A stretch of 64,000 nucleotides of DNA. Origin: Crocinitomicaceae bacterium. Its GTDB lineage: Bacteria; Bacteroidota; Bacteroidia; Flavobacteriales_D; Crocinitomicaceae. The position numbers and the translations under genes were made by a program. Within the stretch, counting starts at the first letter, position 1, and every line of letters begins with the position of its first letter. The notes beneath the pieces are model-generated. The model was not told where the DNA came from. It worked only from the letters and a program-made list of their open reading frames with translations, and did not search any database. The DNA is taken from NCBI GenBank assembly GCA_024639405.1, contig JAHEIL010000002.1, forward strand, positions 1-64,000, written 5' to 3'. Shown one piece after another: positions 1 through 64,000 of this stretch.

Positions 1-48
1 CGATTTTCCAACATTTGGACGACCTACTATTGCAACTATATTACTCAT
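1..48 (-). CDS. der: Der (EngA) GTPase, N-terminal fragment
   Basis: Only the first 16 codons lie in the window; the rest is beyond base 1. The reverse strand reads ATG at 48-46 and encodes MSNIVAIVGRPNVGKS, which ends in a P-loop (GxxxxGKS). The form VAIVGRPNVGKS is typical of the first G domain of the double-GTPase Der, a ribosome assembly factor acting on the 50S subunit. It lies 108 bases downstream of era on the same strand, an era-der pair common in Bacteroidota. The assignment rests on 16 residues, so another P-loop GTPase is possible but less likely. Confidence 0.8.
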   Translation of the reverse strand, partial: MSNIVAIVGRPNVGKS

Positions 49-156
49 TTTTTTCTTTTCTTATTGTGATGATTTTGGACTGAAAGACGATAAGAATAAA
101 TCTTTATTCTCCAAAATTCTTCACCCATAACTCAAAACTTTTAAATCCAAAACTTC

Positions 157-1032
157 TTAATATCCGTACTTTTTCAATTTATTCTCCGTTGAGCGCCAAT
201 CTTTATCCACTTTCACAAATGTTTCCATAAACACTTTTTGATCGATGAACTTTTCAATTTCTAAACGCGATTCACGGCCAATTCTTTTTAACATTTCACC
301 GCCTTTACCAATCAAAATTCCTTTTTGAGAATCTCTTTCAACAATGATTAAAGCTCGAATTCTTGTAATATTGGGTTCTTCTAAATATTCTTCTATTTCT
401 ACTTGACAACTGTAAGGCACTTCTTTGTCGCAATGAATAAAAATCTTTTCACGTATGATTTCTGATACAAAGAAACGCATTGGTCTGTCAGACAATTCCT
501 CTTTATCGTAATAAGCAGGATTTTCAGGAACCAATTCTAAAATTTTTGCCCAAACAGAAGCAACGTTAAAATCGTGTAAAGCAGAAACTGGGTAAATCAA
601 TGCATTAGGCAATTTTTCTTGCCAGTACTCGTAACGCTCAGTCACTTTTTCTTGATCACTTAAATCAATTTTATTAATCAAACACAAAACAGGCACTTTC
701 ACTTTTTGAATCTTCTCAAGCGTTTCTTGATGATTCATTTCGTTTTCTTTTGTATCCGTAATGAAAATTAATACATCTGCATCTTTAATGGAAGCGTTGA
801 CATATTCCATCATTGCTTCGTGCAATTTATACGCCGCATTAACTACTCCTGGTGTATCCGAAAAAACAATTTGATAATCTTCATCATTTACGATACCAAG
901 AATTCGATGACGCGTCGTTTGCGCTTTTGAAGTAACGATGGAAAGCTTTTCACCTACCAACCGATTCATCAAGGTAGATTTACCAACGTTTGGACTACCA
1001 ACAATATTTACGAAACCCGATTTGTGAGACAT
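157..1032 (-). CDS. era: GTPase Era
   Basis: Era is a cytoplasmic GTPase that binds the 3' end of 16S rRNA and helps 30S maturation. The 291-residue length is usual for the family. Visible motifs are the P-loop GSPNVGKS (12-19), switch II DTPG (59-62), NKID (120-123), and a C-terminal KH domain with GKGG at 242-245. The ATG at 1032 precedes the P-loop by the normal short distance. A TACCTTTG element sits 17 bases upstream of the start, and der follows on the same strand. No odd features. Confidence 0.98.
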   Translation of the reverse strand: MSHKSGFVNIVGSPNVGKSTLMNRLVGEKLSIVTSKAQTTRHRILGIVNDEDYQIVFSDTPGVVNAAYKLHEAMMEYVNASIKDADVLIFITDTKENEMNHQETLEKIQKVKVPVLCLINKIDLSDQEKVTERYEYWQEKLPNALIYPVSALHDFNVASVWAKILELVPENPAYYDKEELSDRPMRFFVSEIIREKIFIHCDKEVPYSCQVEIEEYLEEPNITRIRALIIVERDSQKGILIGKGGEMLKRIGRESRLEIEKFIDQKVFMETFVKVDKDWRSTENKLKKYGY

Positions 1033-1049
1033 TTACTGAAATTTAGGTG

Positions 1050-1057
1050 CAAAGGTA
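1050..1057 (-). promoter_or_regulatory. -7 promoter element of era
   Basis: The reverse strand reads TACCTTTG, a full match to the Bacteroidota -7 consensus TAnnTTTG, and ends 17 bases before the era start codon. I see no TTG at the usual -33 distance, so only the -7 half is supported. Confidence 0.55.
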
Positions 1058-1120
1058 CGGAAAATTTTAGGGATACGAAATTGTTATTTTTAGATGGGCT
1101 TAGAAACAAAAACAAATTGC

Positions 1121-2719
1121 TTAATGAACAAGAATCCATTGTTCAACTTGTTGTGTTTCTGTTGTTAAAATAAAACGATACCGCTCGCCTACTTTTAATT
1201 TTCTGCATTTAAAATAGCCGGAATATGCTTGTCCTTTTTTACTTCGAATCGACTTTTTTAGGATGCTTTTTCCAGTTGAATTTAGAAGCATAATATCCGC
1301 TTTACCCGTTGATGCATTCATGAATTGAACATTCATTTCTTTTTGAAAAGCATCCGCATAAACGTGAAGTTGTAAACCATTGACACTTTGTGGGTTCAAT
1401 TGTCCAACTGATTGTTTGTTTTTCTTCAAATAAACAGGGTAAATGTATGCGCTCGCACTACTTTCAACTCCAGTATTGATCCAGAAAATAGCAGCTGCTG
1501 TACTTTTTATTCCTCCAAAAATTGAACCTAACAACAAACTATCGCCTGAAAAGTCTTCCAGAAGGAGTACATCATTCGCTGATTTTTTTAGTAAAGGATT
1601 TGGAATAAATTCAGCTGCAGAACCTAAATAATGGGGCATTTTGATCGGCATTTTGAACTCAGCTAATTGTCCATTAGTTGAACTGCTAACTCTGGATATG
1701 GTTGAAACAAATGGTACATCTGTATCCATCACGAGCGATCCAAGACTATCCGTGTAATTTGCAATTCCTCCAAAAAACAAATTGTGCATCGCTTTCGTTT
1801 GAGTATCAAACAACGAAATTGAGGCGCTGTGATAATGGTTGTAGTATTGAGCAAATGTTGGTATTCCATGGAGAGAAGTTGGTTTGATTTCAACCGCATT
1901 TAAGTATGGAATATCCAACTCTTCTTGAAAAACTCCAGAAAACGCAATGATTTTTTCTGTTCCATTTTGATCAATTTGAGGCAATACATTAAAATCTCTT
2001 CGGTGCATCGATTCTTGACTGTATAAACTATCGACAAAACGATATTTCAATTGATGATCCGTGAATCCTAATTCAAAAACCCGAACTTGGTTGGTATAGA
2101 CTTGTTCAAAGGTCGGATTATTCATTGGGTTGTATCGACCATCAAAACGGTGTCCTCCAACCAAATAATACAAGCCATTCATCCGTTGCAATTGCCCTCC
2201 TGTAACAGCAAATTTCTCCTCGTTAATTTGTTGAAACTGATCATTTTTTAATGGGGTTCCAGCGATGATTGTCTGAATAATTTCAGAAACATTACAAGCT
2301 ATAATTGATGGAAAAGTTATGTGATCGTTTTTAGTGTCGCTGAATCCATAACCTCCTATTAAATACAATATTTCGCCTTCTTGGTAAAACTCCATGTTGG
2401 TAGACGAAAGTTGCTCTCTCAATGCAGGATTTAAAAGTGTATCCGTCATTGCCCATTGTTTTTTGGCTATTGGATCAACAACAAACAACTGTGTATTGTG
2501 TCCTACTTTGTTAAATGATGCCCAAGGTTGTCTGCGATGTAAGCCGTCTAAACGCCCTCCAATGATTAACCATTTCCCATCAGCTTGACCAAAAGCAAAC
2601 GATTGTAAACCACCAAGTTTTTCAATTTTAAGAGAGTCCAATTCAATGGAATAATTAAACGATTGCGCATGTGATTCAACTTGAAATAACAACAGCAATA
2701 AAATGAAACACAACCTCAT
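1121..2719 (-). CDS. Exported kelch-like protein with possible T9SS-type tail
   Basis: I do not recognise a specific gene. The 532-residue product starts with a signal peptide (hydrophobic residues 2-13, cleavage likely after SHAQ). Several blocks resemble kelch blades: WLIIGGRLDG, YLIGGYGF and YLVGGHRFDG, each a hydrophobic strand ending in a GG pair, so a beta-propeller is likely. The last roughly 85 residues form a beta-rich domain (LQLHVYADAF to the end WILVH) that resembles a degenerate type IX secretion sorting domain. That would place it outside the cell or on the surface. It stands alone, with its own -7 element. Substrate unknown. Confidence 0.65.
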   Translation of the reverse strand: MRLCFILLLLLFQVESHAQSFNYSIELDSLKIEKLGGLQSFAFGQADGKWLIIGGRLDGLHRRQPWASFNKVGHNTQLFVVDPIAKKQWAMTDTLLNPALREQLSSTNMEFYQEGEILYLIGGYGFSDTKNDHITFPSIIACNVSEIIQTIIAGTPLKNDQFQQINEEKFAVTGGQLQRMNGLYYLVGGHRFDGRYNPMNNPTFEQVYTNQVRVFELGFTDHQLKYRFVDSLYSQESMHRRDFNVLPQIDQNGTEKIIAFSGVFQEELDIPYLNAVEIKPTSLHGIPTFAQYYNHYHSASISLFDTQTKAMHNLFFGGIANYTDSLGSLVMDTDVPFVSTISRVSSSTNGQLAEFKMPIKMPHYLGSAAEFIPNPLLKKSANDVLLLEDFSGDSLLLGSIFGGIKSTAAAIFWINTGVESSASAYIYPVYLKKNKQSVGQLNPQSVNGLQLHVYADAFQKEMNVQFMNASTGKADIMLLNSTGKSILKKSIRSKKGQAYSGYFKCRKLKVGERYRFILTTETQQVEQWILVH

Positions 2720-2735
2720 TAATACTAATTTTTTA

Positions 2736-2743
2736 CAAAAGTA
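2736..2743 (-). promoter_or_regulatory. -7 promoter element of the kelch-like gene
   Basis: The reverse strand reads TACTTTTG, matching TAnnTTTG, 16 bases before the start codon at 2719. No convincing TTG is seen at -33. Confidence 0.5.
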
Positions 2744-2849
2744 ATGATAAGACTTAGAAGAAAAACATAATCATTCTATTGTGTAACTTGAGTAACAATT
2801 GGTATCGGATGGAATAGTCAATTTTGTAAACAATTAATTCAATTATACC

Positions 2850-3056
2850 ATGAAGAAAAATTTAGGCAGTACAGACAAAGTAATTCGCTACATTTTAGCA
2901 ATCGTAGCACTATTCATTGGATTTTTAAGCGGAGTTAGTGGATTCGTTCAAGGAATATTCATATCCGTAGCTCTAATTTTAATCGGAACGAGTCTTCTAT
3001 CGTTTTGCCCTTTGTATGCAATTGTTGGATTAAAAACTTGTAAAAATGAACAGTAA
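2850..3056 (+). CDS. DUF2892 (YgaP-type) membrane protein
   Basis: A 68-residue protein with two hydrophobic helices (about 13-30 and 34-52) and the pattern of DUF2892: an N-terminal MKKNLGSTDKVIRY segment and a C-terminal SFCPLYAIVGLKTCK. DUF2892 domains are often found with rhodaneses, as in YgaP, where the rhodanese is fused to this membrane hairpin. Here it is a separate gene 43 bases ahead of a rhodanese lipoprotein, which supports a role in the same sulfur pathway. It is likely the first gene of a four-gene operon. Its own biochemical role is unknown. Confidence 0.85.
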   Translation: MKKNLGSTDKVIRYILAIVALFIGFLSGVSGFVQGIFISVALILIGTSLLSFCPLYAIVGLKTCKNEQ

Positions 3057-3099
3057 AAATCAATTAAAAAACGTAAATTTGAAACACAATTTTTTAGCT

Positions 3100-3828
3100 A
3101 TGAAAACTCTATTTTTCTTACTTTCCATCATGTTGTTTGCTTGTGGCGGAACTAATTTAACAGATGGTAATACAGTCAATGCGCAGCAAACACAAACCAA
3201 TTTGTCAGCGAAAGAATTTTCAATGAAAATGGAACAAACACCAAGTGCACAGATCATAGATGTAAGAACTCCAGGTGAAGTCGCAGGTGGTTTTATCAAT
3301 AATGCAGTTAACATTGATTACAATAGTGCTGATTTTACATCAAAAATAAATCAATTGGATAAAAACAAACCAACATTCGTTTATTGTTTAAGTGGTGGAA
3401 GAAGTGGTTCTGCAGCAGCTCAAATGCGTTCTGACGGTTTTAAAATCGTTTATGAATTATCGGGAGGAATTATGAAATGGAATGCTGCTGGTTTACCTTT
3501 GGTTACCAAAAATCAAACACCTAAAAAACAAGGGATGTCGATGAGCGAATACAAAGAACTGACTTCTTCTGATAAGATTGTATTAGTTGATTTTTATGCT
3601 GAATGGTGTGCGCCTTGTAAACGAATGAAACCATATTTAGAAGAAATCGCAAAAGAAATGAACGCGACAGTTACAGTTGTTAGAATCGATGTTGATCAGC
3701 ATCCTTCCTTAATGAAAGAATTAAAAATTGAAGAATTACCTGTTTTAAGAACCTACAAAAAAGGAACAATGACTTGGGAACAAAAAGGGTTCATTGAAAA
3801 AGCAGAAGTCGTTAAAAAATTAAATTAA
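3100..3828 (+). CDS. Rhodanese-thioredoxin fusion lipoprotein
   Basis: The ATG at 3100 is chosen because it opens a lipoprotein signal: MKTLFFLLSIMLFACGG, with lipobox Cys15. An in-frame ATG at 3046 would add 18 residues and hide the signal. Residues about 33-135 are a rhodanese domain with DVRTPGE (54-60) and active-site Cys96 in CLSGGRSG. Residues about 150-242 are a thioredoxin domain with WCAPCK (Cys170, Cys173) and the cis-proline Pro214. The inferred role is to accept sulfane sulfur on Cys96 and release it reductively through the thioredoxin pair on the periplasmic side of a membrane. It is followed 16 bases later by the CstB-like gene. Confidence 0.9.
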   Translation: MKTLFFLLSIMLFACGGTNLTDGNTVNAQQTQTNLSAKEFSMKMEQTPSAQIIDVRTPGEVAGGFINNAVNIDYNSADFTSKINQLDKNKPTFVYCLSGGRSGSAAAQMRSDGFKIVYELSGGIMKWNAAGLPLVTKNQTPKKQGMSMSEYKELTSSDKIVLVDFYAEWCAPCKRMKPYLEEIAKEMNATVTVVRIDVDQHPSLMKELKIEELPVLRTYKKGTMTWEQKGFIEKAEVVKKLN

Positions 3829-3844
3829 TTATTCGTTTACTCTC

Positions 3845-5257
3845 ATGAAAATCGAACAAATCTATACTGGATGTTTAGCACAAGGTGCTTACTATGTAAT
3901 AAGTGAAAACGAAGCGTTTATCATTGACCCATTACGAGAAGTTCAACCTTATTTGGAACGTTTGAAAAATGATGGTGTAAGTTTAAAATATATTTTTGAG
4001 ACACATTTTCATGCCGATTTTGTTTCAGGACATTTGGATTTGAGTAAAGCAACTGGAGCACCAATTGTTTACGGTCCAAACGCACAACCAGCTTTTGAAG
4101 CAATCGTTGCAACGGATGAGCAAATTTTCACCATCGGTAAAGTAAAAATCAAAGTCTTGCACACGCCTGGTCACACCATGGAAAGTTCAACTTTTTTATT
4201 GATCGATGAAAACGATAAAGATGTTGCGATTTTTTCAGGTGACACGTTGTTTTTAGGTGATGTAGGTCGACCTGATTTAGCGCAAAAAGCCGCAGACATG
4301 ACGCAAGAGCAATTGGCTGGTTTATTGTATGATAGTTTGATGAATAAAATCATGCCCTTGAGTGATGATATCACAGTTTATCCTGCGCATGGTGCTGGTT
4401 CTGCATGTGGAAAAAACATGATGAAAGAAACGGTAGACACCTTGGGCAATCAAAAGAAAATGAATTATGCATTAAACCAACCCAATAAAGAAGCATTTAT
4501 TGCAGCTGTTACGGATGGTTTATTGCCTCCTCCTGCCTATTTTGGTTTCAATGTTGCCATGAATAAAAATGGGTACGAAAATTTTGAAACAGTTAAGAAA
4601 AATGCAATGACTCCTTTGAGTCCTGATGCATTTGAAACACTTGTTGAAGCTTCAAGCGCATTAATTTTAGACACAAGAGATAGCAACGCTTTTAAAAATG
4701 GTTTTGTGCCTCAAGCAATTAATATTGGTATTAAAGGTGACTTTGCTCCGTGGGTTGGTGCATTAATTGGTGATGTAAAACAAGAAATTGTTTTGGTTAC
4801 AGAACCAGGAATGGAAGAAGAAGTGATTACGCGTTTAAGTCGTGTTGGTTTTGATCATGTATTGGGTTTCCTTGAAGGTGGACTCGAAGCATGGAAAAAT
4901 GCAGGTAAAGAAGTTGATACCGTTCACAGAATCTCTGCAACTGAGTTTGAACAAGAATTCAACGCTGAAAATTCATCCGTGATTGACGTTAGAAAAGAAA
5001 GTGAGTATGTTGCTGAACACATTGAAAATGCCTATTGCAAACCTTTAGCTGATATCAATGATTGGACGAAAGACATTCAACCAAATGAACATTTTTTCTT
5101 GCATTGTGCTGGTGGTTATAGAAGTATGATTGCAGCTAGTATTTTACAAGCAAGGGGGTATAGAAATTTCACAGAAATAGAAGGTGGCTTTAATGCCATT
5201 GCAAAAACATCAATACCAACATCTGATTTTGTTTGCCAAAGTAAATTATTGAATTAA
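3845..5257 (+). CDS. CstB-like persulfide dioxygenase with two rhodanese domains
   Basis: The 470 residues begin with a metallo-beta-lactamase fold of the ETHE1/persulfide dioxygenase group: His54 and His56 with Asp58 (HFHADF), His110 (HTPGH), Asp133 (SGDTLF), His182 (YPAHG). A first rhodanese domain (about 260-355) has no cysteine in its loop (VTEPGMEEE). A second (about 363-455) carries Cys421 in CAGGYRS. This order, dioxygenase, Cys-less rhodanese, active rhodanese, is that of staphylococcal CstB, which converts persulfides to thiosulfate. His61 of classical ETHE1 is replaced by Phe59, as I recall for the CstB branch. The protein is cytoplasmic. No CsoR/CstR-type repressor lies nearby. Confidence 0.88.
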   Translation: MKIEQIYTGCLAQGAYYVISENEAFIIDPLREVQPYLERLKNDGVSLKYIFETHFHADFVSGHLDLSKATGAPIVYGPNAQPAFEAIVATDEQIFTIGKVKIKVLHTPGHTMESSTFLLIDENDKDVAIFSGDTLFLGDVGRPDLAQKAADMTQEQLAGLLYDSLMNKIMPLSDDITVYPAHGAGSACGKNMMKETVDTLGNQKKMNYALNQPNKEAFIAAVTDGLLPPPAYFGFNVAMNKNGYENFETVKKNAMTPLSPDAFETLVEASSALILDTRDSNAFKNGFVPQAINIGIKGDFAPWVGALIGDVKQEIVLVTEPGMEEEVITRLSRVGFDHVLGFLEGGLEAWKNAGKEVDTVHRISATEFEQEFNAENSSVIDVRKESEYVAEHIENAYCKPLADINDWTKDIQPNEHFFLHCAGGYRSMIAASILQARGYRNFTEIEGGFNAIAKTSIPTSDFVCQSKLLN

Positions 5258-5260
5258 TCA

Positions 5261-6055
5261 ATGTTGATTGCTGGGTACATTGCTTCCATTTTAATTGGGA
5301 TTTCACTTGGATTAATCGGTGGAGGTGGTTCAATTTTAACCGTGCCTGTATTGGTATATTTGTTTAAAGTTGACCCACTATTAGCAACCGTTTATTCTTT
5401 ATTTGTAGTTGGGACAAGTAGTATTGTAGGAACTATCCAAAAAAACAAAGACGGTTTAATTGACTTCAAAACTGCTGTATTATTTGGAATCCCTTCAATT
5501 TTATCTGTTTTTATAACCCGAAAATTGATCGTCCCTTTAATTCCTGACGCGTTGGGTTCAATTAATGGATTTGAAATCTCAAAAGGGTTTTTGATGATGC
5601 TGTTTTTTGCGAGCTTAATGATTGCTGCGTCATTTTCAATGATTAGGACTAACAACAAGCAAACTATAACAGAAAAAGGTCAAAAAAATTATATAAAAAT
5701 CGCCATTCAAGGACTTTTTGTAGGAATGATTACAGGTTTGGTTGGCGCAGGTGGAGGATTTTTAATAATTCCAGCATTGCTACTTTTGTGTCATTTACCG
5801 ATGAAAAAAGCGGTTGGAACGGCATTGCTAATAATTGCAGTAAATTCACTTTTTGGGTTTTCAGTTGATTTTTATTCTGGAGTAAAAATAAATTGGACCT
5901 TGCTTTTAACAGTGACTAGTTTAGCCATCGGAGGGATTTTTATCGGTAACATGCTCTCGAAAAAAATTGATGGCAACCAACTCAAAAAAGGATTTGGTTG
6001 GTTTGTACTTTCAATGGGCGTTTATATTATTTTAGAACTGTTACTCCACCACTAA
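5261..6055 (+). CDS. TSUP (TauE/SafE) family sulfur-compound exporter
   Basis: A 264-residue integral membrane protein with about eight hydrophobic helices and the two internal repeats of the TSUP family, each opening with a glycine-rich turn: GLIGGGGSILTVPVLVYLF and GLVGAGGGFLIIPALLLL. Family members export sulfite, sulfonates or thiosulfate or move them inwards. Starting 3 bases after the CstB-like stop, it is almost certainly co-transcribed and probably carries the oxidised sulfur product across the inner membrane. The last 15 bases overlap the end of the convergent gene on the minus strand. Confidence 0.92.
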   Translation: MLIAGYIASILIGISLGLIGGGGSILTVPVLVYLFKVDPLLATVYSLFVVGTSSIVGTIQKNKDGLIDFKTAVLFGIPSILSVFITRKLIVPLIPDALGSINGFEISKGFLMMLFFASLMIAASFSMIRTNNKQTITEKGQKNYIKIAIQGLFVGMITGLVGAGGGFLIIPALLLLCHLPMKKAVGTALLIIAVNSLFGFSVDFYSGVKINWTLLLTVTSLAIGGIFIGNMLSKKIDGNQLKKGFGWFVLSMGVYIILELLLHH

Positions 6056-7804
6056 GCGAAGAATGCTTAAAGCATTGGATTGATTTCTAGCCAATACTGT
6101 ATATAAACCTGGTGCTAATTGTACGTTCCATTCAGATATTCCATCAGGAAATTGCTTTTTATAAACCGTGCTTCCAGAAACATTGATGATTTCAAGTCCG
6201 AATACGCTTGAATTGAAACTTAAAACTTGTTCTGATTCAATTGGATTTGGTGAAAGTGTTAAATTAAACGGCATTGATTCTAAAAGTCCCAACGTACCAT
6301 CAAAACCACAAGTTCCAGCTGTAAATTCATTTAAAAGAAAATGATCTCCTGCAGGAATTCTGCCTGAATTCATCGTTGATGGATACCCAATTTTAGCCCA
6401 ATATTTTGGCAAAATATAACTCGGCCGTTGTTGGTAACAATAAGAAACATCACTCAAACTTACTGTACCTGAAGGTGTAACAACATTCTTATTGTTATTG
6501 CCATATTCAAAATGATTCGCCCCTTGAATGGTATAATTTACTGCACTATATGGAAAATTAATATTGGGGATTTCATTGCCAATGAAATTTTGACCTGGTG
6601 AAGTGTTGTCACTAAAAAAAATTCCCCATAAACTTGCTCTATTTCTAAAAAACGTATTGTTTGGTCCATTTCCGCCGTGCGAATTATCAATTACAATATT
6701 TTGACCATCATTTTGCTCAAATAAATTGGCAAAAACATAATTCCCGTGTAAAACCATATCACCAGCAGAATTACTAGGTAAAAACGCGCTTCCTGTCCAA
6801 AATGGATTGATAGAATAATTATAACTAAACACATTGCCGTTAGCACCTGCTTGCAGAATCATTGAATGACGTAAGTGGTCAAAAATGTTATCGTAAACGC
6901 GGCATTCATTCGTGCTGAATTGCAACATGACTCCATAACCTCTTCCGCCTTCACCGTATTCAAACGCGTCTTTGAAATAACAATTATTGATGGACAAATT
7001 CGAACAATTACTCGCTTCGATGTGAGCAAAAGTTGTATTCTCAAACGCAACACCCTTCACCCATGAATTGACAGTGTAATCAAAACTGATGTTACTCGAT
7101 TGTTCTGGAGCTGTATTATCAATTCGTTCAATCTTTAAACATTCAACACCTGTATTTTTCACTGGAACAATTCGTCGGATATAAGGTGTGCGTTGCATTA
7201 AATAATCCATGCGCATTTCTGAAGCCAACGTCAAGGTATTACCAGTAATTGCTGTAATTTGTGTTAATTGCCCTACACTTCCAGCAGCCCAAGCAGTCGT
7301 TGTTAAATCCATATCATTTTGCTTGAATTGAATCCAATCTCCAACCGAGAAAGCAGCTGTATTTGTAACAGCAATTTGATGCGTTCCTTTCAAAGCAGCT
7401 TGTGTTAATGAACTTGTGTCGCTCATAGGATAACCTGAGGCGTAAAATGAATGGCCAGTATTTTGGTGTTCAATTCTAAAAGTTGTTTGATCCGCACCAG
7501 CTCCTCTGATAATGAAGTTACTACGCAAATAAATCGGAACGGTAAACAAATAGGTTCCTGCTGGAAAATAAACAATTGTTGGACCTTGATAGGCAATCAT
7601 CAAAGAACCTAAAGGATAATCATTCGGTGTCACTCCATCTGCTACAAAACCATACGTTGAAGCATCTACCACCGTAAAACCTTGTGTTGTCGTGTCTTTT
7701 ATTCCAGCTACATTCCAATTTACAGAGCGTTGAACTGGTAACACCTGCGCATATGAAAAAGAAAGAAAAAAGATGATGATGAATATCGAACTAAATTTTA
7801 GCAT
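6041..7804 (-). CDS. Secreted right-handed beta-helix (pectate-lyase-like) protein with T9SS sorting domain
   Basis: The 587-residue product has an N-terminal signal peptide ending near SYAQ. It then has a pectate-lyase-superfamily segment (VVDASTYGFVADGVTPND, then a strand with YFPAGTYLF), the usual start of a Pectate_lyase_3 beta-helix. Repeated short strands with Asn-rich turns continue through the middle, as in parallel beta-helices. The last roughly 75 residues (LTLSPNPIESEQ, later APGLYTVLARNQS) are a type A T9SS sorting domain, so it is secreted across the outer membrane and probably attached. Likely polysaccharide-acting, but no catalytic residues could be assigned. Confidence 0.85.
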   Translation of the reverse strand: MLKFSSIFIIIFFLSFSYAQVLPVQRSVNWNVAGIKDTTTQGFTVVDASTYGFVADGVTPNDYPLGSLMIAYQGPTIVYFPAGTYLFTVPIYLRSNFIIRGAGADQTTFRIEHQNTGHSFYASGYPMSDTSSLTQAALKGTHQIAVTNTAAFSVGDWIQFKQNDMDLTTTAWAAGSVGQLTQITAITGNTLTLASEMRMDYLMQRTPYIRRIVPVKNTGVECLKIERIDNTAPEQSSNISFDYTVNSWVKGVAFENTTFAHIEASNCSNLSINNCYFKDAFEYGEGGRGYGVMLQFSTNECRVYDNIFDHLRHSMILQAGANGNVFSYNYSINPFWTGSAFLPSNSAGDMVLHGNYVFANLFEQNDGQNIVIDNSHGGNGPNNTFFRNRASLWGIFFSDNTSPGQNFIGNEIPNINFPYSAVNYTIQGANHFEYGNNNKNVVTPSGTVSLSDVSYCYQQRPSYILPKYWAKIGYPSTMNSGRIPAGDHFLLNEFTAGTCGFDGTLGLLESMPFNLTLSPNPIESEQVLSFNSSVFGLEIINVSGSTVYKKQFPDGISEWNVQLAPGLYTVLARNQSNALSILRLVVE

Positions 7805-7821
7805 AACTAGGAACTTTTGTT

Positions 7822-7829
7822 CAAAGATA
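7822..7829 (-). promoter_or_regulatory. -7 promoter element of the beta-helix gene
   Basis: The reverse strand reads TATCTTTG, the commonest form of the Bacteroidota -7 box, 17 bases before the start codon at 7804. The -33 TTG is not clear. Confidence 0.55.
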
Positions 7830-7904
7830 GGTGAAATGTATGAAATGGAAAAATTGACAATGAATGATTAACTTGTTTTTCATATGATTGGATTATGATA
7901 AAAA

Positions 7905-7926
7905 TTACAACATTGCAATATTGTAA
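7905..7926. repeat. 22-base near-palindrome, possible operator
   Basis: The half-sites TTACAACATTG and CAATATTGTAA are reverse complements except for one base pair (7911 against 7920). It lies between the stop of the 196-residue gene and the promoter of the beta-helix gene, about 75 bases upstream of that -7 box. There is no U-tract on either side, so a terminator is unlikely. A protein-binding site is a guess. Confidence 0.35.
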
Positions 7927-7985
7927 AGAAACCAGATCAATCAAGGGTTTCAGACGTGTTACACCAACCGTTTTTCTACATTACT

Positions 7986-8576
7986 TTACCATCCATAAAT
8001 GTGGGAATCAAAAAAAAGACAATTACTAGGTTCATCATAAAATGTTTTTGTAACATATCCTGAATTCAAAATATCGCTAACTGTTTCATAGCGACCTTGA
8101 TTGAGTTTTTCAGAAGTGCAACATAAGGTGTAAATGCGCATCCCTTTGTAACAAACAATCGCTTTTCTTTGTTCCACAAATTGCTTGAGGTAACTTTCAA
8201 TAATTGTAGAATTCCCAACGTTTTGCGTTTGATTTTCACGACCCTCGTATATAATTAGTTGATTCAATCCAAATCCATTCTTCGCATTTTCTAGCTGATT
8301 AACAGCAACTTTATACCGATTTGAGGAACCTGAAAAATAACTCACCAAATTTGAATCCTTATCACTGTAATAGTCCAAAGATCTTTGAATACTTTGTTGG
8401 CATCTGTTTAAATGCAACGAAATAGAATCGATCGCTACCGAGATGGTGTAATCACCTTTTGTCCAAACACCCATGCGCGAATTTGGCTTTTCACATGACA
8501 ATTCGATGACCCATTCAGATTGGGATTGTACTGAAAATGTTAAAAGAAGTAATAAAAAGGTGTAAACAAATTTCAT
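7986..8576 (-). CDS. Exported protein of unknown function (196 aa)
   Basis: I do not recognise this gene. It has a clear signal peptide (hydrophobic run at 4-16, cleavage likely after SVQSQS). The mature part is mixed alpha/beta with a few cysteines (including CEKPNSR, CYKGMRIYTLCC and CLFFDSHIYGW), which could form disulfides in the periplasm. It follows the larger MORN-like exported gene by 48 bases on the same strand. A TATTTTCG element sits 4 bases before its start codon, so it may also be transcribed on its own as a leaderless mRNA. No function is proposed. Confidence 0.6.
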   Translation of the reverse strand: MKFVYTFLLLLLTFSVQSQSEWVIELSCEKPNSRMGVWTKGDYTISVAIDSISLHLNRCQQSIQRSLDYYSDKDSNLVSYFSGSSNRYKVAVNQLENAKNGFGLNQLIIYEGRENQTQNVGNSTIIESYLKQFVEQRKAIVCYKGMRIYTLCCTSEKLNQGRYETVSDILNSGYVTKTFYDEPSNCLFFDSHIYGW

Positions 8577-8580
8577 TCAC

Positions 8581-8588
8581 CGAAAATA
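8581..8588 (-). promoter_or_regulatory. Possible -7 element, leaderless start of the 196-aa gene
   Basis: The reverse strand reads TATTTTCG, a TAnnTTCG variant of the -7 box, with only GTGA between it and the ATG. Transcription would begin at or within the start codon. Confidence 0.3.
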
Positions 8589-8624
8589 CAGAAAATGAAA
8601 TTAGCAAAATACTTATAAATTGAT

Positions 8625-10592
8625 TTAGTTCCTTTTATCAAAATACGTTGAAGTGAATCCATTGGACTTCATGATACTTAATAGTTCTTCCCATGAATCC
8701 ATTTTTTTGATTTTTAGATTATAAAAATTCCTCGCTAAAAACTCATAAAATAGTCCCACATTGTAATAATATTCTTCCACTTTGATTATGCTAATACCTC
8801 CTAATAGATTCTTTTGAGTTTGTATCCAATTTAGCATTTTTGTGTCTAAATCAATAAACGTAATATGGTCTTTTGGCTTATAAATCGCTAAACTAGAGGT
8901 TAAATTTTGCTTCGTTTCATTATGTGTGTTGATTAACATATTTAACTTATCATTTAATCTAATTTGTAATTCAAGTTGATCTTTTAAAGAACGAAAACTT
9001 GAATCTTTATACAAAGTGTTTTCTTCTATCATTGAATTAAATTCTTTTCCACTTTGACTTTTTAGTTTGGATATATTTGATTGATAGTTATACCTTTTTC
9101 TTGAAAGTTGTAATTTATATTCTTCTAGTGAAGTTAATACCAATTGAATTGCTTTAGGATTCTTATTTATATCTTGAATAGAATATACAATGGGTTGATT
9201 GATTGAATCCACAAGTGATTTCATCTTAGCATTTGCATCATTCATGAAGCTCAAAATTAAACTAGCTGTTTTGGTAGAATCTTCAATCCGTTTTTGGTAC
9301 ACATAGTTTGTGAATTTTTTATACAATTCTTCGTGATAAATTACAGGTGCTTTAACAGGATAATACAAATATTTCGCCGCGCCAATGTTCAATTGTTCTA
9401 AATCATTTAATGGAGCAATCATTTTTTTATATAGAATTTCAAGTTGTAATTGCTCACTGCTATTAAATTTACTGACGTTGTCTATATTGGGTATTTTATC
9501 AATATTTGGAACAATAGTTGCAAATAAATCAGAATTAATATGACTATAATTTGTTTTCATCCATTGATTATTATCCAATCTTATTTGTGGAAACTCTATT
9601 GAATTTAAGCCTCCAATAAAAGGATAACATGCCAAAGGATATTGATAAAATGACTGCCCTTTTTGAGGAGCATTATTCTCTTGAATAAGTGTCTTATAAA
9701 ATGACACATAATCCATTGATGCCTTCGCTAATTCATCTGGAATTTCACTCGTTAAATCATTTTGCAACCCTAAAATAGCACATTCTCTTCTTATAAAATC
9801 TCCTATTTCATTTACATCACTATGTTTCTCTATTATTTCATCGATTGTTTTATATGTTGAAAAACTTCCAGAATTAGAAAATAAGATTTCACCATTTGAC
9901 AAGTTACTGATAACAATACTCACGAGTGAACCGTTTTTATAAACTCTTGAATCTTGATAAGGAACTTTATTTAAATCGTCATATTCTAATTTAAAATTTC
10001 CGTCAAAAAAACCTTCTTCATCAAAAAATGTATTTAATTTATAAAGATGCTTTTGACCATCTAATTTCTCTAAAACATCTATTTTCAATGCTCCATAAAT
10101 TAAATTATTTTTAAACTGACCTGTTGCATTATATCTATCACCGTTAGGAACATTTAAATTTATTTCAAATGGCCCATTTAACTTTCCATTTTCATAGGTT
10201 GTTTTGACAAAGGATTGGTTATTATCAGAACCCGTTAATAATGTAACCCATTGTCCGATTCTTTTTCCATTATTAAAAGATCCATTGATTGAAATTAATT
10301 TGGGTTGACACATTGTAAATGTTTGCTGCTCATCTCCAAAATATTCCGAATTCGTTATAAAAGTAAAACGTTCATCTTCAGCAGAAAGATCACGATCAAT
10401 GTTTCCTTTAAATGAAAATTCTCCATTGTAAATTCTTTCAGAATTAGAACCTGTAGAATAATGATAAGTTGCTTCACCGGCATAATAAATGTAATTATGT
10501 TTCCATTTGTACGGTCCCTTGTATAGTTGGTCTTGACCTAATAAAAAAGTGGATATTAGGAGAAAAATTGAGAAAATTATAAGATGTTTCAT
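8625..10592 (-). CDS. Exported MORN-repeat-like protein of unknown function (655 aa)
   Basis: The signal peptide is clear (MKHLIIFSIFLLISTFLLGQ). Residues about 50-230 hold repeated units of the pattern nGxFxnGkxxGxW: ISINGSFNNGKRIGQWVTLL, YENGKLNGPFEI and QFKNNLIYGALKI. These resemble MORN or YwqK-type toxin-antitoxin-like repeats, beta-hairpins often found in Bacteroidota exported proteins. The C-terminal half is helical and charged with coiled-coil character (about 460-600). No enzyme motif is seen. Base composition looks more AT-rich than the housekeeping genes, in line with an accessory gene. The name of any family beyond MORN-like is uncertain. Confidence 0.6.
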   Translation of the reverse strand: MKHLIIFSIFLLISTFLLGQDQLYKGPYKWKHNYIYYAGEATYHYSTGSNSERIYNGEFSFKGNIDRDLSAEDERFTFITNSEYFGDEQQTFTMCQPKLISINGSFNNGKRIGQWVTLLTGSDNNQSFVKTTYENGKLNGPFEINLNVPNGDRYNATGQFKNNLIYGALKIDVLEKLDGQKHLYKLNTFFDEEGFFDGNFKLEYDDLNKVPYQDSRVYKNGSLVSIVISNLSNGEILFSNSGSFSTYKTIDEIIEKHSDVNEIGDFIRRECAILGLQNDLTSEIPDELAKASMDYVSFYKTLIQENNAPQKGQSFYQYPLACYPFIGGLNSIEFPQIRLDNNQWMKTNYSHINSDLFATIVPNIDKIPNIDNVSKFNSSEQLQLEILYKKMIAPLNDLEQLNIGAAKYLYYPVKAPVIYHEELYKKFTNYVYQKRIEDSTKTASLILSFMNDANAKMKSLVDSINQPIVYSIQDINKNPKAIQLVLTSLEEYKLQLSRKRYNYQSNISKLKSQSGKEFNSMIEENTLYKDSSFRSLKDQLELQIRLNDKLNMLINTHNETKQNLTSSLAIYKPKDHITFIDLDTKMLNWIQTQKNLLGGISIIKVEEYYYNVGLFYEFLARNFYNLKIKKMDSWEELLSIMKSNGFTSTYFDKRN

Positions 10593-10700
10593 ATTAAAAA
10601 AATAAAAACGTAAAAAACCCTCAGAACAATAAATTCAAAAGTTTAAAGGTTGGTTGTAAAAAGTAATCTAATTAATTTGAAAGTTGCAAAATAAAATGAT

Positions 10701-11360
10701 TTATTCTCTAAGGCAACGAACAGATAAGCCAAGTGTTTTATTTCGGCTATTTCTGACTACATTACCTCTTCCGTAAATAAGAAAGTGGTACCATGCAAAT
10801 TTTTCAGAATACGTCATCGGATACGTTTCCGAACTCCACCAATGAGCTTCGTAACCTAATTTGATGAATTTTCCATTGTGGATACGAACCCCACCTGGAA
10901 GACCTGAATATCCGCTTTCGTTGGTTCCACTGCCAGGCTTTCCAACATTCTCGGCCCATAATTCAGCAGATTTCATTTTCTGTCCTGCAACACTTTCTCC
11001 GCCAATAAAATCAAATAAACGACTCCAATCTACTTCAGAAGGAATTTTCCAACCATCGGGTGCTAAACCACGTGGATCGTTAACAGCAAACCAATTATAT
11101 AATTTACCGTATTTTTCACCATTTGCTGGGTCATTATCGTAATAACACCAAGCAGGCTGTCCTTTTTCACCTACTTTTTTCCATTCCTCTTCAGATTTTA
11201 CTTCTGGAATAGGGTCTCCATTACGAAATTTATCCACATTCAAATTTTCAATCATCCAAACCTGATTGCCAATTTTTACTTCCTTGTGACCACTGCTACA
11301 ACTAAATAACAATAATGCTGATAGTACGAAACCACTTAAAATCAAACTTATCTTTCTCAT
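10701..11360 (-). CDS. FISUMP-domain lipoprotein
   Basis: The 219-residue product begins with a lipoprotein signal (LLLFSCSS, lipobox Cys21). The body matches the Fibrobacter succinogenes major paralogous domain: IGNQVWMIENLNVDKFRNGD (30-49), then KYGKLYNWFAVNDPRGLAPD, DGWKIPSEVDW, and the closing GLSVRCLRE. Such domains occur in surface proteins of Bacteroidota and Fibrobacteres, and their biochemical role is unknown. It diverges from the WYL regulator across a 103-base gap that holds a perfect palindrome, so regulation by that protein is plausible. It looks slightly more GC-rich than its neighbours. Confidence 0.85.
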   Translation of the reverse strand: MRKISLILSGFVLSALLLFSCSSGHKEVKIGNQVWMIENLNVDKFRNGDPIPEVKSEEEWKKVGEKGQPAWCYYDNDPANGEKYGKLYNWFAVNDPRGLAPDGWKIPSEVDWSRLFDFIGGESVAGQKMKSAELWAENVGKPGSGTNESGYSGLPGGVRIHNGKFIKLGYEAHWWSSETYPMTYSEKFAWYHFLIYGRGNVVRNSRNKTLGLSVRCLRE

Positions 11361-11376
11361 TTTTTTATTTTTTTTT

Positions 11377-11384
11377 CAAATATA
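11377..11384 (-). promoter_or_regulatory. -7 promoter element of the FISUMP gene
   Basis: The reverse strand reads TATATTTG, a full TAnnTTTG match, 16 bases before the start codon at 11360. The palindrome at 11395-11411 would overlap the -33 zone of this promoter. Confidence 0.5.
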
Positions 11385-11394
11385 TCTTTGCCTA

Positions 11395-11411
11395 TTGTCA
11401 ATAATTGACAA
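11395..11411. promoter_or_regulatory. Palindromic operator candidate between WYL regulator and FISUMP gene
   Basis: TTGTCAATAATTGACAA is a perfect inverted repeat (7-base arms, 3-base spacer). It sits 10 bases upstream of the FISUMP -7 element and 52 bases upstream of the WYL regulator start. Bacterial transcription factors that bind as dimers use sites of this shape. Binding by the adjacent regulator is inferred from position only. Confidence 0.5.
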
Positions 11412-11463
11412 ACAGAATATACCAATTATTCCTCATTTAAGTTGTTATTTCTATTTTTAGAAA

Positions 11464-12519
11464 ATGAAAACACCCCAAGAATTAGCCGTAATTATTTTTT
11501 CTTTTTTAAAAGAAAAACCGCATACTGTTGAAGAAATTTATAACCGATTAGTTAAGCTTGAAATAGAAATTTCTAAGCGAAGTGTCTATCGATATCTAAG
11601 TAAAATTGAATCCTCTATTTTAATTGGCAGCAACCAATTAGAAATTGAACAAGAAGAAAAAAACAAAAAAACTTATTTTATTCGAGAAAAATTAAAATCT
11701 GATAGTATAACAGATGAAGAATGGATTAACTTCATCAATAACAATTTTTTGTTTCAAGCACTTTTTAATGAAACAGATGCAGAAAAACAATTAAATGCTA
11801 AAATCAGCAATTTCATTAAATCCAATGCTTCTTTAAAAGCACAATTACTTTCCATTTTAAATGCCCAAAAAGAATATTATCATGTGTCTAAATTTGGTGA
11901 GTTACAGCTCTCTAAAAAAGACAAAAAGAACTTGTTTAAATTCATGTTTTATTTTTCTCAAAATGCCTGTTTAGAAATTATAAATTACTCAGATTCTGTT
12001 TCAAACAATCAATACATACCTGAAATAAATACAGCATTAATCCCATTAAAAATATGGTACCATCGAGGAAATTATGCGTTTAGTTTTTATTCATTAAAAA
12101 ATGAAAGATCATATACCATTGAAATTGATATGATTGATGCTATAGGCTTTTCAAAAGAAAAATACGACAAATCTATTTTTTCAGCTGAATTAGAAAAATT
12201 GAACAACAATTCGTTTGGTTATCATTTACCACTTGTTGATGGTATTCATAAAGTCATATTAGAATTCCCGCCAAACCCAGGTGAACATATTTTAAACAGG
12301 TTTTGGCATTCCTCTCAAAAAATGGAAAGACTTTCGAATGGTAATGTATTGTTAAATTTAAATGTGGAGATTAACATTGAGTTACTTGGTTGGATCGCTA
12401 TGTGGCTTGACAATGTAAAAATTATTGAACCTGAGATACTGAAAACTCAATTTAAAAACAGATTATCAAATATGTCTGAAATTTTAGTCAATAACTGTGC
12501 GCCAATAAATAATGGATAA
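11464..12519 (+). CDS. WYL-domain transcriptional regulator
   Basis: The 351-residue protein starts with a winged-helix DNA-binding segment (about 1-70, with the recognition helix around ISKRSVYRYLSKIE). A middle domain (about 180-240) has the WYL pattern, with KIWYHRGNYAFSFYSLKNER. The C-terminal part (about 255-340) is the WCX extension, with VILEFPPNPGEHILNRFW and LLGWIAMWLDNVKIIEP. WYL proteins sense a ligand, sometimes nucleic acid, and switch transcription. It is divergent from the FISUMP lipoprotein and convergent with the SemiSWEET gene. Autoregulation through the palindrome upstream is an inference. A defence-related role is possible for some WYL proteins, but no defence genes are nearby. 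Confidence 0.85.
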   Translation: MKTPQELAVIIFSFLKEKPHTVEEIYNRLVKLEIEISKRSVYRYLSKIESSILIGSNQLEIEQEEKNKKTYFIREKLKSDSITDEEWINFINNNFLFQALFNETDAEKQLNAKISNFIKSNASLKAQLLSILNAQKEYYHVSKFGELQLSKKDKKNLFKFMFYFSQNACLEIINYSDSVSNNQYIPEINTALIPLKIWYHRGNYAFSFYSLKNERSYTIEIDMIDAIGFSKEKYDKSIFSAELEKLNNNSFGYHLPLVDGIHKVILEFPPNPGEHILNRFWHSSQKMERLSNGNVLLNLNVEINIELLGWIAMWLDNVKIIEPEILKTQFKNRLSNMSEILVNNCAPINNG

Positions 12520-12520
12520 T

Positions 12521-12775
12521 TCATTTATATGTAAAACACGTCCAAAGAATTATTCCGTTCGTCAAAATACCAACAAAATTTGAAATAATTATAGGAAAAC
12601 TTTGTATTTCAAATCCATAAAGCATCCAAATTAATGCGCCTAATACAATTATAAAATGGGTACTTTTAGAGACATCTTTGGCACTTTTTCGTTTGAAAAT
12701 TTTTATGATTTGAGGAATACTTGATAATCCCATCGAAACTCCAGCAATAGATGTGAGGAAAGATAAAATTGACAT
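12521..12775 (-). CDS. SemiSWEET-like PQ-loop sugar transporter
   Basis: The ATG at 12775 gives an 84-residue protein with three hydrophobic helices, the size of bacterial SemiSWEETs. The family signature is visible as SSIPQIIKIFKRKSAKDVS, the PQ-loop, and WMLYG is the usual tail of helix 2. SemiSWEETs form dimers that move sugars down their gradient across the inner membrane. An upstream in-frame ATG at 12811 is rejected because those codons lie inside the tRNA terminator hairpin. Its stop abuts the stop of the WYL gene. Confidence 0.8.
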   Translation of the reverse strand: MSILSFLTSIAGVSMGLSSIPQIIKIFKRKSAKDVSKSTHFIIVLGALIWMLYGFEIQSFPIIISNFVGILTNGIILWTCFTYK

Positions 12776-12797
12776 AAATTCAAAAATAGTTTTAACA

Positions 12798-12827
12798 AAA
12801 AAAGTCACCATTACTGATGACTTTTTT
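12798..12827 (-). terminator. Rho-independent terminator of the initiator tRNA
   Basis: The arms AAAGTCA (12801-12807) and TGACTTT (12818-12824) form a hairpin followed, on the minus strand, by a run of T. It lies 7 bases past the tRNA 3' end. Reading from the other strand, it also has a T-run and could act both ways. Confidence 0.7.
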
Positions 12828-12833
12828 CTTTTG

Positions 12834-12906
<73 letters not shown>

Positions 12907-12939
12907 CTCTATTCATTAACACGAATGTTGAATGCGGTA

Positions 12940-12969
12940 CAAATATACTACTTTTTTGTGTATTGGCAA
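12940..12969 (-). promoter_or_regulatory. Promoter of the initiator tRNA gene
   Basis: On the reverse strand TTG (12969-12967) and TATATTTG (12947-12940) are separated by 19 bases, a complete Bacteroidota promoter. Transcription would start about 25-30 bases before the mature tRNA, leaving a short 5' leader for RNase P. Confidence 0.75.
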
Positions 12970-13001
12970 GAATTAATTGAAAATAATGTGTTTTTTTTAG
13001 T

Positions 13002-13030
13002 TTGTCATTCCTATTTAGACCTTACTTTTG
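13002..13030 (+). promoter_or_regulatory. Promoter of the lipoprotein gene at 13048
   Basis: TTG (13002-13004) and TACTTTTG (13023-13030) are 18 bases apart. The -7 box ends 17 bases before the ATG at 13048. This supports that start over the longer frame, which would run through the tRNA. Confidence 0.7.
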
Positions 13031-13047
13031 TACTAAAATTGATTGTT

Positions 13048-13860
13048 ATGTTTAAACGTATTGCCAACAAAATTGCGGTTGCTTATTTCTTGTTAATAGT
13101 TATTCTTTTGAATTCATGTGCTCCTGATGAAAAAGCAACATCAGAAAACAACCAAGAACAAGTACTGAATCAAGCGCTATTTAACGGTCAGCAAGAATAC
13201 ACTTCTAAAATGGACGCAATTGATGCAAATGAACAATTGAAAAAATTGAACAGTTTGTCCTTTACAAATAATGCAAAATCTACCGCTGAAGCAATTGCAT
13301 ACTTGGATGAAAAAGATACGGAAGTTAAAATTATTGAGAAATTTAGTGATGCATTAACTGGCAACTATGGAACTAAAACGTTTTACATTGAAAATGGTAA
13401 AGTCTTTTGTGCAAAAGAAGTCTATTTTGACGCTCAAATAAGTACACCTTCTTTTGTAGAACGTATTACTTATTTCAAAAAAAATAACCAAGTTAAAGCA
13501 TCAATAGAACGCTACGCTGCGTATGAAGAAGACTTGGAACAAGCGCCATTTAAACTTACATCAAAAAAGAAAATTTCAATTGATCGCGCCCTTTCATTGT
13601 TAAATCATACAGGAGAATTTGAAACTTCCTTTCAAGGGTTTTTGAACCACAACAACATGGATTTCATTTTAGTTGGCAAGAATACTCCAGATGGGTTTAC
13701 TTCTGCCCTATCGATTCAAACACAAGATGCAACCGTTCATTATTTGCAAAAAAATGAACGTAAAATGATTGGTTGCATGTTAGACGTTAGCCATAACTTT
13801 ATTGTAGATGGAAGCGGAATGACATTTCAAGTCTTGAATGAAATCTCTATTCTGAAATAA
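13048..13860 (+). CDS. Lipoprotein of unknown function (270 aa)
   Basis: I do not recognise a family. The ATG at 13048 opens a lipoprotein signal: MFKRIANKIAVAYF, a hydrophobic run, and lipobox LNSCAPD. The frame is open for another 231 bases upstream, but those codons cross the antisense of the tRNA gene. A full promoter lies just before the chosen start. The mature part has a polar, Gln/Asn-rich linker followed by a mixed alpha/beta domain of about 210 residues with no catalytic motif visible. It is probably a periplasm-facing membrane-anchored protein. It is transcribed alone ahead of the beta-barrel gene. Confidence 0.7.
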   Translation: MFKRIANKIAVAYFLLIVILLNSCAPDEKATSENNQEQVLNQALFNGQQEYTSKMDAIDANEQLKKLNSLSFTNNAKSTAEAIAYLDEKDTEVKIIEKFSDALTGNYGTKTFYIENGKVFCAKEVYFDAQISTPSFVERITYFKKNNQVKASIERYAAYEEDLEQAPFKLTSKKKISIDRALSLLNHTGEFETSFQGFLNHNNMDFILVGKNTPDGFTSALSIQTQDATVHYLQKNERKMIGCMLDVSHNFIVDGSGMTFQVLNEISILK

Positions 13861-13933
13861 CAATTCAAGCAACTGAATAAGGATAAGCACGTTATTATTT
13901 CAACTTGTTTTCGTTAAAAATGTTAAATTTTTA

Positions 13934-13962
13934 TTGCGACTCGTTTTAAAAATTGATATTTG
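13934..13962 (+). promoter_or_regulatory. Promoter of the outer-membrane beta-barrel gene
   Basis: TTG (13934-13936) and GATATTTG (13955-13962) are 18 bases apart. The -7 box differs from TAnnTTTG only at its first base, and the ATG follows 29 bases later. Confidence 0.5.
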
Positions 13963-13991
13963 CGAACTTTTAATTTATACCAAAACTAAAA

Positions 13992-16730
13992 ATGAAAAAA
14001 ACACTACTTTGTTTCATCCTTTTATTTTGTTCATTATTTTCTACTTCCTTAGAAGCACAAGAAATGAAAATTTCAGGAACCGTTTACGATTCTTCGGGTG
14101 TAAAACCTTTAAAAGATGCAGTAATCATGGCTGTTCGAGTAAAAGATTCTTTGCTATTAAATTTTACACGTTCTAAAGAAAACGGAAGCTTTAATTTAAC
14201 TGGTTTTGAACCCGACACCTTGTCTTTAATTATTTCACATCCAAATTTTGACGATCGAATTTTCTACATTTTTGGTAATAAATCCAATTATGAAATTGAG
14301 ATTGCAACAGCGCGTTTAAATATAAAATCAAAAGAACTAGCAGCAATAACCATTTATGCCAACAAAAATCCAATTTATTACAAAGGTGATACGCTAGTTT
14401 ATGTAGCCGATTCATTCAAAGTAGCTGAAAATGCTGTTGTTGAAGATTTATTGAAAAAATTACCCGGCTTGAAAGTCGATAAAAACGGTAAAATCACTTC
14501 TCAAGGAAAAGAAATAAGTAAAGTATTGGTGGATGGTGACGAATTTTTTGGAACGGACCCAACAATGGCAACAAAAAATTTAGCTGCCAATGGCGTTGAA
14601 TCTGTTCAAGTCTACGAAAAGAAAAATGACAATGCCAAAGAAGGAGAAGATGAAACCATAAAAGTACTCGACTTGAAATTGAAAGAAGAAGCCAAAAAAG
14701 GCTATTTTGGAAAAGTTTCTGGCGCCTCAGACATGGGATTATTTGAGGACAAACCTTTTTATGAAGGAGAATTATTACTCAATAAATTCAATAAAACCCA
14801 AAAAATATCTGTTTTTGCATTGGGTTCAAATACCCCAAAATCTACTTTAGGATTTGGTGACATGGCAAAATTTGGCTTGAATGAAGAAATGGAAAATAGC
14901 GGTATGACTATGTGGGATCAAAATTCACGAAATACTTCTGGAATCCCACAAACTTTCAAAGCAGGTGTTTATTTCAATGACAAAATCGGTAAGAAAGGAG
15001 AAATCAATGTTAATTACACTTATTACAACCAACAATTGACTGCTAAATCAAATAGTAAAACGCAATACTTTTTAACAGACTCAACGTATTCTTCTTTAGA
15101 TTCAATTCAAAATACATCTCGAAGCGAAGCTCATAAAATTAATTTAGCTTATAATTTAAAAATAGATTCTCTAACATCTTTAGAAATTAAGCCTGCTTTA
15201 TCATACAATTTAGGCTACTCAGACAACCGATCTAACAATTCATTCATTGGTGAAACAGGCATTCAATCACTTAATACTTTGGTTCAAAATGAAAATGATT
15301 CCAAAGGATTGACGAGTAATACAAAAATCACGTTAAATCGTAAGTTTAAAAAACCTAAAAGAGAATTAGAGTTAAAATATATCCTAGAAACCGAAACAAA
15401 TGAAACAACAGGTAAACTTTCAAATCGATCAACCTATGTTGCTTCCGTTGATTCTATTGCTCAAAAGAAAATAAACAACAACTCTAAATACGATCATTTT
15501 TCAACTGTTAGTTATTTTGAACCATTGACTAAAAAAATCAAATTGAAGTTTGAATATACCTACGAATTGGGTAAAACGACGCAAGACAAACAAACACGCG
15601 ACTTTTACACAGGTAGTGTCAATACCAATTTTTCAAACAATTTTGAAAACACGCGCATTCAAAATAAAGTAGCCCTTGAGTTTATTTACGACAGCAGAAA
15701 ACACAATTATGGATTTGGTTTAGGTGCCAGAAACATTACGATAGACAATACAAACTTACTATCGAATGTGACGATCAACCAAAATATTAATAACTTATTG
15801 CCGCGCGCTTGGTATGCTTATAAACCTTCACAAACTGCTCGCCTTGGGATCAATTATTACACTAGTTCTGCGCAACCATCTATCAATGAATTACAACCAG
15901 TTCAAGACAATACCAATCCAAACAGGATTCAAATTGGAAACGCAAATTTAAAACCTAATTATACCCATGCTATTCGAATGAATTTCAACAATTGGAATGC
16001 TGTGACTGGAAGATATGTTTGGAGTGGTTTAAACGCTTCTTATGTAAACAGTGCATTTGCTAATTCTTCAGTATTTAATAGCTTTGGACAAACGATTTCT
16101 CAAACTGTCAATGTAGATGGTAACTTTTTCGGTAATTTATATGCAGGTGCTGGCTTTCCGTTCTTCAATCGTAAATTAGAAGTTGCTCCAAATATTAATG
16201 CAAGTTACAATCGCTACACAAATATTATCAATAATGTAGAAAATATAACTCAAAACACATCTATAGGTGGTGGAATTACAATTGAATTCAAGCCTTCTGA
16301 TTCTTTATCGATTAGTATTTCTCCTAATTTTGGATATACTTCACCTAAAAGCTCGTTAAATAGCGTGTCAAGTAAACCTTATTCTACAAATGAATATACT
16401 GCTAGTATCGAATGGACAATTCCATTTAACTTCAAAATTAAATCAGATGCGACTTATTTAATGAATTCTAATTTGGCAGCAGGTTATAATGTTAATATTT
16501 TTATTTGGAATGCTGAATTAAGTCGGTCATTTACAAAAACTAGAAACTTAATTCTATCTGTTCAAGGAAATGATATTCTAAATCAAAACAAAAGTATCCA
16601 ACGAGAAGTCAATGGAAATAGAATCACTGATAATTTCACAACCCTTATTTCGCGTTATTTCTTATTGAAAGTGACGTATAAATTTAATAACAATAAAACT
16701 AAAGAAGATGATTTCCAAGGCTGGCATTAA
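13992..16730 (+). CDS. Outer-membrane beta-barrel protein, TonB-receptor-like
   Basis: The 912-residue product has a signal peptide (cleavage near SLEAQE) and a carboxypeptidase-regulatory-like domain (about 27-115, KISGTVYDSSGVKPLKDA). A plug-like domain (about 125-235, LLKKLPGLKVDKNGKI) follows, then a long run of amphipathic strands, as in the OMP_b-brl_3 family. Unlike full TonB receptors, no clear TonB box is seen. The next gene, a GLPGLI protein, overlaps it by 23 bases. This pair is common in Bacteroidota and suggests co-translation and joint function at the outer membrane. The ligand is unknown; related proteins are sometimes annotated as peptide or metal importers. Confidence 0.88.
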   Translation: MKKTLLCFILLFCSLFSTSLEAQEMKISGTVYDSSGVKPLKDAVIMAVRVKDSLLLNFTRSKENGSFNLTGFEPDTLSLIISHPNFDDRIFYIFGNKSNYEIEIATARLNIKSKELAAITIYANKNPIYYKGDTLVYVADSFKVAENAVVEDLLKKLPGLKVDKNGKITSQGKEISKVLVDGDEFFGTDPTMATKNLAANGVESVQVYEKKNDNAKEGEDETIKVLDLKLKEEAKKGYFGKVSGASDMGLFEDKPFYEGELLLNKFNKTQKISVFALGSNTPKSTLGFGDMAKFGLNEEMENSGMTMWDQNSRNTSGIPQTFKAGVYFNDKIGKKGEINVNYTYYNQQLTAKSNSKTQYFLTDSTYSSLDSIQNTSRSEAHKINLAYNLKIDSLTSLEIKPALSYNLGYSDNRSNNSFIGETGIQSLNTLVQNENDSKGLTSNTKITLNRKFKKPKRELELKYILETETNETTGKLSNRSTYVASVDSIAQKKINNNSKYDHFSTVSYFEPLTKKIKLKFEYTYELGKTTQDKQTRDFYTGSVNTNFSNNFENTRIQNKVALEFIYDSRKHNYGFGLGARNITIDNTNLLSNVTINQNINNLLPRAWYAYKPSQTARLGINYYTSSAQPSINELQPVQDNTNPNRIQIGNANLKPNYTHAIRMNFNNWNAVTGRYVWSGLNASYVNSAFANSSVFNSFGQTISQTVNVDGNFFGNLYAGAGFPFFNRKLEVAPNINASYNRYTNIINNVENITQNTSIGGGITIEFKPSDSLSISISPNFGYTSPKSSLNSVSSKPYSTNEYTASIEWTIPFNFKIKSDATYLMNSNLAAGYNVNIFIWNAELSRSFTKTRNLILSVQGNDILNQNKSIQREVNGNRITDNFTTLISRYFLLKVTYKFNNNKTKEDDFQGWH

Positions 16731-17448
16731 ACTATTCGTAGCGTTCTTTCTGATTTTTGGTATTACAGTTCAAGTTACTGGCCAAATAGCGCATGCTGGA
16801 AGAATTGTATTTGAACGTAAAACAAACTTATTAAAGCGATTCAACGACCCAAGAATGCGTAATTTCATCGACGAAGATCATAAAATTAAACTTGAAAAAT
16901 TTGAGTTGTTATACAACGATACGTGCTCTGTTTTCAGACCTATTATCACTGATGAAGAAGAAGATGGAATGAGTTGGTTAACTACAAAAAACACCTATTA
17001 TCAATTTGAAAATTCTAATACCAAAATGTCCTTGCTTTCTTTAATCGGTAAAGAGGTTCATATAAAAGGTGAAATTTCTAAACGCAATTGGACCATTACT
17101 GACAACAAACGTACAATTGGAAATTACGAATGTAGAAAAGCGATTTACCAAAAAAATGACTCTACACGCATCTATGCTTGGTACTCGTTGGATATTGCAC
17201 CTTCGGTTGGACCAGAAGGATTTTCAGGTTTACCTGGGGCAATTTTAGGATTGGCAACAGAAGACGGAGGTATCATCTATTTTGCAAAAAGTGTGGAACT
17301 AATTGAACCAAAAAAAGAAATACTAACGTACACACAAGGAAAAAATAAAACCTACAGCATGCAAGAATTTAAAGAAAAAATTGAAAAAGATTTTGGATCT
17401 CAACCATGGGGAAAAAATCTATTCAATGATATGTTCAGGTGGTTGTAA
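16708..17448 (+). CDS. GLPGLI family protein
   Basis: The 246-residue protein carries a signal peptide (hydrophobic 8-20, cleavage near VTGQ) and the family motif GLPGAILGL at 174-182 within GFSGLPGAILGLATEDG. GLPGLI proteins are Bacteroidota-specific, exported and of unknown biochemical role. They are usually encoded next to TonB-receptor-like barrels, as here. The ATG lies inside the end of the barrel gene (23-base overlap), so translation is probably coupled. A strong hairpin terminator ends the unit 13 bases later. Confidence 0.9.
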   Translation: MISKAGIKLFVAFFLIFGITVQVTGQIAHAGRIVFERKTNLLKRFNDPRMRNFIDEDHKIKLEKFELLYNDTCSVFRPIITDEEEDGMSWLTTKNTYYQFENSNTKMSLLSLIGKEVHIKGEISKRNWTITDNKRTIGNYECRKAIYQKNDSTRIYAWYSLDIAPSVGPEGFSGLPGAILGLATEDGGIIYFAKSVELIEPKKEILTYTQGKNKTYSMQEFKEKIEKDFGSQPWGKNLFNDMFRWL

Positions 17449-17460
17449 CTTATGAAAACA

Positions 17461-17497
17461 AAAAATCCCGCATTGATAATCAACGCGGGATTTTTTT
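17461..17497. terminator. Bidirectional terminator between GLPGLI and nfu genes
   Basis: ATCCCGC (17465-17471) pairs with GCGGGAT (17485-17491). A-runs precede and T-runs follow, so it can end both convergent transcripts. Confidence 0.85.
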
Positions 17498-17510
17498 ATG
17501 CACTTATAAA

Positions 17511-18104
17511 TTATTCGTTTTCTGCAACTACCTCTTTTACCTCTGGTAAATGTGTTTTCAATAAATTCTCAATTCCAAATTTCAAGGTAGCAGTTGATGA
17601 AGGACAACCCGCACAAGATCCTTTCATCAATACACTAACAACACCATCTTCAAAACCGCGGTATTCAATTGCACCTCCATCATTTTCAACAGCAGGACGT
17701 ACAAATTGATCCAATAAATCACGAATAGCATCATCAATTTCATGCGCTTCATAAACTTTTTTTGGTGTTTCATCTTCAGAAGCAATCTTTGGAGTTGGCA
17801 TTTGAACCAATACATCTTTTCCTTCAGAAATAAAATTTTTGATAAATTCTCTTAATTCCATTGTTATGAAATCCCACGGAACATTGTCAGTTTTAGTAAC
17901 TGTTACAAAATTAGCAGCAATAAAAACTTTTTGTACAAATGGCAATTGAAATAATTCTTCTGCCAAGGGTGAAAATCCTTTGGCGTCTTTTGCAGAATTA
18001 AACTCTACAGAATCTCCCGTTAAAAGCAAATATTTATTCGCAACAAACTTCATAGTCGTTGGATTTGGGGTCATTTCAGCGTAAATTGTTACTGGTACAT
18101 TCAT
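17511..18104 (-). CDS. NifU-like iron-sulfur scaffold protein (Nfu)
   Basis: The 197-residue protein has an N-terminal Nfu_N domain (about 4-90, starting with VTIYAEMTPNPTTMKF). Its C-terminal NifU domain (about 120-195) has the cluster ligands Cys164 and Cys167 in GSCAGCPSS. Nfu proteins carry a 4Fe-4S cluster between subunits and deliver it to target enzymes. Both domains and the CxxC are intact. It stands alone with its own -7 element. The architecture is that of NFU1-type proteins rather than of nitrogen-fixation NifU, which has an extra N-terminal scaffold. Confidence 0.93.
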   Translation of the reverse strand: MNVPVTIYAEMTPNPTTMKFVANKYLLLTGDSVEFNSAKDAKGFSPLAEELFQLPFVQKVFIAANFVTVTKTDNVPWDFITMELREFIKNFISEGKDVLVQMPTPKIASEDETPKKVYEAHEIDDAIRDLLDQFVRPAVENDGGAIEYRGFEDGVVSVLMKGSCAGCPSSTATLKFGIENLLKTHLPEVKEVVAENE

Positions 18105-18120
18105 AATTTGTTGTTTTTTA

Positions 18121-18128
18121 CAAAATTA
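18121..18128 (-). promoter_or_regulatory. -7 promoter element of nfu
   Basis: The reverse strand reads TAATTTTG, a full TAnnTTTG match, 16 bases before the nfu start codon. No TTG is seen at -33. Confidence 0.5.
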
Positions 18129-18196
18129 CCATAAACTTTTAGCTTGTGCAGAAATTTCAGTGATTAAATATATTTTTTTTAATAGAAAAAAGAACT

Positions 18197-18204
18197 TAAT
18201 TTTG
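18197..18204 (+). promoter_or_regulatory. -7 element giving a leaderless HYC_CC_PP transcript
   Basis: TAATTTTG is followed by TACT and then the ATG at 18209. In this promoter class transcription starts a few bases after the box, so the mRNA would begin at or very near the start codon. No TTG is seen at -33. Confidence 0.45.
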
Positions 18205-18208
18205 TACT

Positions 18209-18664
18209 ATGAAATTGTTGAAAAACAGCTTGATTTTTTGTTTAATAATTGTCACTTTCATTGGGACAATTGGAGTCAATGTGTTTTATCATTCATGTAG
18301 TGAAGACGGCGTTTTTACTGCTTATTTCATCAATACCAATACACATTGTGAAGCAACAGAAACCGTTGAAGCTGTTCCAATTTGTTGTCGAGAAGAAATT
18401 AAAAAAGAAATTTCTTCAAAACAAGCCATTGAAGAAGACTGTTGCAACGATGAGATTTCTTATTTCAAAGCATCACTTGATTATTTTTCTACGTTTGACA
18501 TTAAAATCCCTGCAAAAAACTCACTTTCATTGCTTTCGATTCCTGAATGGAAAAGAGTCTATTCCATCTCAACAATTGGAACATCTCTACACTACGAAGA
18601 CCCTCCACCGCTTTTAAAAACAGGGAGAGAAATCCTACTCAATAAACAAGTTTTTAGATTATAA
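18209..18664 (+). CDS. HYC_CC_PP family protein
   Basis: The 151-residue protein has an N-terminal hydrophobic segment (8-26) and then the features that give the family its name: FYHSC (Cys30), the pairs Cys59-Cys60 and Cys78-Cys79, and YEDPPPLLKTGR (129-140). The cysteine-rich exported part suggests metal binding. Family members are typically encoded beside TonB-dependent receptors. Here the receptor follows 45 bases downstream and an HMA-domain protein follows that, which supports a transition-metal role, copper being the likeliest. The exact function is unknown. Confidence 0.85.
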   Translation: MKLLKNSLIFCLIIVTFIGTIGVNVFYHSCSEDGVFTAYFINTNTHCEATETVEAVPICCREEIKKEISSKQAIEEDCCNDEISYFKASLDYFSTFDIKIPAKNSLSLLSIPEWKRVYSISTIGTSLHYEDPPPLLKTGREILLNKQVFRL

Positions 18665-18709
18665 TTTAATTCATTAGCCAATTAGTTAACGAATTAATTT
18701 ATATAAACA

Positions 18710-20896
18710 ATGAAACAATTATTATTATGTATTGTCTTCATTACTACCTCTTTGGAATTATTTTCTCAAGTTAGAGGTTTTGTATATGGAAACGATACCA
18801 TTCAAAAAAAAGCACTAAAAGGTGCTACTTTATTATTGCTAGAAGAAAAAACTAAAGTCATTACTTCTGAAGATGGAGCATTTGAGTTTATTTTACCCAA
18901 AATTCTCCCGCAAACATTGGTAATCAGCGCAAAAGGCTATTACAGTGATACGGTCATTTTAACTAAGAAAGACCGCTTTAGTGCCTTACAAATTGTTTTA
19001 TACGCTGAGAAATTATTGCCTGAAGTGGTGGTTGCTTTTCGAAAAGCTGATCACGGTATTTCCCGACTTAAAACATTACATGTGGAAGAAATAAACAGCG
19101 GTGAATTAAGAAAAGCTGCCTGTTGTAACTTATCCGAATCTTTTGAAACAAATGCATCTGTTGATGTAACTATCACCGATGCAGTTTCTGGTGCTAAAAA
19201 AATTCAATTACTCGGTTTAGATGGTGTTTATACTCAGATCCAATTGGAAAATATTCCAGTTTTAAGAGGCTTGGAAAGTTCTTTTGGTATTACATCTATT
19301 CCAGGAACTTGGATCTCTTCCATTCAAATCACGAAAGGAACTGGGACTGTTGTGAATGGTTATGAATCAATGGCTGGATTAATTAACCTTGAACTTAAAA
19401 AACCTGATCAAAGTGAACAATTTTTTGCAAATGCCTATCAAAGTGCTTTTGGACGATCCGAATTGAATCTTAATAATTCCATAAAAATTTCCTCAAAATG
19501 GAGTACAACTTGGTTTTTACATGGTTCTACAATGCTTGGGAAAATGGATAGTAATCAAGATAATTATTACGATACTCCCTTGTTTAAGAATATTACAGCA
19601 ATGAATCGTTGGTCATTTCAAGGTTATAAAATGGAAGCTCAAATTGGATTCAATGCCTACCTAGATGAAAAATTAGGTGGCGAAATAAATGCACCAAATC
19701 CATACCAAGTAACTACAAATACGAAGCATTTGGATGTATTTGCAAAAACAGGGTTCTTTTTGAAAAAGCCAACTAATTCAATTGGTGTTGTTTATGCGCT
19801 AAAACGGCACGATATCTCAAGTAAATTCGGAAATAATGCCTTTAATGGAGTTGAAAACAGAGCATATATCAACGCACTATTTGACGGAATTATTGGTTCA
19901 ACCATTCATAAAATAAAAGCTGGTTTTAGTGCTAATTTCATTCAATTACAGCAACAAAGTAATTATTTAGAAGACAATCGAATAGAAATTGTTCCAGGTT
20001 CTTTTTTGGAATACACATATTCAGGAATTCGCTTAACAGCAGTTTTGGGCGCACGTGTTGATGTACACAATTTATATGGCGCACAATTTATTCCAAGATT
20101 GCATGCGAAATATACCTTGAATGAATACATGGATTTAAGATTCACTGCTGGAAAAGGGTGGCGTGTACCCAATTTTATGATCGATAATATTTCATTAATG
20201 GCCAATTCGAAATCGTGGGTTAAAGCATCCGAACTTCGTCCAGAAAAAAGTTGGAATATTGGGACATCTCTCGTTAATAAATTTAATTTATTTCAACGTA
20301 AATCAAATCTAACAATAGATTACTTTTTCACTTATTTTGCCAATCAATTAATTGTAGATCGAGATGTCAACAGTGCTTTTATCGTTTTTAAAAATGAGCA
20401 AAACACTTCTTATTCTTCAAGTTTACAAGTAGAATTTGATATCGAAATTGTACCGAGATTGTCACTACGATTGGCCTATAAAAACTTATTGATTCGAGCA
20501 AGATACAATGGGATTGAGCAACAACAAGTGATGGTGCCTACACACCGATTTTTAACAACGTTGAGTTATGCATCAAGAAATAAACGGTGGGAATTCGCCT
20601 CAAGTCTTTCTGTATATGGAGCAATGAGGTTGCCAAATTTCACCTTGAACAATGTGTTGTACACTAATGAAAAAAGTACTGCATACCCAATTATTAATGC
20701 ACAAGTAACACATATATACAAAAAATGGGAGTTTTATGTAGGAATAGAAAACTTGACTAATTTCAAACAAATCAATCCAATTATTGATCCAGCTAATCCC
20801 TTTGGCTCTGATTTTGATGCCACGCGTATTTGGGGACCAGTAATGGGAATAAATGCATACGGAGGTGTACGATACACCATTAAAACAAAAAAATAA
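18710..20896 (+). CDS. TonB-dependent receptor, probably metal-linked
   Basis: The 728-residue protein has a signal peptide (cleavage near ELFSQ) and a carboxypeptidase-like domain (about 22-105). Its plug domain (about 110-230) includes RKAACCNLSESFETNASVDV, ITDAVSGAKKIQLLGLDG and VNGYESMAGLINLELKKP. A C-terminal barrel ends in YGGVRYTIKTKK. Full plug and barrel indicate an outer-membrane importer energised by TonB-ExbBD. The CC pair in the plug and the flanking HYC_CC_PP and HMA genes point to a metal or metal complex as ligand; that is inference. The HMA gene starts 3 bases after the stop. Confidence 0.9.
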   Translation: MKQLLLCIVFITTSLELFSQVRGFVYGNDTIQKKALKGATLLLLEEKTKVITSEDGAFEFILPKILPQTLVISAKGYYSDTVILTKKDRFSALQIVLYAEKLLPEVVVAFRKADHGISRLKTLHVEEINSGELRKAACCNLSESFETNASVDVTITDAVSGAKKIQLLGLDGVYTQIQLENIPVLRGLESSFGITSIPGTWISSIQITKGTGTVVNGYESMAGLINLELKKPDQSEQFFANAYQSAFGRSELNLNNSIKISSKWSTTWFLHGSTMLGKMDSNQDNYYDTPLFKNITAMNRWSFQGYKMEAQIGFNAYLDEKLGGEINAPNPYQVTTNTKHLDVFAKTGFFLKKPTNSIGVVYALKRHDISSKFGNNAFNGVENRAYINALFDGIIGSTIHKIKAGFSANFIQLQQQSNYLEDNRIEIVPGSFLEYTYSGIRLTAVLGARVDVHNLYGAQFIPRLHAKYTLNEYMDLRFTAGKGWRVPNFMIDNISLMANSKSWVKASELRPEKSWNIGTSLVNKFNLFQRKSNLTIDYFFTYFANQLIVDRDVNSAFIVFKNEQNTSYSSSLQVEFDIEIVPRLSLRLAYKNLLIRARYNGIEQQQVMVPTHRFLTTLSYASRNKRWEFASSLSVYGAMRLPNFTLNNVLYTNEKSTAYPIINAQVTHIYKKWEFYVGIENLTNFKQINPIIDPANPFGSDFDATRIWGPVMGINAYGGVRYTIKTKK

Positions 20897-20899
20897 ACG

Positions 20900-21247
20900 A
20901 TGAAAAAATTACTAATTATTGGCATGATCTGTTGTAGTTCAATTTACATTCATGCTCAGGAAAAAGAAGCTGCTATTCAAACTGTAACGATACAAACATC
21001 TGCACAATGTGGAGATTGTGAAGAACGAATAGAATCTTTATTAAATTACACTAAAGGAGTGAAATTTGCAGAATTAGACAATGACACAAAAATTGTTACA
21101 GTAAAATTTGTGTCCAAAAAAATAACAGTGAAAACAATTTGTGAGAAATTAAACGAGATAGGATATGATGCTAACGAATACAAAGCTCCGAAAGCAAATG
21201 TGTTAAAATTACCGAAATGCTGCCAACCTGGTGGAATGGAAAATTAA
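20900..21247 (+). CDS. Exported heavy-metal-associated (HMA) domain protein
   Basis: The 115-residue protein has a signal peptide (1-20, ending HAQ) and one HMA domain (about 26-95) with the metal-binding pair Cys37 and Cys40 in SAQCGDCEERIESLL. A further Cys-Cys pair (107-108) lies in the tail. HMA domains bind Cu(I) and similar ions. Being exported, it probably acts as a periplasmic metallochaperone for, or buffer behind, the receptor encoded just upstream. Mercury (MerP-like) is an alternative ligand, but no merA or merT is present. Confidence 0.88.
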   Translation: MKKLLIIGMICCSSIYIHAQEKEAAIQTVTIQTSAQCGDCEERIESLLNYTKGVKFAELDNDTKIVTVKFVSKKITVKTICEKLNEIGYDANEYKAPKANVLKLPKCCQPGGMEN

Positions 21248-21283
21248 TTTTAAAGAATATTGAAATAATTAGAAATACATCAA

Positions 21284-21314
21284 TTGATTAGCCAATATTT
21301 TTTTAGTAAATTCG
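21284..21314 (+). promoter_or_regulatory. metK promoter with TAAATTCG -7 variant
   Basis: TTG (21284-21286) and TAAATTCG (21307-21314) are 20 bases apart, and the ATG is 24 bases further on. The -7 element has TTCG in place of TTTG. The same octamer precedes serS, thyA and the Wzz-like gene. Confidence 0.5.
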
Positions 21315-21338
21315 CACTACAAATTTAAAAAACAGATA

Positions 21339-22619
21339 ATGTCATATTTATTTACATCAGAGTCAGTTTCAGAAGGACATCCTGACAAAGTTTCTGACCA
21401 AATTTCAGATGCGTTAATTGATAATTTCATGGCCTTTGATCCTGAATCAAAAGTTGCTTGTGAAACATTGGTTACAACAGGATTGGTTGTTTTAGCTGGA
21501 GAAATCAAGACAACTACTTATTTAGATGTTCAGTCAATTGCGCGTGAAACGATTAAAAAAATCGGATATACGAAGTCTGAATACATGTTTGATGCTAATT
21601 CTTGTGGAATTATTTCTGCTTTGCATGATCAATCTGACGATATCAATCAAGGTGTTGACAGAGCTGCTGCAAACAATGACTTTGAATCGAAAGCAAATGC
21701 ACAAGGAGCAGGAGATCAAGGTATGATGTTTGGTTATGCTACAATTGAAACAGAGAATTACATGCCTTTAGCATTGGATCTTGCTCATAAAATCTTACAA
21801 GAACTTTCTTACATTCGAAACAATGAACCTGATTTGATTCCATATTTGCGTCCTGATGCTAAATCGCAAGTAACAATTGAATATTCAGATGATAATATCC
21901 CTCAACGTATAGACACAATAGTTGTATCTACACAACATGATGATTTCTCAACTGAAACAGAAATGTTAGCTAAAATCAAATCGGATATTGTCTCAATCGT
22001 TATTCCACGTGTTAAAGCAAAATTAAAACCAGCTTTACAAGCGTTATTTAACGATCAAATTACTTACCACATAAATCCAACTGGTAAATTTGTTATCGGT
22101 GGACCTCACGGAGATACTGGATTAACAGGTCGTAAAATCATCGTAGATACTTATGGTGGTAAAGGAGCACATGGTGGTGGAGCATTCTCAGGAAAAGATC
22201 CATCAAAAGTTGACCGTTCTGCGGCATATGCAACGCGTCACATCGCTAAAAATTTAGTTGCAGCAGGTTTATGTGACGAAGTATTGGTTCAAGTTTCTTA
22301 TGCGATTGGTGTTGCTAAACCATGTGGTTTATTTGTAAATACATACGGAACAGCTAAAGTTGATATGACAGATGGTGAAATTGCACGTAAAGTAGAAGCA
22401 ATCTTTGATATGCGTCCTTATGCAATTGAACAACGATTGAAATTACGTAATCCAATCTATTCAGAAACTGCAGCATATGGTCACATGGGTCGTAAAAATG
22501 AAACAGTAAAAAAATCATTTAAAGCACCAGATGGAACCGTAAAAGTAGTAGAAGTTGAATTGTTTACTTGGGAAAAATTAGACTATGTTGATCACGTTAA
22601 AAGTGCATTTAACATCTAA
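21339..22619 (+). CDS. metK: S-adenosylmethionine synthetase
   Basis: MetK joins methionine and ATP to give SAM, phosphate and diphosphate in the cytoplasm. The 426-residue protein opens with [20 protein letters not shown], where the His binds ATP. It contains [12 protein letters not shown] and the glycine-rich loop [19 protein letters not shown]. The chain is a little longer than E. coli MetK (384), as is common in Bacteroidota. It is a single-gene unit with its own promoter and a strong terminator. I see no SAM riboswitch in the 91-base upstream gap. Confidence 0.98.
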
Positions 22620-22635
22620 TCTCAAATAATTAAAT

Positions 22636-22667
22636 AAAAAAGGCGCTTATTAAGCGCCTTTTTTTAT
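22636..22667. terminator. Bidirectional terminator between metK and msrA
   Basis: AAGGCGCTTA pairs with TAAGCGCCTT (22640-22660) and is flanked by an A-run and a T-run, so it can stop transcripts from both sides. Confidence 0.87.
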
Positions 22668-22679
22668 GCAAGCTAGTTT

Positions 22680-23300
22680 TCATTCTATTTTCAATAAATG
22701 AGGAAGTTTCTTCTTAAACTTTTCTAATCGCTTTTTAGATACTAGCTGAATATATCGGTTGTTTGGATTGTTTTTTTCGTAATCTTGGTGGTAGATTTCT
22801 GCCGGATAAAACACTGAAAAAGGGGTCAATTCAGTTGTTATTTTTGAATGAACTTTTTGTTGAATTAAGCGAGTAATATAACGTTCAGCTTGTTGCTTTT
22901 CTTTCAAATTTTGATAAAAAATAATCGAACGGTATTGTGGACCAAAATCTGGACCTTGTTGATTTAATGTAGAAGGATCGTGCGAACCAAAAAATGCAAC
23001 CAACAACGTGTCATAGTTAATAATTGTAGAATCATAGGTGATTTTAATCGTTTCTGCATGCATCGAGTTTCCACTACAAATTAATTCATATGTTGGGTTT
23101 TTCTCAGTTCCTCCTGCATAACCAGAAGTCACATCCTCTACTCCATTAATTGATTCAAAAACAGCTTCTACGCACCAAAAACAACCTGCCGCAAAGTAAG
23201 CCGTTTTGAATTTTGGAGAAGTAGGTATCGTTTGAACGTTTGGTTGCGCACAACTTGATAAAGAAAAAAAAAGTAATACTAAGATGGTTATCTGTCTCAT
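22680..23300 (-). CDS. msrA: Peptide methionine-(S)-sulfoxide reductase, lipoprotein
   Basis: MsrA repairs oxidised methionine in proteins. The ATG at 23300 gives 206 residues with a lipoprotein signal MRQITILVLLFFSLSSC and lipobox Cys17; an ATG five codons upstream is less suited. The catalytic motif GCFWCVEAVF holds Cys40. Further family blocks are GVEDVTSGYAGGTEKNPTYE, SHDPSTLNQQGPDFGPQYRS and YHQDYEKNNPNN. The lipobox suggests a periplasm-facing enzyme, unlike cytoplasmic E. coli MsrA. It is the last of a same-strand run after serS and the TPR gene, ending at the shared terminator. Confidence 0.96.
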   Translation of the reverse strand: MRQITILVLLFFSLSSCAQPNVQTIPTSPKFKTAYFAAGCFWCVEAVFESINGVEDVTSGYAGGTEKNPTYELICSGNSMHAETIKITYDSTIINYDTLLVAFFGSHDPSTLNQQGPDFGPQYRSIIFYQNLKEKQQAERYITRLIQQKVHSKITTELTPFSVFYPAEIYHQDYEKNNPNNRYIQLVSKKRLEKFKKKLPHLLKIE

Positions 23301-23341
23301 GCATGAATAACGCATGAACTCAAAAATTGTTTTGATGTAAG

Positions 23342-25168
23342 CTATTCCGTTACATTGATTTGGTCACCTCTTATTAAACGCAAGCGTTTTCTAGCTTCTT
23401 CAGCAAAAAGACTTCCTTTGTAATCAAATAACAAGGTTTTGTAAATTTCAGTGGCTTTTGGCAAGTCTTTAAGTTGTAATTCTGTAATTTCAGCTAATTG
23501 AAACAATGCATCATCTGCTAAAATATCGTCTTTGTGGTACTTTAACAATGTCGTTAATAAATCAATTGCTTCGTTCCATTTCCCCTGTTGTTGCATCGCT
23601 TGAGCTTTTTTGAAATAGATTTCATCACTCAAACTATGATATGGAAATGCATTGATGATGCTGTCAAATAACACAAACGCAGCTTCATAATTATGCTGTT
23701 CTATGAATAAATCAGCTTTTGCAAACCAAGACATTGCTTGATAATTACTGTCTATTCCGTAATTATCAGTAATCATTATTGACAATTGCATTGCGTCGTT
23801 TGCAATCAATTTTGAAGTAGATTCTTTCAAAATATTTAATTGTTCTTGTGCATAATCAAATTCTGCATCGTAATAGAAAATGCGTGCATTTTTATATTTT
23901 GCTTCTTGCCCAATTGGTTCAAATTTTAAATCATTCTGGATTTGCATGTATAACAATGAAGCTTCCCAAATATCTCCATGTAATACATGAATATCGCCCA
24001 ATAATAACTTGGCTTCAGCACGCTGCATATCTGTTAAACCTGGAGTTTTTAAAACAGCAGTAAGATTCAAGATTGCTGAATCTGCTTGATTGGCATAAAA
24101 TGCTTGAATATGAGAAAGCTCCATAATCAAAGGTAAAGAAGTTGGTCTCTTTCCAACCCTTTGCAATACCGTTTTATAGTCAGCAATTGTTGCAGTTATT
24201 TCTTCTTTTGAGTAATTTCTATTGGTTGTGACCTCTAAAAAACGGGTGTTTAAAAGGGCGTTTTCAGCTTTTAAATAATAAGGACTACTTTGACCAATTC
24301 CAATTACATAACGAAAGGCTTTTCTTGCACTTTCATAGGCTGCATTTTCAATACAAATTGTGCCTAATTCAAAAACTCTTCTACCCTGCTCCTCCAATCT
24401 TTTATCTAAGGCTTGTAATTGCAATAAAGCACCATCAAAATTTTTACGTTGTATAAACAACCAAACCAACATGTTGACATACACTTGTTCTGATGGATTT
24501 TTTTGAATACGAGACAATAAACTACTTTTCAAATAATCAAATTCTTTTAAATCTGGTTGTGAAAAATCGTATTGTCGAATCAATAAATTTTGGATTGATT
24601 CTGCATAACTCGATTGAAAATCTAGCAATCCAATGTATTCATCTAACATTTTTTCAGTTTGACCTATTGCCCCATAATATTCAGCAAATTGAAAATGTAA
24701 AGGATAAGAATTTTTCAAAAGTTTACGGCCAGAATCAATGACTTTATAAGCTAGTTCATTTTTATTTTGACTTCGAAATGCTGTGAATAAATTAATAATG
24801 TAACCGGGGTCAGCAGTTAAATCATCAATTAATTCTTCGTATAATTTTTTGGCTTTTTCTTCTTGGCTAGATTCTTCGTATAATTTACCTAGTTGTACTT
24901 TATAATCTAAATCTATGCGGTTAATATTGATCTGTTTTTTTAGAATTTTTTCTGCCTGCTTGAAATCTTTTAATTGCAACAAACATTCATAATAACGATT
25001 AAAATTAAACTTTGAAGGATCTGTAGCTACAATTTTTTCATAGTACATACTTGCCTTTTCAAAATCGCCACTAGCAAAATAATGTTGCGCTAACTGTTGA
25101 TCCGTTTCTTTTTGAGCAAACGAAAAAAAAGTAATTACTAAACAAGTAAAAAGCGTAGCAATTTTCAT
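23342..25168 (-). CDS. Exported TPR-repeat protein (608 aa)
   Basis: A signal peptide (MKIATLFTCLVITFFSFAQ) is followed by tetratricopeptide repeats along most of the chain, for example ALYFASGDFEKA-like and YYECLLQLKDFKQAEKIL units near the start and NEAIDLLTTLLKYHKDDILA near the end. TPR solenoids bind partner proteins. This one is likely periplasmic. Its start codon follows the upstream lipoprotein stop by one base, so the two genes are almost certainly co-translated and may form a complex. The specific role is unknown; links to gliding or secretion apparatus seen for other Bacteroidota TPR proteins are not supported here. Confidence 0.8.
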   Translation of the reverse strand: MKIATLFTCLVITFFSFAQKETDQQLAQHYFASGDFEKASMYYEKIVATDPSKFNFNRYYECLLQLKDFKQAEKILKKQININRIDLDYKVQLGKLYEESSQEEKAKKLYEELIDDLTADPGYIINLFTAFRSQNKNELAYKVIDSGRKLLKNSYPLHFQFAEYYGAIGQTEKMLDEYIGLLDFQSSYAESIQNLLIRQYDFSQPDLKEFDYLKSSLLSRIQKNPSEQVYVNMLVWLFIQRKNFDGALLQLQALDKRLEEQGRRVFELGTICIENAAYESARKAFRYVIGIGQSSPYYLKAENALLNTRFLEVTTNRNYSKEEITATIADYKTVLQRVGKRPTSLPLIMELSHIQAFYANQADSAILNLTAVLKTPGLTDMQRAEAKLLLGDIHVLHGDIWEASLLYMQIQNDLKFEPIGQEAKYKNARIFYYDAEFDYAQEQLNILKESTSKLIANDAMQLSIMITDNYGIDSNYQAMSWFAKADLFIEQHNYEAAFVLFDSIINAFPYHSLSDEIYFKKAQAMQQQGKWNEAIDLLTTLLKYHKDDILADDALFQLAEITELQLKDLPKATEIYKTLLFDYKGSLFAEEARKRLRLIRGDQINVTE

Positions 25169-25169
25169 G

Positions 25170-25715
25170 TTATTTTTTATCCTTAATAAGCGCTAAAGAA
25201 AATGCCAATAATTCAGGGTGGAGTTGCTTATATACTGCTAAAGTTTTATCTTTTTCTTTGAGATAATCAGTCAGTATAATCGAAAGTTGTTCTACTTTAT
25301 TCTTTTCAAATTGTATGAATTCGTTGTATTTATCGCGCTCTCCACTTCCAGAATTGATGTCGCTCTTCAATAGATTTAAAGTTTTTAATTCTTCAGCAGA
25401 ACCTGTTTTTAAAGTGTTATATGTTCTTGATAAAGGACCGAATTTTCGACGCATCACTTTATATGCATCCATTTTTTTTCCTAACGCTAAATTTAAGGTG
25501 TCAGAGTGAAAATTTTGTTTAATGCGCAATTCAACATCTTGTGTTGCAGTCTTGCGATAAACAATTGAATCAATCTCACTTTTCAAAACAATTTTTTGAA
25601 TACTATCAACCGTCTTAGAAAGTTGGTCAATTGTTTTAAGTTGATCTTGTTTTTTCAAGTCTGAACACGAAACGAATAAAAGAACACTTAAACTAAAAAA
25701 TAAAAACTGTTTCAT
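25170..25715 (-). CDS. Coiled-coil lipoprotein of unknown function (181 aa)
   Basis: The ATG at 25715 starts a lipoprotein signal (MKQFLFFSLSVLLFVSCSD, lipobox Cys17). A longer frame from 25784 would overlap the end of serS and lose the signal. The mature chain is highly charged and helical, with heptad-like spacing over much of its length (KKQDQLKTIDQLSKTVDS and later ERDKYNEFIQFEKNKVEQL), so a coiled coil is likely. It lies 10 bases after serS and touches the TPR gene. Probably a structural partner of that TPR protein; function unknown. Confidence 0.75.
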   Translation of the reverse strand: MKQFLFFSLSVLLFVSCSDLKKQDQLKTIDQLSKTVDSIQKIVLKSEIDSIVYRKTATQDVELRIKQNFHSDTLNLALGKKMDAYKVMRRKFGPLSRTYNTLKTGSAEELKTLNLLKSDINSGSGERDKYNEFIQFEKNKVEQLSIILTDYLKEKDKTLAVYKQLHPELLAFSLALIKDKK

Positions 25716-25725
25716 ATTAAACCAA

Positions 25726-26997
25726 TTAATCGATTGTTGTAAATCCAGTAAACTTATGCAATGCTGTTGGAATAGCAATTCCATTTGCCGTTTGATGATT
25801 TTCTAACAATGCTGCAACAATCCTTGGTAATGCAAGTGCAGAACCATTTAAAGTGTGACACAATTGGTTCTTTTTATCCGCTCCTTTGAAACGTAATTTC
25901 AAGCGATTTGCCTGAAACGTATCAAAACGAGAAACAGAGCTTACTTCTAACCATTTATCTTGTGCAGCAGAATAGACTTCAAAATCATAAGTCAATGCTG
26001 AGGCAAAACCTGTATCACCTCCACACAATCTCAAAATTCGATATTGTAACCCTAATTTTTCCAATAAATTTTTAACATGTTCAATCATGTCTTCTAATGC
26101 TTTAGCAGAATTATTTGGGTGTTCAATGCGCACAATTTCAACTTTATCAAATTGGTGTAAGCGGTTCAATCCTCTTACATCTTTACCATATGAACCTGCT
26201 TCTCTTCTAAAACATGGCGTGTAACCAGTTAATTTAATAGAGAAATCCTCAGAAGGTAAAATCACATCTCTGTAAATATTCGTCAATGGAACTTCGGCAG
26301 TAGGAATTAAATAAAAATCATCTTCAGCTACATAATACATTTGACCTTCTTTGTCTGGTAATTGCCCCGTGCCATAACCACTTGCTTCATTAACAACCAA
26401 CGGCGGAATAAATTCCTCGTAACCAGCTTTATCAGCTTCTTCTAGGAAAAAAGATATCAATGCACGTTGTAATTTCGCTCCTTTTCCTCTGTAAAATGGG
26501 AAACCAGCTCCTGTAACTTTAACACCTAATTCAAAATCAATTAATTCATATTTTTTTGCTAAATCCCAATGAGGTAATGGTTCACAATCAAACGTTGGAA
26601 CAGAACCAAACTCAAAAACAGTTTCATTGTCCAATTCGTTTTTACCCGCTTTTACGAGTTCATTTGGAACATTTGGCAAGGTATAAAGCAATTCCGTAAT
26701 TTCTTTTTCAAAAGCTTCAACTTTTGTTTTTAATTCAACTTCACGTGTTTTCAAAGAAGCGGTTTGTTCTTTAGCCTCGTTTGCTTCTGCTTGCTTTCCT
26801 TGTTTGAATAAATCACCGATTATTTTTGCTAAACCATTTAATTCAGCAGCAATCGATTCTAATTCAGTTTTTGTAGCGCGCCAATTGGCATCAGCAACCA
26901 GAATTGCATCTAATGTTGATGCGGCATCAATATTTCTTTTTTTAAGCCCTTCAATGATGGCTTCTTTTTCAGTTCGAATGCGGGTAATTTCAAGCAT
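25726..26997 (-). CDS. serS: Seryl-tRNA synthetase
   Basis: SerRS charges tRNA-Ser and tRNA-Sec-type substrates. The 423-residue length is normal. The N-terminal 110 residues form the long tRNA-binding helical hairpin (ELESIAAELNGLAKIIGDLF region). The class II core shows motif 2 as FRREAGSYGKDVRGLNRLHQ and motif 3 near the end (LNGSALALPRIVAALLENHQ). A TAAATTCG element lies 18 bases upstream of the start on the minus strand. Two non-tRNA genes follow closely downstream and may share its transcript. Confidence 0.98.
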   Translation of the reverse strand: MLEITRIRTEKEAIIEGLKKRNIDAASTLDAILVADANWRATKTELESIAAELNGLAKIIGDLFKQGKQAEANEAKEQTASLKTREVELKTKVEAFEKEITELLYTLPNVPNELVKAGKNELDNETVFEFGSVPTFDCEPLPHWDLAKKYELIDFELGVKVTGAGFPFYRGKGAKLQRALISFFLEEADKAGYEEFIPPLVVNEASGYGTGQLPDKEGQMYYVAEDDFYLIPTAEVPLTNIYRDVILPSEDFSIKLTGYTPCFRREAGSYGKDVRGLNRLHQFDKVEIVRIEHPNNSAKALEDMIEHVKNLLEKLGLQYRILRLCGGDTGFASALTYDFEVYSAAQDKWLEVSSVSRFDTFQANRLKLRFKGADKKNQLCHTLNGSALALPRIVAALLENHQTANGIAIPTALHKFTGFTTID

Positions 26998-27015
26998 TGT
27001 TTATCTTTTAAAGTA

Positions 27016-27023
27016 CGAATTTA
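27016..27023 (-). promoter_or_regulatory. TAAATTCG element upstream of serS
   Basis: The reverse strand reads TAAATTCG followed by TAC, and ends 18 bases before the serS ATG. That is the spacing expected of a -7 element. No -33 TTG is seen. Confidence 0.4.
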
Positions 27024-27094
27024 ATCATTTTAATGCAGTTTTATTTGGGAATTCAAATAAAATAGCTTCAAAAAAGAAGAAAAATCTAACGCAT

Positions 27095-27126
27095 AAAAAA
27101 AGGCGAACAAACTGCTCGCCTTTCTT
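27095..27126 (-). terminator. Terminator of rplU-rpmA
   Basis: AAAGGCGA (27099-27106) pairs with TCGCCTTT (27116-27123), and on the minus strand the hairpin is followed by a T-run. It lies 18 bases past the rpmA stop. Confidence 0.85.
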
Positions 27127-27143
27127 CAATTATATCAATTCAA

Positions 27144-27413
27144 TTATGCTTCTGCAGTTTCAAATGGAACTACTGATACAAACGAACGATTATCTTTTTT
27201 CTTACGGAATTCTACCAATCCATCAGTTAATGCATACAATGTATGATCTTTTCCAATACCAACATTAACACCTGGGTGATGTTGTGTACCTCTTTGACGA
27301 ATGATAATGTTACCTGCGATTGCAGCTTGTCCTCCAAAAATCTTTACACCCAATCTTTTGCTGTGTGATTCACGACCATTTTTCGAACTACCGACTCCTT
27401 TTTTGTGTGCCAT
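27144..27413 (-). CDS. rpmA: 50S ribosomal protein L27
   Basis: The 89-residue protein has the L27 sequence throughout: [40 protein letters not shown] and [20 protein letters not shown]. The N-terminal arm reaches the peptidyl transferase centre. It begins directly with MAHKKG, with no cleavable extension of the Firmicutes type. It follows rplU by 40 bases, the usual order, and is followed by a terminator. Confidence 0.99.
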
Positions 27414-27453
27414 TGTTTCTAATTTTTATTCCAAAAAAACTGGAAAATTTTTA

Positions 27454-27765
27454 CTAAGCTTTGATGTCTTTAATGGTAATCGACGTAAAACTCTGACGAT
27501 GTCCATTTCTTTTTTTGTAACCTTTTCTACGTTTTTTTCTAAAAACGATTACTTTATCACCTTTCACGTGATCTAAAACTTCTGCAGTTACCGAAGCTCC
27601 TGCTATAGCTGGGGCGCCAACATTGATCTTTCCATCATTGTCAACTAAAAGAACGCGGTCAAATGTTAATTTGTCGCCTTTCTCAGCTGCCAAACGGTGT
27701 ACAAAGATTTTTTGGTCTTTTTGCACTTTGAATTGCTGCCCTGCTATCTCTACAATTGCGTACAT
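27454..27765 (-). CDS. rplU: 50S ribosomal protein L21
   Basis: The 103-residue protein matches L21: [20 protein letters not shown] at the start and [20 protein letters not shown] near the end, which contacts 23S rRNA. It is the first gene of an rplU-rpmA unit with a full promoter. The leader contains the short inverted repeat TCCTTATTTAAGGA (27789-27802), a weak hairpin of unknown importance. Confidence 0.99.
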
Positions 27766-27805
27766 ATAGCTTGTTTTTATAAATTAATTCCTTAAATAAG
27801 GACGA

Positions 27806-27835
27806 CAAAGATAATTAAAAATCTTTTAATGACAA
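27806..27835 (-). promoter_or_regulatory. Promoter of rplU-rpmA
   Basis: On the reverse strand TTG (27835-27833) and TATCTTTG (27813-27806) are 19 bases apart, a complete Bacteroidota promoter. The start codon lies 40 bases past the -7 box, leaving a leader of about 35 bases. Confidence 0.75.
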
Positions 27836-27858
27836 ACGTTGGCAACAAATATTTAAAA

Positions 27859-28785
27859 TCATTTCTTGATTTTGGCAAATTTATCTAAGATCAACCGCCA
27901 ATAATTGGCAATAAAAACACCAATCAATACAACGACCATTGCCAAAAGTTGAAAAAAGGTGATTCTTTCTCCAAAAGAAAAACCAATTAACACAGCAACT
28001 ATTGGAATAAAGTACGTTACACCACTTGCAAACAATGTTGAGGTATATGTTATCACACGATTAAAAACAATGTTTGCTAATGCCGTTCCAAAAATTGCCA
28101 AAATTGAAATAGCAGTTAACCCTTCTAGTGCAAATGGATTTGTTTGAAGTGTCGATACTGTTCCAAAAATATAATTCGCAATTAATGATGGAATAAATAC
28201 AATCGAAAAAGCTAATGAAGTTATTTCAATGGCTGAAAATTGCTGTAAAGTATGTTTGATCGTATTTAAACTAATGCCATACATAAATGTTGCCAGAACA
28301 ATCGCTGAAATTTGCCGCCATGTTCCTGAAGATTTAAAATCACTTCCTGCCAACATCAACAAAACAATTCCGATAAAACCTATGATAACACCCAGCAACT
28401 GAACAGAAGATAAGCGAACTTTAAAAACAATGAATCCAATTAATAAAGTAAAAATTGGTGTAAAACTGTTCAACATTCCAGCATATCCTGATGACAATCC
28501 TGTTTCTGCATACGTAAATAGAAATGCAGGAATGAAATTTCCAAAAACACCAACTAGAGCAAGAAAAATCAATTGTTTTAACGATTTAATTTTACGAAGA
28601 TTAAAAATACCAAAGGGCAACAACACACCACTTGCTATAGTAATCCTTAATGCTCCTACTTGCATGGCTGAAAAGATTGGGTGAGTCTCATCATAGGACA
28701 TTCCTTTTTTCATTAATATAAACGAACTACCCCAAATTCCTGCTAGAACGAACAATAATAGCCATGCTTTTAACTCTATTTTCAT
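27859..28785 (-). CDS. EamA/DMT family transporter
   Basis: The 308-residue protein has about ten hydrophobic helices arranged as two EamA repeats. The N-terminal block is WLLLFVLAGIWGSSFILMKK and the C-terminal repeat ends VVVLIGVFIANYWRLI. Such drug/metabolite transporters export amino acids, metabolites or drugs across the inner membrane; the substrate cannot be read from the sequence. A TAACTTTG element ends 4 bases before the ATG, so the mRNA is probably leaderless. It diverges from mraZ across a 292-base gap with MraZ-box-like repeats. Confidence 0.9.
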   Translation of the reverse strand: MKIELKAWLLLFVLAGIWGSSFILMKKGMSYDETHPIFSAMQVGALRITIASGVLLPFGIFNLRKIKSLKQLIFLALVGVFGNFIPAFLFTYAETGLSSGYAGMLNSFTPIFTLLIGFIVFKVRLSSVQLLGVIIGFIGIVLLMLAGSDFKSSGTWRQISAIVLATFMYGISLNTIKHTLQQFSAIEITSLAFSIVFIPSLIANYIFGTVSTLQTNPFALEGLTAISILAIFGTALANIVFNRVITYTSTLFASGVTYFIPIVAVLIGFSFGERITFFQLLAMVVVLIGVFIANYWRLILDKFAKIKK

Positions 28786-28789
28786 TCGA

Positions 28790-28797
28790 CAAAGTTA
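28790..28797 (-). promoter_or_regulatory. -7 element giving a leaderless EamA transcript
   Basis: The reverse strand reads TAACTTTG, a full TAnnTTTG match, with only TCGA before the ATG at 28785. The transcript should start at or near the start codon. Confidence 0.5.
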
Positions 28798-28845
28798 ATG
28801 AAATATGACTTTAGCGATTGTTTATTTTATTCCCAGTGAATTCTT

Positions 28846-28895
28846 TGTTGAAAACCTGTTAATTTCTTGTTGAAAACCTTACATGTTGAAAATTT
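28846..28895 (+). repeat. Three spaced TGTTGAAAA direct repeats
   Basis: TGTTGAAAACCT occurs at 28846-28857 and 28868-28879, and TGTTGAAAATTT at 28884-28895. Starts are 22 and 16 bases apart. They lie between the EamA promoter and the distal MraZ-like box. They do not match the DnaA box TTATNCACA. Function unknown. Confidence 0.5.
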
Positions 28896-28905
28896 ATAAA
28901 ATTCT

Positions 28906-28921
28906 TACCACTTTTTACCAC
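28906..28921 (-). promoter_or_regulatory. Distal MraZ-box-like element, inverted copy
   Basis: The reverse strand reads GTGGTAAAAAGTGGTA, identical to the element at 29029-29044 but facing away from mraZ. Each has two GTGG units 10 bases apart. Confidence 0.55.
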
Positions 28922-29028
28922 AAGCCTAAAATACACTAATAATATCAAGTAAAAAATGAAAATAATTGCATTTTTTTGAAACCTTTTTTTATTCTATTCG
29001 TTAGAATTTATTAACAATTATTAAAAGA

Positions 29029-29044
29029 GTGGTAAAAAGTGGTA
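29029..29044 (+). promoter_or_regulatory. MraZ-box-like direct repeats upstream of mraZ
   Basis: GTGGTAAAAAGTGGTA holds two AGTGG units at a 10-base period, 33 bases before the mraZ start. MraZ of E. coli binds TGGGN repeats at 10-base period and that of Mollicutes binds AAAGTG repeats. This element fits the same spacing, so autorepression of the division cluster by MraZ is likely. Confidence 0.65.
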
Positions 29045-29077
29045 GAAATCCATTAATTTTACCCATTATTAATCGTC

Positions 29078-29536
29078 ATGGCAGGCTTAGTAGGAGAATT
29101 TGAAGTAAAGTTGGACGCAAAAGGGCGTTTCTTGTTCCCTTCCGGATTACGGAAGCAGCTTTCTCCTGCAACACAACGTGATTTCATGCTGAACAAAGGT
29201 TTTGAAGATTGTTTAACACTTTACCCGCTTACTGAGTGGGAAAAAATTAGTGAGAAACTTTCTAAAATGAATTTGTTTAAACCAAAAAACAGAATGTTTT
29301 ACCGCTTGTTTCATCAAGGGGCGAAACTGGTTGCTTTGGATAATGCAGGTCGTATTTTGATTCCAACCGCACACACAGAGCGTGTAGGATTGGTTCAAGA
29401 TGTTATGCTGATCGCATACAACGACAGAATTGAAATCTGGGATAAGTCTAAATACTTCGAAATGATCGAAGGAAACATGACGGATTTCGCTGATTTAGCG
29501 GATGAAGTAATGGGTGACTTAACGGATGGAGAATAG
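29078..29536 (+). CDS. mraZ: Transcriptional regulator MraZ
   Basis: The 152-residue protein has two AbrB-like swapped-hairpin repeats with the family signature DAKGRFLFPSGLRK (13-26) and DNAGRILIPTAHTE. MraZ forms a ring-shaped oligomer that binds short direct repeats before its own gene and represses the dcw cluster. Fitting repeats lie 33 bases upstream. It is the first gene of the cluster and overlaps rsmH by 11 bases. Confidence 0.97.
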   Translation: MAGLVGEFEVKLDAKGRFLFPSGLRKQLSPATQRDFMLNKGFEDCLTLYPLTEWEKISEKLSKMNLFKPKNRMFYRLFHQGAKLVALDNAGRILIPTAHTERVGLVQDVMLIAYNDRIEIWDKSKYFEMIEGNMTDFADLADEVMGDLTDGE

Positions 29537-30449
29537 CGAGAAAACATACCACATACCAGTAATGCTCAATGAATGCCTAGAAGGATTAAACATCAATCCT
29601 GACGGTGTTTATGTCGATGTCACATTCGGTGGTGGCGGACATTCAAAAGCAATTTACGAACAATTAAGTCCGAAAGGCAAGCTTATCGTTTTCGATCAAG
29701 ATCCTGACGCAAAAAAAAATGCGTGGGAAGCTCCAAACTTTTTCTTTGTTGCAGCAAACTTTGCTTTTCTATCCAATCATCTACGCCTTTTAGGTATTAA
29801 AAAAGTTGATGGGATTTTAGCAGATTTAGGTGTGTCATCGCATCAATTTGATGAAGAAACTAGAGGTTTTTCGATTCGTGCCAATGCTCCTTTAGATATG
29901 CGCATGAATAAAAATGGCGAAGTGAGTGCGTACACCGTAGTAAATGAATACGAAGAATATGCCTTAACTAAACTTTTCAGAACATTTGGAGAATTGAGTA
30001 ACGCTCGAAAAGTGGCAAGTGAAATTGTTAAAGTGCGTGCATCCAAAAAAATAAAAACAACCAATGATTTAATGGCTGCACTAGAAAAGTGCGCTCCAAA
30101 ATATAAAGATCATAAATTTTTCGCTCAAGTATTTCAAGCGATTCGCATAGAAGTGAATACAGAAATTGAAGTATTGGAACGCTTCTTGGAACAAACAGAA
30201 GAATGCATCGCAGAAAATGGTCGTTTGGTAGTTATGTCGTACCATTCACTAGAAGACCGCTTGGTGAAAAACTACATGAAAAGAGGTTCAATTCACGGAG
30301 AAATAACAAAAGATTTTTTCGGAAATGTATTAAAGCCATTTACAGAAATCAACCGTCACCCAATTGCCCCTCAAGAAGAAGAAATAGAAGTAAATACACG
30401 TGCACGTAGTGCAAAACTTAGAATTGCTGAAAGAAATGGCGATAAATGA
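29526..30449 (+). CDS. rsmH: 16S rRNA (cytosine-1402-N4) methyltransferase
   Basis: RsmH (MraW) methylates the exocyclic N4 of C1402 in 16S rRNA using SAM. The 307-residue length is usual. The SAM loop is DVTFGGGGHS (31-40). Further signatures are DGILADLGVSSHQFDEETRG, FQAIRIEVNTEIEVL and VVMSYHSLEDRLVKNY. It overlaps mraZ by 11 bases and ftsL by 14, indicating tight co-transcription. Confidence 0.98.
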   Translation: MENSEKTYHIPVMLNECLEGLNINPDGVYVDVTFGGGGHSKAIYEQLSPKGKLIVFDQDPDAKKNAWEAPNFFFVAANFAFLSNHLRLLGIKKVDGILADLGVSSHQFDEETRGFSIRANAPLDMRMNKNGEVSAYTVVNEYEEYALTKLFRTFGELSNARKVASEIVKVRASKKIKTTNDLMAALEKCAPKYKDHKFFAQVFQAIRIEVNTEIEVLERFLEQTEECIAENGRLVVMSYHSLEDRLVKNYMKRGSIHGEITKDFFGNVLKPFTEINRHPIAPQEEEIEVNTRARSAKLRIAERNGDK

Positions 30450-30864
30450 ATACATAGAACGCAGTAAAGAAAACGAGGAAGAAATTATTCAGCCTGTTGA
30501 GAAAAAAGTGAAGCCTAAAAAAGTAGCTACACCAAAAAACTCAAAGCCGAATGCATTGACTCAAATTCTTAATGGTGAATTTTTAACACGCGAATTTGTG
30601 TTGAACAATTTGAGTTTTATCTTCTTCATCATTTTTTTATTGTTGCTGATTGTTGGGAAAGGTTATTATGGAAAACAGTTATCAAAAGATGTTGACAAAA
30701 CGCAAGCTGAATTAGATGAAAAAAATGCGGAATTCATAGAAGCAAAAGCACGCTTAGAAATGAAGACACGTCGCTTTAGATTGGTTAAAAGACTAAGTCC
30801 ACAAGGATTAAAAGAAACACAAAACAATACAAAGGTTATTCGTATTAAAAAAGAGAATAAATAA
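30436..30864 (+). CDS. ftsL: Cell division protein FtsL-like
   Basis: The ATG at 30436, preceded by an AAAGAA stretch, gives 142 residues. An ATG at 30400 is possible but would deepen the overlap with rsmH. The protein has a Lys-rich cytoplasmic segment (about 1-65), one membrane helix (about 67-87, LSFIFFIIFLLLLIVGK) and a periplasmic coiled coil (about 95-135). That topology and the position between rsmH and ftsI define FtsL in this cluster. FtsL forms a complex with FtsB and FtsQ and activates FtsWI. Sequence identity to model FtsL is low, as usual. Confidence 0.85.
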   Translation: MAINEYIERSKENEEEIIQPVEKKVKPKKVATPKNSKPNALTQILNGEFLTREFVLNNLSFIFFIIFLLLLIVGKGYYGKQLSKDVDKTQAELDEKNAEFIEAKARLEMKTRRFRLVKRLSPQGLKETQNNTKVIRIKKENK

Positions 30865-30866
30865 AA

Positions 30867-32984
30867 ATGAAAGAACACAAAGAAATAGTACCTAGAACAT
30901 ACCTAATTTATATTGGGTTTGTTTTGATTATGCTAGTTGTGTTATTTAAAACAATTTCTATTCAGTTTGATGGAGACGGTAGCGCTTCAAATAATGGGAA
31001 AAATGAAAAAATCCCTATTCGCTATGTAAAAAGAACCCCACGAAGAGGTCAAATTTTAGATGTGAATTACACACCACTTGTAACATCGGTTTCTTTTTAT
31101 GACATCCACATGGATCCAACGGTTGTCAAAGAAAAAGTATTTGAAGAAGAAGTGACTGATTTAGCAAGGGGACTTGCTAAAATGTATCCCAATGATAAAA
31201 GCGCACGAGAATATGAAAACAGCATTCGAAGTGCGCGTGAAAGAGGTTCACGTTACTTATTAATTCGTAAGAAAGTTAGTAATGACGAGCGAAGAAAAAT
31301 TGCCAAACTGCCTATTTTCAATTTAGGGAAATTAAAAGGTGGATTAATCGACACGGATGAAACAATCATTCGCAAACGATCTCATGGTGATTTAATGAGT
31401 AGAACTTTGGGTTACTTTAAACCGGCTACAGAAAACAGCAAAGAGTATGCAGTTGGACTTGAAGGTGGATTTAATTCATTTTTAAAAGGTGAGCAAGGGG
31501 CGGAAATGGAACAACGCATTTCTACTGGTTGGAAAAAAACTGGGAAAATCGTCAAAGAAGCTATTGAAGGTGCTGATGTAGTTACTTCAATAGATAAAGA
31601 CATACAAGAAGTGGCGCATTCAGAATTAGAACGCCAATTAAAACTACAAGGTGCTCGAAGTGGATGCGCCATTGTAATGGATGTGAAAACTGGATTTATT
31701 AAAGCAATTGCTAATTTAAACAAAGTTGGAGAAGACGAATATTTAGAGCGTTTCAATCATGCTATCGGATCAAGAGAAGTGCCGGGTTCAACTTTTAAAC
31801 TTGCTTCTTTGATGGCTGCTCTTGAAGATGAGAAAATCAACATCGATGATACTGTAAATGCAGTTGGTGTTTATACTTTTCATGGTAAATCTATGAAAGA
31901 TTCTCATAAAGGAGGATATGGCAAAATAACGATTCGCAAAGCATTTATTAAATCATCCAATGTTATTTCTAAAATAATACACAAAGCATATAGTTCAGAG
32001 CCACAAGCCTATATTGATCGTTTGGAATCATTTGGTATTACTGAAAAATTAAATCTAGATATAAAAGGTGAAGTTGCTCCTCATATACCAAAACCTGGCA
32101 ATAAAAATTGGCATTCTTTATCATTACCTTGGATGGCGGTTGGTTATGAAGTCATGCAAACACCATTACAAACATTGGCTTTTTATAACGCAGTAGCGAA
32201 CAATGGAGTTTTTGTAAAACCTCAATTTGTTAAAGAGATTAGAAGAGGTGTTGAAGTAGTTAAAACTTTCAAACCAGTTGTTGTAAAAAGTAAAATATGT
32301 TCTCAAGAAACATTAGACGTATTAAAAGAGTGCTTAGAAGGAGTTATGAAAAAAGGTGGAACTGGATCCAAATTAACTTCCTCATTCTTTGATATTGCAG
32401 GTAAAACAGGTACAGCTCGAATTTTAAATGAAAAAGGACATTATGGTAACAAAGGTGAAGAACAATACCAAGCCTCATTTGTCGGATATTTTCCTGCTAA
32501 AAACCCTATCTATTCATGTATAGTTGTCGTAGCTGCCCCAAGTAAAGACATTTATGGTGCTGTCGTATCAGGAACCGTATTTGCAGCTATCGCGAATAAA
32601 GTATATGCAACTAAACTAGAATACCACCGCGCGATCAACGAACAAAAAAAGAAAAAAACAGCCGCACCAATTGCCATGAATGGCTACAAATACGATTTAT
32701 TGAGAATATTCAAATTGATGGGAATTAAATATTCGTTAAAAGAATATGCTGAATGGTTGAATACAGAACAAGAACAAACATATGTAAAACTATCTAAAAA
32801 ATCTATTACAAAAAATGCAGTGCCAAATTTAATTGGATTGAGTGCAAAAGACGCTGTTTATTTGATTGAATCAACTGGAATGATAGCGCATGTTAAAGGG
32901 TTTGGAAAAGTAATAAAACAATCAATTCCTTCTGGAACTCCAATTTTTAAAGGAGGAATTATTGAATTGAGCATGAAAGAATGA
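30867..32984 (+). CDS. ftsI: Division-specific peptidoglycan transpeptidase with PASTA domain
   Basis: The 705-residue class B penicillin-binding protein cross-links septal peptidoglycan. One membrane anchor (about 12-29) precedes the dimerisation domain. The transpeptidase motifs are intact: STFK (308-311, nucleophile Ser308), SSN (363-365), KTGT (513-516). A C-terminal PASTA domain (about 648-705) follows. The chain is longer than E. coli FtsI (588), mostly because of the PASTA tail, which is usual in Bacteroidota. It starts 2 bases after ftsL and overlaps murE by 4 bases. Confidence 0.97.
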   Translation: MKEHKEIVPRTYLIYIGFVLIMLVVLFKTISIQFDGDGSASNNGKNEKIPIRYVKRTPRRGQILDVNYTPLVTSVSFYDIHMDPTVVKEKVFEEEVTDLARGLAKMYPNDKSAREYENSIRSARERGSRYLLIRKKVSNDERRKIAKLPIFNLGKLKGGLIDTDETIIRKRSHGDLMSRTLGYFKPATENSKEYAVGLEGGFNSFLKGEQGAEMEQRISTGWKKTGKIVKEAIEGADVVTSIDKDIQEVAHSELERQLKLQGARSGCAIVMDVKTGFIKAIANLNKVGEDEYLERFNHAIGSREVPGSTFKLASLMAALEDEKINIDDTVNAVGVYTFHGKSMKDSHKGGYGKITIRKAFIKSSNVISKIIHKAYSSEPQAYIDRLESFGITEKLNLDIKGEVAPHIPKPGNKNWHSLSLPWMAVGYEVMQTPLQTLAFYNAVANNGVFVKPQFVKEIRRGVEVVKTFKPVVVKSKICSQETLDVLKECLEGVMKKGGTGSKLTSSFFDIAGKTGTARILNEKGHYGNKGEEQYQASFVGYFPAKNPIYSCIVVVAAPSKDIYGAVVSGTVFAAIANKVYATKLEYHRAINEQKKKKTAAPIAMNGYKYDLLRIFKLMGIKYSLKEYAEWLNTEQEQTYVKLSKKSITKNAVPNLIGLSAKDAVYLIESTGMIAHVKGFGKVIKQSIPSGTPIFKGGIIELSMKE

Positions 32985-34444
32985 AGAAGCAATTAAAGGA
33001 CATATTAGTTAATTGTAACATCACTACTACACGTGGTGACTTGGATAAAACTATCCAAGGATTGGTATTTGATTCTAGAAAAGTTTCACCTGAATCAGCT
33101 TTTGTTGCCATTCGTGGTGTGCAAGCAGATGGTCATTCATACATTGCATCAGTTATTGAAAATGGATGTTCTGTTATTATTTCAGAAGAAGAATTCGAAG
33201 TTCCAGCAAATTGTACCTTAATTGTTACGCCTAACACGTCAGAAACGTTAGCGGTAATGGCAACAAATTTTTATGATCACCCATCTAAAAAATTGAACCT
33301 AATAGGAATTACTGGTACAAACGGTAAAACAACAAGTACTACTCTTTTATTTAATCTCTACAAAAAATTGGGATTCCATTGTGGTTTGTTATCTACAGTC
33401 GTAAATAAAATTGGTGATCGAGCAATCGCATCAACACACACAACACCAGATCCTGTTTCGTTGAATCAATTATTGGCTGAAATGGTTGAAGATGGTTGTT
33501 CGCATTGTTTCATGGAAGTGAGTTCACACGCTATTCACCAGCACAGAATTACAGGATTGGAATTTAAAGGTGGAGTTTTTACCAATATCACACACGATCA
33601 TTTGGATTACCACAAAACTTTTTCAGAATACATTCACGTAAAAAAATCGTTTTTTGATCATTTAGCAAAAGATGCATTTGCTTTAACAAATTCAGATGAT
33701 AAAAATGGTTCAGTAATGTTACAAAATACAAGTGCCTCAAAACATACGTATGCGCTTAAATCACCTGCTGAATTTAAAGGAAAAGTTATCGAAAATCAAT
33801 TTTCTGGATTGGTATTAACTTTAAATGGTCACGAAGTGTGGACACGTTTAATTGGTGATTTTAACGCTTACAATTTATTAGCTGTGTATGGTGTAAGCCA
33901 ATTATTAGGAGAAGATGCATTGGAAGTATTAACTGCGTTGAGTAGCCTTGAATCAGTTGAAGGTCGTTTTCAATACGTACAAAGTGATGGTGGAATTACT
34001 GCAATCGTTGATTATGCACATACACCAGATGCATTAGAAAACGTATTAAAAACCATTCAAAATATACGCACGAAAAATGAACAAGTAATTACAGTTGTTG
34101 GTTGTGGTGGAGATCGCGACAAAGCAAAACGACCAGTTATGGCTGCCATTGCGTGTGAGAAAAGTGATAAAGTGATTTTAACTGCAGACAATCCAAGAAG
34201 CGAAGATCCTGCTGTAATAATTGAAGAAATGCAAACGGGTGTTGAAGGTCAACATTTCAAAAAAACATTAGATATTTTGGACCGAACTCAAGCGATTAAA
34301 ACAGCAATTTCAATGGCAGAAAAAGGAGATATCATTTTAATTGCTGGAAAAGGCCACGAAAAATACCAAGAAATAAAAGGTATAAAACATCCTTTTGATG
34401 ACTTACAAATAACGATTGATTTATTTAATAAACTAGAAAAATAA
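32981..34444 (+). CDS. murE: UDP-MurNAc-tripeptide synthetase MurE
   Basis: MurE adds the third residue to UDP-MurNAc-L-Ala-D-Glu in the cytoplasm. The ATP loop is TGTNGKTT (111-118). The specificity motif DNPR (403-406, then SEDP) is that of enzymes adding meso-diaminopimelate, so a meso-DAP cell wall is expected. The 487-residue length is normal. It overlaps ftsI by 4 bases and mraY by 1. Confidence 0.98.
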
Positions 34445-35688
34445 TGTTGTACTATTTATTTGATTACTTAGATTCTATCAACTTTCCTGGCGCAGGTTTG
34501 TTTCAATTCATCTCTTTCAGAGCTGCAATGGCTTTGATAACATCATTGATTGTTTCGATCTTTTTTGGAAAGAAAATCATTAACCTATTGCGCAAGCAAC
34601 AAATTGGTGAAACAGTACGTGATTTAGGATTAGCAGGTCAAATTGAGAAATCAGGAACGCCTACTATGGGCGGCATCATTATTTTGAGTGCGATTTTAAT
34701 TCCAACCTTGTTATTCGCTAAGTTGCACAACATCTACGTAATCACAATGATCATTGCAACAATTTGGTTGGGAGTGATTGGATTTTTAGATGATTACATT
34801 AAAGTTTTCAAAAAAAATAAAGAAGGATTAAAAGGAAAAGCTAAAATCGTTGGGCAAATTGGTGTAGGATTAATCGTTGGTTGCATCTTATATTTCTCAA
34901 AAGATGTTACCGTTCACAAACGTGTTGATGCCAATTATGAATTGAAAGCAGACGAACAATTTGTTACGCATGAACATACGAACGCTTCTGATGAAACCTA
35001 TAAATGGATCAAAACTGATGACATGACAACTACGATTCCTTTCATCAAAGGAAATGAGTTCAATTACAACTGGTTGATGGGCGATACCAATAAATCTTAT
35101 GGGTGGTTATTTTTCATACCAATTGTGATTTTCATAGTTATAGCAGTTTCTAATGGAGCGAATATGACAGATGGTTTAGATGGATTAGCAACTGGATCAT
35201 CAGCAATTATTGGTTTAGCTTTAGCTGTTTTGGCCTATGTTAGCTCCAATGCAAAATTTGCAGATTACTTAGATGTCATGTACATTCCATTGGCAGAAGA
35301 AATGGTGATTTTCATCGCAGCATTTGTTGGAGCATGTATCGGGTTTTTGTGGTTCAACTCCTACCCTGCTCAAGTTTTCATGGGCGACACAGGAAGTTTG
35401 GCTTTAGGAGGTATCATCGCTGTATTTGCAATTTCTATTCGTAAAGAATTATTAATTCCTGTTTTATGTGGTGTTTTCTTGGTTGAAAATTTATCCGTAA
35501 TCCTTCAAGTGGGTTATTTCAAATTGACTAAAAAACGTTTTGGTGAAGGCCGAAGAATATTCTTAATGGCTCCTTTGCATCACCACTACCAAAAGAAAGG
35601 AATTCACGAAGCTAAAATCGTTGCCCGTTTTTGGATTATCGGAGTTTTATTGGCTGTTATAACAATCGTAACCTTAAAAATGAGATAA
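34444..35688 (+). CDS. mraY: Phospho-MurNAc-pentapeptide transferase MraY
   Basis: MraY transfers phospho-MurNAc-pentapeptide to undecaprenyl phosphate, making lipid I at the inner membrane. The 414 residues carry GTPTMGG near 75, [35 protein letters not shown] and the [11 protein letters not shown] motif. It is about 50 residues longer than E. coli MraY (360). The extra length is a polar insert at about 155-215, between two membrane helices. ATG at the stop of murE (1-base overlap). Confidence 0.98.
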
Positions 35689-35691
35689 TTC

Positions 35692-37035
35692 GTGCAAATA
35701 AAAGGTCAAAATATCATTATTCTGGGTGCTGGCGAAAGCGGTATCGGCGCAGCTATTTTAGCAACTAAAATGGGGGCGAATGTATTTGTATCAGATTTTG
35801 GCCAAATTAAAGATTCATTTAAAAAAGAATTGAATGAACGTGGGTTTGAATGGGAAGAAGGTAAACATTCTGAAGAAAGAATATTAAACGCCGACTTAAT
35901 TATCAAGTCACCAGGAATTCCAGAAAAAGCGCCATTAATAAAAAAATTACGCGCACAAAATACCAAAATCATCTCTGAAATTGAATTTGCTGGCTATTTC
36001 TCAACAGCAAAAACAATTTGTATTACAGGAAGTAATGGTAAAACAACAACAACATTATTAACCTACCACATTTTAAAAAAAGCAGGAATAAATGTTGGAT
36101 TAGCAGGAAATATTGGTCAGAGTTTTGCAAAACAAGTTGCAGAAAATGATTTTGAATGGTATGTATTAGAATTGAGTTCATTTCAATTGGATGACATGTA
36201 TGATTTTAAAGCAGACATCGCTATTTTAATGAACATCACACCCGATCACTTGGATCGCTACGAGTATAGTATGCAAAATTATACTAACTCAAAATTTAGA
36301 ATAACAAACAATCAAACCGCAAAAGATTGGTTCATCTACAATTTAGACGATCCGATTATTGCAGCTGAAATTGACAAACAACCAATTTTAGCACAACACG
36401 CTCCATTTTCGCTTTTAAAAGAAGTTGAATTGGGAGGATTCGCAAGCAAACAACAAATAACAATAAACATAAAAAAACAATTAACTATGTCAATCCACGA
36501 TTTAGCATTAAAAGGGAAACACAACACCCAAAATTCATTGGCGTCGGGTATCGCGTCACGAATTCTAGAAATTAGAAAAGATGTTGTACGTGAAAGTTTA
36601 GAAGATTTTGTCAATGTAGAACATCGCTTAGAATTTGTAGCGAAAGTACATGGCATTGAATTCATTAACGATTCAAAAGCAACGAATGTCAACTCAACAT
36701 GGTTTGCATTAGAAAGCATGGACAAACCAACTGTTTGGATCGTTGGTGGAGTTGATAAAGGAAATGATTACAGCGAATTACACGATCTTGTTCGTGAAAA
36801 AGTAAAAGCGATCATTTGCTTAGGTGTTGACAACCAAAAATTAATCGAGTCATTTACAGGAGTTGTAGATACAATCGTTGAAGCTCGTTCTGCAATGGAA
36901 GCTGTTGCTTACGGTTACCGCATCGCGAAAAAAGATGAATCAGTTTTACTTTCTCCAGCATGTGCAAGTTTCGACTTATTTGAAAACTACGAAGATCGTG
37001 GAAATCAATTTAAAGCAGCTGTAAAAGCGCTATAA
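35692..37035 (+). CDS. murD: UDP-MurNAc-L-Ala:D-Glu ligase MurD
   Basis: MurD adds D-glutamate to UDP-MurNAc-L-Ala. It uses a GTG start at 35692; there is no nearer ATG that keeps the nucleotide-binding start IIILGAGESGIGAA (8-21). The ATP loop is TGSNGKTTT (112-120), and the C-terminal domain has FINDSKATNVNSTWFALES. 447 residues, normal length. It starts 3 bases after mraY. Confidence 0.97.
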   Translation: MQIKGQNIIILGAGESGIGAAILATKMGANVFVSDFGQIKDSFKKELNERGFEWEEGKHSEERILNADLIIKSPGIPEKAPLIKKLRAQNTKIISEIEFAGYFSTAKTICITGSNGKTTTTLLTYHILKKAGINVGLAGNIGQSFAKQVAENDFEWYVLELSSFQLDDMYDFKADIAILMNITPDHLDRYEYSMQNYTNSKFRITNNQTAKDWFIYNLDDPIIAAEIDKQPILAQHAPFSLLKEVELGGFASKQQITINIKKQLTMSIHDLALKGKHNTQNSLASGIASRILEIRKDVVRESLEDFVNVEHRLEFVAKVHGIEFINDSKATNVNSTWFALESMDKPTVWIVGGVDKGNDYSELHDLVREKVKAIICLGVDNQKLIESFTGVVDTIVEARSAMEAVAYGYRIAKKDESVLLSPACASFDLFENYEDRGNQFKAAVKAL

Positions 37036-37052
37036 GTTTCCCTTCAATAAAT

Positions 37053-38219
37053 ATGAGAAAATATTTAACATACCTCAAAGGCGACAAAGTTATTTGGATA
37101 ATAAGTTTGTTAATGCTCGCATTTTCGCTTGTGAGTGTCTATAGTTTTGTGCCGATTTTAGTGAAAATTGAAGGTGGTACGCCTGTTAAATATTTGTCAA
37201 AACATTTATTGTATGTAGTGATTGGATTTGCTTTGATGTATTGGATCCATAAACGAGAAGCAAAAAATATTTACCAATTTTCACGGTTTGCATTTGTAAT
37301 CGCCATTGGATTATTAATATTTACCTTGTTTTTTGGGGCTAAAGTGAACGATGCAGGAAGATGGATTCGTATTCCATTTGTAGGTTTAACCTTCCAATCT
37401 TCCGATTTTGCAAAATATGCATTGATTGTTTATTTAGCACGCATGATGGTAAAGAAAAAAGGACAATACCAAGATTGGATTCGAGGGTTTGGGCCAGTAA
37501 TGATGCCTGTTGTTATAATCTGTGGATTGATTGTAAAAGATAACTTTTCAACAGCAGCTTTACTGTTCTTAATTTGTTTGTCCTTATTTTTTATTGGAAA
37601 AGTATCCTTTGTGAAAACAACGTTGAGCATTGCAGCAGTACTTGCATTATTTGGAATTATCATTGTTGCGCATAAAACATTTCCAGAAGCGAACATCTTC
37701 CCGCGTTATGAAACATGGGAAAATCGAATAAACAATAAGATGAATGATCAAGTAGATGTGTTATCAAATGCGCAAGCTTTGAATGCTGAACTTGCCATAT
37801 ACAATGGTTCTATTTTTGGAGAAGGTGTTGGAGATGGGAAATTAAAAGAATATTTACCGGAAGCATACGCCGATTTCTATTATGCAAGTTTTGTAGAAGA
37901 ATTCGGGTCAATTTTTGCAATTGTTCTTGTTTTAGGTTATTTGATTTTGTTGTTTAGAATTTTTAAAATAGGTGTTAAATCCGATCGTTTATTTGAAACG
38001 TATGCAAGTATTGGAATTGGAATCTTATTGTTAACACAAGCATCTGTCAACATGTTGGTTTGTACAGGTGTATTTCCCGTTACAGGTCAAAATATGCCGC
38101 TTTTAGCAATGGGTGGTTCGGCATTGATTATGACCTGTGTTGGCTTAGGTGTTGTTCAAAGTTTTGCATACCGACAAGAACGAGCGCTGAATGATAATAA
38201 TAAGGAAGAAATCGCATGA
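37053..38219 (+). CDS. ftsW: Lipid II glycosyltransferase FtsW (SEDS)
   Basis: FtsW polymerises lipid II into septal glycan with FtsI. The 388-residue protein has about ten membrane helices and SEDS blocks: NDAGRWIRIPFVGLTFQSSD, FAKYALIVYLARM, GEGVGDGKLKEYLPEAYADF and the late LLAMGGSALIMTCVGLG. Its place between murD and murG and the presence of ftsI upstream support FtsW over RodA. It overlaps murG by 4 bases. Confidence 0.96.
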   Translation: MRKYLTYLKGDKVIWIISLLMLAFSLVSVYSFVPILVKIEGGTPVKYLSKHLLYVVIGFALMYWIHKREAKNIYQFSRFAFVIAIGLLIFTLFFGAKVNDAGRWIRIPFVGLTFQSSDFAKYALIVYLARMMVKKKGQYQDWIRGFGPVMMPVVIICGLIVKDNFSTAALLFLICLSLFFIGKVSFVKTTLSIAAVLALFGIIIVAHKTFPEANIFPRYETWENRINNKMNDQVDVLSNAQALNAELAIYNGSIFGEGVGDGKLKEYLPEAYADFYYASFVEEFGSIFAIVLVLGYLILLFRIFKIGVKSDRLFETYASIGIGILLLTQASVNMLVCTGVFPVTGQNMPLLAMGGSALIMTCVGLGVVQSFAYRQERALNDNNKEEIA

Positions 38220-39316
38220 AATTAGAACGCGTAATTATATCTGGTGGAGGAACAGGAGGTCATATTTTTCCTGCAATTGCTATTGCGGATGAAATCAAAC
38301 GTAAAAACCCAGCTGTTTCCATCTTATTTGTTGGTGCAATCGGTAAAATGGAAATGGATAAAGTTCCAGCAGCCGGATACAACATTGTAGGATTACCTAT
38401 TGTAGGATTCCAACGGAAATTAACACTTTCCAACTTTCTTTTACCTTTTAAATTAATCAACAGCTTGTTAAAAGCCTATTTGGTCATCAAACGATTCAAA
38501 CCTCAAGTTGTAATAGGAGTTGGAGGTTATGCAAGTGGACCAACCTTAAAAATTGCAACTTTATTGAATATTCCTACTGTTATTCAAGAACAAAACTCAT
38601 TTCCTGGAAAAACAAACAAATTATTAGCAAAGAAAGTATCAGCAATTTGTACTGCATACAATGGATTAGAACAATTTTTTCCAAAAGATAAAATTACACT
38701 TACAGGAAATCCTGTTCGAAAAGAAATGGTTGAAATTGAAGGAAAAAAAGAAGAGGCACTTGCTTATTATGGATTAGAAAACACTAAAAAAACAGTGTTA
38801 ATTATTGGAGGAAGTTTGGGTGCACGCACACTCAATAACGCTTTATTAAAAGACCTACACTTGTTGCAAGAAAAAGGAATTCAAGTGATTTGGCAAACTG
38901 GAAAGTTCTATTTTGAACAAATTACAACTGCTTGCCAAGCAATAGACATGAATGGTATCAAAGTGTTACAATTTATCGATCGAATGGATCTAGCCTACGC
39001 AGCAGCAGATTGTATCATTTCAAGAGCTGGAGCAATTTCTGTTTCAGAACTGTGCTTAATTGAAAAACCAATCGTTTTAGTGCCTTCACCAAATGTAGCA
39101 GAAGATCATCAAACTAAAAATGCAATGGCATTGGTGCAAGAAAATGCTGCAATTTTAGTAAAAGATACCGCAGCAATTGACGAATTAATTCCGACTGTAA
39201 TTACACTGTTTGAAAATGATACAAAACAACTCGAACTTTCAAAAGCAATAAAAGTAATGGGGAAACCAAATGCCACAGAAGATATTGTAAACGTAATTGA
39301 AAAATTAATCGCTTAA
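38216..39316 (+). CDS. murG: Lipid II synthase MurG
   Basis: MurG adds GlcNAc to lipid I on the inner face of the membrane. The 366-residue GT-B glycosyltransferase has the signature GGGTGGH (10-16), VIGVGGYASGPTLKIA, the UDP-GlcNAc region LIIGGSLGARTLNNAL, and SRAGAISVSELCLIEKP. It overlaps ftsW by 4 bases, and murC starts 1 base after it. Confidence 0.98.
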   Translation: MKLERVIISGGGTGGHIFPAIAIADEIKRKNPAVSILFVGAIGKMEMDKVPAAGYNIVGLPIVGFQRKLTLSNFLLPFKLINSLLKAYLVIKRFKPQVVIGVGGYASGPTLKIATLLNIPTVIQEQNSFPGKTNKLLAKKVSAICTAYNGLEQFFPKDKITLTGNPVRKEMVEIEGKKEEALAYYGLENTKKTVLIIGGSLGARTLNNALLKDLHLLQEKGIQVIWQTGKFYFEQITTACQAIDMNGIKVLQFIDRMDLAYAAADCIISRAGAISVSELCLIEKPIVLVPSPNVAEDHQTKNAMALVQENAAILVKDTAAIDELIPTVITLFENDTKQLELSKAIKVMGKPNATEDIVNVIEKLIA

Positions 39317-39317
39317 C

Positions 39318-40697
39318 ATGAACCAGCTTGATCAATTGAAAATAAGTCAATTTAAACGTGTCTATTTCATTGGAATTGGTGGGATTGGTATGTCAGCATT
39401 GGCGCGTTATTTTATGTCAATTGGATTAAAAGTAAGTGGTTACGATAAAACTCCTTCTGAATTAACCTCAAAATTAATTACCGAAGGAATCACCATACAT
39501 TTTGAAGATAACGGAAACCAAGTTCCTACTGAATTTCATGAAATAGAAACAACTTTAGTAGTTTACACGCCAGCTATACCAAGTAATATGGGTGAACTGT
39601 GCTTTTTCCAAGAAAATAAATCCATCCTGTTAAAACGCTCTCAAGTTTTAGGCTTATTAACACGACAATCTTTGGGATTAGGTGTTGCTGGTACGCATGG
39701 AAAAACTACCACAAGTTCTATGTTGGCACATATTATGAACCAATCTACTGAGAAATGCAATGCATTTTTAGGGGGAATTGCCACAAATTTTGAGTCCAAT
39801 TTATTGCTCAATCCAAGCAGTCAATACACCGTAATAGAAGCAGATGAATTTGATCGTTCCTTTTTACAATTGAGTCCGTTTGCATCTATAATTACATCTA
39901 CTGATCCTGATCATTTAGATATTTACGGCGATAAAAATCATTTTTTAGAAGGGTTTGAAAAATATTCAGCATTAATTCATCCTGCTGGCTGTTTAGTGGA
40001 AAAAGTAGGCTTGAATTTACCAACAAAAGCTAAAAAAATAACGTACGGAATAGCATCAGAAACAGCAGATTTCAACGGAATAAACCTTCGTTTTGATAAG
40101 GGGCAATTCTTGATGGATGTCGTAACCAAATCAGCTACATGGGAAGCTGTAGAAATGAATATTCCTGGAATTCATAACGCTGAAAATGCCGTTGCTTGTA
40201 TTGCTCTACTTTCATTTTTAGGGGTAAGCGAACAAGAAATTCGTGCAGGATTAGCAAGTTTTAAAGGCGTGAAAAGACGCTTCGAATACCATGTTAAAAA
40301 GAACGATTTGATATACATTGATGACTATGCGCATCATCCTACAGAATTAAACGCCTTGATATCTTCAATCAGAATGTTGTACCCAAACAAAAAAATCATT
40401 GGGGCATTTCAACCGCACTTATTCAGTAGAACAAGAGATTTCTTTGATGCATTTGCTGCAGAATTAAATCAATTAGATGAATTGATTTTGTTGCCAATTT
40501 ATCCTGCGCGTGAATTGCCAATTGAAGGTGTAACAAGTGATAAATTATTAGATAAAATTAGCATTCAAAACAAACAACTATTAGATGCACCTGCAGCGTA
40601 TCAATACCTATCAACTATTCAGGAAGGTGTTGTATTAACGATTGGCGCTGGTGATATAGACCGCATTGTTGAACCTTTAAAAAATTCCTTAATATGA
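39318..40697 (+). CDS. murC: UDP-MurNAc:L-alanine ligase MurC
   Basis: MurC adds L-Ala to UDP-MurNAc, the first peptide step. The 459-residue protein shows GIGGIGMSALARYF (19-32), the ATP loop GTHGKTTT (125-132), EADEFDRSFL and YAHHPTEL. It lies after the D-Glu and DAP ligases in the cluster, the usual order here. It overlaps ftsQ by 4 bases. Confidence 0.98.
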   Translation: MNQLDQLKISQFKRVYFIGIGGIGMSALARYFMSIGLKVSGYDKTPSELTSKLITEGITIHFEDNGNQVPTEFHEIETTLVVYTPAIPSNMGELCFFQENKSILLKRSQVLGLLTRQSLGLGVAGTHGKTTTSSMLAHIMNQSTEKCNAFLGGIATNFESNLLLNPSSQYTVIEADEFDRSFLQLSPFASIITSTDPDHLDIYGDKNHFLEGFEKYSALIHPAGCLVEKVGLNLPTKAKKITYGIASETADFNGINLRFDKGQFLMDVVTKSATWEAVEMNIPGIHNAENAVACIALLSFLGVSEQEIRAGLASFKGVKRRFEYHVKKNDLIYIDDYAHHPTELNALISSIRMLYPNKKIIGAFQPHLFSRTRDFFDAFAAELNQLDELILLPIYPARELPIEGVTSDKLLDKISIQNKQLLDAPAAYQYLSTIQEGVVLTIGAGDIDRIVEPLKNSLI

Positions 40698-41515
40698 AAA
40701 AATGGCTCATTAGAATTGCATGGGTAATTTTTGTAGGAATTATCATTGCTTTGTTATTCTTAGCGCGCAATGCACAAGAAAAAAAACCTGTATCAAAACC
40801 TGCTATCATAATTCATGTTGAAGGAGAAAATGCATTTTTAACAGAAGATGAATTATTCGTTCGTTTGAAACGCAAACGATTAATTTTTGATGGACAAACA
40901 AAGAAACAGTTAAATGTTGCAGCCATTGAGAAATACATCCATTCAATGTCTGAAGTGAAAGAAACGAAAGTATTTACCAACATTGGAGATACCTGGAAAA
41001 TAGACGTAAAAGTTAGAAAACCAATAGCACGAATTTTTAATCGCTATGGTGAAACATATTATTTAGACGAAGAAGGTGTAATCATGAAAGCTTCCAACTT
41101 ACATACGGCACGTGTTGTTGTTGTAACTGGAAACATAAAAGATCGAATTACGTCAAAAAATGTGAAAGAAATTATTAACAACAAATTTTTGAAAAGTATT
41201 CAAAAACTAGATGAAATCTATCGAATTTCGTATTATGTTTGCAATGATCCATTAATGCGGGCACTCATCGGGCAAATTCACTTTGATAAGAAAGGTGATT
41301 TTGTTCTGATTCCTATTGTTGGTGGGCAAAAGATCATTTTTGGTTCAGCAAAAACAACTGAAGATGTGCAAGAGAAATTTGAGAAATTAAAGATCTTTTA
41401 CAAAGAAGCCATTCCTTTTGAAGGGTGGAATAAATACAAAGAGATTGGATTAAAGTATAAAAATCAAATTGTGTGTAAAACAGTTGATGGTTACACAGAA
41501 GAAAATAAACAATGA
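40694..41515 (+). CDS. ftsQ: Cell division protein FtsQ-like
   Basis: The 273-residue protein has a short cytoplasmic N-terminus, one membrane helix (about 7-24) and a periplasmic part. It begins with a POTRA-like domain (about 35-105) followed by an FtsQ beta-domain. Sequence match to model FtsQ is weak, but topology, size and position between murC and ftsA are those of FtsQ/DivIB, which links FtsLB and FtsWI. It overlaps both neighbours by 4 bases. Confidence 0.88.
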   Translation: MKKWLIRIAWVIFVGIIIALLFLARNAQEKKPVSKPAIIIHVEGENAFLTEDELFVRLKRKRLIFDGQTKKQLNVAAIEKYIHSMSEVKETKVFTNIGDTWKIDVKVRKPIARIFNRYGETYYLDEEGVIMKASNLHTARVVVVTGNIKDRITSKNVKEIINNKFLKSIQKLDEIYRISYYVCNDPLMRALIGQIHFDKKGDFVLIPIVGGQKIIFGSAKTTEDVQEKFEKLKIFYKEAIPFEGWNKYKEIGLKYKNQIVCKTVDGYTEENKQ

Positions 41516-42822
41516 GTATGTCAAAAATAATAGTTGGACTTGATATTGGAACTACAAAAATTGCTTGTTTCGTAGGGAGAAAAAACGAACATGATAAAAT
41601 TGAGATTTTATCCATGGGAACAAGTGAATCTCTTGGCGTGATGCGTGGAGTTGTTTCGAATATTCAACGAACAGTTCAATCTATTCAGACAGCTGTTGAA
41701 CAAGCGGAAAATAACATAGAAGGCGGTGGTTCATTGAACATCAAAGTTGTGAATGTTGGAATCGCTGGCCAACACATCAAAAGCATTCAGCACCGTGGAA
41801 TTCATACACGTGCAGACATTGAAAATGAAATTTCTCAAGTAGATATTGATGCCTTGTTGGACGATATGCACCGTTTGGTGATGCGACCAGGCGAAGAAAT
41901 TGTGACAGTTATTCCACAAGAATATATCATTGACAACGAGCAAGGGATTAAAGATCCAATAGGAATGTCAGGTAGAAGATTGGAAGCGAATTTCCATATC
42001 ATCACTGGCGATGTTGCAGCAGGAATGAACATTCGTAAATGTGTTGAACGCGCAAATATTGCTGTTGATCAAATCATTTTGGAACCGATTGCATCTGCTG
42101 AAGCTGTTTTATCTGAAGAAGAAAAAGAAGCTGGTGTTGTGTTAGTTGATATCGGTGGCGGTACAACAGACGTTGCAATTTTCCACGAAGGAATTATTCG
42201 TCATACTGCAGTGATTCCTTTTGGAGGAAATGTAGTGACAGAAGATATTAAAGAAGGTTGCACCATCATGAAACGTCAAGCAGAAGCATTGAAAGTGAAA
42301 TTTGGTTCAGCATTGGCCTCTGAAAGTCAAGAAAATGAAGTCGTTTGTATCCCAGGATTGAGAGGACACGATGCAAAAGAAATTACCTTGCGTAATTTAG
42401 CTAGCATTATTCAAGCAAGAATGGAAGAAATCATCGATTTGGTTCATTATGAAATTTTAAATTCAGGCTTAAGCAAAAAATTAATTGGTGGAATTGTTGT
42501 GACTGGTGGAGGTGCAAACCTAAAACATGTTACTCAATTGTTTGAATACATTACGGGAATGAATACTCGTATTGGTTATCCAACAGAACATTTAGCAAAC
42601 ACCAACACTATTGAAAACTTAACAAGTCCAATTTATTCAACTGGAATAGGATTGGTGTTAAAAGGTTTTGAAGCATTGGAAAAAAGAAGTGAAAACAAAC
42701 CGGTTGAAGCTGTTTCAACAGAAGGAAGTGTTGCTTCTAATCCAGACAAAACAAAAGGGAAGTTTTTTGATTCCATCTTAAAAATTGGAACAGATTTCTT
42801 CAAAGAAAAAGACGAATATTAA
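41512..42822 (+). CDS. ftsA: Cell division protein FtsA
   Basis: FtsA is the actin-like protein that anchors FtsZ to the membrane. The 436 residues include phosphate loop 1 DIGTTK (11-16), the 1C domain, and phosphate loop 2 in VLVDIGGGTTDVAIF. The end has an amphipathic membrane-targeting helix (about 415-432, FFDSILKIGTDFFKE). Two possible starts, Met1 and Met3, lie close together; the first overlaps ftsQ by 4 bases as elsewhere in the cluster. Confidence 0.98.
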   Translation: MSMSKIIVGLDIGTTKIACFVGRKNEHDKIEILSMGTSESLGVMRGVVSNIQRTVQSIQTAVEQAENNIEGGGSLNIKVVNVGIAGQHIKSIQHRGIHTRADIENEISQVDIDALLDDMHRLVMRPGEEIVTVIPQEYIIDNEQGIKDPIGMSGRRLEANFHIITGDVAAGMNIRKCVERANIAVDQIILEPIASAEAVLSEEEKEAGVVLVDIGGGTTDVAIFHEGIIRHTAVIPFGGNVVTEDIKEGCTIMKRQAEALKVKFGSALASESQENEVVCIPGLRGHDAKEITLRNLASIIQARMEEIIDLVHYEILNSGLSKKLIGGIVVTGGGANLKHVTQLFEYITGMNTRIGYPTEHLANTNTIENLTSPIYSTGIGLVLKGFEALEKRSENKPVEAVSTEGSVASNPDKTKGKFFDSILKIGTDFFKEKDEY

Positions 42823-42861
42823 GAAATAAGAACAAACAACAACAAACTAAAATAGATTAAA

Positions 42862-44421
42862 ATGGAATTCGATTTACCAAAAGACACAAGTTCAATCATC
42901 AAAGTTATTGGTGTTGGAGGCGGTGGTAGCAATGCAGTTAACCACATGTATGGGCAAGGAATTATTGGTGTTGACTTTATTGTATGTAATACAGATCGTC
43001 AAGCATTGGATATTTCTCCCGTTCCTTTTAAGATTCAACTTGGGCCTTCTTTGACTGAAGGTCGTGGAGCTGGAGCTTTGCCTGAAATTGGTATGAACGC
43101 AGCCATTGAAAACATCGACGAAATTCGTGATGTTTTAAGTAAAAACACGAAAATGGTTTTTGTTACTGCCGGATTAGGTGGTGGTACAGGAACTGGAGCT
43201 GCTCCTGTTATTGCTCAAGTAGCAAAAGAAATGGGCATTTTAACTGTTGGAATCGTTACTGTTCCTTTCAATTTTGAAGGAAGAAAAAGAAGACAACAAG
43301 CGGAAGATGGTTTGGAAAAAATGCGTCAAAATGTAGATACCTTGTTGATCATCAACAATGAGCGTTTACGTGAAATGACGGGTAACTTAACAATCGGAAA
43401 TGCGTTTTCACAAGCGGATGATGTATTGACAACAGCTGCTAAAGGAATTGCTGAAGTAATTGCTGTAACAGGTGCAATCAATGTGGATTTCAACGACGTG
43501 AAAACGGTAATGAAAGATAGTGGAGTTGCAATTATGGGTAGCGCAGCAGCTGAAGGTGAAAACAGAGCATTAACTGCTGTTTCTCAAGCTTTAAATTCTC
43601 CATTGTTAAATGACAACGACATCAGCGGAGCACAATATGTCTTATTGAACATTACTTACGGAGACAAAGAAGTATTGATGGATGAAATCACTGAAATTAC
43701 TGACTTTATTCAAGATGAAGCAGGGTCTACAGCTGACGTAATCTGGGGTCATGGACACGATGCAACTTTAGGAGATAAATTAAGTATTACTATCATCGCA
43801 ACAGGTTTCAATTCAAATCCAATCACGGGTTTTGAGAAAGCACCGGAAAGAACGGTGCGCACCTTAGAAGTTGAACCTAAAAATGAAATAAAAGCGCCTT
43901 TATCTAATCCATTTGAACAAGCTGAAGTAACTAAAGCTGTTGTAAATACAGCTCCTGTTAACGAACCTTTTTTGAAAACAGAAGTAGAAGCAACACCTGC
44001 TCCAGTAATGAACGAGCGCATTGTAAACGAAGTGAAAACTGAATTGGAATGGGAAATTAAAGCTGAACAAGTTCAAGTTTCAGAACCAAGAGAAGAAATC
44101 GTTCGTCACTTATTGGAAGATAAAGTGGAAGAGGTTGTAAGTTTAGAAAATGTTGTTACAAAAACAATATTATCTCCTGAAGACCAACAAAGAAGAACGC
44201 AAGAGCGTTTGTCTAAAATCCAAGAATTCACAGCTAAATTGAAAAAAGCGGATGGCATTGCTGAATACGAAAATGAGCCTGCATTTGTTAGAAGAAACAT
44301 CAATTTAGATCAATCAATGAGAAGTACAGAAGAACCTGTAAGTCGTTTTGGTGTTGCAATGAATGAAAACGGAGAAGCCGTATTAAGAAGCAATAATTTT
44401 TTACACGATAACGTAGACTAA
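42862..44421 (+). CDS. ftsZ: Cell division GTPase FtsZ
   Basis: FtsZ polymerises into the Z ring. The 519-residue protein has the GTPase core (about 12-325) with GGGTGTG (106-112) and the T7 loop near 210 ([11 protein letters not shown]). A long acidic linker (about 335-470) follows, then a conserved-looking peptide PAFVRRN (473-479), which resembles the FtsA-binding tail. About 40 more residues follow it, ending NNFLHDNVD, whereas in E. coli that peptide is near the very end. It lies 39 bases after ftsA and overlaps the next gene by 1 base. Confidence 0.98.
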
Positions 44422-44867
44422 TGAGTTTTACAGAGCAAATTAATGCAGCCATTAAAACGGCAATGTTAGCAAAAGACAAAGATAAATTAGCTGTTTTACG
44501 CGACATCAAATCTAAGTTATTATTAGAAGCAACTTCTGGAAATGGAGAAGCTTCTGACGAAACAGCCTTGAAAATCATTGTTAAATTGCACAAGCAACGC
44601 ATGGAAACATATGAAATATATGTTACTCAAGGTCGCGAAGATTTAGCTGCAGATGAATTATTCCAAGCAAAAGTTTTAGAAGAATATTTGCCTAAAATGC
44701 TTTCAGAAGAGGAAGTGAGAGCCGAGGTTGTTGCAGCAATTGCACAAGTTGGGGCATCAGGACCACAGGACATGGGAAAAGTAATGGGCGTTTTATCAGG
44801 CAAACTCGCTGGGAAAGCGGATGGAAAAGTCATTGCCAATCTCGTCAAAGAAACATTAGCTAACTAA
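44421..44867 (+). CDS. GatB/YqeY domain protein
   Basis: The 148-residue protein matches the YqeY family, a stand-alone version of the tRNA-binding tail of the amidotransferase subunit GatB. It has an N-terminal helical bundle (LRDIKSKLLLEATSGNGEAS) and the small C-terminal domain QDMGKVMGVLSGKLAGKADG. A role in tRNA-dependent amidation or tRNA binding is supposed but unproven. It overlaps ftsZ by 1 base and is the last gene of the division cluster before a terminator. Confidence 0.93.
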   Translation: MSFTEQINAAIKTAMLAKDKDKLAVLRDIKSKLLLEATSGNGEASDETALKIIVKLHKQRMETYEIYVTQGREDLAADELFQAKVLEEYLPKMLSEEEVRAEVVAAIAQVGASGPQDMGKVMGVLSGKLAGKADGKVIANLVKETLAN

Positions 44868-44874
44868 TTAATAC

Positions 44875-44904
44875 AATGGGGTTCAAATTGAATCCCATTT
44901 TTTT
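44875..44904 (+). terminator. Terminator of the division cluster, directly before mtnB
   Basis: AATGGGGTTC (44875-44884) pairs with GAATCCCATT (44890-44899) with one G-T pair, followed by seven T. The mtnB start codon is at 44907, only 2 bases past the T-run, so mtnB must depend on read-through or on an unusual start. Confidence 0.8.
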
Positions 44905-44906
44905 AT

Positions 44907-45530
44907 ATGAATACATTACAGTTCAAAGAAGCAATCGCAGAAACAATTCGTGCTTATAACGCGAAGGGCTGGTCGCCAGCAACTTCAACGAATTATTCTT
45001 TTAAAGATGAACACGATACGATTTGGGTGTCCCGTTCTGGTGTTGACAAAGCGAATTTTCAAGCTTCAGACTTTATTACGGTAGACAGCAATGGAACTGC
45101 AACAGGAGAATTTGAAGGCATTCAACCATCTGCAGAAACCTTGATTCATTGTGTCTTGTATGAACTATTTCCAGCTACAAAAGTGATTTTACACAGCCAT
45201 GGCATTTATCCTGTTTTACTCTCAACGGTTTGTGAACATGAAGTGAGTTTTGAAGGCTACGAAATTCAAAAAGGCTTTGCCGGACAATCAACCCACGAAG
45301 CACGTGTTACGCTTCCAATCTTTGACAATGACCAAGACATGGCTCGTTTTAAAGAAGTTCTTATCCAACACAAATCAAGTTTAATGAACGCTGCATTCAT
45401 CATGCGCAAGCACGGCGTTTATGCGTGGGGAACATCTTTGTTTGAAGCGAAACGCCATTTAGAAACAGTAGATTACTTATGCCAGTGTGAATGGTTTGTA
45501 TTGAATCGCCCTACTCCAACCCAATATTAA
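44907..45530 (+). CDS. mtnB: Methylthioribulose-1-phosphate dehydratase
   Basis: MtnB belongs to the class II aldolase fold and removes water from methylthioribulose-1-phosphate in the methionine salvage pathway. The 207 residues show KGWSPATSTNYS (20-31), a likely catalytic Glu77 in QPSAETLIH, zinc ligands His96 and His98 (LHSHG) and a third His near 171 (KRHLETVDYL). The start follows the T-run of a terminator by 2 bases. No other mtn gene is in the window. Its end overlaps the convergent topB by 20 bases. Confidence 0.9.
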   Translation: MNTLQFKEAIAETIRAYNAKGWSPATSTNYSFKDEHDTIWVSRSGVDKANFQASDFITVDSNGTATGEFEGIQPSAETLIHCVLYELFPATKVILHSHGIYPVLLSTVCEHEVSFEGYEIQKGFAGQSTHEARVTLPIFDNDQDMARFKEVLIQHKSSLMNAAFIMRKHGVYAWGTSLFEAKRHLETVDYLCQCEWFVLNRPTPTQY

Positions 45531-47622
45531 ACTCTGCATCCAACACAATTTTACCTGAAATTGATTCAGATTTTCCAGGAATTGACAATCCTTTAATGCT
45601 TCCTGTTTTTCCTTTTTGAATTAAATCAATTAATTGACTTTCGGTTAATTTCTTACCCAATAATTCAAACGGAATTTTAAAACCACACTCTTTGTAATTG
45701 GAGCAACCAACTGCAGCTTTACCTTTCATCAATTGGGCGCTTTTACATTTTGGACAATCCAATTGTTCGATGGTAATTTTTTCTTTTACTTGGCGTGGCG
45801 CACGGGTCACTTTTGGCTTTTCAACAACAGCATTCGGATCTTGAATTTCAATTTTTCTGTACGAATTAAAAATGACCTCATCCGTTAATTCACGGACCAT
45901 TTTATACAACTCTTCTTTAAAAACAGCCAATTGATACTCCCCTTTTTCAATTAATCGTATTTTGCGCTCCCAATTTCCTGTCAATTCTGGACTCTTCAAC
46001 AATTCGTTTTGGATCGTATCAATTAAATCCATGCCTGTGGCTGTGGCTAAAATATTTTTACGGTTTTTCTCAATGTATTTTCTTCGGAAAAGCGTTTCAA
46101 TAATGTTCGCACGTGTGGATGGTCGACCGATACCATTGTCCTTCATCAAATCACGCATTTCTTCGTCTTCTATTTGCTTTCCAGCCGTTTCCATGGCACG
46201 CAACAACGTAGCTTCTGTGTAGGGTTTAGGAGGAGCGGTTTTGCCTTTGTGAACGATAGGTGTGTGTGGACCTTTTTCTCCTTCTACAAAAACAGGCATA
46301 ATGCGTTCTTCATCATTTTTTTCAGCAACTTGCTTTTCGTCTTGGTAAACAACGCGCCAACCTAGAGAGATAATTTGTTTTCCCGTTGCTTTAAATTCCA
46401 ATTGACCAACTTTCCCTAAAACGGTTGTTGTGGAGATTTTACATTCAGGATAAAAAACAGCTATAAAACGCTTGGCAATTAAATCATAAATCTGATTTTC
46501 TGTAGGCGAAATACCACTTGGATTCACACCTGTTGGAATAATCGCATGGTGATCCGTTACTTTTTTATCGTCGAAAACCGCTTTTGATTTTGGAATGGGT
46601 TGTTGCAACAAGGGCGCAGTGTATCGCGAATAGTAGGACATTCCTTTTAAAATTCCTTCGACCTTTGGATAAATGTCTTCCGAAAGATAGGTTGTATCGA
46701 CACGCGGATACGTCACAATTTTCTTTTCGTATAAACTTTGTATATTTTTCAAGGTGTCATCAGCTGAAAAACCATATTTCTTATTGGCTTCAACTTGTAA
46801 ACCCGTTAAATCAAACAGCCTTGGATTTCCTTCTTTCCCTTCTTTTTGTTCAAAGGATGTTACCTCAAATTCATGTTGCTTCAAATAATCGAGGCCTTTT
46901 ACTGCTTTTTCTTCGCTGGTCAAACGATCAATTTGACATAAAAATTCAGTGTCGCGGTACGTTGTTTTCAATTCCCAATATTCAGCTGAAGTAAACGCAT
47001 TGATTTCTTTTTGACGCTGAACAATCATTGCCAAGGTTGGTGTTTGCACACGTCCAATGGATAAGGTCGCTTTCCCTTGTCCAAATTTCTTTGTAAACGC
47101 GCGCGTGGCATTAATACCTAACAACCAATCACCAATCGCACGGGCAGAACCAGCTGCGTATAAATTATCGTATTGTTTGCCGTCTTTTAATTTTTGAAAA
47201 CCTTCTTTGATGGCTTCTTCCGTTAAGGATGAAATCCACAAGCGTTGAATGGGCTTCGTGCATTTTGCCTTCAATAAAACCCAGCGTTGAATCAATTCTC
47301 CTTCTTGCCCAGCATCACCACAATTGATGACCGAATCGCAATTAGCTACTAAATTCTCGATGCATTTGAATTGTTTTTGAATGCCTGGATCATCCACCAC
47401 TTTAATTCCAAAATTATCAGGAATAATGGGTAAATCTTCTAATTTCCAATACTTCCAATTTTCTTTATAATCATGTGGCTCTTTCAATGTACACAAGTGA
47501 CCAAAAGTCCAACTCACCCAATAGCCATTTCCTTCCCAATAGCCGTCTTTTCGAGAACGAGCACCAAGGATTTCAGCAATGTCTTTTGCTACAGAAGGTT
47601 TTTCAGCTACACAAAGAATCAT
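45511..47622 (-). CDS. topB: DNA topoisomerase III
   Basis: Type IA topoisomerase that passes single strands and decatenates DNA. The 703-residue protein has an N-terminal Toprim domain (MILCVAEKPSVAKDIAE, then DAGQEGE at 103-109) and the catalytic Tyr305 in TYPRVDT. A C-terminal zinc-finger-like region (LDCPKCKSAQ ... CSNYKECG, about 620-660) follows, then a helical tail. The TopB-type start distinguishes it from TopA. Its ATG overlaps the folA stop by 4 bases, a translationally coupled arrangement. Confidence 0.95.
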   Translation of the reverse strand: MILCVAEKPSVAKDIAEILGARSRKDGYWEGNGYWVSWTFGHLCTLKEPHDYKENWKYWKLEDLPIIPDNFGIKVVDDPGIQKQFKCIENLVANCDSVINCGDAGQEGELIQRWVLLKAKCTKPIQRLWISSLTEEAIKEGFQKLKDGKQYDNLYAAGSARAIGDWLLGINATRAFTKKFGQGKATLSIGRVQTPTLAMIVQRQKEINAFTSAEYWELKTTYRDTEFLCQIDRLTSEEKAVKGLDYLKQHEFEVTSFEQKEGKEGNPRLFDLTGLQVEANKKYGFSADDTLKNIQSLYEKKIVTYPRVDTTYLSEDIYPKVEGILKGMSYYSRYTAPLLQQPIPKSKAVFDDKKVTDHHAIIPTGVNPSGISPTENQIYDLIAKRFIAVFYPECKISTTTVLGKVGQLEFKATGKQIISLGWRVVYQDEKQVAEKNDEERIMPVFVEGEKGPHTPIVHKGKTAPPKPYTEATLLRAMETAGKQIEDEEMRDLMKDNGIGRPSTRANIIETLFRRKYIEKNRKNILATATGMDLIDTIQNELLKSPELTGNWERKIRLIEKGEYQLAVFKEELYKMVRELTDEVIFNSYRKIEIQDPNAVVEKPKVTRAPRQVKEKITIEQLDCPKCKSAQLMKGKAAVGCSNYKECGFKIPFELLGKKLTESQLIDLIQKGKTGSIKGLSIPGKSESISGKIVLDAEFNIGLE

Positions 47623-48140
47623 TTTGTTGCGTTCTTCTTTTTAGTATAATGGATGGTTTCGAAAGCATAAAGGTGTTTCTCATCCACTGTTTGTTGAAAT
47701 AGTATTTTTTTATCCCATTGTTCTTGATCAATTGAAGGGAAAAAAGTATCCGCCCCAAATTCATGGTCAACGTGCGAAATATACATTTCATCAATGCAAT
47801 CCAACGCCAATGCTTGTCTGTAAATCTCTCCACCACCAATGATGAATACGGTTCGCTCTGTTTCATTTTTAAAATGCTCCAACGAAGCCTCCAATGAATT
47901 AAATTGTTTACAACCTTCGAATTGCAGTGCTTGATCTCTCGATAGTACTACATTTTCACGGTTGGGCAAAGGACGAAAACGCTCGGGAATAGATTCGTAA
48001 TTTTTTCGGCCGGTAATCACAATTTGTCCAGCTGTTGTTTCTTTGAAAAACTTCATGTCTGCGGGCAAATGCCACATCAAATCATTGTTCTTACCAATTC
48101 CATTTGCACGATCTACCGCAACAATTAAAGCAACTTTCAT
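47619..48140 (-). CDS. folA: Dihydrofolate reductase
   Basis: DHFR reduces dihydrofolate to tetrahydrofolate with NADPH. The 173-residue protein shows the family blocks VDRANGIGKNNDLMWHLPAD (9-28), VITGRKNYESIPERFRPLPN, FIIGGGEIYRQAL and the late FGADTFFP. It lies between thyA (15 bases upstream) and topB (4-base overlap). Pairing with thyA is functional: ThyA produces dihydrofolate and DHFR regenerates tetrahydrofolate. Confidence 0.96.
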   Translation of the reverse strand: MKVALIVAVDRANGIGKNNDLMWHLPADMKFFKETTAGQIVITGRKNYESIPERFRPLPNRENVVLSRDQALQFEGCKQFNSLEASLEHFKNETERTVFIIGGGEIYRQALALDCIDEMYISHVDHEFGADTFFPSIDQEQWDKKILFQQTVDEKHLYAFETIHYTKKKNATK

Positions 48141-48155
48141 TTTTGTACCCTAAAA

Positions 48156-48950
48156 TTATACAGCAACTGCGCCTTTAATGTGTGGATGTGGATCGTAATT
48201 CTGTAATTCAAAATCTTCTAACTTAAATCCAAAAATATCTTTTACGTCTGGATTTATTTTCATCGTTGGTAAAGTTTTACAAGCGCGTGACAATTGTAAT
48301 TCAACTTGTTCTAAATGATTGCTGTAAATATGTGCATCTCCAAAAGTATGAACAAAATCACCTGGTTCTAAATCACACACTTGAGCAATCATCATTGTTA
48401 ACAAGGCATACGAAGCGATGTTAAATGGAACACCTAAAAATGTGTCAGCCGAACGTTGGTACAATTGACAACTTAACTTACCATTGGCAACATAAAATTG
48501 AAATAAGGTATGACAAGGAGGCAATGCCATGTGATCTACATCGGCAACATTCCAAGCAGAAACGATTAAGCGACGCGAATCTGGGTTCCGTTTAATTTGT
48601 TGAATTAAATTTGAAATTTGATCGATTGTGCCACCATCTTTTGCTGGCCAACTTCTCCATTGATGCCCATAAACAGGTCCTAAATCACCATTTTCGTCGG
48701 CCCATTCATCCCAAATAGAAACGTTATTATCTTTTAAGAACTTAATATTTGTATTTCCTTGTAAAAACCACAATAACTCAACAATGATCGAGCGTAAATG
48801 CAATTTTTTAGTCGTCACACATGGAAAACCTTTCGACAAATCAAAGCGCATTTGGTAACCAAAAGTAGAAATTGTTCCCGTTCCAGTACGGTCTTCTTTC
48901 TTCGTGCCAGTTGCTAAAATATGTTTTAATAAGTCGTGATATTGTTCCAT
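48156..48950 (-). CDS. thyA: Thymidylate synthase
   Basis: ThyA methylates dUMP to dTMP using methylene-tetrahydrofolate. The 264-residue length equals the short E. coli form. The active-site Cys146 is in [13 protein letters not shown], the phosphate-binding region is [17 protein letters not shown], and the C-terminus ends [11 protein letters not shown]. It heads the thyA-folA-topB unit. A TAAATTCG element lies 22 bases before the ATG on the minus strand. Confidence 0.98.
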
Positions 48951-48972
48951 TTGATATTGATTTAATCGACTT

Positions 48973-48980
48973 CGAATTTA
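48973..48980 (-). promoter_or_regulatory. TAAATTCG element upstream of thyA
   Basis: The reverse strand reads TAAATTCG and ends 22 bases before the thyA ATG. A TTG lies 22 bases further upstream, slightly beyond the usual spacing. Confidence 0.4.
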
Positions 48981-49090
48981 CAAAAAAGGGCGTTGCTTCT
49001 CGCAAGAAGTTTTCAAAAAATAAAAGAACTTATGAACCATTCAGCCTTTTTCTGTTTCAGTTAACAACTTCCAAAAGCTAAAAAATTGGC

Positions 49091-49098
49091 TATATTTG
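49091..49098 (+). promoter_or_regulatory. -7 element upstream of the gene at 49139
   Basis: TATATTTG matches the -7 consensus, 40 bases before the ATG. No TTG is seen at -33. Confidence 0.45.
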
Positions 49099-49138
49099 TT
49101 CAACCAACGAAATTTATACTTTTTAAACGTTTGATTTT

Positions 49139-49537
49139 ATGAGAAAACTCTTCTTTTTATTGACCTTATTTGTAGGCTTCTTATCAGCTGCGCAAACTTC
49201 TGGTCAATTAAAAAAACGTTTTTTAGGAACCTACACTGGATTTATTCCAAGTTATAAAACCGTTTCATCAAATATTCAAGTAGATTCAGTTGCGCTTACC
49301 ATTGAGTTATCCAACAATCACCTTCAATTTACCCTTGGAAAATTGGAATTTGAAGGAGAATATACCATATTATTGGAAACATCTACTTATTTTATTTTAG
49401 AATGTAAGATGGATGACCGCATAGCAAACGAACGCATTATGGTGTACAAACGAGGAAAAAAAATCAGTAGAGACGGCTTGTTTCCTCAACCAAATGCCAC
49501 TTTGTACAAACTGCGTAAAAAGAAAAGAAATCAATAA
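49139..49537 (+). CDS. Small exported protein of unknown function (132 aa)
   Basis: I do not recognise this gene. The signal peptide is plain (MRKLFFLLTLFVGFLSAAQ), and the mature 113 residues are beta-rich with a basic end (KRGKKIS and KLRKKKRNQ). The alternating hydrophobic pattern (VALTIELSNNHLQFTLGKLE) suggests a small lipocalin-like or sandwich fold, but this is a guess. It starts 6 bases ahead of the flippase gene and is probably co-transcribed with it, so a role at the cell envelope is plausible. Confidence 0.65.
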   Translation: MRKLFFLLTLFVGFLSAAQTSGQLKKRFLGTYTGFIPSYKTVSSNIQVDSVALTIELSNNHLQFTLGKLEFEGEYTILLETSTYFILECKMDDRIANERIMVYKRGKKISRDGLFPQPNATLYKLRKKKRNQ

Positions 49538-49543
49538 GTATCA

Positions 49544-50968
49544 ATGCAAAAGAAATTTTTTACCAATTTAACGCTTTTAATTTTACTTAATTTATTAGTA
49601 AAACCAATTGCGATATTTGGTATTGATGTTGCAGTTCAAAATCGTGTTGATGCTGAAAATTATGGGATGTATTTCTCCTTATTGAACTTGTCATTGTTGT
49701 TTAATATTTTTATGGACATCGGCATCAATAACTTTACGACTACGCAAGTTGCCCGTTTTCCGAAAATTGCAAGTCAATACATTCACAAATTATTTAGTTT
49801 CCGTTTTTTATTATTTGGAGTTTACGCTTTAATAACACTAGCATTAAGCTACATAATGAATTACACCCAGTATGAAATCACGTTATTAAGTGTTTTCATC
49901 TTCAATCAATTTTTAATCACATTAACTTCATATTTCAGAAGTCATTTTGGAGGCTTGCACCTTTTTAAAACGGATGCATTGATCTCTGTTTTAGATCGTT
50001 TGTTGTTAATTTTAATTTGCGGCGCTTTGTTGTTAACGTCTAAAAATCAGTTTAAAATTGAATGGTTTTTATGGTCACAAACCATCGCTTACGCCTGTAC
50101 ATTTATCATTTCATTCATCCTTTTAACCCGTAAAATTGGCTTGCCCAAATTGAAATTTAACCTCGTCTTTTCCTTTGCCATTTTAAAGAAAAGTTATCCA
50201 TATGCGCTATTAATTTTATTGATGATGTTTTATTCAAGAATTGATTCTGTTTTTTTAGAACGCATTCATCCAAATGGGAAATTTGAGGCAGGTGTTTATG
50301 CTCAAGGATTTCGTTTGTTAGATGCATTCTTTATGTTTGGAATGTTGTTTGCCAACTTATTGCTCCCCTTGTTTTCACGCTTATTAGTTCATGATAAGGC
50401 AGCAATTGCTCCTTTACTTAAAACCGCTCGTAATTTATTGTTAGGAGGTGCGCTTTTAGTCGCAACATGTTGTTCTTTTAATGCTAAAATAATTTTACAA
50501 TTCATTTACGATCAAAACATAAGCGCTTCAATTCCTAGTTTTCAGTATTTAATTTGGGGCTTCATTGGGATGTGTATTAGTTTGATATACGGAACCCTAT
50601 TAACTGCAAATGGGCAATTAAAAGTCCTAAACTGGATTTCAGTAATTGGGATCCTAATCAATTTAAGTGTTAATATTGTTTTAATTCCAAAATATGGTGC
50701 TGCTGGAGCTGCAATTGCAGTTTTGTTTACACAATCCATTACTGCTTTGGCACAAATGATCTATTGCCACATAAAATATTCATTCGCAATCAACTGGAAA
50801 GAAATATTAAACTACAGTCTCTTTATTGCTGTTTTGTTAATTACACCAATTATTTTGAAAGACAGCATTATTCAGCTTTACGTGCAAGTAAGTACCGGGA
50901 TCATTGGGCTCTTCCTATTTAAACTGATTGATGTAAAAGAAATTTTACGTTTTCTGAAGGAAAAATAA
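49544..50968 (+). CDS. Wzx-type polysaccharide flippase
   Basis: The 474-residue protein has about twelve to fourteen hydrophobic helices and the general pattern of the oligosaccharide flippase (MOP) group: VDAENYGMYFSLLNLSLLF near the start and IPKYGAAGAAIAVLFTQSI in the second half, a common block. Such proteins move undecaprenyl-linked sugar units to the outer face of the inner membrane. The next genes, Wzz-like and ligase-like, complete a Wzy-type set, supporting a role in surface polysaccharide. Substrate unknown. Confidence 0.88.
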   Translation: MQKKFFTNLTLLILLNLLVKPIAIFGIDVAVQNRVDAENYGMYFSLLNLSLLFNIFMDIGINNFTTTQVARFPKIASQYIHKLFSFRFLLFGVYALITLALSYIMNYTQYEITLLSVFIFNQFLITLTSYFRSHFGGLHLFKTDALISVLDRLLLILICGALLLTSKNQFKIEWFLWSQTIAYACTFIISFILLTRKIGLPKLKFNLVFSFAILKKSYPYALLILLMMFYSRIDSVFLERIHPNGKFEAGVYAQGFRLLDAFFMFGMLFANLLLPLFSRLLVHDKAAIAPLLKTARNLLLGGALLVATCCSFNAKIILQFIYDQNISASIPSFQYLIWGFIGMCISLIYGTLLTANGQLKVLNWISVIGILINLSVNIVLIPKYGAAGAAIAVLFTQSITALAQMIYCHIKYSFAINWKEILNYSLFIAVLLITPIILKDSIIQLYVQVSTGIIGLFLFKLIDVKEILRFLKEK

Positions 50969-51072
50969 AGTATAAATATACTAAACGTGCTTTTTTTGAG
51001 TTATCCATTCAACTTATATTACTTGCAGTACGAAAACTAGTCTAAATTAGCTCGAATTAAGCAATTAAATGC

Positions 51073-51080
51073 TAAATTCG
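51073..51080 (+). promoter_or_regulatory. TAAATTCG element upstream of the Wzz-like gene
   Basis: TAAATTCG is followed by CAC, exactly as before metK, and ends 20 bases before the ATG at 51101. No -33 TTG is seen. Confidence 0.4.
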
Positions 51081-51100
51081 CACTTCAAAAATTGAAATAC

Positions 51101-52096
51101 ATGACAGATCAAATCAATGAATTAGATAAAGAACGCCAAAATTTATTAGTGTTTATTTGGCGCAACAGAAAACTTATTTCAATCGTAACAGGAATTGCAA
51201 TGTTGATTTCTCTTGTTGTTTCCTTTTTATTGACTCCACTTTATAAATCTACTGCAATAGTTTTTCCTGCTGCAACAAGCACTGTTTCTTTCTCTGAACA
51301 ACGCAATGCAAAAGCGTCTTCAATGGATTTTGGAGAAGAAGAACAAGCAGAACAATTGGTTCAAATTTTACAATCATCACAAATTAGAAATCGTATTGTT
51401 GACCAGTTTCAATTGATGAAACATTACGATATTGACGAATCAGATCCGAATAAATACTTTAAGTTGATGGAAAAATATGAAAACATGTTTTCCTATACAA
51501 GAACACGCTATGGTTCAATTCAAATTGACGTATTAGACAGAGATGCCGTTTTAGCAGCTGACATGGCAAATAAAATTGTTGATTTAATTGATACGGTTAA
51601 AAATAGCATGGTAGCTGAACGAACGATTCCAGCATTTGAAATCAACAAACGTAAAAAACAACAATTAGAAAGTGATCGCGATGCGGTATTAGATCAATTG
51701 GATAGTTTAGCAAAAATGGGCGTACTTTCGATTGATGGACGTTCAAGTTTGTTTCAAGCCTATGTCGATTCAAAAAGTCAAGCTGAAAAACAAGAAATTA
51801 AGAAAACAATTGATATCAACATGCGATTTGGTGCTCGTTTTGATGGATTAGAAGACATTCGTGATGAAAAAATCATGCAATTAGAACAATTTAAAGTTGC
51901 ATATGAACAGGCTGAATCTGATGCAAATACAATTTTTAGTCACAAATTCATTGTTGAACGCGCTGTGGTTGCCGATAAAAAAGACAAACCAAAACGTATC
52001 ATAATTGTACTTTTAGCTTCAGTTGGAGCATTTATCTTTATGGTATTTGCATTGTTAATCAATGATCGAATTCGTGATTTGAAAAAAATCGCTTAA
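51101..52096 (+). CDS. Wzz-like chain-length determinant protein
   Basis: The ATG at 51101 gives 331 residues; a TTG nine bases earlier is less likely. The protein has two membrane helices (about 25-45 and 298-318) enclosing a large periplasmic helical domain (about 50-290), with heptad-rich helices at 170-270. This is the Wzz/FepE/Etk topology. Typical is the end of helix 1 with FLLTPLYKSTAIVFPA. Wzz proteins set the chain length of polysaccharides made by Wzy polymerases. The polymerase or ligase gene starts 1 base after it. Confidence 0.88.
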   Translation: MTDQINELDKERQNLLVFIWRNRKLISIVTGIAMLISLVVSFLLTPLYKSTAIVFPAATSTVSFSEQRNAKASSMDFGEEEQAEQLVQILQSSQIRNRIVDQFQLMKHYDIDESDPNKYFKLMEKYENMFSYTRTRYGSIQIDVLDRDAVLAADMANKIVDLIDTVKNSMVAERTIPAFEINKRKKQQLESDRDAVLDQLDSLAKMGVLSIDGRSSLFQAYVDSKSQAEKQEIKKTIDINMRFGARFDGLEDIRDEKIMQLEQFKVAYEQAESDANTIFSHKFIVERAVVADKKDKPKRIIIVLLASVGAFIFMVFALLINDRIRDLKKIA

Positions 52097-52097
52097 G

Positions 52098-53558
52098 GTG
52101 TCGTTTGCTAAAAAAAATGCTTTTTTAATTCTATTAGGTGTTTTATACATCTTATTGTCCCTTTATTTTATTTGGGTTGATCAAGCGTACTTGACATTGT
52201 TCCCAATTGGATTATTAGCGATTTATTTTGCCATATTTTATACAGAGTATACGTTCTTAAGCATTGCTTTTCTTACGCCCTTGTCAATTAATATTGAAGA
52301 ATATACAGATAGTTTTGGCTTGTTTATCCCCACTGAACCTTTGCTATTTGGTTTTTTATTGTTCTTTCTTTTTCTACAAATTCGTAAAAACATATTACCG
52401 AAAGAACTCTGGAAAAATCCAATCATATGGAGTGTTGGGTTTTACATTGGTTGGCTTTTTATTGCATCCATAATGAGCACACATCCAATTGTTTCGTTAA
52501 AATTTGGTTTAGCACGACTTTGGTTCATTGTTCCTGTTTTAATTTTTGGAACGTATTTTTTTAGAAAACAACTTAACATTACACGTTTTATTTGGTTGCT
52601 TGTGATTGGCATGTTCATCGTTATTTGTTACACATTAATTGTGCATGCAAGTTATAGTTTTGGTGAGAAAGAAGGCCATTGGGTAATGTGGCCATTTTTT
52701 AAAGATCATACCATCTACGGTGCAACAGTTGCATTAACAGTTCCACTTGTTTTTGGCTTGTATTTACACAAAAAACACAGTCCGTTAGTGCAAGTAATCT
52801 TATTAAGTTTCATTGCCATCGTTCTACTTGGAATGTTCTTTTCATACACACGAGCAGCTTGGTTAAGTTTAATTGCTGCACTGGGTGTCTGGGCATTGAT
52901 TCACTTCAAAATTAAACTAAGTTTATTGGTGACAATCGCCGCATTCATTGGCGGAGTGATTTTCTTTTCTTGGGATGCGATTCAAATGGATTTAGCTAGA
53001 AATAAGAATGAGCACACCACAGAAGATTTTGGAAAGAAATTACAATCAGCAGCAAATGTTTCAACGGATGCATCAAATTTAGAGCGCATCAACCGTTGGA
53101 CCTGTGCCATTGAAATGTTTAGAGAACGTCCATTTTTTGGATTTGGACCTGGAACGTATGCATTTGAATATGCGCGTTTTCAAGATCCAGAGAATTTAAC
53201 AATCATCTCAACAAATTTTGGCGATCTTGGAAATGCACACAGTGAATATTTAGGTGCGCTTTCAGAAATGGGTGTATTGGGTTTAAGTGCTTTTATTTGT
53301 ATTGTTATCGCAATTTTTTATAAAGCCATCACGCTCTACAACAGATGGCCAGAAGAGGATAAAGAAACGAAAAGATTATTGCTAGCCATGATTTTATCAT
53401 TAGTCACCTATTTCGTTCACGCCGTATTAAACAACTTCTTAGATACTGACAAAGCAGCTGTTCCAGTTTGGGGAATGTGTGCAGCAATTATTGCATTAGA
53501 GATTGCGTTGAATAACCAACTCAACGCGAAACCCACAATGAAGGATTCAAACATTTAA
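52098..53558 (+). CDS. O-antigen ligase / Wzy-like polymerase
   Basis: The 486-residue protein uses a GTG start 1 base after the Wzz-like stop. It has about twelve membrane helices and the Wzy_C/O-antigen ligase signature in a large periplasmic loop (about 300-380): RPFFGFGPGTYAFEYARFQD and NAHSEYLGALSEMGVLGL. Such proteins either polymerise repeat units or attach them to an acceptor; the sequence alone cannot say which. Its last 38 bases overlap the convergent EnvC-like gene. Confidence 0.88.
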   Translation: MSFAKKNAFLILLGVLYILLSLYFIWVDQAYLTLFPIGLLAIYFAIFYTEYTFLSIAFLTPLSINIEEYTDSFGLFIPTEPLLFGFLLFFLFLQIRKNILPKELWKNPIIWSVGFYIGWLFIASIMSTHPIVSLKFGLARLWFIVPVLIFGTYFFRKQLNITRFIWLLVIGMFIVICYTLIVHASYSFGEKEGHWVMWPFFKDHTIYGATVALTVPLVFGLYLHKKHSPLVQVILLSFIAIVLLGMFFSYTRAAWLSLIAALGVWALIHFKIKLSLLVTIAAFIGGVIFFSWDAIQMDLARNKNEHTTEDFGKKLQSAANVSTDASNLERINRWTCAIEMFRERPFFGFGPGTYAFEYARFQDPENLTIISTNFGDLGNAHSEYLGALSEMGVLGLSAFICIVIAIFYKAITLYNRWPEEDKETKRLLLAMILSLVTYFVHAVLNNFLDTDKAAVPVWGMCAAIIALEIALNNQLNAKPTMKDSNI

Positions 53559-54891
53559 CAGATCCTCCAGCAACCGTATGAATTTCAAAATGTGCAATGG
53601 ACAAAGATGAACCTTGAGGAACAATTAGCGTTCCAATCCCTTGTTTGGTTGATACTTTAGAACCCGTGCTAACAAAAACTTCTTGTAAATTACTGTATAC
53701 TGTTCTGTAATTTCCATGTTTAATAATGACCACTTTTCCTGCGCCAGGTATGCTAAAAACACTCGTTACTTCGCCTTCGAAAACACATCTCACTTGAGCA
53801 TTGCGTGATGTACTGATGTCAATTCCATTGTTATTGGTATAAACATTGTTCAACGTTGCATGGGCGTTTTTTCCAAAACCTTCAGAAATTGAACCACTGG
53901 CAACTGGCCAAGGTAATCTACCTTTGTTTCCTTCAAACGAATGACTCAAAGCCATCGATTCTTTAGATTCAGTATACGTAATTTTTGGCGTTTCCTTTGG
54001 CGTTTCCTTAATTGGTTTGGTATTAGAACCTCCTGATTTCGGTTCAGAAACAGCATTTTTAATATTCTCTTTTGCCGTTTGAGTACGTGCCAATTCTTTT
54101 TTACGATCTGCTTCTTCAGCCTTTCTTCTCTTTTCCTCTGCTTTACGTTGTTTCTCTTCAGCTAATGCAATTTCACGTTTAATCGCTGCATTAATTTTAT
54201 CTTTTAAGACAGCTTTTTTGTTCTCATCATTGCGCAATTGAGCCACCAATTGTTGCTCTTCCTGTTTTAATTTACTATAAACCTTTTCTTGCTTTTGCTT
54301 GTCTTTTTCTATGGCAAATTTTTCTTGTTTTTTCTCTTCTAATAATTTCAATTTGTACAATCGTTCTTCTTCTATGGTAACAATTTCCTTTTTAATTAAT
54401 CCTTCATGTTGACGAATAATTAGAAATTGTTTCTTTTGAATATCAGCGATGTATTTTAAATAAGCCCCTCTTTTTACAGCTTCATTGTAGGAGTTTGCTG
54501 AAAACACAAACATCATTTTACCAAAGCGATTTCTATGTTTGTAACTGTACAAAAGTAATTTTTTATATTGCGCTTTTAAACGAATCAATTTTTGCTGTAA
54601 CTCAACAACTTCGTTGGTCTTTTCAGCCACTTTTATTTCTGCACCACGCACTTGGTTGTCGAAATTTGAAACCAATTCTTGTCTATATTGAATTTGTTTG
54701 TCAATCAATAACAATTCGTTATACGATGCTGAAGTGATAGATTTTGTTTTATCTAATAATTTTTTAGTCGTTGCAATTTTTTTTGCCAAACGATTTTCTT
54801 CGTTTCGCAATTTTTCACTGGAAGTTTGACCAAACAAATTTAGTGTTAGAAACAAGAAAAATAAAACACTTAGTTTACTCACATTCTTCAT
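53521..54891 (-). CDS. EnvC-like murein hydrolase activator (degenerate LytM)
   Basis: The 456-residue protein has a signal peptide (1-21), a long coiled coil (about 25-275, rich in Glu/Lys/Gln), a linker, and a C-terminal M23/LytM domain (about 325-456). Compared with active LytM enzymes, the first zinc His is replaced (Asn354, while Asp358 is kept). The HxH is IAH, keeping only His434, and the YGHL block is YSNL. It is thus probably inactive as a peptidase, like EnvC, and activates amidases at the septum. It is the last of a minus-strand envelope unit and overlaps the DUF4292 gene by 17 bases. Confidence 0.9.
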   Translation of the reverse strand: MKNVSKLSVLFFLFLTLNLFGQTSSEKLRNEENRLAKKIATTKKLLDKTKSITSASYNELLLIDKQIQYRQELVSNFDNQVRGAEIKVAEKTNEVVELQQKLIRLKAQYKKLLLYSYKHRNRFGKMMFVFSANSYNEAVKRGAYLKYIADIQKKQFLIIRQHEGLIKKEIVTIEEERLYKLKLLEEKKQEKFAIEKDKQKQEKVYSKLKQEEQQLVAQLRNDENKKAVLKDKINAAIKREIALAEEKQRKAEEKRRKAEEADRKKELARTQTAKENIKNAVSEPKSGGSNTKPIKETPKETPKITYTESKESMALSHSFEGNKGRLPWPVASGSISEGFGKNAHATLNNVYTNNNGIDISTSRNAQVRCVFEGEVTSVFSIPGAGKVVIIKHGNYRTVYSNLQEVFVSTGSKVSTKQGIGTLIVPQGSSLSIAHFEIHTVAGGSVKCLNPSLWVSR

Positions 54892-55696
54892 AACTCTCTG
54901 GTATTATAAGTTCTAATTGTTGGATTTCTTTGCTGTCCACCTTATCATAATTTAAAGTGATATTTAACTTATTATTAGGCAACAGAACAGCAATCTCAAC
55001 TTCATTGGGGAAATTTATTCCATCCACTAATTGACGTGACAGATAATTGATGGTGACAGAAGCACTGTCAGAAGGACTTTCAATGTACATCCCTTTCAAA
55101 TCTCTTAAATTGGTGTCAATAAAATACTTAATTAAGATGTCTTCTTTTTGTCGGACACGCACAAAGCGATCAAAACGTTTCGCTTGACGCTTTCTGTGTG
55201 TTGATAATGTGTAAAAATCCTGGCCATGAATTTGAAAATATTTTTGAGTTGTATCGTAATCAAAAGGCAATCCCATCAGTATTTCTTCCAAATTAGAAAA
55301 CGAAAAATCAATGCCAAAATTGTTTTTAAAATAATCTAAACTTTGTTTGGAATAACATTTTTCGCGTTTATTCATCAATACAATTGAATCTTTGGTGACC
55401 AATGAATTAGCAATTGGTATTGCCGCGTAGGTGATCAAAGCATTGATAGCGCTGTCACGAACGATTCTGATAGATGTTTTAAAATTCAAATTACGATTTG
55501 TGTCCGAATAACTTGTCGCTAATTTCGCGTAAAAATAATGTGGTTTAACTGTTGCTAAACTATCCATTGTGTGAATTAAAACAGCTGTTTTCACCCGTTC
55601 CAAACGATCTAGTTTGAAAAGTTCCTTTGACCCGCCACAGGCTTGTAATACAAGTAATACAACCACGAAAAGTAACAACCTAAAAAATCGGATCAT
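54875..55696 (-). CDS. DUF4292 lipoprotein
   Basis: The 273-residue protein has a lipoprotein signal (LLLFVVVLLVLQACGGS, lipobox Cys20). Its family pattern is DUF4292: a beta-rich body with repeated strands (YFYAKLATSY, LNFKTSIRIVRDS, FGIDFSFSNLEEILMGLPFD), reminiscent of outer-membrane lipoprotein LolB or LolA folds. A role in lipid or lipoprotein handling is a structural guess. It overlaps the TPR lipoprotein gene upstream (17 bases) and the EnvC-like gene downstream. This trio is a recurring envelope gene group in Bacteroidota. Confidence 0.82.
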   Translation of the reverse strand: MIRFFRLLLFVVVLLVLQACGGSKELFKLDRLERVKTAVLIHTMDSLATVKPHYFYAKLATSYSDTNRNLNFKTSIRIVRDSAINALITYAAIPIANSLVTKDSIVLMNKREKCYSKQSLDYFKNNFGIDFSFSNLEEILMGLPFDYDTTQKYFQIHGQDFYTLSTHRKRQAKRFDRFVRVRQKEDILIKYFIDTNLRDLKGMYIESPSDSASVTINYLSRQLVDGINFPNEVEIAVLLPNNKLNITLNYDKVDSKEIQQLELIIPESYEECE

Positions 55697-57395
55697 AGTA
55701 TTTTTTGTTGGTGATTTTCTTTTGTAAATTTTTATTGGTTGCGCCCATTTTTAAAGCGCGTTCCCATAATTCAAGTGCTTTTGGAATTTCATTTGTAAAA
55801 AAGTAAGCATCTCCCAAATGCTCAATAATCAACTTATCACTTGCATCTTCAGTATAAGCAAGCTCAAAATAATTCAAAGCTTGACCATAGTTTCCCATCT
55901 GAAAACAAACAAAGCCTTTTGTATCAATAAAATGAACACTTTTAGGATTCAATTCACTGATTTCTTTCGCTAATTTAAAAGCATATTCTAAATCAATTTT
56001 AGCTAAAGCTAATCGGTAAGCATAATTGTTACGCAACAATAAACTTTGAGGGTCTTTAGCAATTGCTGCTTTGTAATTTTCTTTTCCTAATTCAAGTTGA
56101 TTTAAACAAAAATAAGCTTCCCCAATTTGCCCTAATAATTCAGCCTCAATAGAAGGATCATTCACAATAAGTTCTTTTCCATTTTTTAAAATCTCGATAG
56201 CTTCTTGGTATTTTTTTAATTGAACGGCACTTACTCCATTCAGCAAGTAAATGGTTGGAATCGTTGGAAACAACATCAAAGCTTTTTTACTGTCTTGATA
56301 TAATGTTTCAAAATTTCCAGATTGGTATTCCATCAATAAAACTTGGTTCCAAATTGGGTATTGATTTTGGTCAAATTCCAAGGCCTTTCTGTACGAATTC
56401 AATGCGTCATTTTCTTTATTTAAACGCAAATAGAAATCGCCTTGAATGGAATGTGCTTTTGCTTCTTTCGGATTATCACTCACCAATTGATTCACTAAAT
56501 TAAGCACAGACTCATCCAAAGATTTATTGGTTTCTAGCAATGAAATTAGAATTTTCATTCTTGTCTCAAAATCAACATCTTCACAGGAAAATGCCAATTT
56601 TAATTGTTCCATCGATTTGGAACGTTCATTTTTTTGGCGGTAAACATCTGCCAATGCTAAATGTGCTCGACCATTTTCGGGAGAAACTTTAACTAAATCT
56701 TCTAAAAGCGTAATCCCTTTTTCTTCATTTCCAGTTTGAAAATAAAATTCCACTAAAGTTCCCAATAATTGAGGATCGTTTGGAAGTTTTTTACGTGCAT
56801 TCACTAATTCAGCCAATGCTTTATCCGTTTGTTTTGCTTGGATATATAAACGGAATTTTTCAATCGTTAATTCAGGTTGTGAGCCTACTAAATCTTCTGT
56901 TTTACTTAATGCTTTGATGGCCTCGTTCCATTTTCCATCCTTTGCTAAACTTTCTGCATAACTATACATCCATTCAACATTTCTCGGTTCATTTTTTATC
57001 AATTTTTCAAATTGAACGTTGGCTTGAGCATATTTTTTTTGATCTACATACATGTATGCCAACTCTTCTGCATACCAAATGTTATTTGGATCGATAGTTG
57101 CTGCTTTTTGAATACAATCTGCGGATTTTGCTAAATCTTTTTTGCCTAAATAAATTTGAGACAAAGCATAATAAACGGCATCGTCTGTTTGTTTAACTGC
57201 TAAACACTGTTCAAAAGCACGAATTGCTTCATCGTATTGACCGGTTGTCTTGAAACGAATGCCTTCATGAAAATGTTGAATGTAAGCATAATCTGCAATT
57301 GAAATAACGGCTGTTGCTGTTTGAGTTTTTTTCACAACATTACAACTCACTAATAAAAGTGAACAAACAACAACAAACGTATACTTTAATTTCAT
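55680..57395 (-). CDS. TPR-repeat lipoprotein (571 aa)
   Basis: A lipoprotein signal (VVVCSLLLVSCNV, lipobox Cys18) is followed by tandem tetratricopeptide repeats over nearly the whole chain, for example GQYDEAIRAFEQCLAVKQTD, KKYAQANVQFEKLIKNEPRN and NYGQALNYFELAYTEDASD. TPR solenoids bind proteins, and the lipid anchor places it at a membrane facing the periplasm. It overlaps the nucleotidyltransferase gene by 4 bases and DUF4292 by 17, so all four genes from the nucleotidyltransferase to EnvC are probably co-translated. Confidence 0.88.
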   Translation of the reverse strand: MKLKYTFVVVCSLLLVSCNVVKKTQTATAVISIADYAYIQHFHEGIRFKTTGQYDEAIRAFEQCLAVKQTDDAVYYALSQIYLGKKDLAKSADCIQKAATIDPNNIWYAEELAYMYVDQKKYAQANVQFEKLIKNEPRNVEWMYSYAESLAKDGKWNEAIKALSKTEDLVGSQPELTIEKFRLYIQAKQTDKALAELVNARKKLPNDPQLLGTLVEFYFQTGNEEKGITLLEDLVKVSPENGRAHLALADVYRQKNERSKSMEQLKLAFSCEDVDFETRMKILISLLETNKSLDESVLNLVNQLVSDNPKEAKAHSIQGDFYLRLNKENDALNSYRKALEFDQNQYPIWNQVLLMEYQSGNFETLYQDSKKALMLFPTIPTIYLLNGVSAVQLKKYQEAIEILKNGKELIVNDPSIEAELLGQIGEAYFCLNQLELGKENYKAAIAKDPQSLLLRNNYAYRLALAKIDLEYAFKLAKEISELNPKSVHFIDTKGFVCFQMGNYGQALNYFELAYTEDASDKLIIEHLGDAYFFTNEIPKALELWERALKMGATNKNLQKKITNKKYYDPIF

Positions 57396-58402
57396 TCTTC
57401 TATAGTTGAATAATCTCCTAAACTTAAGTCTTTTGAAGTGCCAATAAATGCAGCATGAGAACCGATCATTGAATCTTTTAAGATAACTTGAACCAGTTCA
57501 GAATTTTGTTGAATATTTGAATTTGAAATAATTGAATGTACAACACGTGTGTTTTTTCCTAGAGAAACATGTGGTCCAACTACAGAATTTTCAATCACTA
57601 CACCTTCGCCAATAAAACATGGAGGAATGATAACAGAATCAATGATTTCTGCCGTAGGGGCTACCATCGGTAAATTTTTCTCAAAATCGTATTCTAATAC
57701 GCGTTGATTGGTTTGAACAGTCACCGCTTTATTTCCACAATCCAACCATTCAGACACTTCTCCTGGTTTAAATTTGTATCCTGCATTTGTTAATCGACGC
57801 AAGGCATCTGGTAATTGATACTCATTACTATTCATAATGTTGTTGTCAATCAAGTATTCCAATTCGGTGCGTAATTTAGCTCCATCCTTGAAATAATAAA
57901 TACCAATCATTGCCAAATCAGACACAAATTCTTGTGGTTTTTCAACGAAATCAATAATCTCACGATTTTCATTCATTTTAATTACACCAAAAGCACTCGG
58001 ATCTTCGATTTGTTTCACCCACAAAATTCCATCATCATTCGGATTAATTTTGAAATCTGCTTTGAATAAAGTATCCGCAAACGCAACAACAACAGGACCT
58101 TCCAATTTTTCTTTCGCACACAAAACAGCATGCCCTGTTCCCAATGGTTCTAATTGGTAATGAATGGATCCTTTTGCGCCTAATTTTTCTGCAACAGCAA
58201 TTAATTCTTTTTCAACTTCAATTCCAAAATCACCAATAACAAAAGCAATTTCATCTATTTTATCCGCACAAACAGCTGCGATATCTTCCACCAAACGATG
58301 AACAATTGGTTTTCCACCAACTGGAACTAATGGTTTTGGTGTAACTAAAGTATGTGGGCGAAGGCGACTACCGCGTCCCGCCATTGGAACTATTATTTTC
58401 AT
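57392..58402 (-). CDS. Sugar-phosphate nucleotidyltransferase
   Basis: The 336-residue protein starts with the NTP-transferase signature IIVPMAGRGSRLRPHT and TPKPLVPVGGKPIV. Further blocks are LGTGHAVLCAKE and VEKPQEFVSDLAMIGIYYF. After the catalytic domain (about 1-240), hexapeptide-like left-handed helix turns follow (VIIPPCFIGEGVVIENSVVG). It makes NDP-sugars for glycan synthesis; the sugar and nucleotide cannot be fixed, though glucose-1-phosphate thymidylyl- or mannose-type is likely. Its stop overlaps the TPR gene, and dut lies 42 bases upstream. Confidence 0.87.
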   Translation of the reverse strand: MKIIVPMAGRGSRLRPHTLVTPKPLVPVGGKPIVHRLVEDIAAVCADKIDEIAFVIGDFGIEVEKELIAVAEKLGAKGSIHYQLEPLGTGHAVLCAKEKLEGPVVVAFADTLFKADFKINPNDDGILWVKQIEDPSAFGVIKMNENREIIDFVEKPQEFVSDLAMIGIYYFKDGAKLRTELEYLIDNNIMNSNEYQLPDALRRLTNAGYKFKPGEVSEWLDCGNKAVTVQTNQRVLEYDFEKNLPMVAPTAEIIDSVIIPPCFIGEGVVIENSVVGPHVSLGKNTRVVHSIISNSNIQQNSELVQVILKDSMIGSHAAFIGTSKDLSLGDYSTIEE

Positions 58403-58444
58403 TTTTAATTTTTTTATTGGATGACTTTGATCGTCATTTACTAA

Positions 58445-58879
58445 TTATTTAATGCCAGTACTTCCAAAGCCTCCAGCTCCTCGATCAGTTTCTGTTAATA
58501 CTTCTACTTTTGACCATTCAGCTTGTTCAACTTTCGCGAAAACCAATTGTGCAATGCGCTCACCGTCTTCAATTGTAAAGGATGTATTGGATAAATTAAC
58601 TAAAATCACGCCAATTTCACCACGATAATCTGCATCGATTGTACCAGGTGAATTCAAAACCGTAATTCCGTTTTTAAATGCTAAACCACTTCTTGGACGA
58701 ACTTGACATTCATATCCAACGGGTAGTTCAATAAATAATCCTGTTTTAACCAACGCCCGTTCAAATGGAGCTAAAGTGATGGATTCTGATATGTTTGCCC
58801 TTACATCCATTCCAGCTGAAGCCAATGTTTCATATGCTGGAATTGCATGTTTGGACTGATTAATAATTTTAACCTGCAT
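58445..58879 (-). CDS. dut: dUTP diphosphatase
   Basis: Dut hydrolyses dUTP to dUMP, keeping uracil out of DNA and feeding ThyA. The 144-residue trimeric type shows all five motifs: [42 protein letters not shown] and [10 protein letters not shown] at the end. It lies between the flippase and the nucleotidyltransferase and has its own -7 element. Confidence 0.98.
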
Positions 58880-58896
58880 AATTCTTGAATTGACTT

Positions 58897-58904
58897 CAAA
58901 AATA
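58897..58904 (-). promoter_or_regulatory. -7 promoter element of dut
   Basis: The reverse strand reads TATTTTTG, matching TAnnTTTG, 17 bases before the dut ATG. No -33 TTG is seen. Confidence 0.45.
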
Positions 58905-58967
58905 CGAAAAAGAGAAATGGATTAATCGCCCATTTTTGTTAGTAATGAACAATTGATTTTTAACAAA

Positions 58968-60425
58968 CTATGCTGTTTTTCTAAAGAGTGATTTTTCTAA
59001 TTTGTAGACCATCAATAGATAGATTAAAATCAAACCATTGTTAAAGATTGTTTTGACTAAAAATGAAGAAAACAATTCAACTGTTGAAATAAAATACAAG
59101 CACAAAGCACCTACTAAATACAACATAAATTTCCGTAAATTATACGCAATTGGATAGTGTTTTTGTCCCAGTAAATACGATGCGACCATTTGCGAAGCGT
59201 AAACGATTAAAGTTGCCCATGCGCTCGCCATATAGCCGTAAAGTGGAATAAATACAACATTTAATACAACTGTTAAAATAGCACCACCAATCGCTATATA
59301 GGCTCCAAACTTGGTTTGTCCACTTAATTTGTACCAAATACTTTGGTTGTAATAAATTCCCAAGAAAACATTGGCTAACAATAATATTGGCACAACTTTT
59401 AAACCTACATAATAGGCTTCATTTCGAATAAATAACTTGAAAAAATCAATGTTTAAACTTACGACTAGAAACACCATACAAACCATTGCAATAAAAACAT
59501 TCATAACCTTGGCATAAACCTTGTTTTTATCTTGGTTTTTAAGTTGTGCAAAGAAAAAAGGTTCGGCAGCATAACGGTATGCTTGTAATAAAATTGTCAC
59601 CAACATCGCTAATTTATAGCAAGCACTGTAAATACCAACTTGTGCTTCTGCTATTTTTAGTGAAACCTGCGTTGAGCCATCGTATAAAATATGTTTCAAT
59701 AATATTCGATCCAATGTTTCATTTATGATTCCTGCAAACCCTGCAATAACTAATGGGAATGCGTACTTCAACATTTCTTTTGCCAAGGTACTATCAAAAT
59801 TAAAACGAAGGTGAAGAAAGTGTTTGTACAAAAGAATTGGTTTAACCAACGAAGCAAATAAATTCGCAAACAAGATAAACAACACACCTTCTTCAGGTCG
59901 AGCAGGATCAAATAAACCGAGCATAAACACCAAATTCAATAGGATGTTAACGGCAATCGAACTCATTTGAATTCCAGCAAATTTAAACGCTTTATTTTCA
60001 GCTCTAAGTTTTGCTAATGGCAAAGCAGTAACTGCGTCAACACAAACTATTGCCCCCAATAAAATAATGTATTCATTGTGGTCGGAATACAGCATTAAAT
60101 CTGCAATATTTTGATTGAAGAACAATAAAACTGCAAAAAACAACACGTTAATTCCTATTACGGTCAGAAAACTATTGACAAATACTTTTTCCTTATCTTC
60201 TTTATCTTGCAAGAATCTGAAAAAAGAAGTTTCCATGCCAAATGTCAACAAAACAACCAAAAAAGCTACCCAAGCGTACAATTCAGATACTACACCATAA
60301 TCTGACGGATTGGCAAATACGGCAGTGTAAAGCGGAACTAGTAAATAGTTCAACAATCGACCAACAATACTTGATAATCCATAGACGGCCGTTTGACCCA
60401 ATAATTGCTTGATTGGGTTCGCCAT
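58968..60425 (-). CDS. Polysaccharide flippase (MOP/MATE-like)
   Basis: The 485-residue protein has about fourteen hydrophobic helices with the oligosaccharide flippase pattern: QLLGQTAVYGLSSIVGRLLN at the start, LVPLYTAVFANPSDYGVVS, and FIPLYGYMASAWATLIVYAS in the second half. It likely moves lipid-linked sugars across the inner membrane. It is a second flippase, separate from that at 49544 and clearly different in sequence. Its ATG overlaps the enoyl-CoA hydratase stop by 1 base. Together with the NDP-sugar gene it suggests glycan production. Confidence 0.88.
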   Translation of the reverse strand: MANPIKQLLGQTAVYGLSSIVGRLLNYLLVPLYTAVFANPSDYGVVSELYAWVAFLVVLLTFGMETSFFRFLQDKEDKEKVFVNSFLTVIGINVLFFAVLLFFNQNIADLMLYSDHNEYIILLGAIVCVDAVTALPLAKLRAENKAFKFAGIQMSSIAVNILLNLVFMLGLFDPARPEEGVLFILFANLFASLVKPILLYKHFLHLRFNFDSTLAKEMLKYAFPLVIAGFAGIINETLDRILLKHILYDGSTQVSLKIAEAQVGIYSACYKLAMLVTILLQAYRYAAEPFFFAQLKNQDKNKVYAKVMNVFIAMVCMVFLVVSLNIDFFKLFIRNEAYYVGLKVVPILLLANVFLGIYYNQSIWYKLSGQTKFGAYIAIGGAILTVVLNVVFIPLYGYMASAWATLIVYASQMVASYLLGQKHYPIAYNLRKFMLYLVGALCLYFISTVELFSSFLVKTIFNNGLILIYLLMVYKLEKSLFRKTA

Positions 60426-61201
60426 TAAGCTCTAAAATTTGGTTTTCTTTTTTCTAAAAATGCAGTTGTTCCTTCTTTGAAATCAGCTGTTCCAAAAGAC
60501 AAGCCAAACTCTTCAATTTCGACAGCAAAACCATCCTTTCCATCCACGAAATTAGCGTTAATTGAACGGATCGCTGCAGCGATTGCAGTTGCAGAATTAC
60601 CAAGAATTTTCGATGCGATTTCTTCTGCTTTTGCTAATAATTCTTCCTGTTCAACAACATGGTTCACCAATCCCCATGTCAACGCTTCATCTGCTTTGAT
60701 CATTGCAGCTGTAAAAACCAACTCATTTGCTTTTCCTCGACCAACCAATTGAGTCAATCGTTGTGTTCCGCCATATCCAGGGATAACACCTAATGAAACT
60801 TCTGGTAATCCCATTTTTGCATTGGATGATGCCACGCGAATGTGCGCTGCCATTGCCAATTCCAATCCCCCACCAAGTGCAAATCCATTGATTGCCGCAA
60901 TAACTGGTTTATTCATATTTTCAATAAACGAAAACAATGTTTCTTGACCTTTTTGAGCTAATTCGCCACCTTGAGCGATCGTGAAATCAGCAAATTCTTT
61001 GATATCTGCACCTGCAACAAATGATTTCTCACCAGAACCAGTTAAAATAACCACCCCTATTTCAGGTGTTTCATTTGCTGATTTCAATGCAAGATGTAAT
61101 TCTTCAATAGTAAGTTTATTTAAAGCATTTAATTGAGCAGGACGATTAATCGTAATTGTTAATATCTGCCCTTTTTGTTCTGTTAATAGTGTTGTATACA
61201 T
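60425..61201 (-). CDS. Enoyl-CoA hydratase
   Basis: A 258-residue crotonase-fold protein. The CoA/oxyanion loop is SFVAGADIKEF (60-70). Both catalytic glutamates of true hydratases are present, Glu114 in GGGLELAM and Glu134 in MGLPEVSLG, and GVIPGYGGTQRL follows. It adds water to trans-2-enoyl-CoA in fatty acid oxidation or butyrate-type metabolism. It lies between hemJ (2-base gap) and the flippase (1-base overlap), an unrelated pair, so the operon seems mixed. No other beta-oxidation gene is present. Confidence 0.93.
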   Translation of the reverse strand: MYTTLLTEQKGQILTITINRPAQLNALNKLTIEELHLALKSANETPEIGVVILTGSGEKSFVAGADIKEFADFTIAQGGELAQKGQETLFSFIENMNKPVIAAINGFALGGGLELAMAAHIRVASSNAKMGLPEVSLGVIPGYGGTQRLTQLVGRGKANELVFTAAMIKADEALTWGLVNHVVEQEELLAKAEEIASKILGNSATAIAAAIRSINANFVDGKDGFAVEIEEFGLSFGTADFKEGTTAFLEKRKPNFRA

Positions 61202-61203
61202 CT

Positions 61204-61737
61204 TTATTTTCTTAGTCTTTTATACATTTTTATTCCAAGCATTAATCCAATTGCAACGGCAAAAAAGCCTATTGTTCCTTTTATCCAATTAAAACTATCT
61301 TTCATTACAACTAAAAACACGATAGCTACGAGCGCTAATGTGGCTACTTCATTCCAAATTCTTAATCCATTTGATTTCCAATTAAAGATACCTTTTTTCA
61401 AATCGTTCATGATCTTTTGACACACAAAATGATAGATTAACAACATTCCGACAAAAGCTAACTTTAAATGCATCCACGGAGCAGATAAATAATACGTTGA
61501 ATTTAAAAAAAGCATCCAAATTCCAAAAATTAAGGTTAAAACCATTGCTGGAGTAGTAATAATCCACCATAATTTTTTTTCCATCACCTCAAACTGCTCT
61601 GATAATATTTTACGCGTAACCGCTTCCTTTTCTTGCGCTTCTGTATGGTAAATAAACAAGCGGACAATGTAAAAAAGTCCCGCAAACCAACTAACTACAA
61701 AAATTATATGAAGTGCTTTTACTGTATTAATATCCAT
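61204..61737 (-). CDS. hemJ: HemJ-type protoporphyrinogen IX oxidase (CopD/UPF0093 family)
   Basis: The 177-residue integral membrane protein has four to five helices and HemJ features: VKALHIIFVVSWFAGLFYIVR (6-26) with His10 as a likely heme ligand, and WMHLKLAFVGMLLIYHF with a second conserved His. HemJ carries out the penultimate heme step in bacteria lacking HemG or HemY. The CopD copper-resistance family shares this fold, but length and motifs favour HemJ. Full promoter upstream; it heads a minus-strand unit divergent from lysS. Confidence 0.88.
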   Translation of the reverse strand: MDINTVKALHIIFVVSWFAGLFYIVRLFIYHTEAQEKEAVTRKILSEQFEVMEKKLWWIITTPAMVLTLIFGIWMLFLNSTYYLSAPWMHLKLAFVGMLLIYHFVCQKIMNDLKKGIFNWKSNGLRIWNEVATLALVAIVFLVVMKDSFNWIKGTIGFFAVAIGLMLGIKMYKRLRK

Positions 61738-61741
61738 GCGA

Positions 61742-61770
61742 TAAAGATACGATAAAAATTAGTGACGCAA
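61742..61770 (-). promoter_or_regulatory. Promoter of hemJ
   Basis: On the reverse strand TTG (61770-61768) and TATCTTTA (61749-61742) are 18 bases apart; the -7 box differs from consensus only in the last base. It is 4 bases from the hemJ ATG, so the transcript may be leaderless. Confidence 0.55.
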
Positions 61771-61819
61771 AAATTGGTTGAAATTTTAACACTAGAAAGA
61801 AAACTAAGTGCTAAAATCC

Positions 61820-61847
61820 TTGCTTTCATTGTTCTTTCGTATCTTTG
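61820..61847 (+). promoter_or_regulatory. Promoter of lysS
   Basis: TTG (61820-61822) and TATCTTTG (61840-61847) are 17 bases apart, a textbook Bacteroidota promoter. The ATG at 61867 is 19 bases downstream, which excludes the upstream in-frame start at 61762. Confidence 0.8.
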
Positions 61848-61866
61848 TTGCCTTAAAAAATATAAC

Positions 61867-63573
61867 ATGAGTGCATTTGAACTTTCCGAACAAGAAATTC
61901 AGCGTAGAGAATCGTTGAATAAACTACGTGAAATGGGAATCAATCCCTATCCTGCTGATTTATACCCAGTGAGCGATTACGCTGCTGAATTAAAGAAGCA
62001 ATTCGTAGATGGAAAGCAGGTTTGCATTGCTGGAAGAATGATGAGTCAACGTGTAATGGGTAAAGCTTCATTCGCAGAATTACAAGATTCTTCTGGCAGA
62101 ATTCAAGTGTATTTCAACCGCGATGAAATTTGTCCAGGTGAAGATAAAACCTTGTACAATGACGTATTTAAAAAATTATTGGACTTAGGTGATTTCATCG
62201 GTGTTAAAGGATATGTTTTCAAAACACAAGTAGGTGAAACATCTATTCATGTGCAAGAATTTACACTTTTAAGTAAATCATTAAAACCGTTGCCACTTCC
62301 AAAAATAGATGCAGAAGGCAAAATACACGATGCGTTTACTGATCCTGAAATGCGTTACAGACAACGTTATGCTGATTTAGTCGTAAATCCTCAGGTAAAA
62401 GATATTTTCATCAAACGAACAAAATTGTTCTCTGCAATGCGTCAATTTTTCAATGACGCTGGATATATGGAAGTTGAAACTCCTGTTTTGCAATCCATTC
62501 CTGGTGGCGCAGCTGCTCGTCCGTTTGTGACACACCACAACGCTTTAGACATTCCTTTGTACATGCGTATTGCGAATGAATTGTACTTGAAACGATTAAT
62601 TGTTGGTGGATTTGATGGTGTGTACGAATTTTCTAAAAACTTTAGAAATGAAGGGATGGATCGCACGCATAACCCTGAATTTACAGCAATGGAAATCTAT
62701 GTTTCGTACAAAGATTACAATTGGATGATGGATTTCACGGAACGACTTTTAGAACATTGTGCAATTGAAGTGAACGGTTCTTCTGAAACAACATTTGGAG
62801 AACATACAATAAACTTTAAAGCACCATACAAACGTGTAACGATGCGTCAATCAATTATTGATTTCACAGGATTTGATATTGCTGGGAAAACGGAAGAAGA
62901 ATTGTTTGAAGCTGCAAAAAGTATGGGAATTGCTGTTGATTCAACAATGGGTAAAGGAAAATTAATCGATGAAATTTTTGGGGAGAAATGTGAAGGAAAC
63001 TACATTCAACCAACTTTTATCACTGATTATCCAAAAGAAATGTCGCCATTGTGTAAAGAACACCGCGATAATCCTGAGCTAACAGAACGCTTTGAATTAA
63101 TGGTTTGTGGAAAAGAAGTTGCCAATGCTTATTCTGAATTAAACGATCCAATCGATCAACGTGAACGCTTTGAAGAACAAGTACGTTTATCTGAAAAAGG
63201 AGACGATGAAGCGGGACAATTCATCGATTATGATTTCTTGCGCTCCCTGGAATACGGAATGCCGCCAACATCTGGCTTAGGCATTGGTATGGACCGATTA
63301 ATTATGTATTTAACCAACAATCCTTCGATTCAAGAAGTATTGTTCTTCCCACAAATGCGTCCAGAAGTTCACCAACAAAAAGTGGAACTAAGTGACAATG
63401 AAAAATTCATCTTTGATAGTTTACAAAAAGAACAAAAGATGGCACTTTTACGCTTGAAAGAATTGGTTAATTTAAGTAACAAAGCGTGGGATGTAAGTGT
63501 TAAAAATCTTACGAAACAAGGCTTAGTTAAAGTGACTAAAATTGACGAAGAATTATTAATAGAAATTCTGTAA
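61867..63573 (+). CDS. lysS: Lysyl-tRNA synthetase (class II)
   Basis: LysRS charges tRNA-Lys. Starting at the ATG at 61867, the protein has 568 residues. An N-terminal OB-fold binds the anticodon (about 50-160, with VCIAGRMMSQRVMGKASFAE). The class II core shows motif 2 as FRNEGMDRTHNPEFTAMEIY and motif 3 as GLGIGMDRLIMYLTN. A C-terminal extension of about 65 residues goes beyond E. coli LysS (505) and is seen in many Bacteroidota. Own promoter and terminator, single-gene unit. Confidence 0.97.
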   Translation: MSAFELSEQEIQRRESLNKLREMGINPYPADLYPVSDYAAELKKQFVDGKQVCIAGRMMSQRVMGKASFAELQDSSGRIQVYFNRDEICPGEDKTLYNDVFKKLLDLGDFIGVKGYVFKTQVGETSIHVQEFTLLSKSLKPLPLPKIDAEGKIHDAFTDPEMRYRQRYADLVVNPQVKDIFIKRTKLFSAMRQFFNDAGYMEVETPVLQSIPGGAAARPFVTHHNALDIPLYMRIANELYLKRLIVGGFDGVYEFSKNFRNEGMDRTHNPEFTAMEIYVSYKDYNWMMDFTERLLEHCAIEVNGSSETTFGEHTINFKAPYKRVTMRQSIIDFTGFDIAGKTEEELFEAAKSMGIAVDSTMGKGKLIDEIFGEKCEGNYIQPTFITDYPKEMSPLCKEHRDNPELTERFELMVCGKEVANAYSELNDPIDQRERFEEQVRLSEKGDDEAGQFIDYDFLRSLEYGMPPTSGLGIGMDRLIMYLTNNPSIQEVLFFPQMRPEVHQQKVELSDNEKFIFDSLQKEQKMALLRLKELVNLSNKAWDVSVKNLTKQGLVKVTKIDEELLIEIL

Positions 63574-63592
63574 TACTACTTTATTAATTTAT

Positions 63593-63632
63593 AAAAGGCT
63601 GTTCAAGAAATTATTGAACAGCCTTTTTTTTG
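63593..63632. terminator. Bidirectional terminator after lysS
   Basis: AAAGGCTGTTCAA (63594-63606) pairs with TTGAACAGCCTTT (63614-63626) and is flanked by A- and T-runs, so it can end both lysS and the convergent ATPase gene. Confidence 0.9.
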
Positions 63633-63652
63633 AAGTATTTTTCATAAATGAT

Positions 63653-64000
63653 TCAATACAAAAAACCAAACAACCAAAGTGGAATGGTCTTTCCATCTCC
63701 ATATTCGATGTTGTCTGCAGCAATGTAACTTTCTTTTATATTTTTGAGTTGTTTTCGGGTTTTTGATTTTCCACCAATCTCAAATGTATATTTATTGTCA
63801 ACTAAAAAATCACTTGCTACACTACTCGTTACATCATATACATTTGCTACTTGATTGTAAAAAAAACATTCTCGCAAGGTGCCTTCTTGAAAATTTGTGC
63901 GCGTCAATGCATAAATTGTGTTGGGATGATGCAAGAATACTTTTTCTGGTTTTGCCAATACTGCATCCGAAGATGAATTACTTCGCAATAAATTCAAAAT
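63653..64000 (-). CDS. AAA-family ATPase, C-terminal part (truncated by window end)
   Basis: The open frame continues past base 64000, so only the last 116 codons before the stop are visible. The segment FEIGGKSKTRKQLKNIKESY followed by DNIEYGDGKTIPLWLFGFLY is the C-terminal end of the Bacteroidota ATPases with AAA_14 and DUF4143 domains (COG1373 group), which are often mobile or fitness-related. No ATPase motif is visible in this fragment. An internal TTG at 63997 is not taken as a start. Confidence 0.7.
   Translation of the reverse strand: MLNLLRSNSSSDAVLAKPEKVFLHHPNTIYALTRTNFQEGTLRECFFYNQVANVYDVTSSVASDFLVDNKYTFEIGGKSKTRKQLKNIKESYIAADNIEYGDGKTIPLWLFGFLY

Follow-up and report, generated by a model that had tools for sequence, protein, structure and literature searches.

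Two MraZ-box-like elements of opposite orientation precede the mraZ (dcw) operon of this Crocinitomicaceae bacterium (Flavobacteriales) and, as judged from its conservation, the remote one is almost certainly a functional element of that operon. We lean towards the reading that MraZ would repress its own operon with the help of an auxiliary operator engaged by looping or wrapping of the DNA, and that this repression would be tuned by DnaA.

The inverted pair of boxes and its spacing

In the window, i.e. the whole stretch of 64,000 nucleotides that was analysed, GTGGTAAAAAGTGGTA occurs at 29029-29044 on the forward strand and, as an identical 16-mer, at 28906-28921 on the reverse strand, with the two centres 123 bp apart, exactly as the first-pass annotation had given them in coordinates, strands and distance. 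The gene context that it had proposed was likewise borne out by Pfam searches: the forward, proximal box precedes mraZ (29078-29536, forward strand; PF02381, E 8e-30), the first gene of the division operon, the product of which is the presumed binder; rsmH (mraW; 29526-30449, forward strand; also identified with Pfam) is the next gene of the operon; and an EamA-family transporter gene (27859-28785, reverse strand) is the divergent neighbour. Apart from the two boxes, a single match to GTGGTAAAAAGTGGTA with up to three mismatches was found in the 64-kb window, and this match carries three; GTGG-N6-GTGG is present there exclusively in the two boxes. The looser pattern GTGGKWNNNNGTGGKW yielded three matches in the 2.63-Mb genome, two of which are the window boxes, compared to one match for the reversed-pattern control. 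A larger MraZ regulon was rejected, the genome harboring only the two boxes and one weak match.

Both boxes are made of direct GTGG repeats with a 10-bp period, in the same register as the repeats of E. coli mraZ, and the MraZ-box-like character ascribed to them thus held up. The genome carries one copy of mraZ, which encodes a standard two-domain MraZ protein related to the solved structures 1n0e, 9qlr, 9qlg and 9sx6; MraZ is known from solved relatives to form multi-subunit rings. The proximal box is located at the mraZ promoter, whereas the distal box is not promoter-adjacent, and the arrangement departs from the single cluster of same-direction repeats typical of MraZ operators in that the distal box is inverted and some 120 bp away in 127/129 family loci. 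Very probably, the distal box would be bound by MraZ.

The family sample consisted of 150 Crocinitomicaceae genomes, 144 of which had a detectable mraZ gene, and 130 upstream regions from 22 genera were examined. The full pair, with exact matching at both boxes, was present in 126 of these regions; of the other four, three carry a single substitution and one was not long enough to be tested. CCAC-N6-CCAC was found between -200 and -75 of mraZ in 127 of 129 family loci (0.008% in shuffled sequences). Within the same zone of the 129 loci, other spacer lengths between the two CCACs (N2 to N12) were seen in only zero to two loci each, and GTGG-N-GTGG in none. The first-pass annotation had named absence of the distal copy from close relatives as grounds for refutation; with 127 of the 129 loci carrying it, against zero to two for other spacers, this turned out not to be the case. 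Crocinitomicaceae-like mraZ loci were also noticed in several metagenome-assembled genomes labelled Chitinophaga pinensis, Chryseobacterium gleum or Candidatus Kuenenia, which are probably misnamed.

Outside the family, the distribution of the pair is uneven. At the level of the order, the inverted pair was found in 195/299 genomes, own family included, and in the phylum sample in 17/296, some of them by chance. A full distal box, at 83-110 bp, occurs in a few other families of Bacteroidia, but the majority have a three-repeat proximal array devoid of such a box, so the remote operator is not universal. In loci L325-L394, many Bacteroidia families show a single inverted CCCAC or ACCAC half-site in the distal zone, which may be either a remnant or a working half-site. 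Inverted pairs with a spacing of 117-118 bp also lie upstream of mraZ in a distant group of the same phylum (f34, L233-L238), which we take to be Chlorobiaceae-like from its promoter type and phylum grouping; the layout there is a sigma70-like TTGACA promoter followed by three direct repeats, with TTTTCCACA-type boxes in between. Together with L239, L243 and L244, these loci display direct GTGG repeats after the -10 element, with a distal CCAC box, likewise inverted, 104-118 bp away; it is a parallel layout on a different type of promoter, sigma70-type TTGACA.

The spacing, taken between the leading CCAC of the distal box and the leading GTGG of the proximal one, is 121 bp in the window; among the 126 family loci, it is 116-124 bp in 116 and 108-109 bp in 10, with none at 110-115 bp. 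The short class occurs in three genera and requires three separate changes on the mraZ gene tree, forced by well-supported branches. The sequence between the boxes is poorly conserved, and anywhere from 0 to about 1000 bp separate the distal box from the nearest ORF upstream of it in the same loci. Because both of these vary while the spacing stays, a constrained interval between the boxes is favoured, and the step of ~10 bp between the two classes favours helical phasing of the boxes, which stays suggestive in its strict form because the long class is 8 bp wide, almost one helical turn. The near-constant spacing and the two classes ~10 bp apart lend indirect support to the looping by two MraZ rings put forward in the first-pass annotation; the loop itself we infer, and we consider the chances that the two boxes act through one bridged complex to be about even or slightly better.

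It is unlikely, although to be taken seriously, that MraZ uses the distal box as a second site which operates independently of any bridge, whether by cooperative filament-like binding, by concentrating MraZ locally or by directing DnaA at the distal boxes. Sequence by itself cannot reveal a loop, the spacing class of 116-124 bp is broad, and in many genera the distal MraZ box has DnaA-like boxes 23-25 bp away, all of which would suit this explanation; the spacing that is kept though the spacer sequence is not, the gap at 110-115 bp and the three separate ~10-bp shifts argue against it and for a bridged complex.

DnaA-box-like sites beside both MraZ boxes

DnaA-box-like motifs, which the first-pass annotation had overlooked, lie beside both MraZ boxes and, of all parts of the architecture, are distributed most widely. 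In the window, the proximal site, TTATTAACA (29008-29016, forward strand), is positioned 21 bp before the start of the proximal MraZ box. On the distal side, motif matching revealed three copies of TTTTCAACA on the reverse strand, at 28846-28854, 28868-28876 and 28884-28892, the last of which adjoins the distal MraZ box. These three copies form the densest cluster of DnaA-box-like sites of the 138-kb contig, and their orientation is opposite both to that of the proximal TTATTAACA and to that of the distal sites of most family loci. Box-like 9-mers are found singly elsewhere in AT-rich DNA too.

Across the family, a 9-mer with at most one mismatch to TTWTCMACA is found at -20 to -22 of the proximal box in all 126 loci, compared to ~3% of shuffles; it is perfect in 71 of them (TTATCAACA, TTTTCAACA) and otherwise reads TTATTAACA or TTATGAACA. 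With the same tolerance, a 9-mer accompanies the distal box in 92/126 loci, mostly 22-26 bp before it, and is missing in 34 within the orientation and window scanned; the canonical forms TTTTCCACA (25 loci) and TTATCCACA (8 loci) occupy the distal position in 33 loci. Elsewhere in the Bacteroidia, an MraZ array was recognisable in 63 loci, 47 of which have a DnaA-like box within 30 bp upstream of it; the commonest position is 10-12 bp ahead of the first GTGG, and 32 of the 42 families sampled are represented. Perfect boxes were seen in 29 loci, as opposed to 0.1% of shuffles and 2.2% of control windows from the same loci. The offset of -21 in Crocinitomicaceae would fit a three-repeat array minus its first repeat. 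The exact DnaA-MraZ composite pattern was found in 22/296 genomes of the phylum sample, several of which clearly have the mraZ composite by sequence, the others being chance matches or unchecked.

The DnaA protein encoded in the same genome has the DNA-binding domain IV (PF08299, E 3e-27) and aligns to the solved chains 1j1v and 8btg, with GGKDHATV in place of the GGRDHTTV of the solved homologues, i.e. with an alanine at one threonine of the DHTT motif. Over a longer stretch of the DNA-recognition motif of this protein (L217:8571-10001, reverse strand), GGKDHATVLHA replaces GGRDHTTV(L/I)HA, a change that may be related to the preference for TTATCAACA over TTATCCACA. The flanking sites are probably bound by DnaA.

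That the TTWTCMACA-like elements are instead sites of another factor, or core-promoter or UP parts, appears rather unlikely. The family boxes mostly have A for C at position 6 (TTATCAACA, TTATTAACA), the position at which the TTATTAACA and TTTTCAACA of the window genome deviate from the classical TTWTNCACA-type consensus, and such boxes are few in the putative oriC of a complete relative, as might be expected if DnaA were not the binder. In several genera and families, however, canonical TTATCCACA and TTTTCCACA replace them at the identical position; the boxes also occur in both orientations and vary where variation is tolerated, and the DnaA of the genome has domain IV, which together point to DnaA as the candidate binder.

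The promoter and the gene served by the distal box

Beside the proximal box, at 29054-29061 on the forward strand and at a fixed offset, lies TAATTTTA, an element of the TAnnTTTG type that we take to be the Bacteroidota -7 promoter element. The proximal box precedes TAnnTTT[AG] by 11-12 bp in 125/126 family loci (shuffles, 7.6% anywhere in 28 bp), and the element was found at 10-12 bp from the proximal box in 37 of 61 loci of other Bacteroidia. Beside the distal box, in its own direction, a -7 element was seen at scattered offsets in 16 of the 126 loci, which is the level of shuffles (12.7%). A further element, TGAAAC at 28977-28982 (forward strand), lies some 52 bp ahead of the proximal box and is conserved as TG[AT]AAC; it is seen at -51 to -53 in 97/126 loci, as TGAAACC or TGTAACC followed by a T-run, and is not a TAnnTTTG promoter.

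The first-pass annotation had also considered that MraZ might control the divergent EamA transporter gene through the distal box, and here the data spoke against it. The EamA gene is divergent in the window, and of the 126 loci 48 have an EamA homologue as upstream neighbour. Retention of the distal box extends to 49 loci where a different ORF is divergent and to 27 where the neighbouring ORF is co-oriented, with the neighbours taken as the longest ORF, such that single assignments may err. In the EamA loci, a -7 element occurs at any offset from the distal box in 9/48, near the shuffle level, with fixed distance absent, and the distance from the distal box to EamA is variable. In view of the neighbour swaps and the missing -7 element, the distal box is best regarded as a remote element of the mraZ operon rather than an EamA operator, and regulation of the transporter gene through it is very improbable. 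The EamA gene was accordingly judged to lie outside the system.

An RNA stem in the transcript, or a cruciform, formed by the inverted copies was rejected for absence of covariation and has a negligible likelihood: the repeat in the window is perfect over 16 bp, but own-pair identity between distal and proximal boxes does not exceed cross-genus identity (14.63 vs 14.75 of 18), which argues for two sites of one protein rather than base pairing, the two sequences drift independently, and the loop of such a stem would exceed 100 nt.

Since DnaA-like boxes cluster before mraZ, in AT-rich intergenic DNA, the region was also tested as a replication origin, a role for which the prospects are equally slight. 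In the complete relative G059, the GC-skew minimum lies at 1.758 Mb, on another AT-rich intergenic region with DnaA-like boxes, and mraZ at 2.53 Mb, 0.77 Mb apart, and sampled, strand-corrected GC skew changes sign at 1.71-1.77 Mb; the mraZ upstream region was thus rejected as oriC in G059, the genome of the window being a draft examined less deeply. The probable oriC of G059 (1757298-1757959; L211:7299-7960) is a 661-bp intergenic region of 25% GC at the cumulative skew minimum and carries TTATCAACA, TTTTACACA and TTATACACA; dnaA is located ~1.76 Mb from it, and the two are hence unlinked there.

Proposed mechanism and comparison with known systems

Under the reading that we favour, MraZ autorepression aided by an auxiliary operator, the mraZ (dcw) operon would have a composite control region at 28846-29061. 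MraZ bound to the proximal box would cover the stretch of promoter that separates the -33 zone from the -7 element and thereby repress its own operon, while the promoter-less, inverted box ~120 bp upstream would act as the auxiliary operator. One MraZ multimer gripping both boxes, with the DNA between them looped or wrapped, would make repression stronger and sharper. DnaA on the sites beside both MraZ boxes might either compete with MraZ or assist it, and the output of division genes would in this manner be linked to the state of replication. A farther-reaching version, which is possible but which we advance only tentatively, is that of a switch common to the phylum Bacteroidota, wherein DnaA and an MraZ ring would occupy abutting sites at the division operon's first promoter and replication initiation would directly gate transcription of the division genes; in Crocinitomicaceae, a loop would be closed by another MraZ/DnaA module, inverted and ~11 helical turns upstream.

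MraZ is among the most widely conserved bacterial regulators, yet the reason for its existence is puzzling, and its loss in E. coli produces no obvious phenotype (PMC8475190). Two MraZ operators conserved as a pair, the DnaA-like boxes next to them and the DnaA-MraZ adjacency over much of a class provide a short and directly testable DNA element.

MraZ operators have been described in E. coli (Eraso et al. 2014, as cited in PMC8475190) and in Mollicutes, where they consist of AAAGTG[T/G] direct repeats (Fisunov et al. 2016, as cited in PMC8475190). In the E. coli MG1655 sequence, three GTGGG repeats with a 10-bp period are found upstream of mraZ, GTGGGAAATTGTGGGGCAAAGTGGGA lying directly after the -10 element. 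What the window shares with these operators is direct repeats at the mraZ promoter, of GTGG type and with a 10-bp period. They are, however, single same-direction arrays next to mraZ, to which the window adds the inverted, promoter-less box ~120 bp upstream as well as a DnaA-like box beside each MraZ box; an inverted distal array was not found in the 434 bp of E. coli sequence examined.

In vivo binding of DnaA to the promoter region of ftsL is on record for B. subtilis (Goranov et al. 2005, as reported in PMC8203912), where rsmH and pbpB share an operon with ftsL (PMC11019786). The likeness lies in the presence of DnaA at the promoter of the same type of division operon; the difference is that binding was seen in vivo there, whereas here conserved, putative DnaA boxes are locked to MraZ arrays across Bacteroidia. 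The openly accessible literature on MraZ, to which our survey was confined, described neither an MraZ-DnaA combination nor, in connection with looping or with Bacteroidetes, the layout seen here.

The lac, gal and ara systems form repression loops with an auxiliary operator. As in these systems, one multivalent regulator would act on two sites of roughly fixed separation, of which one overlies the promoter while the other is remote; the difference is that the regulator here would be an MraZ ring rather than a LacI- or AraC-type protein, and that the loop is one that we infer. The layout of the window thus looks like a variant of the MraZ operator that would work in the manner of auxiliary-operator repression, rather than a new kind of system.
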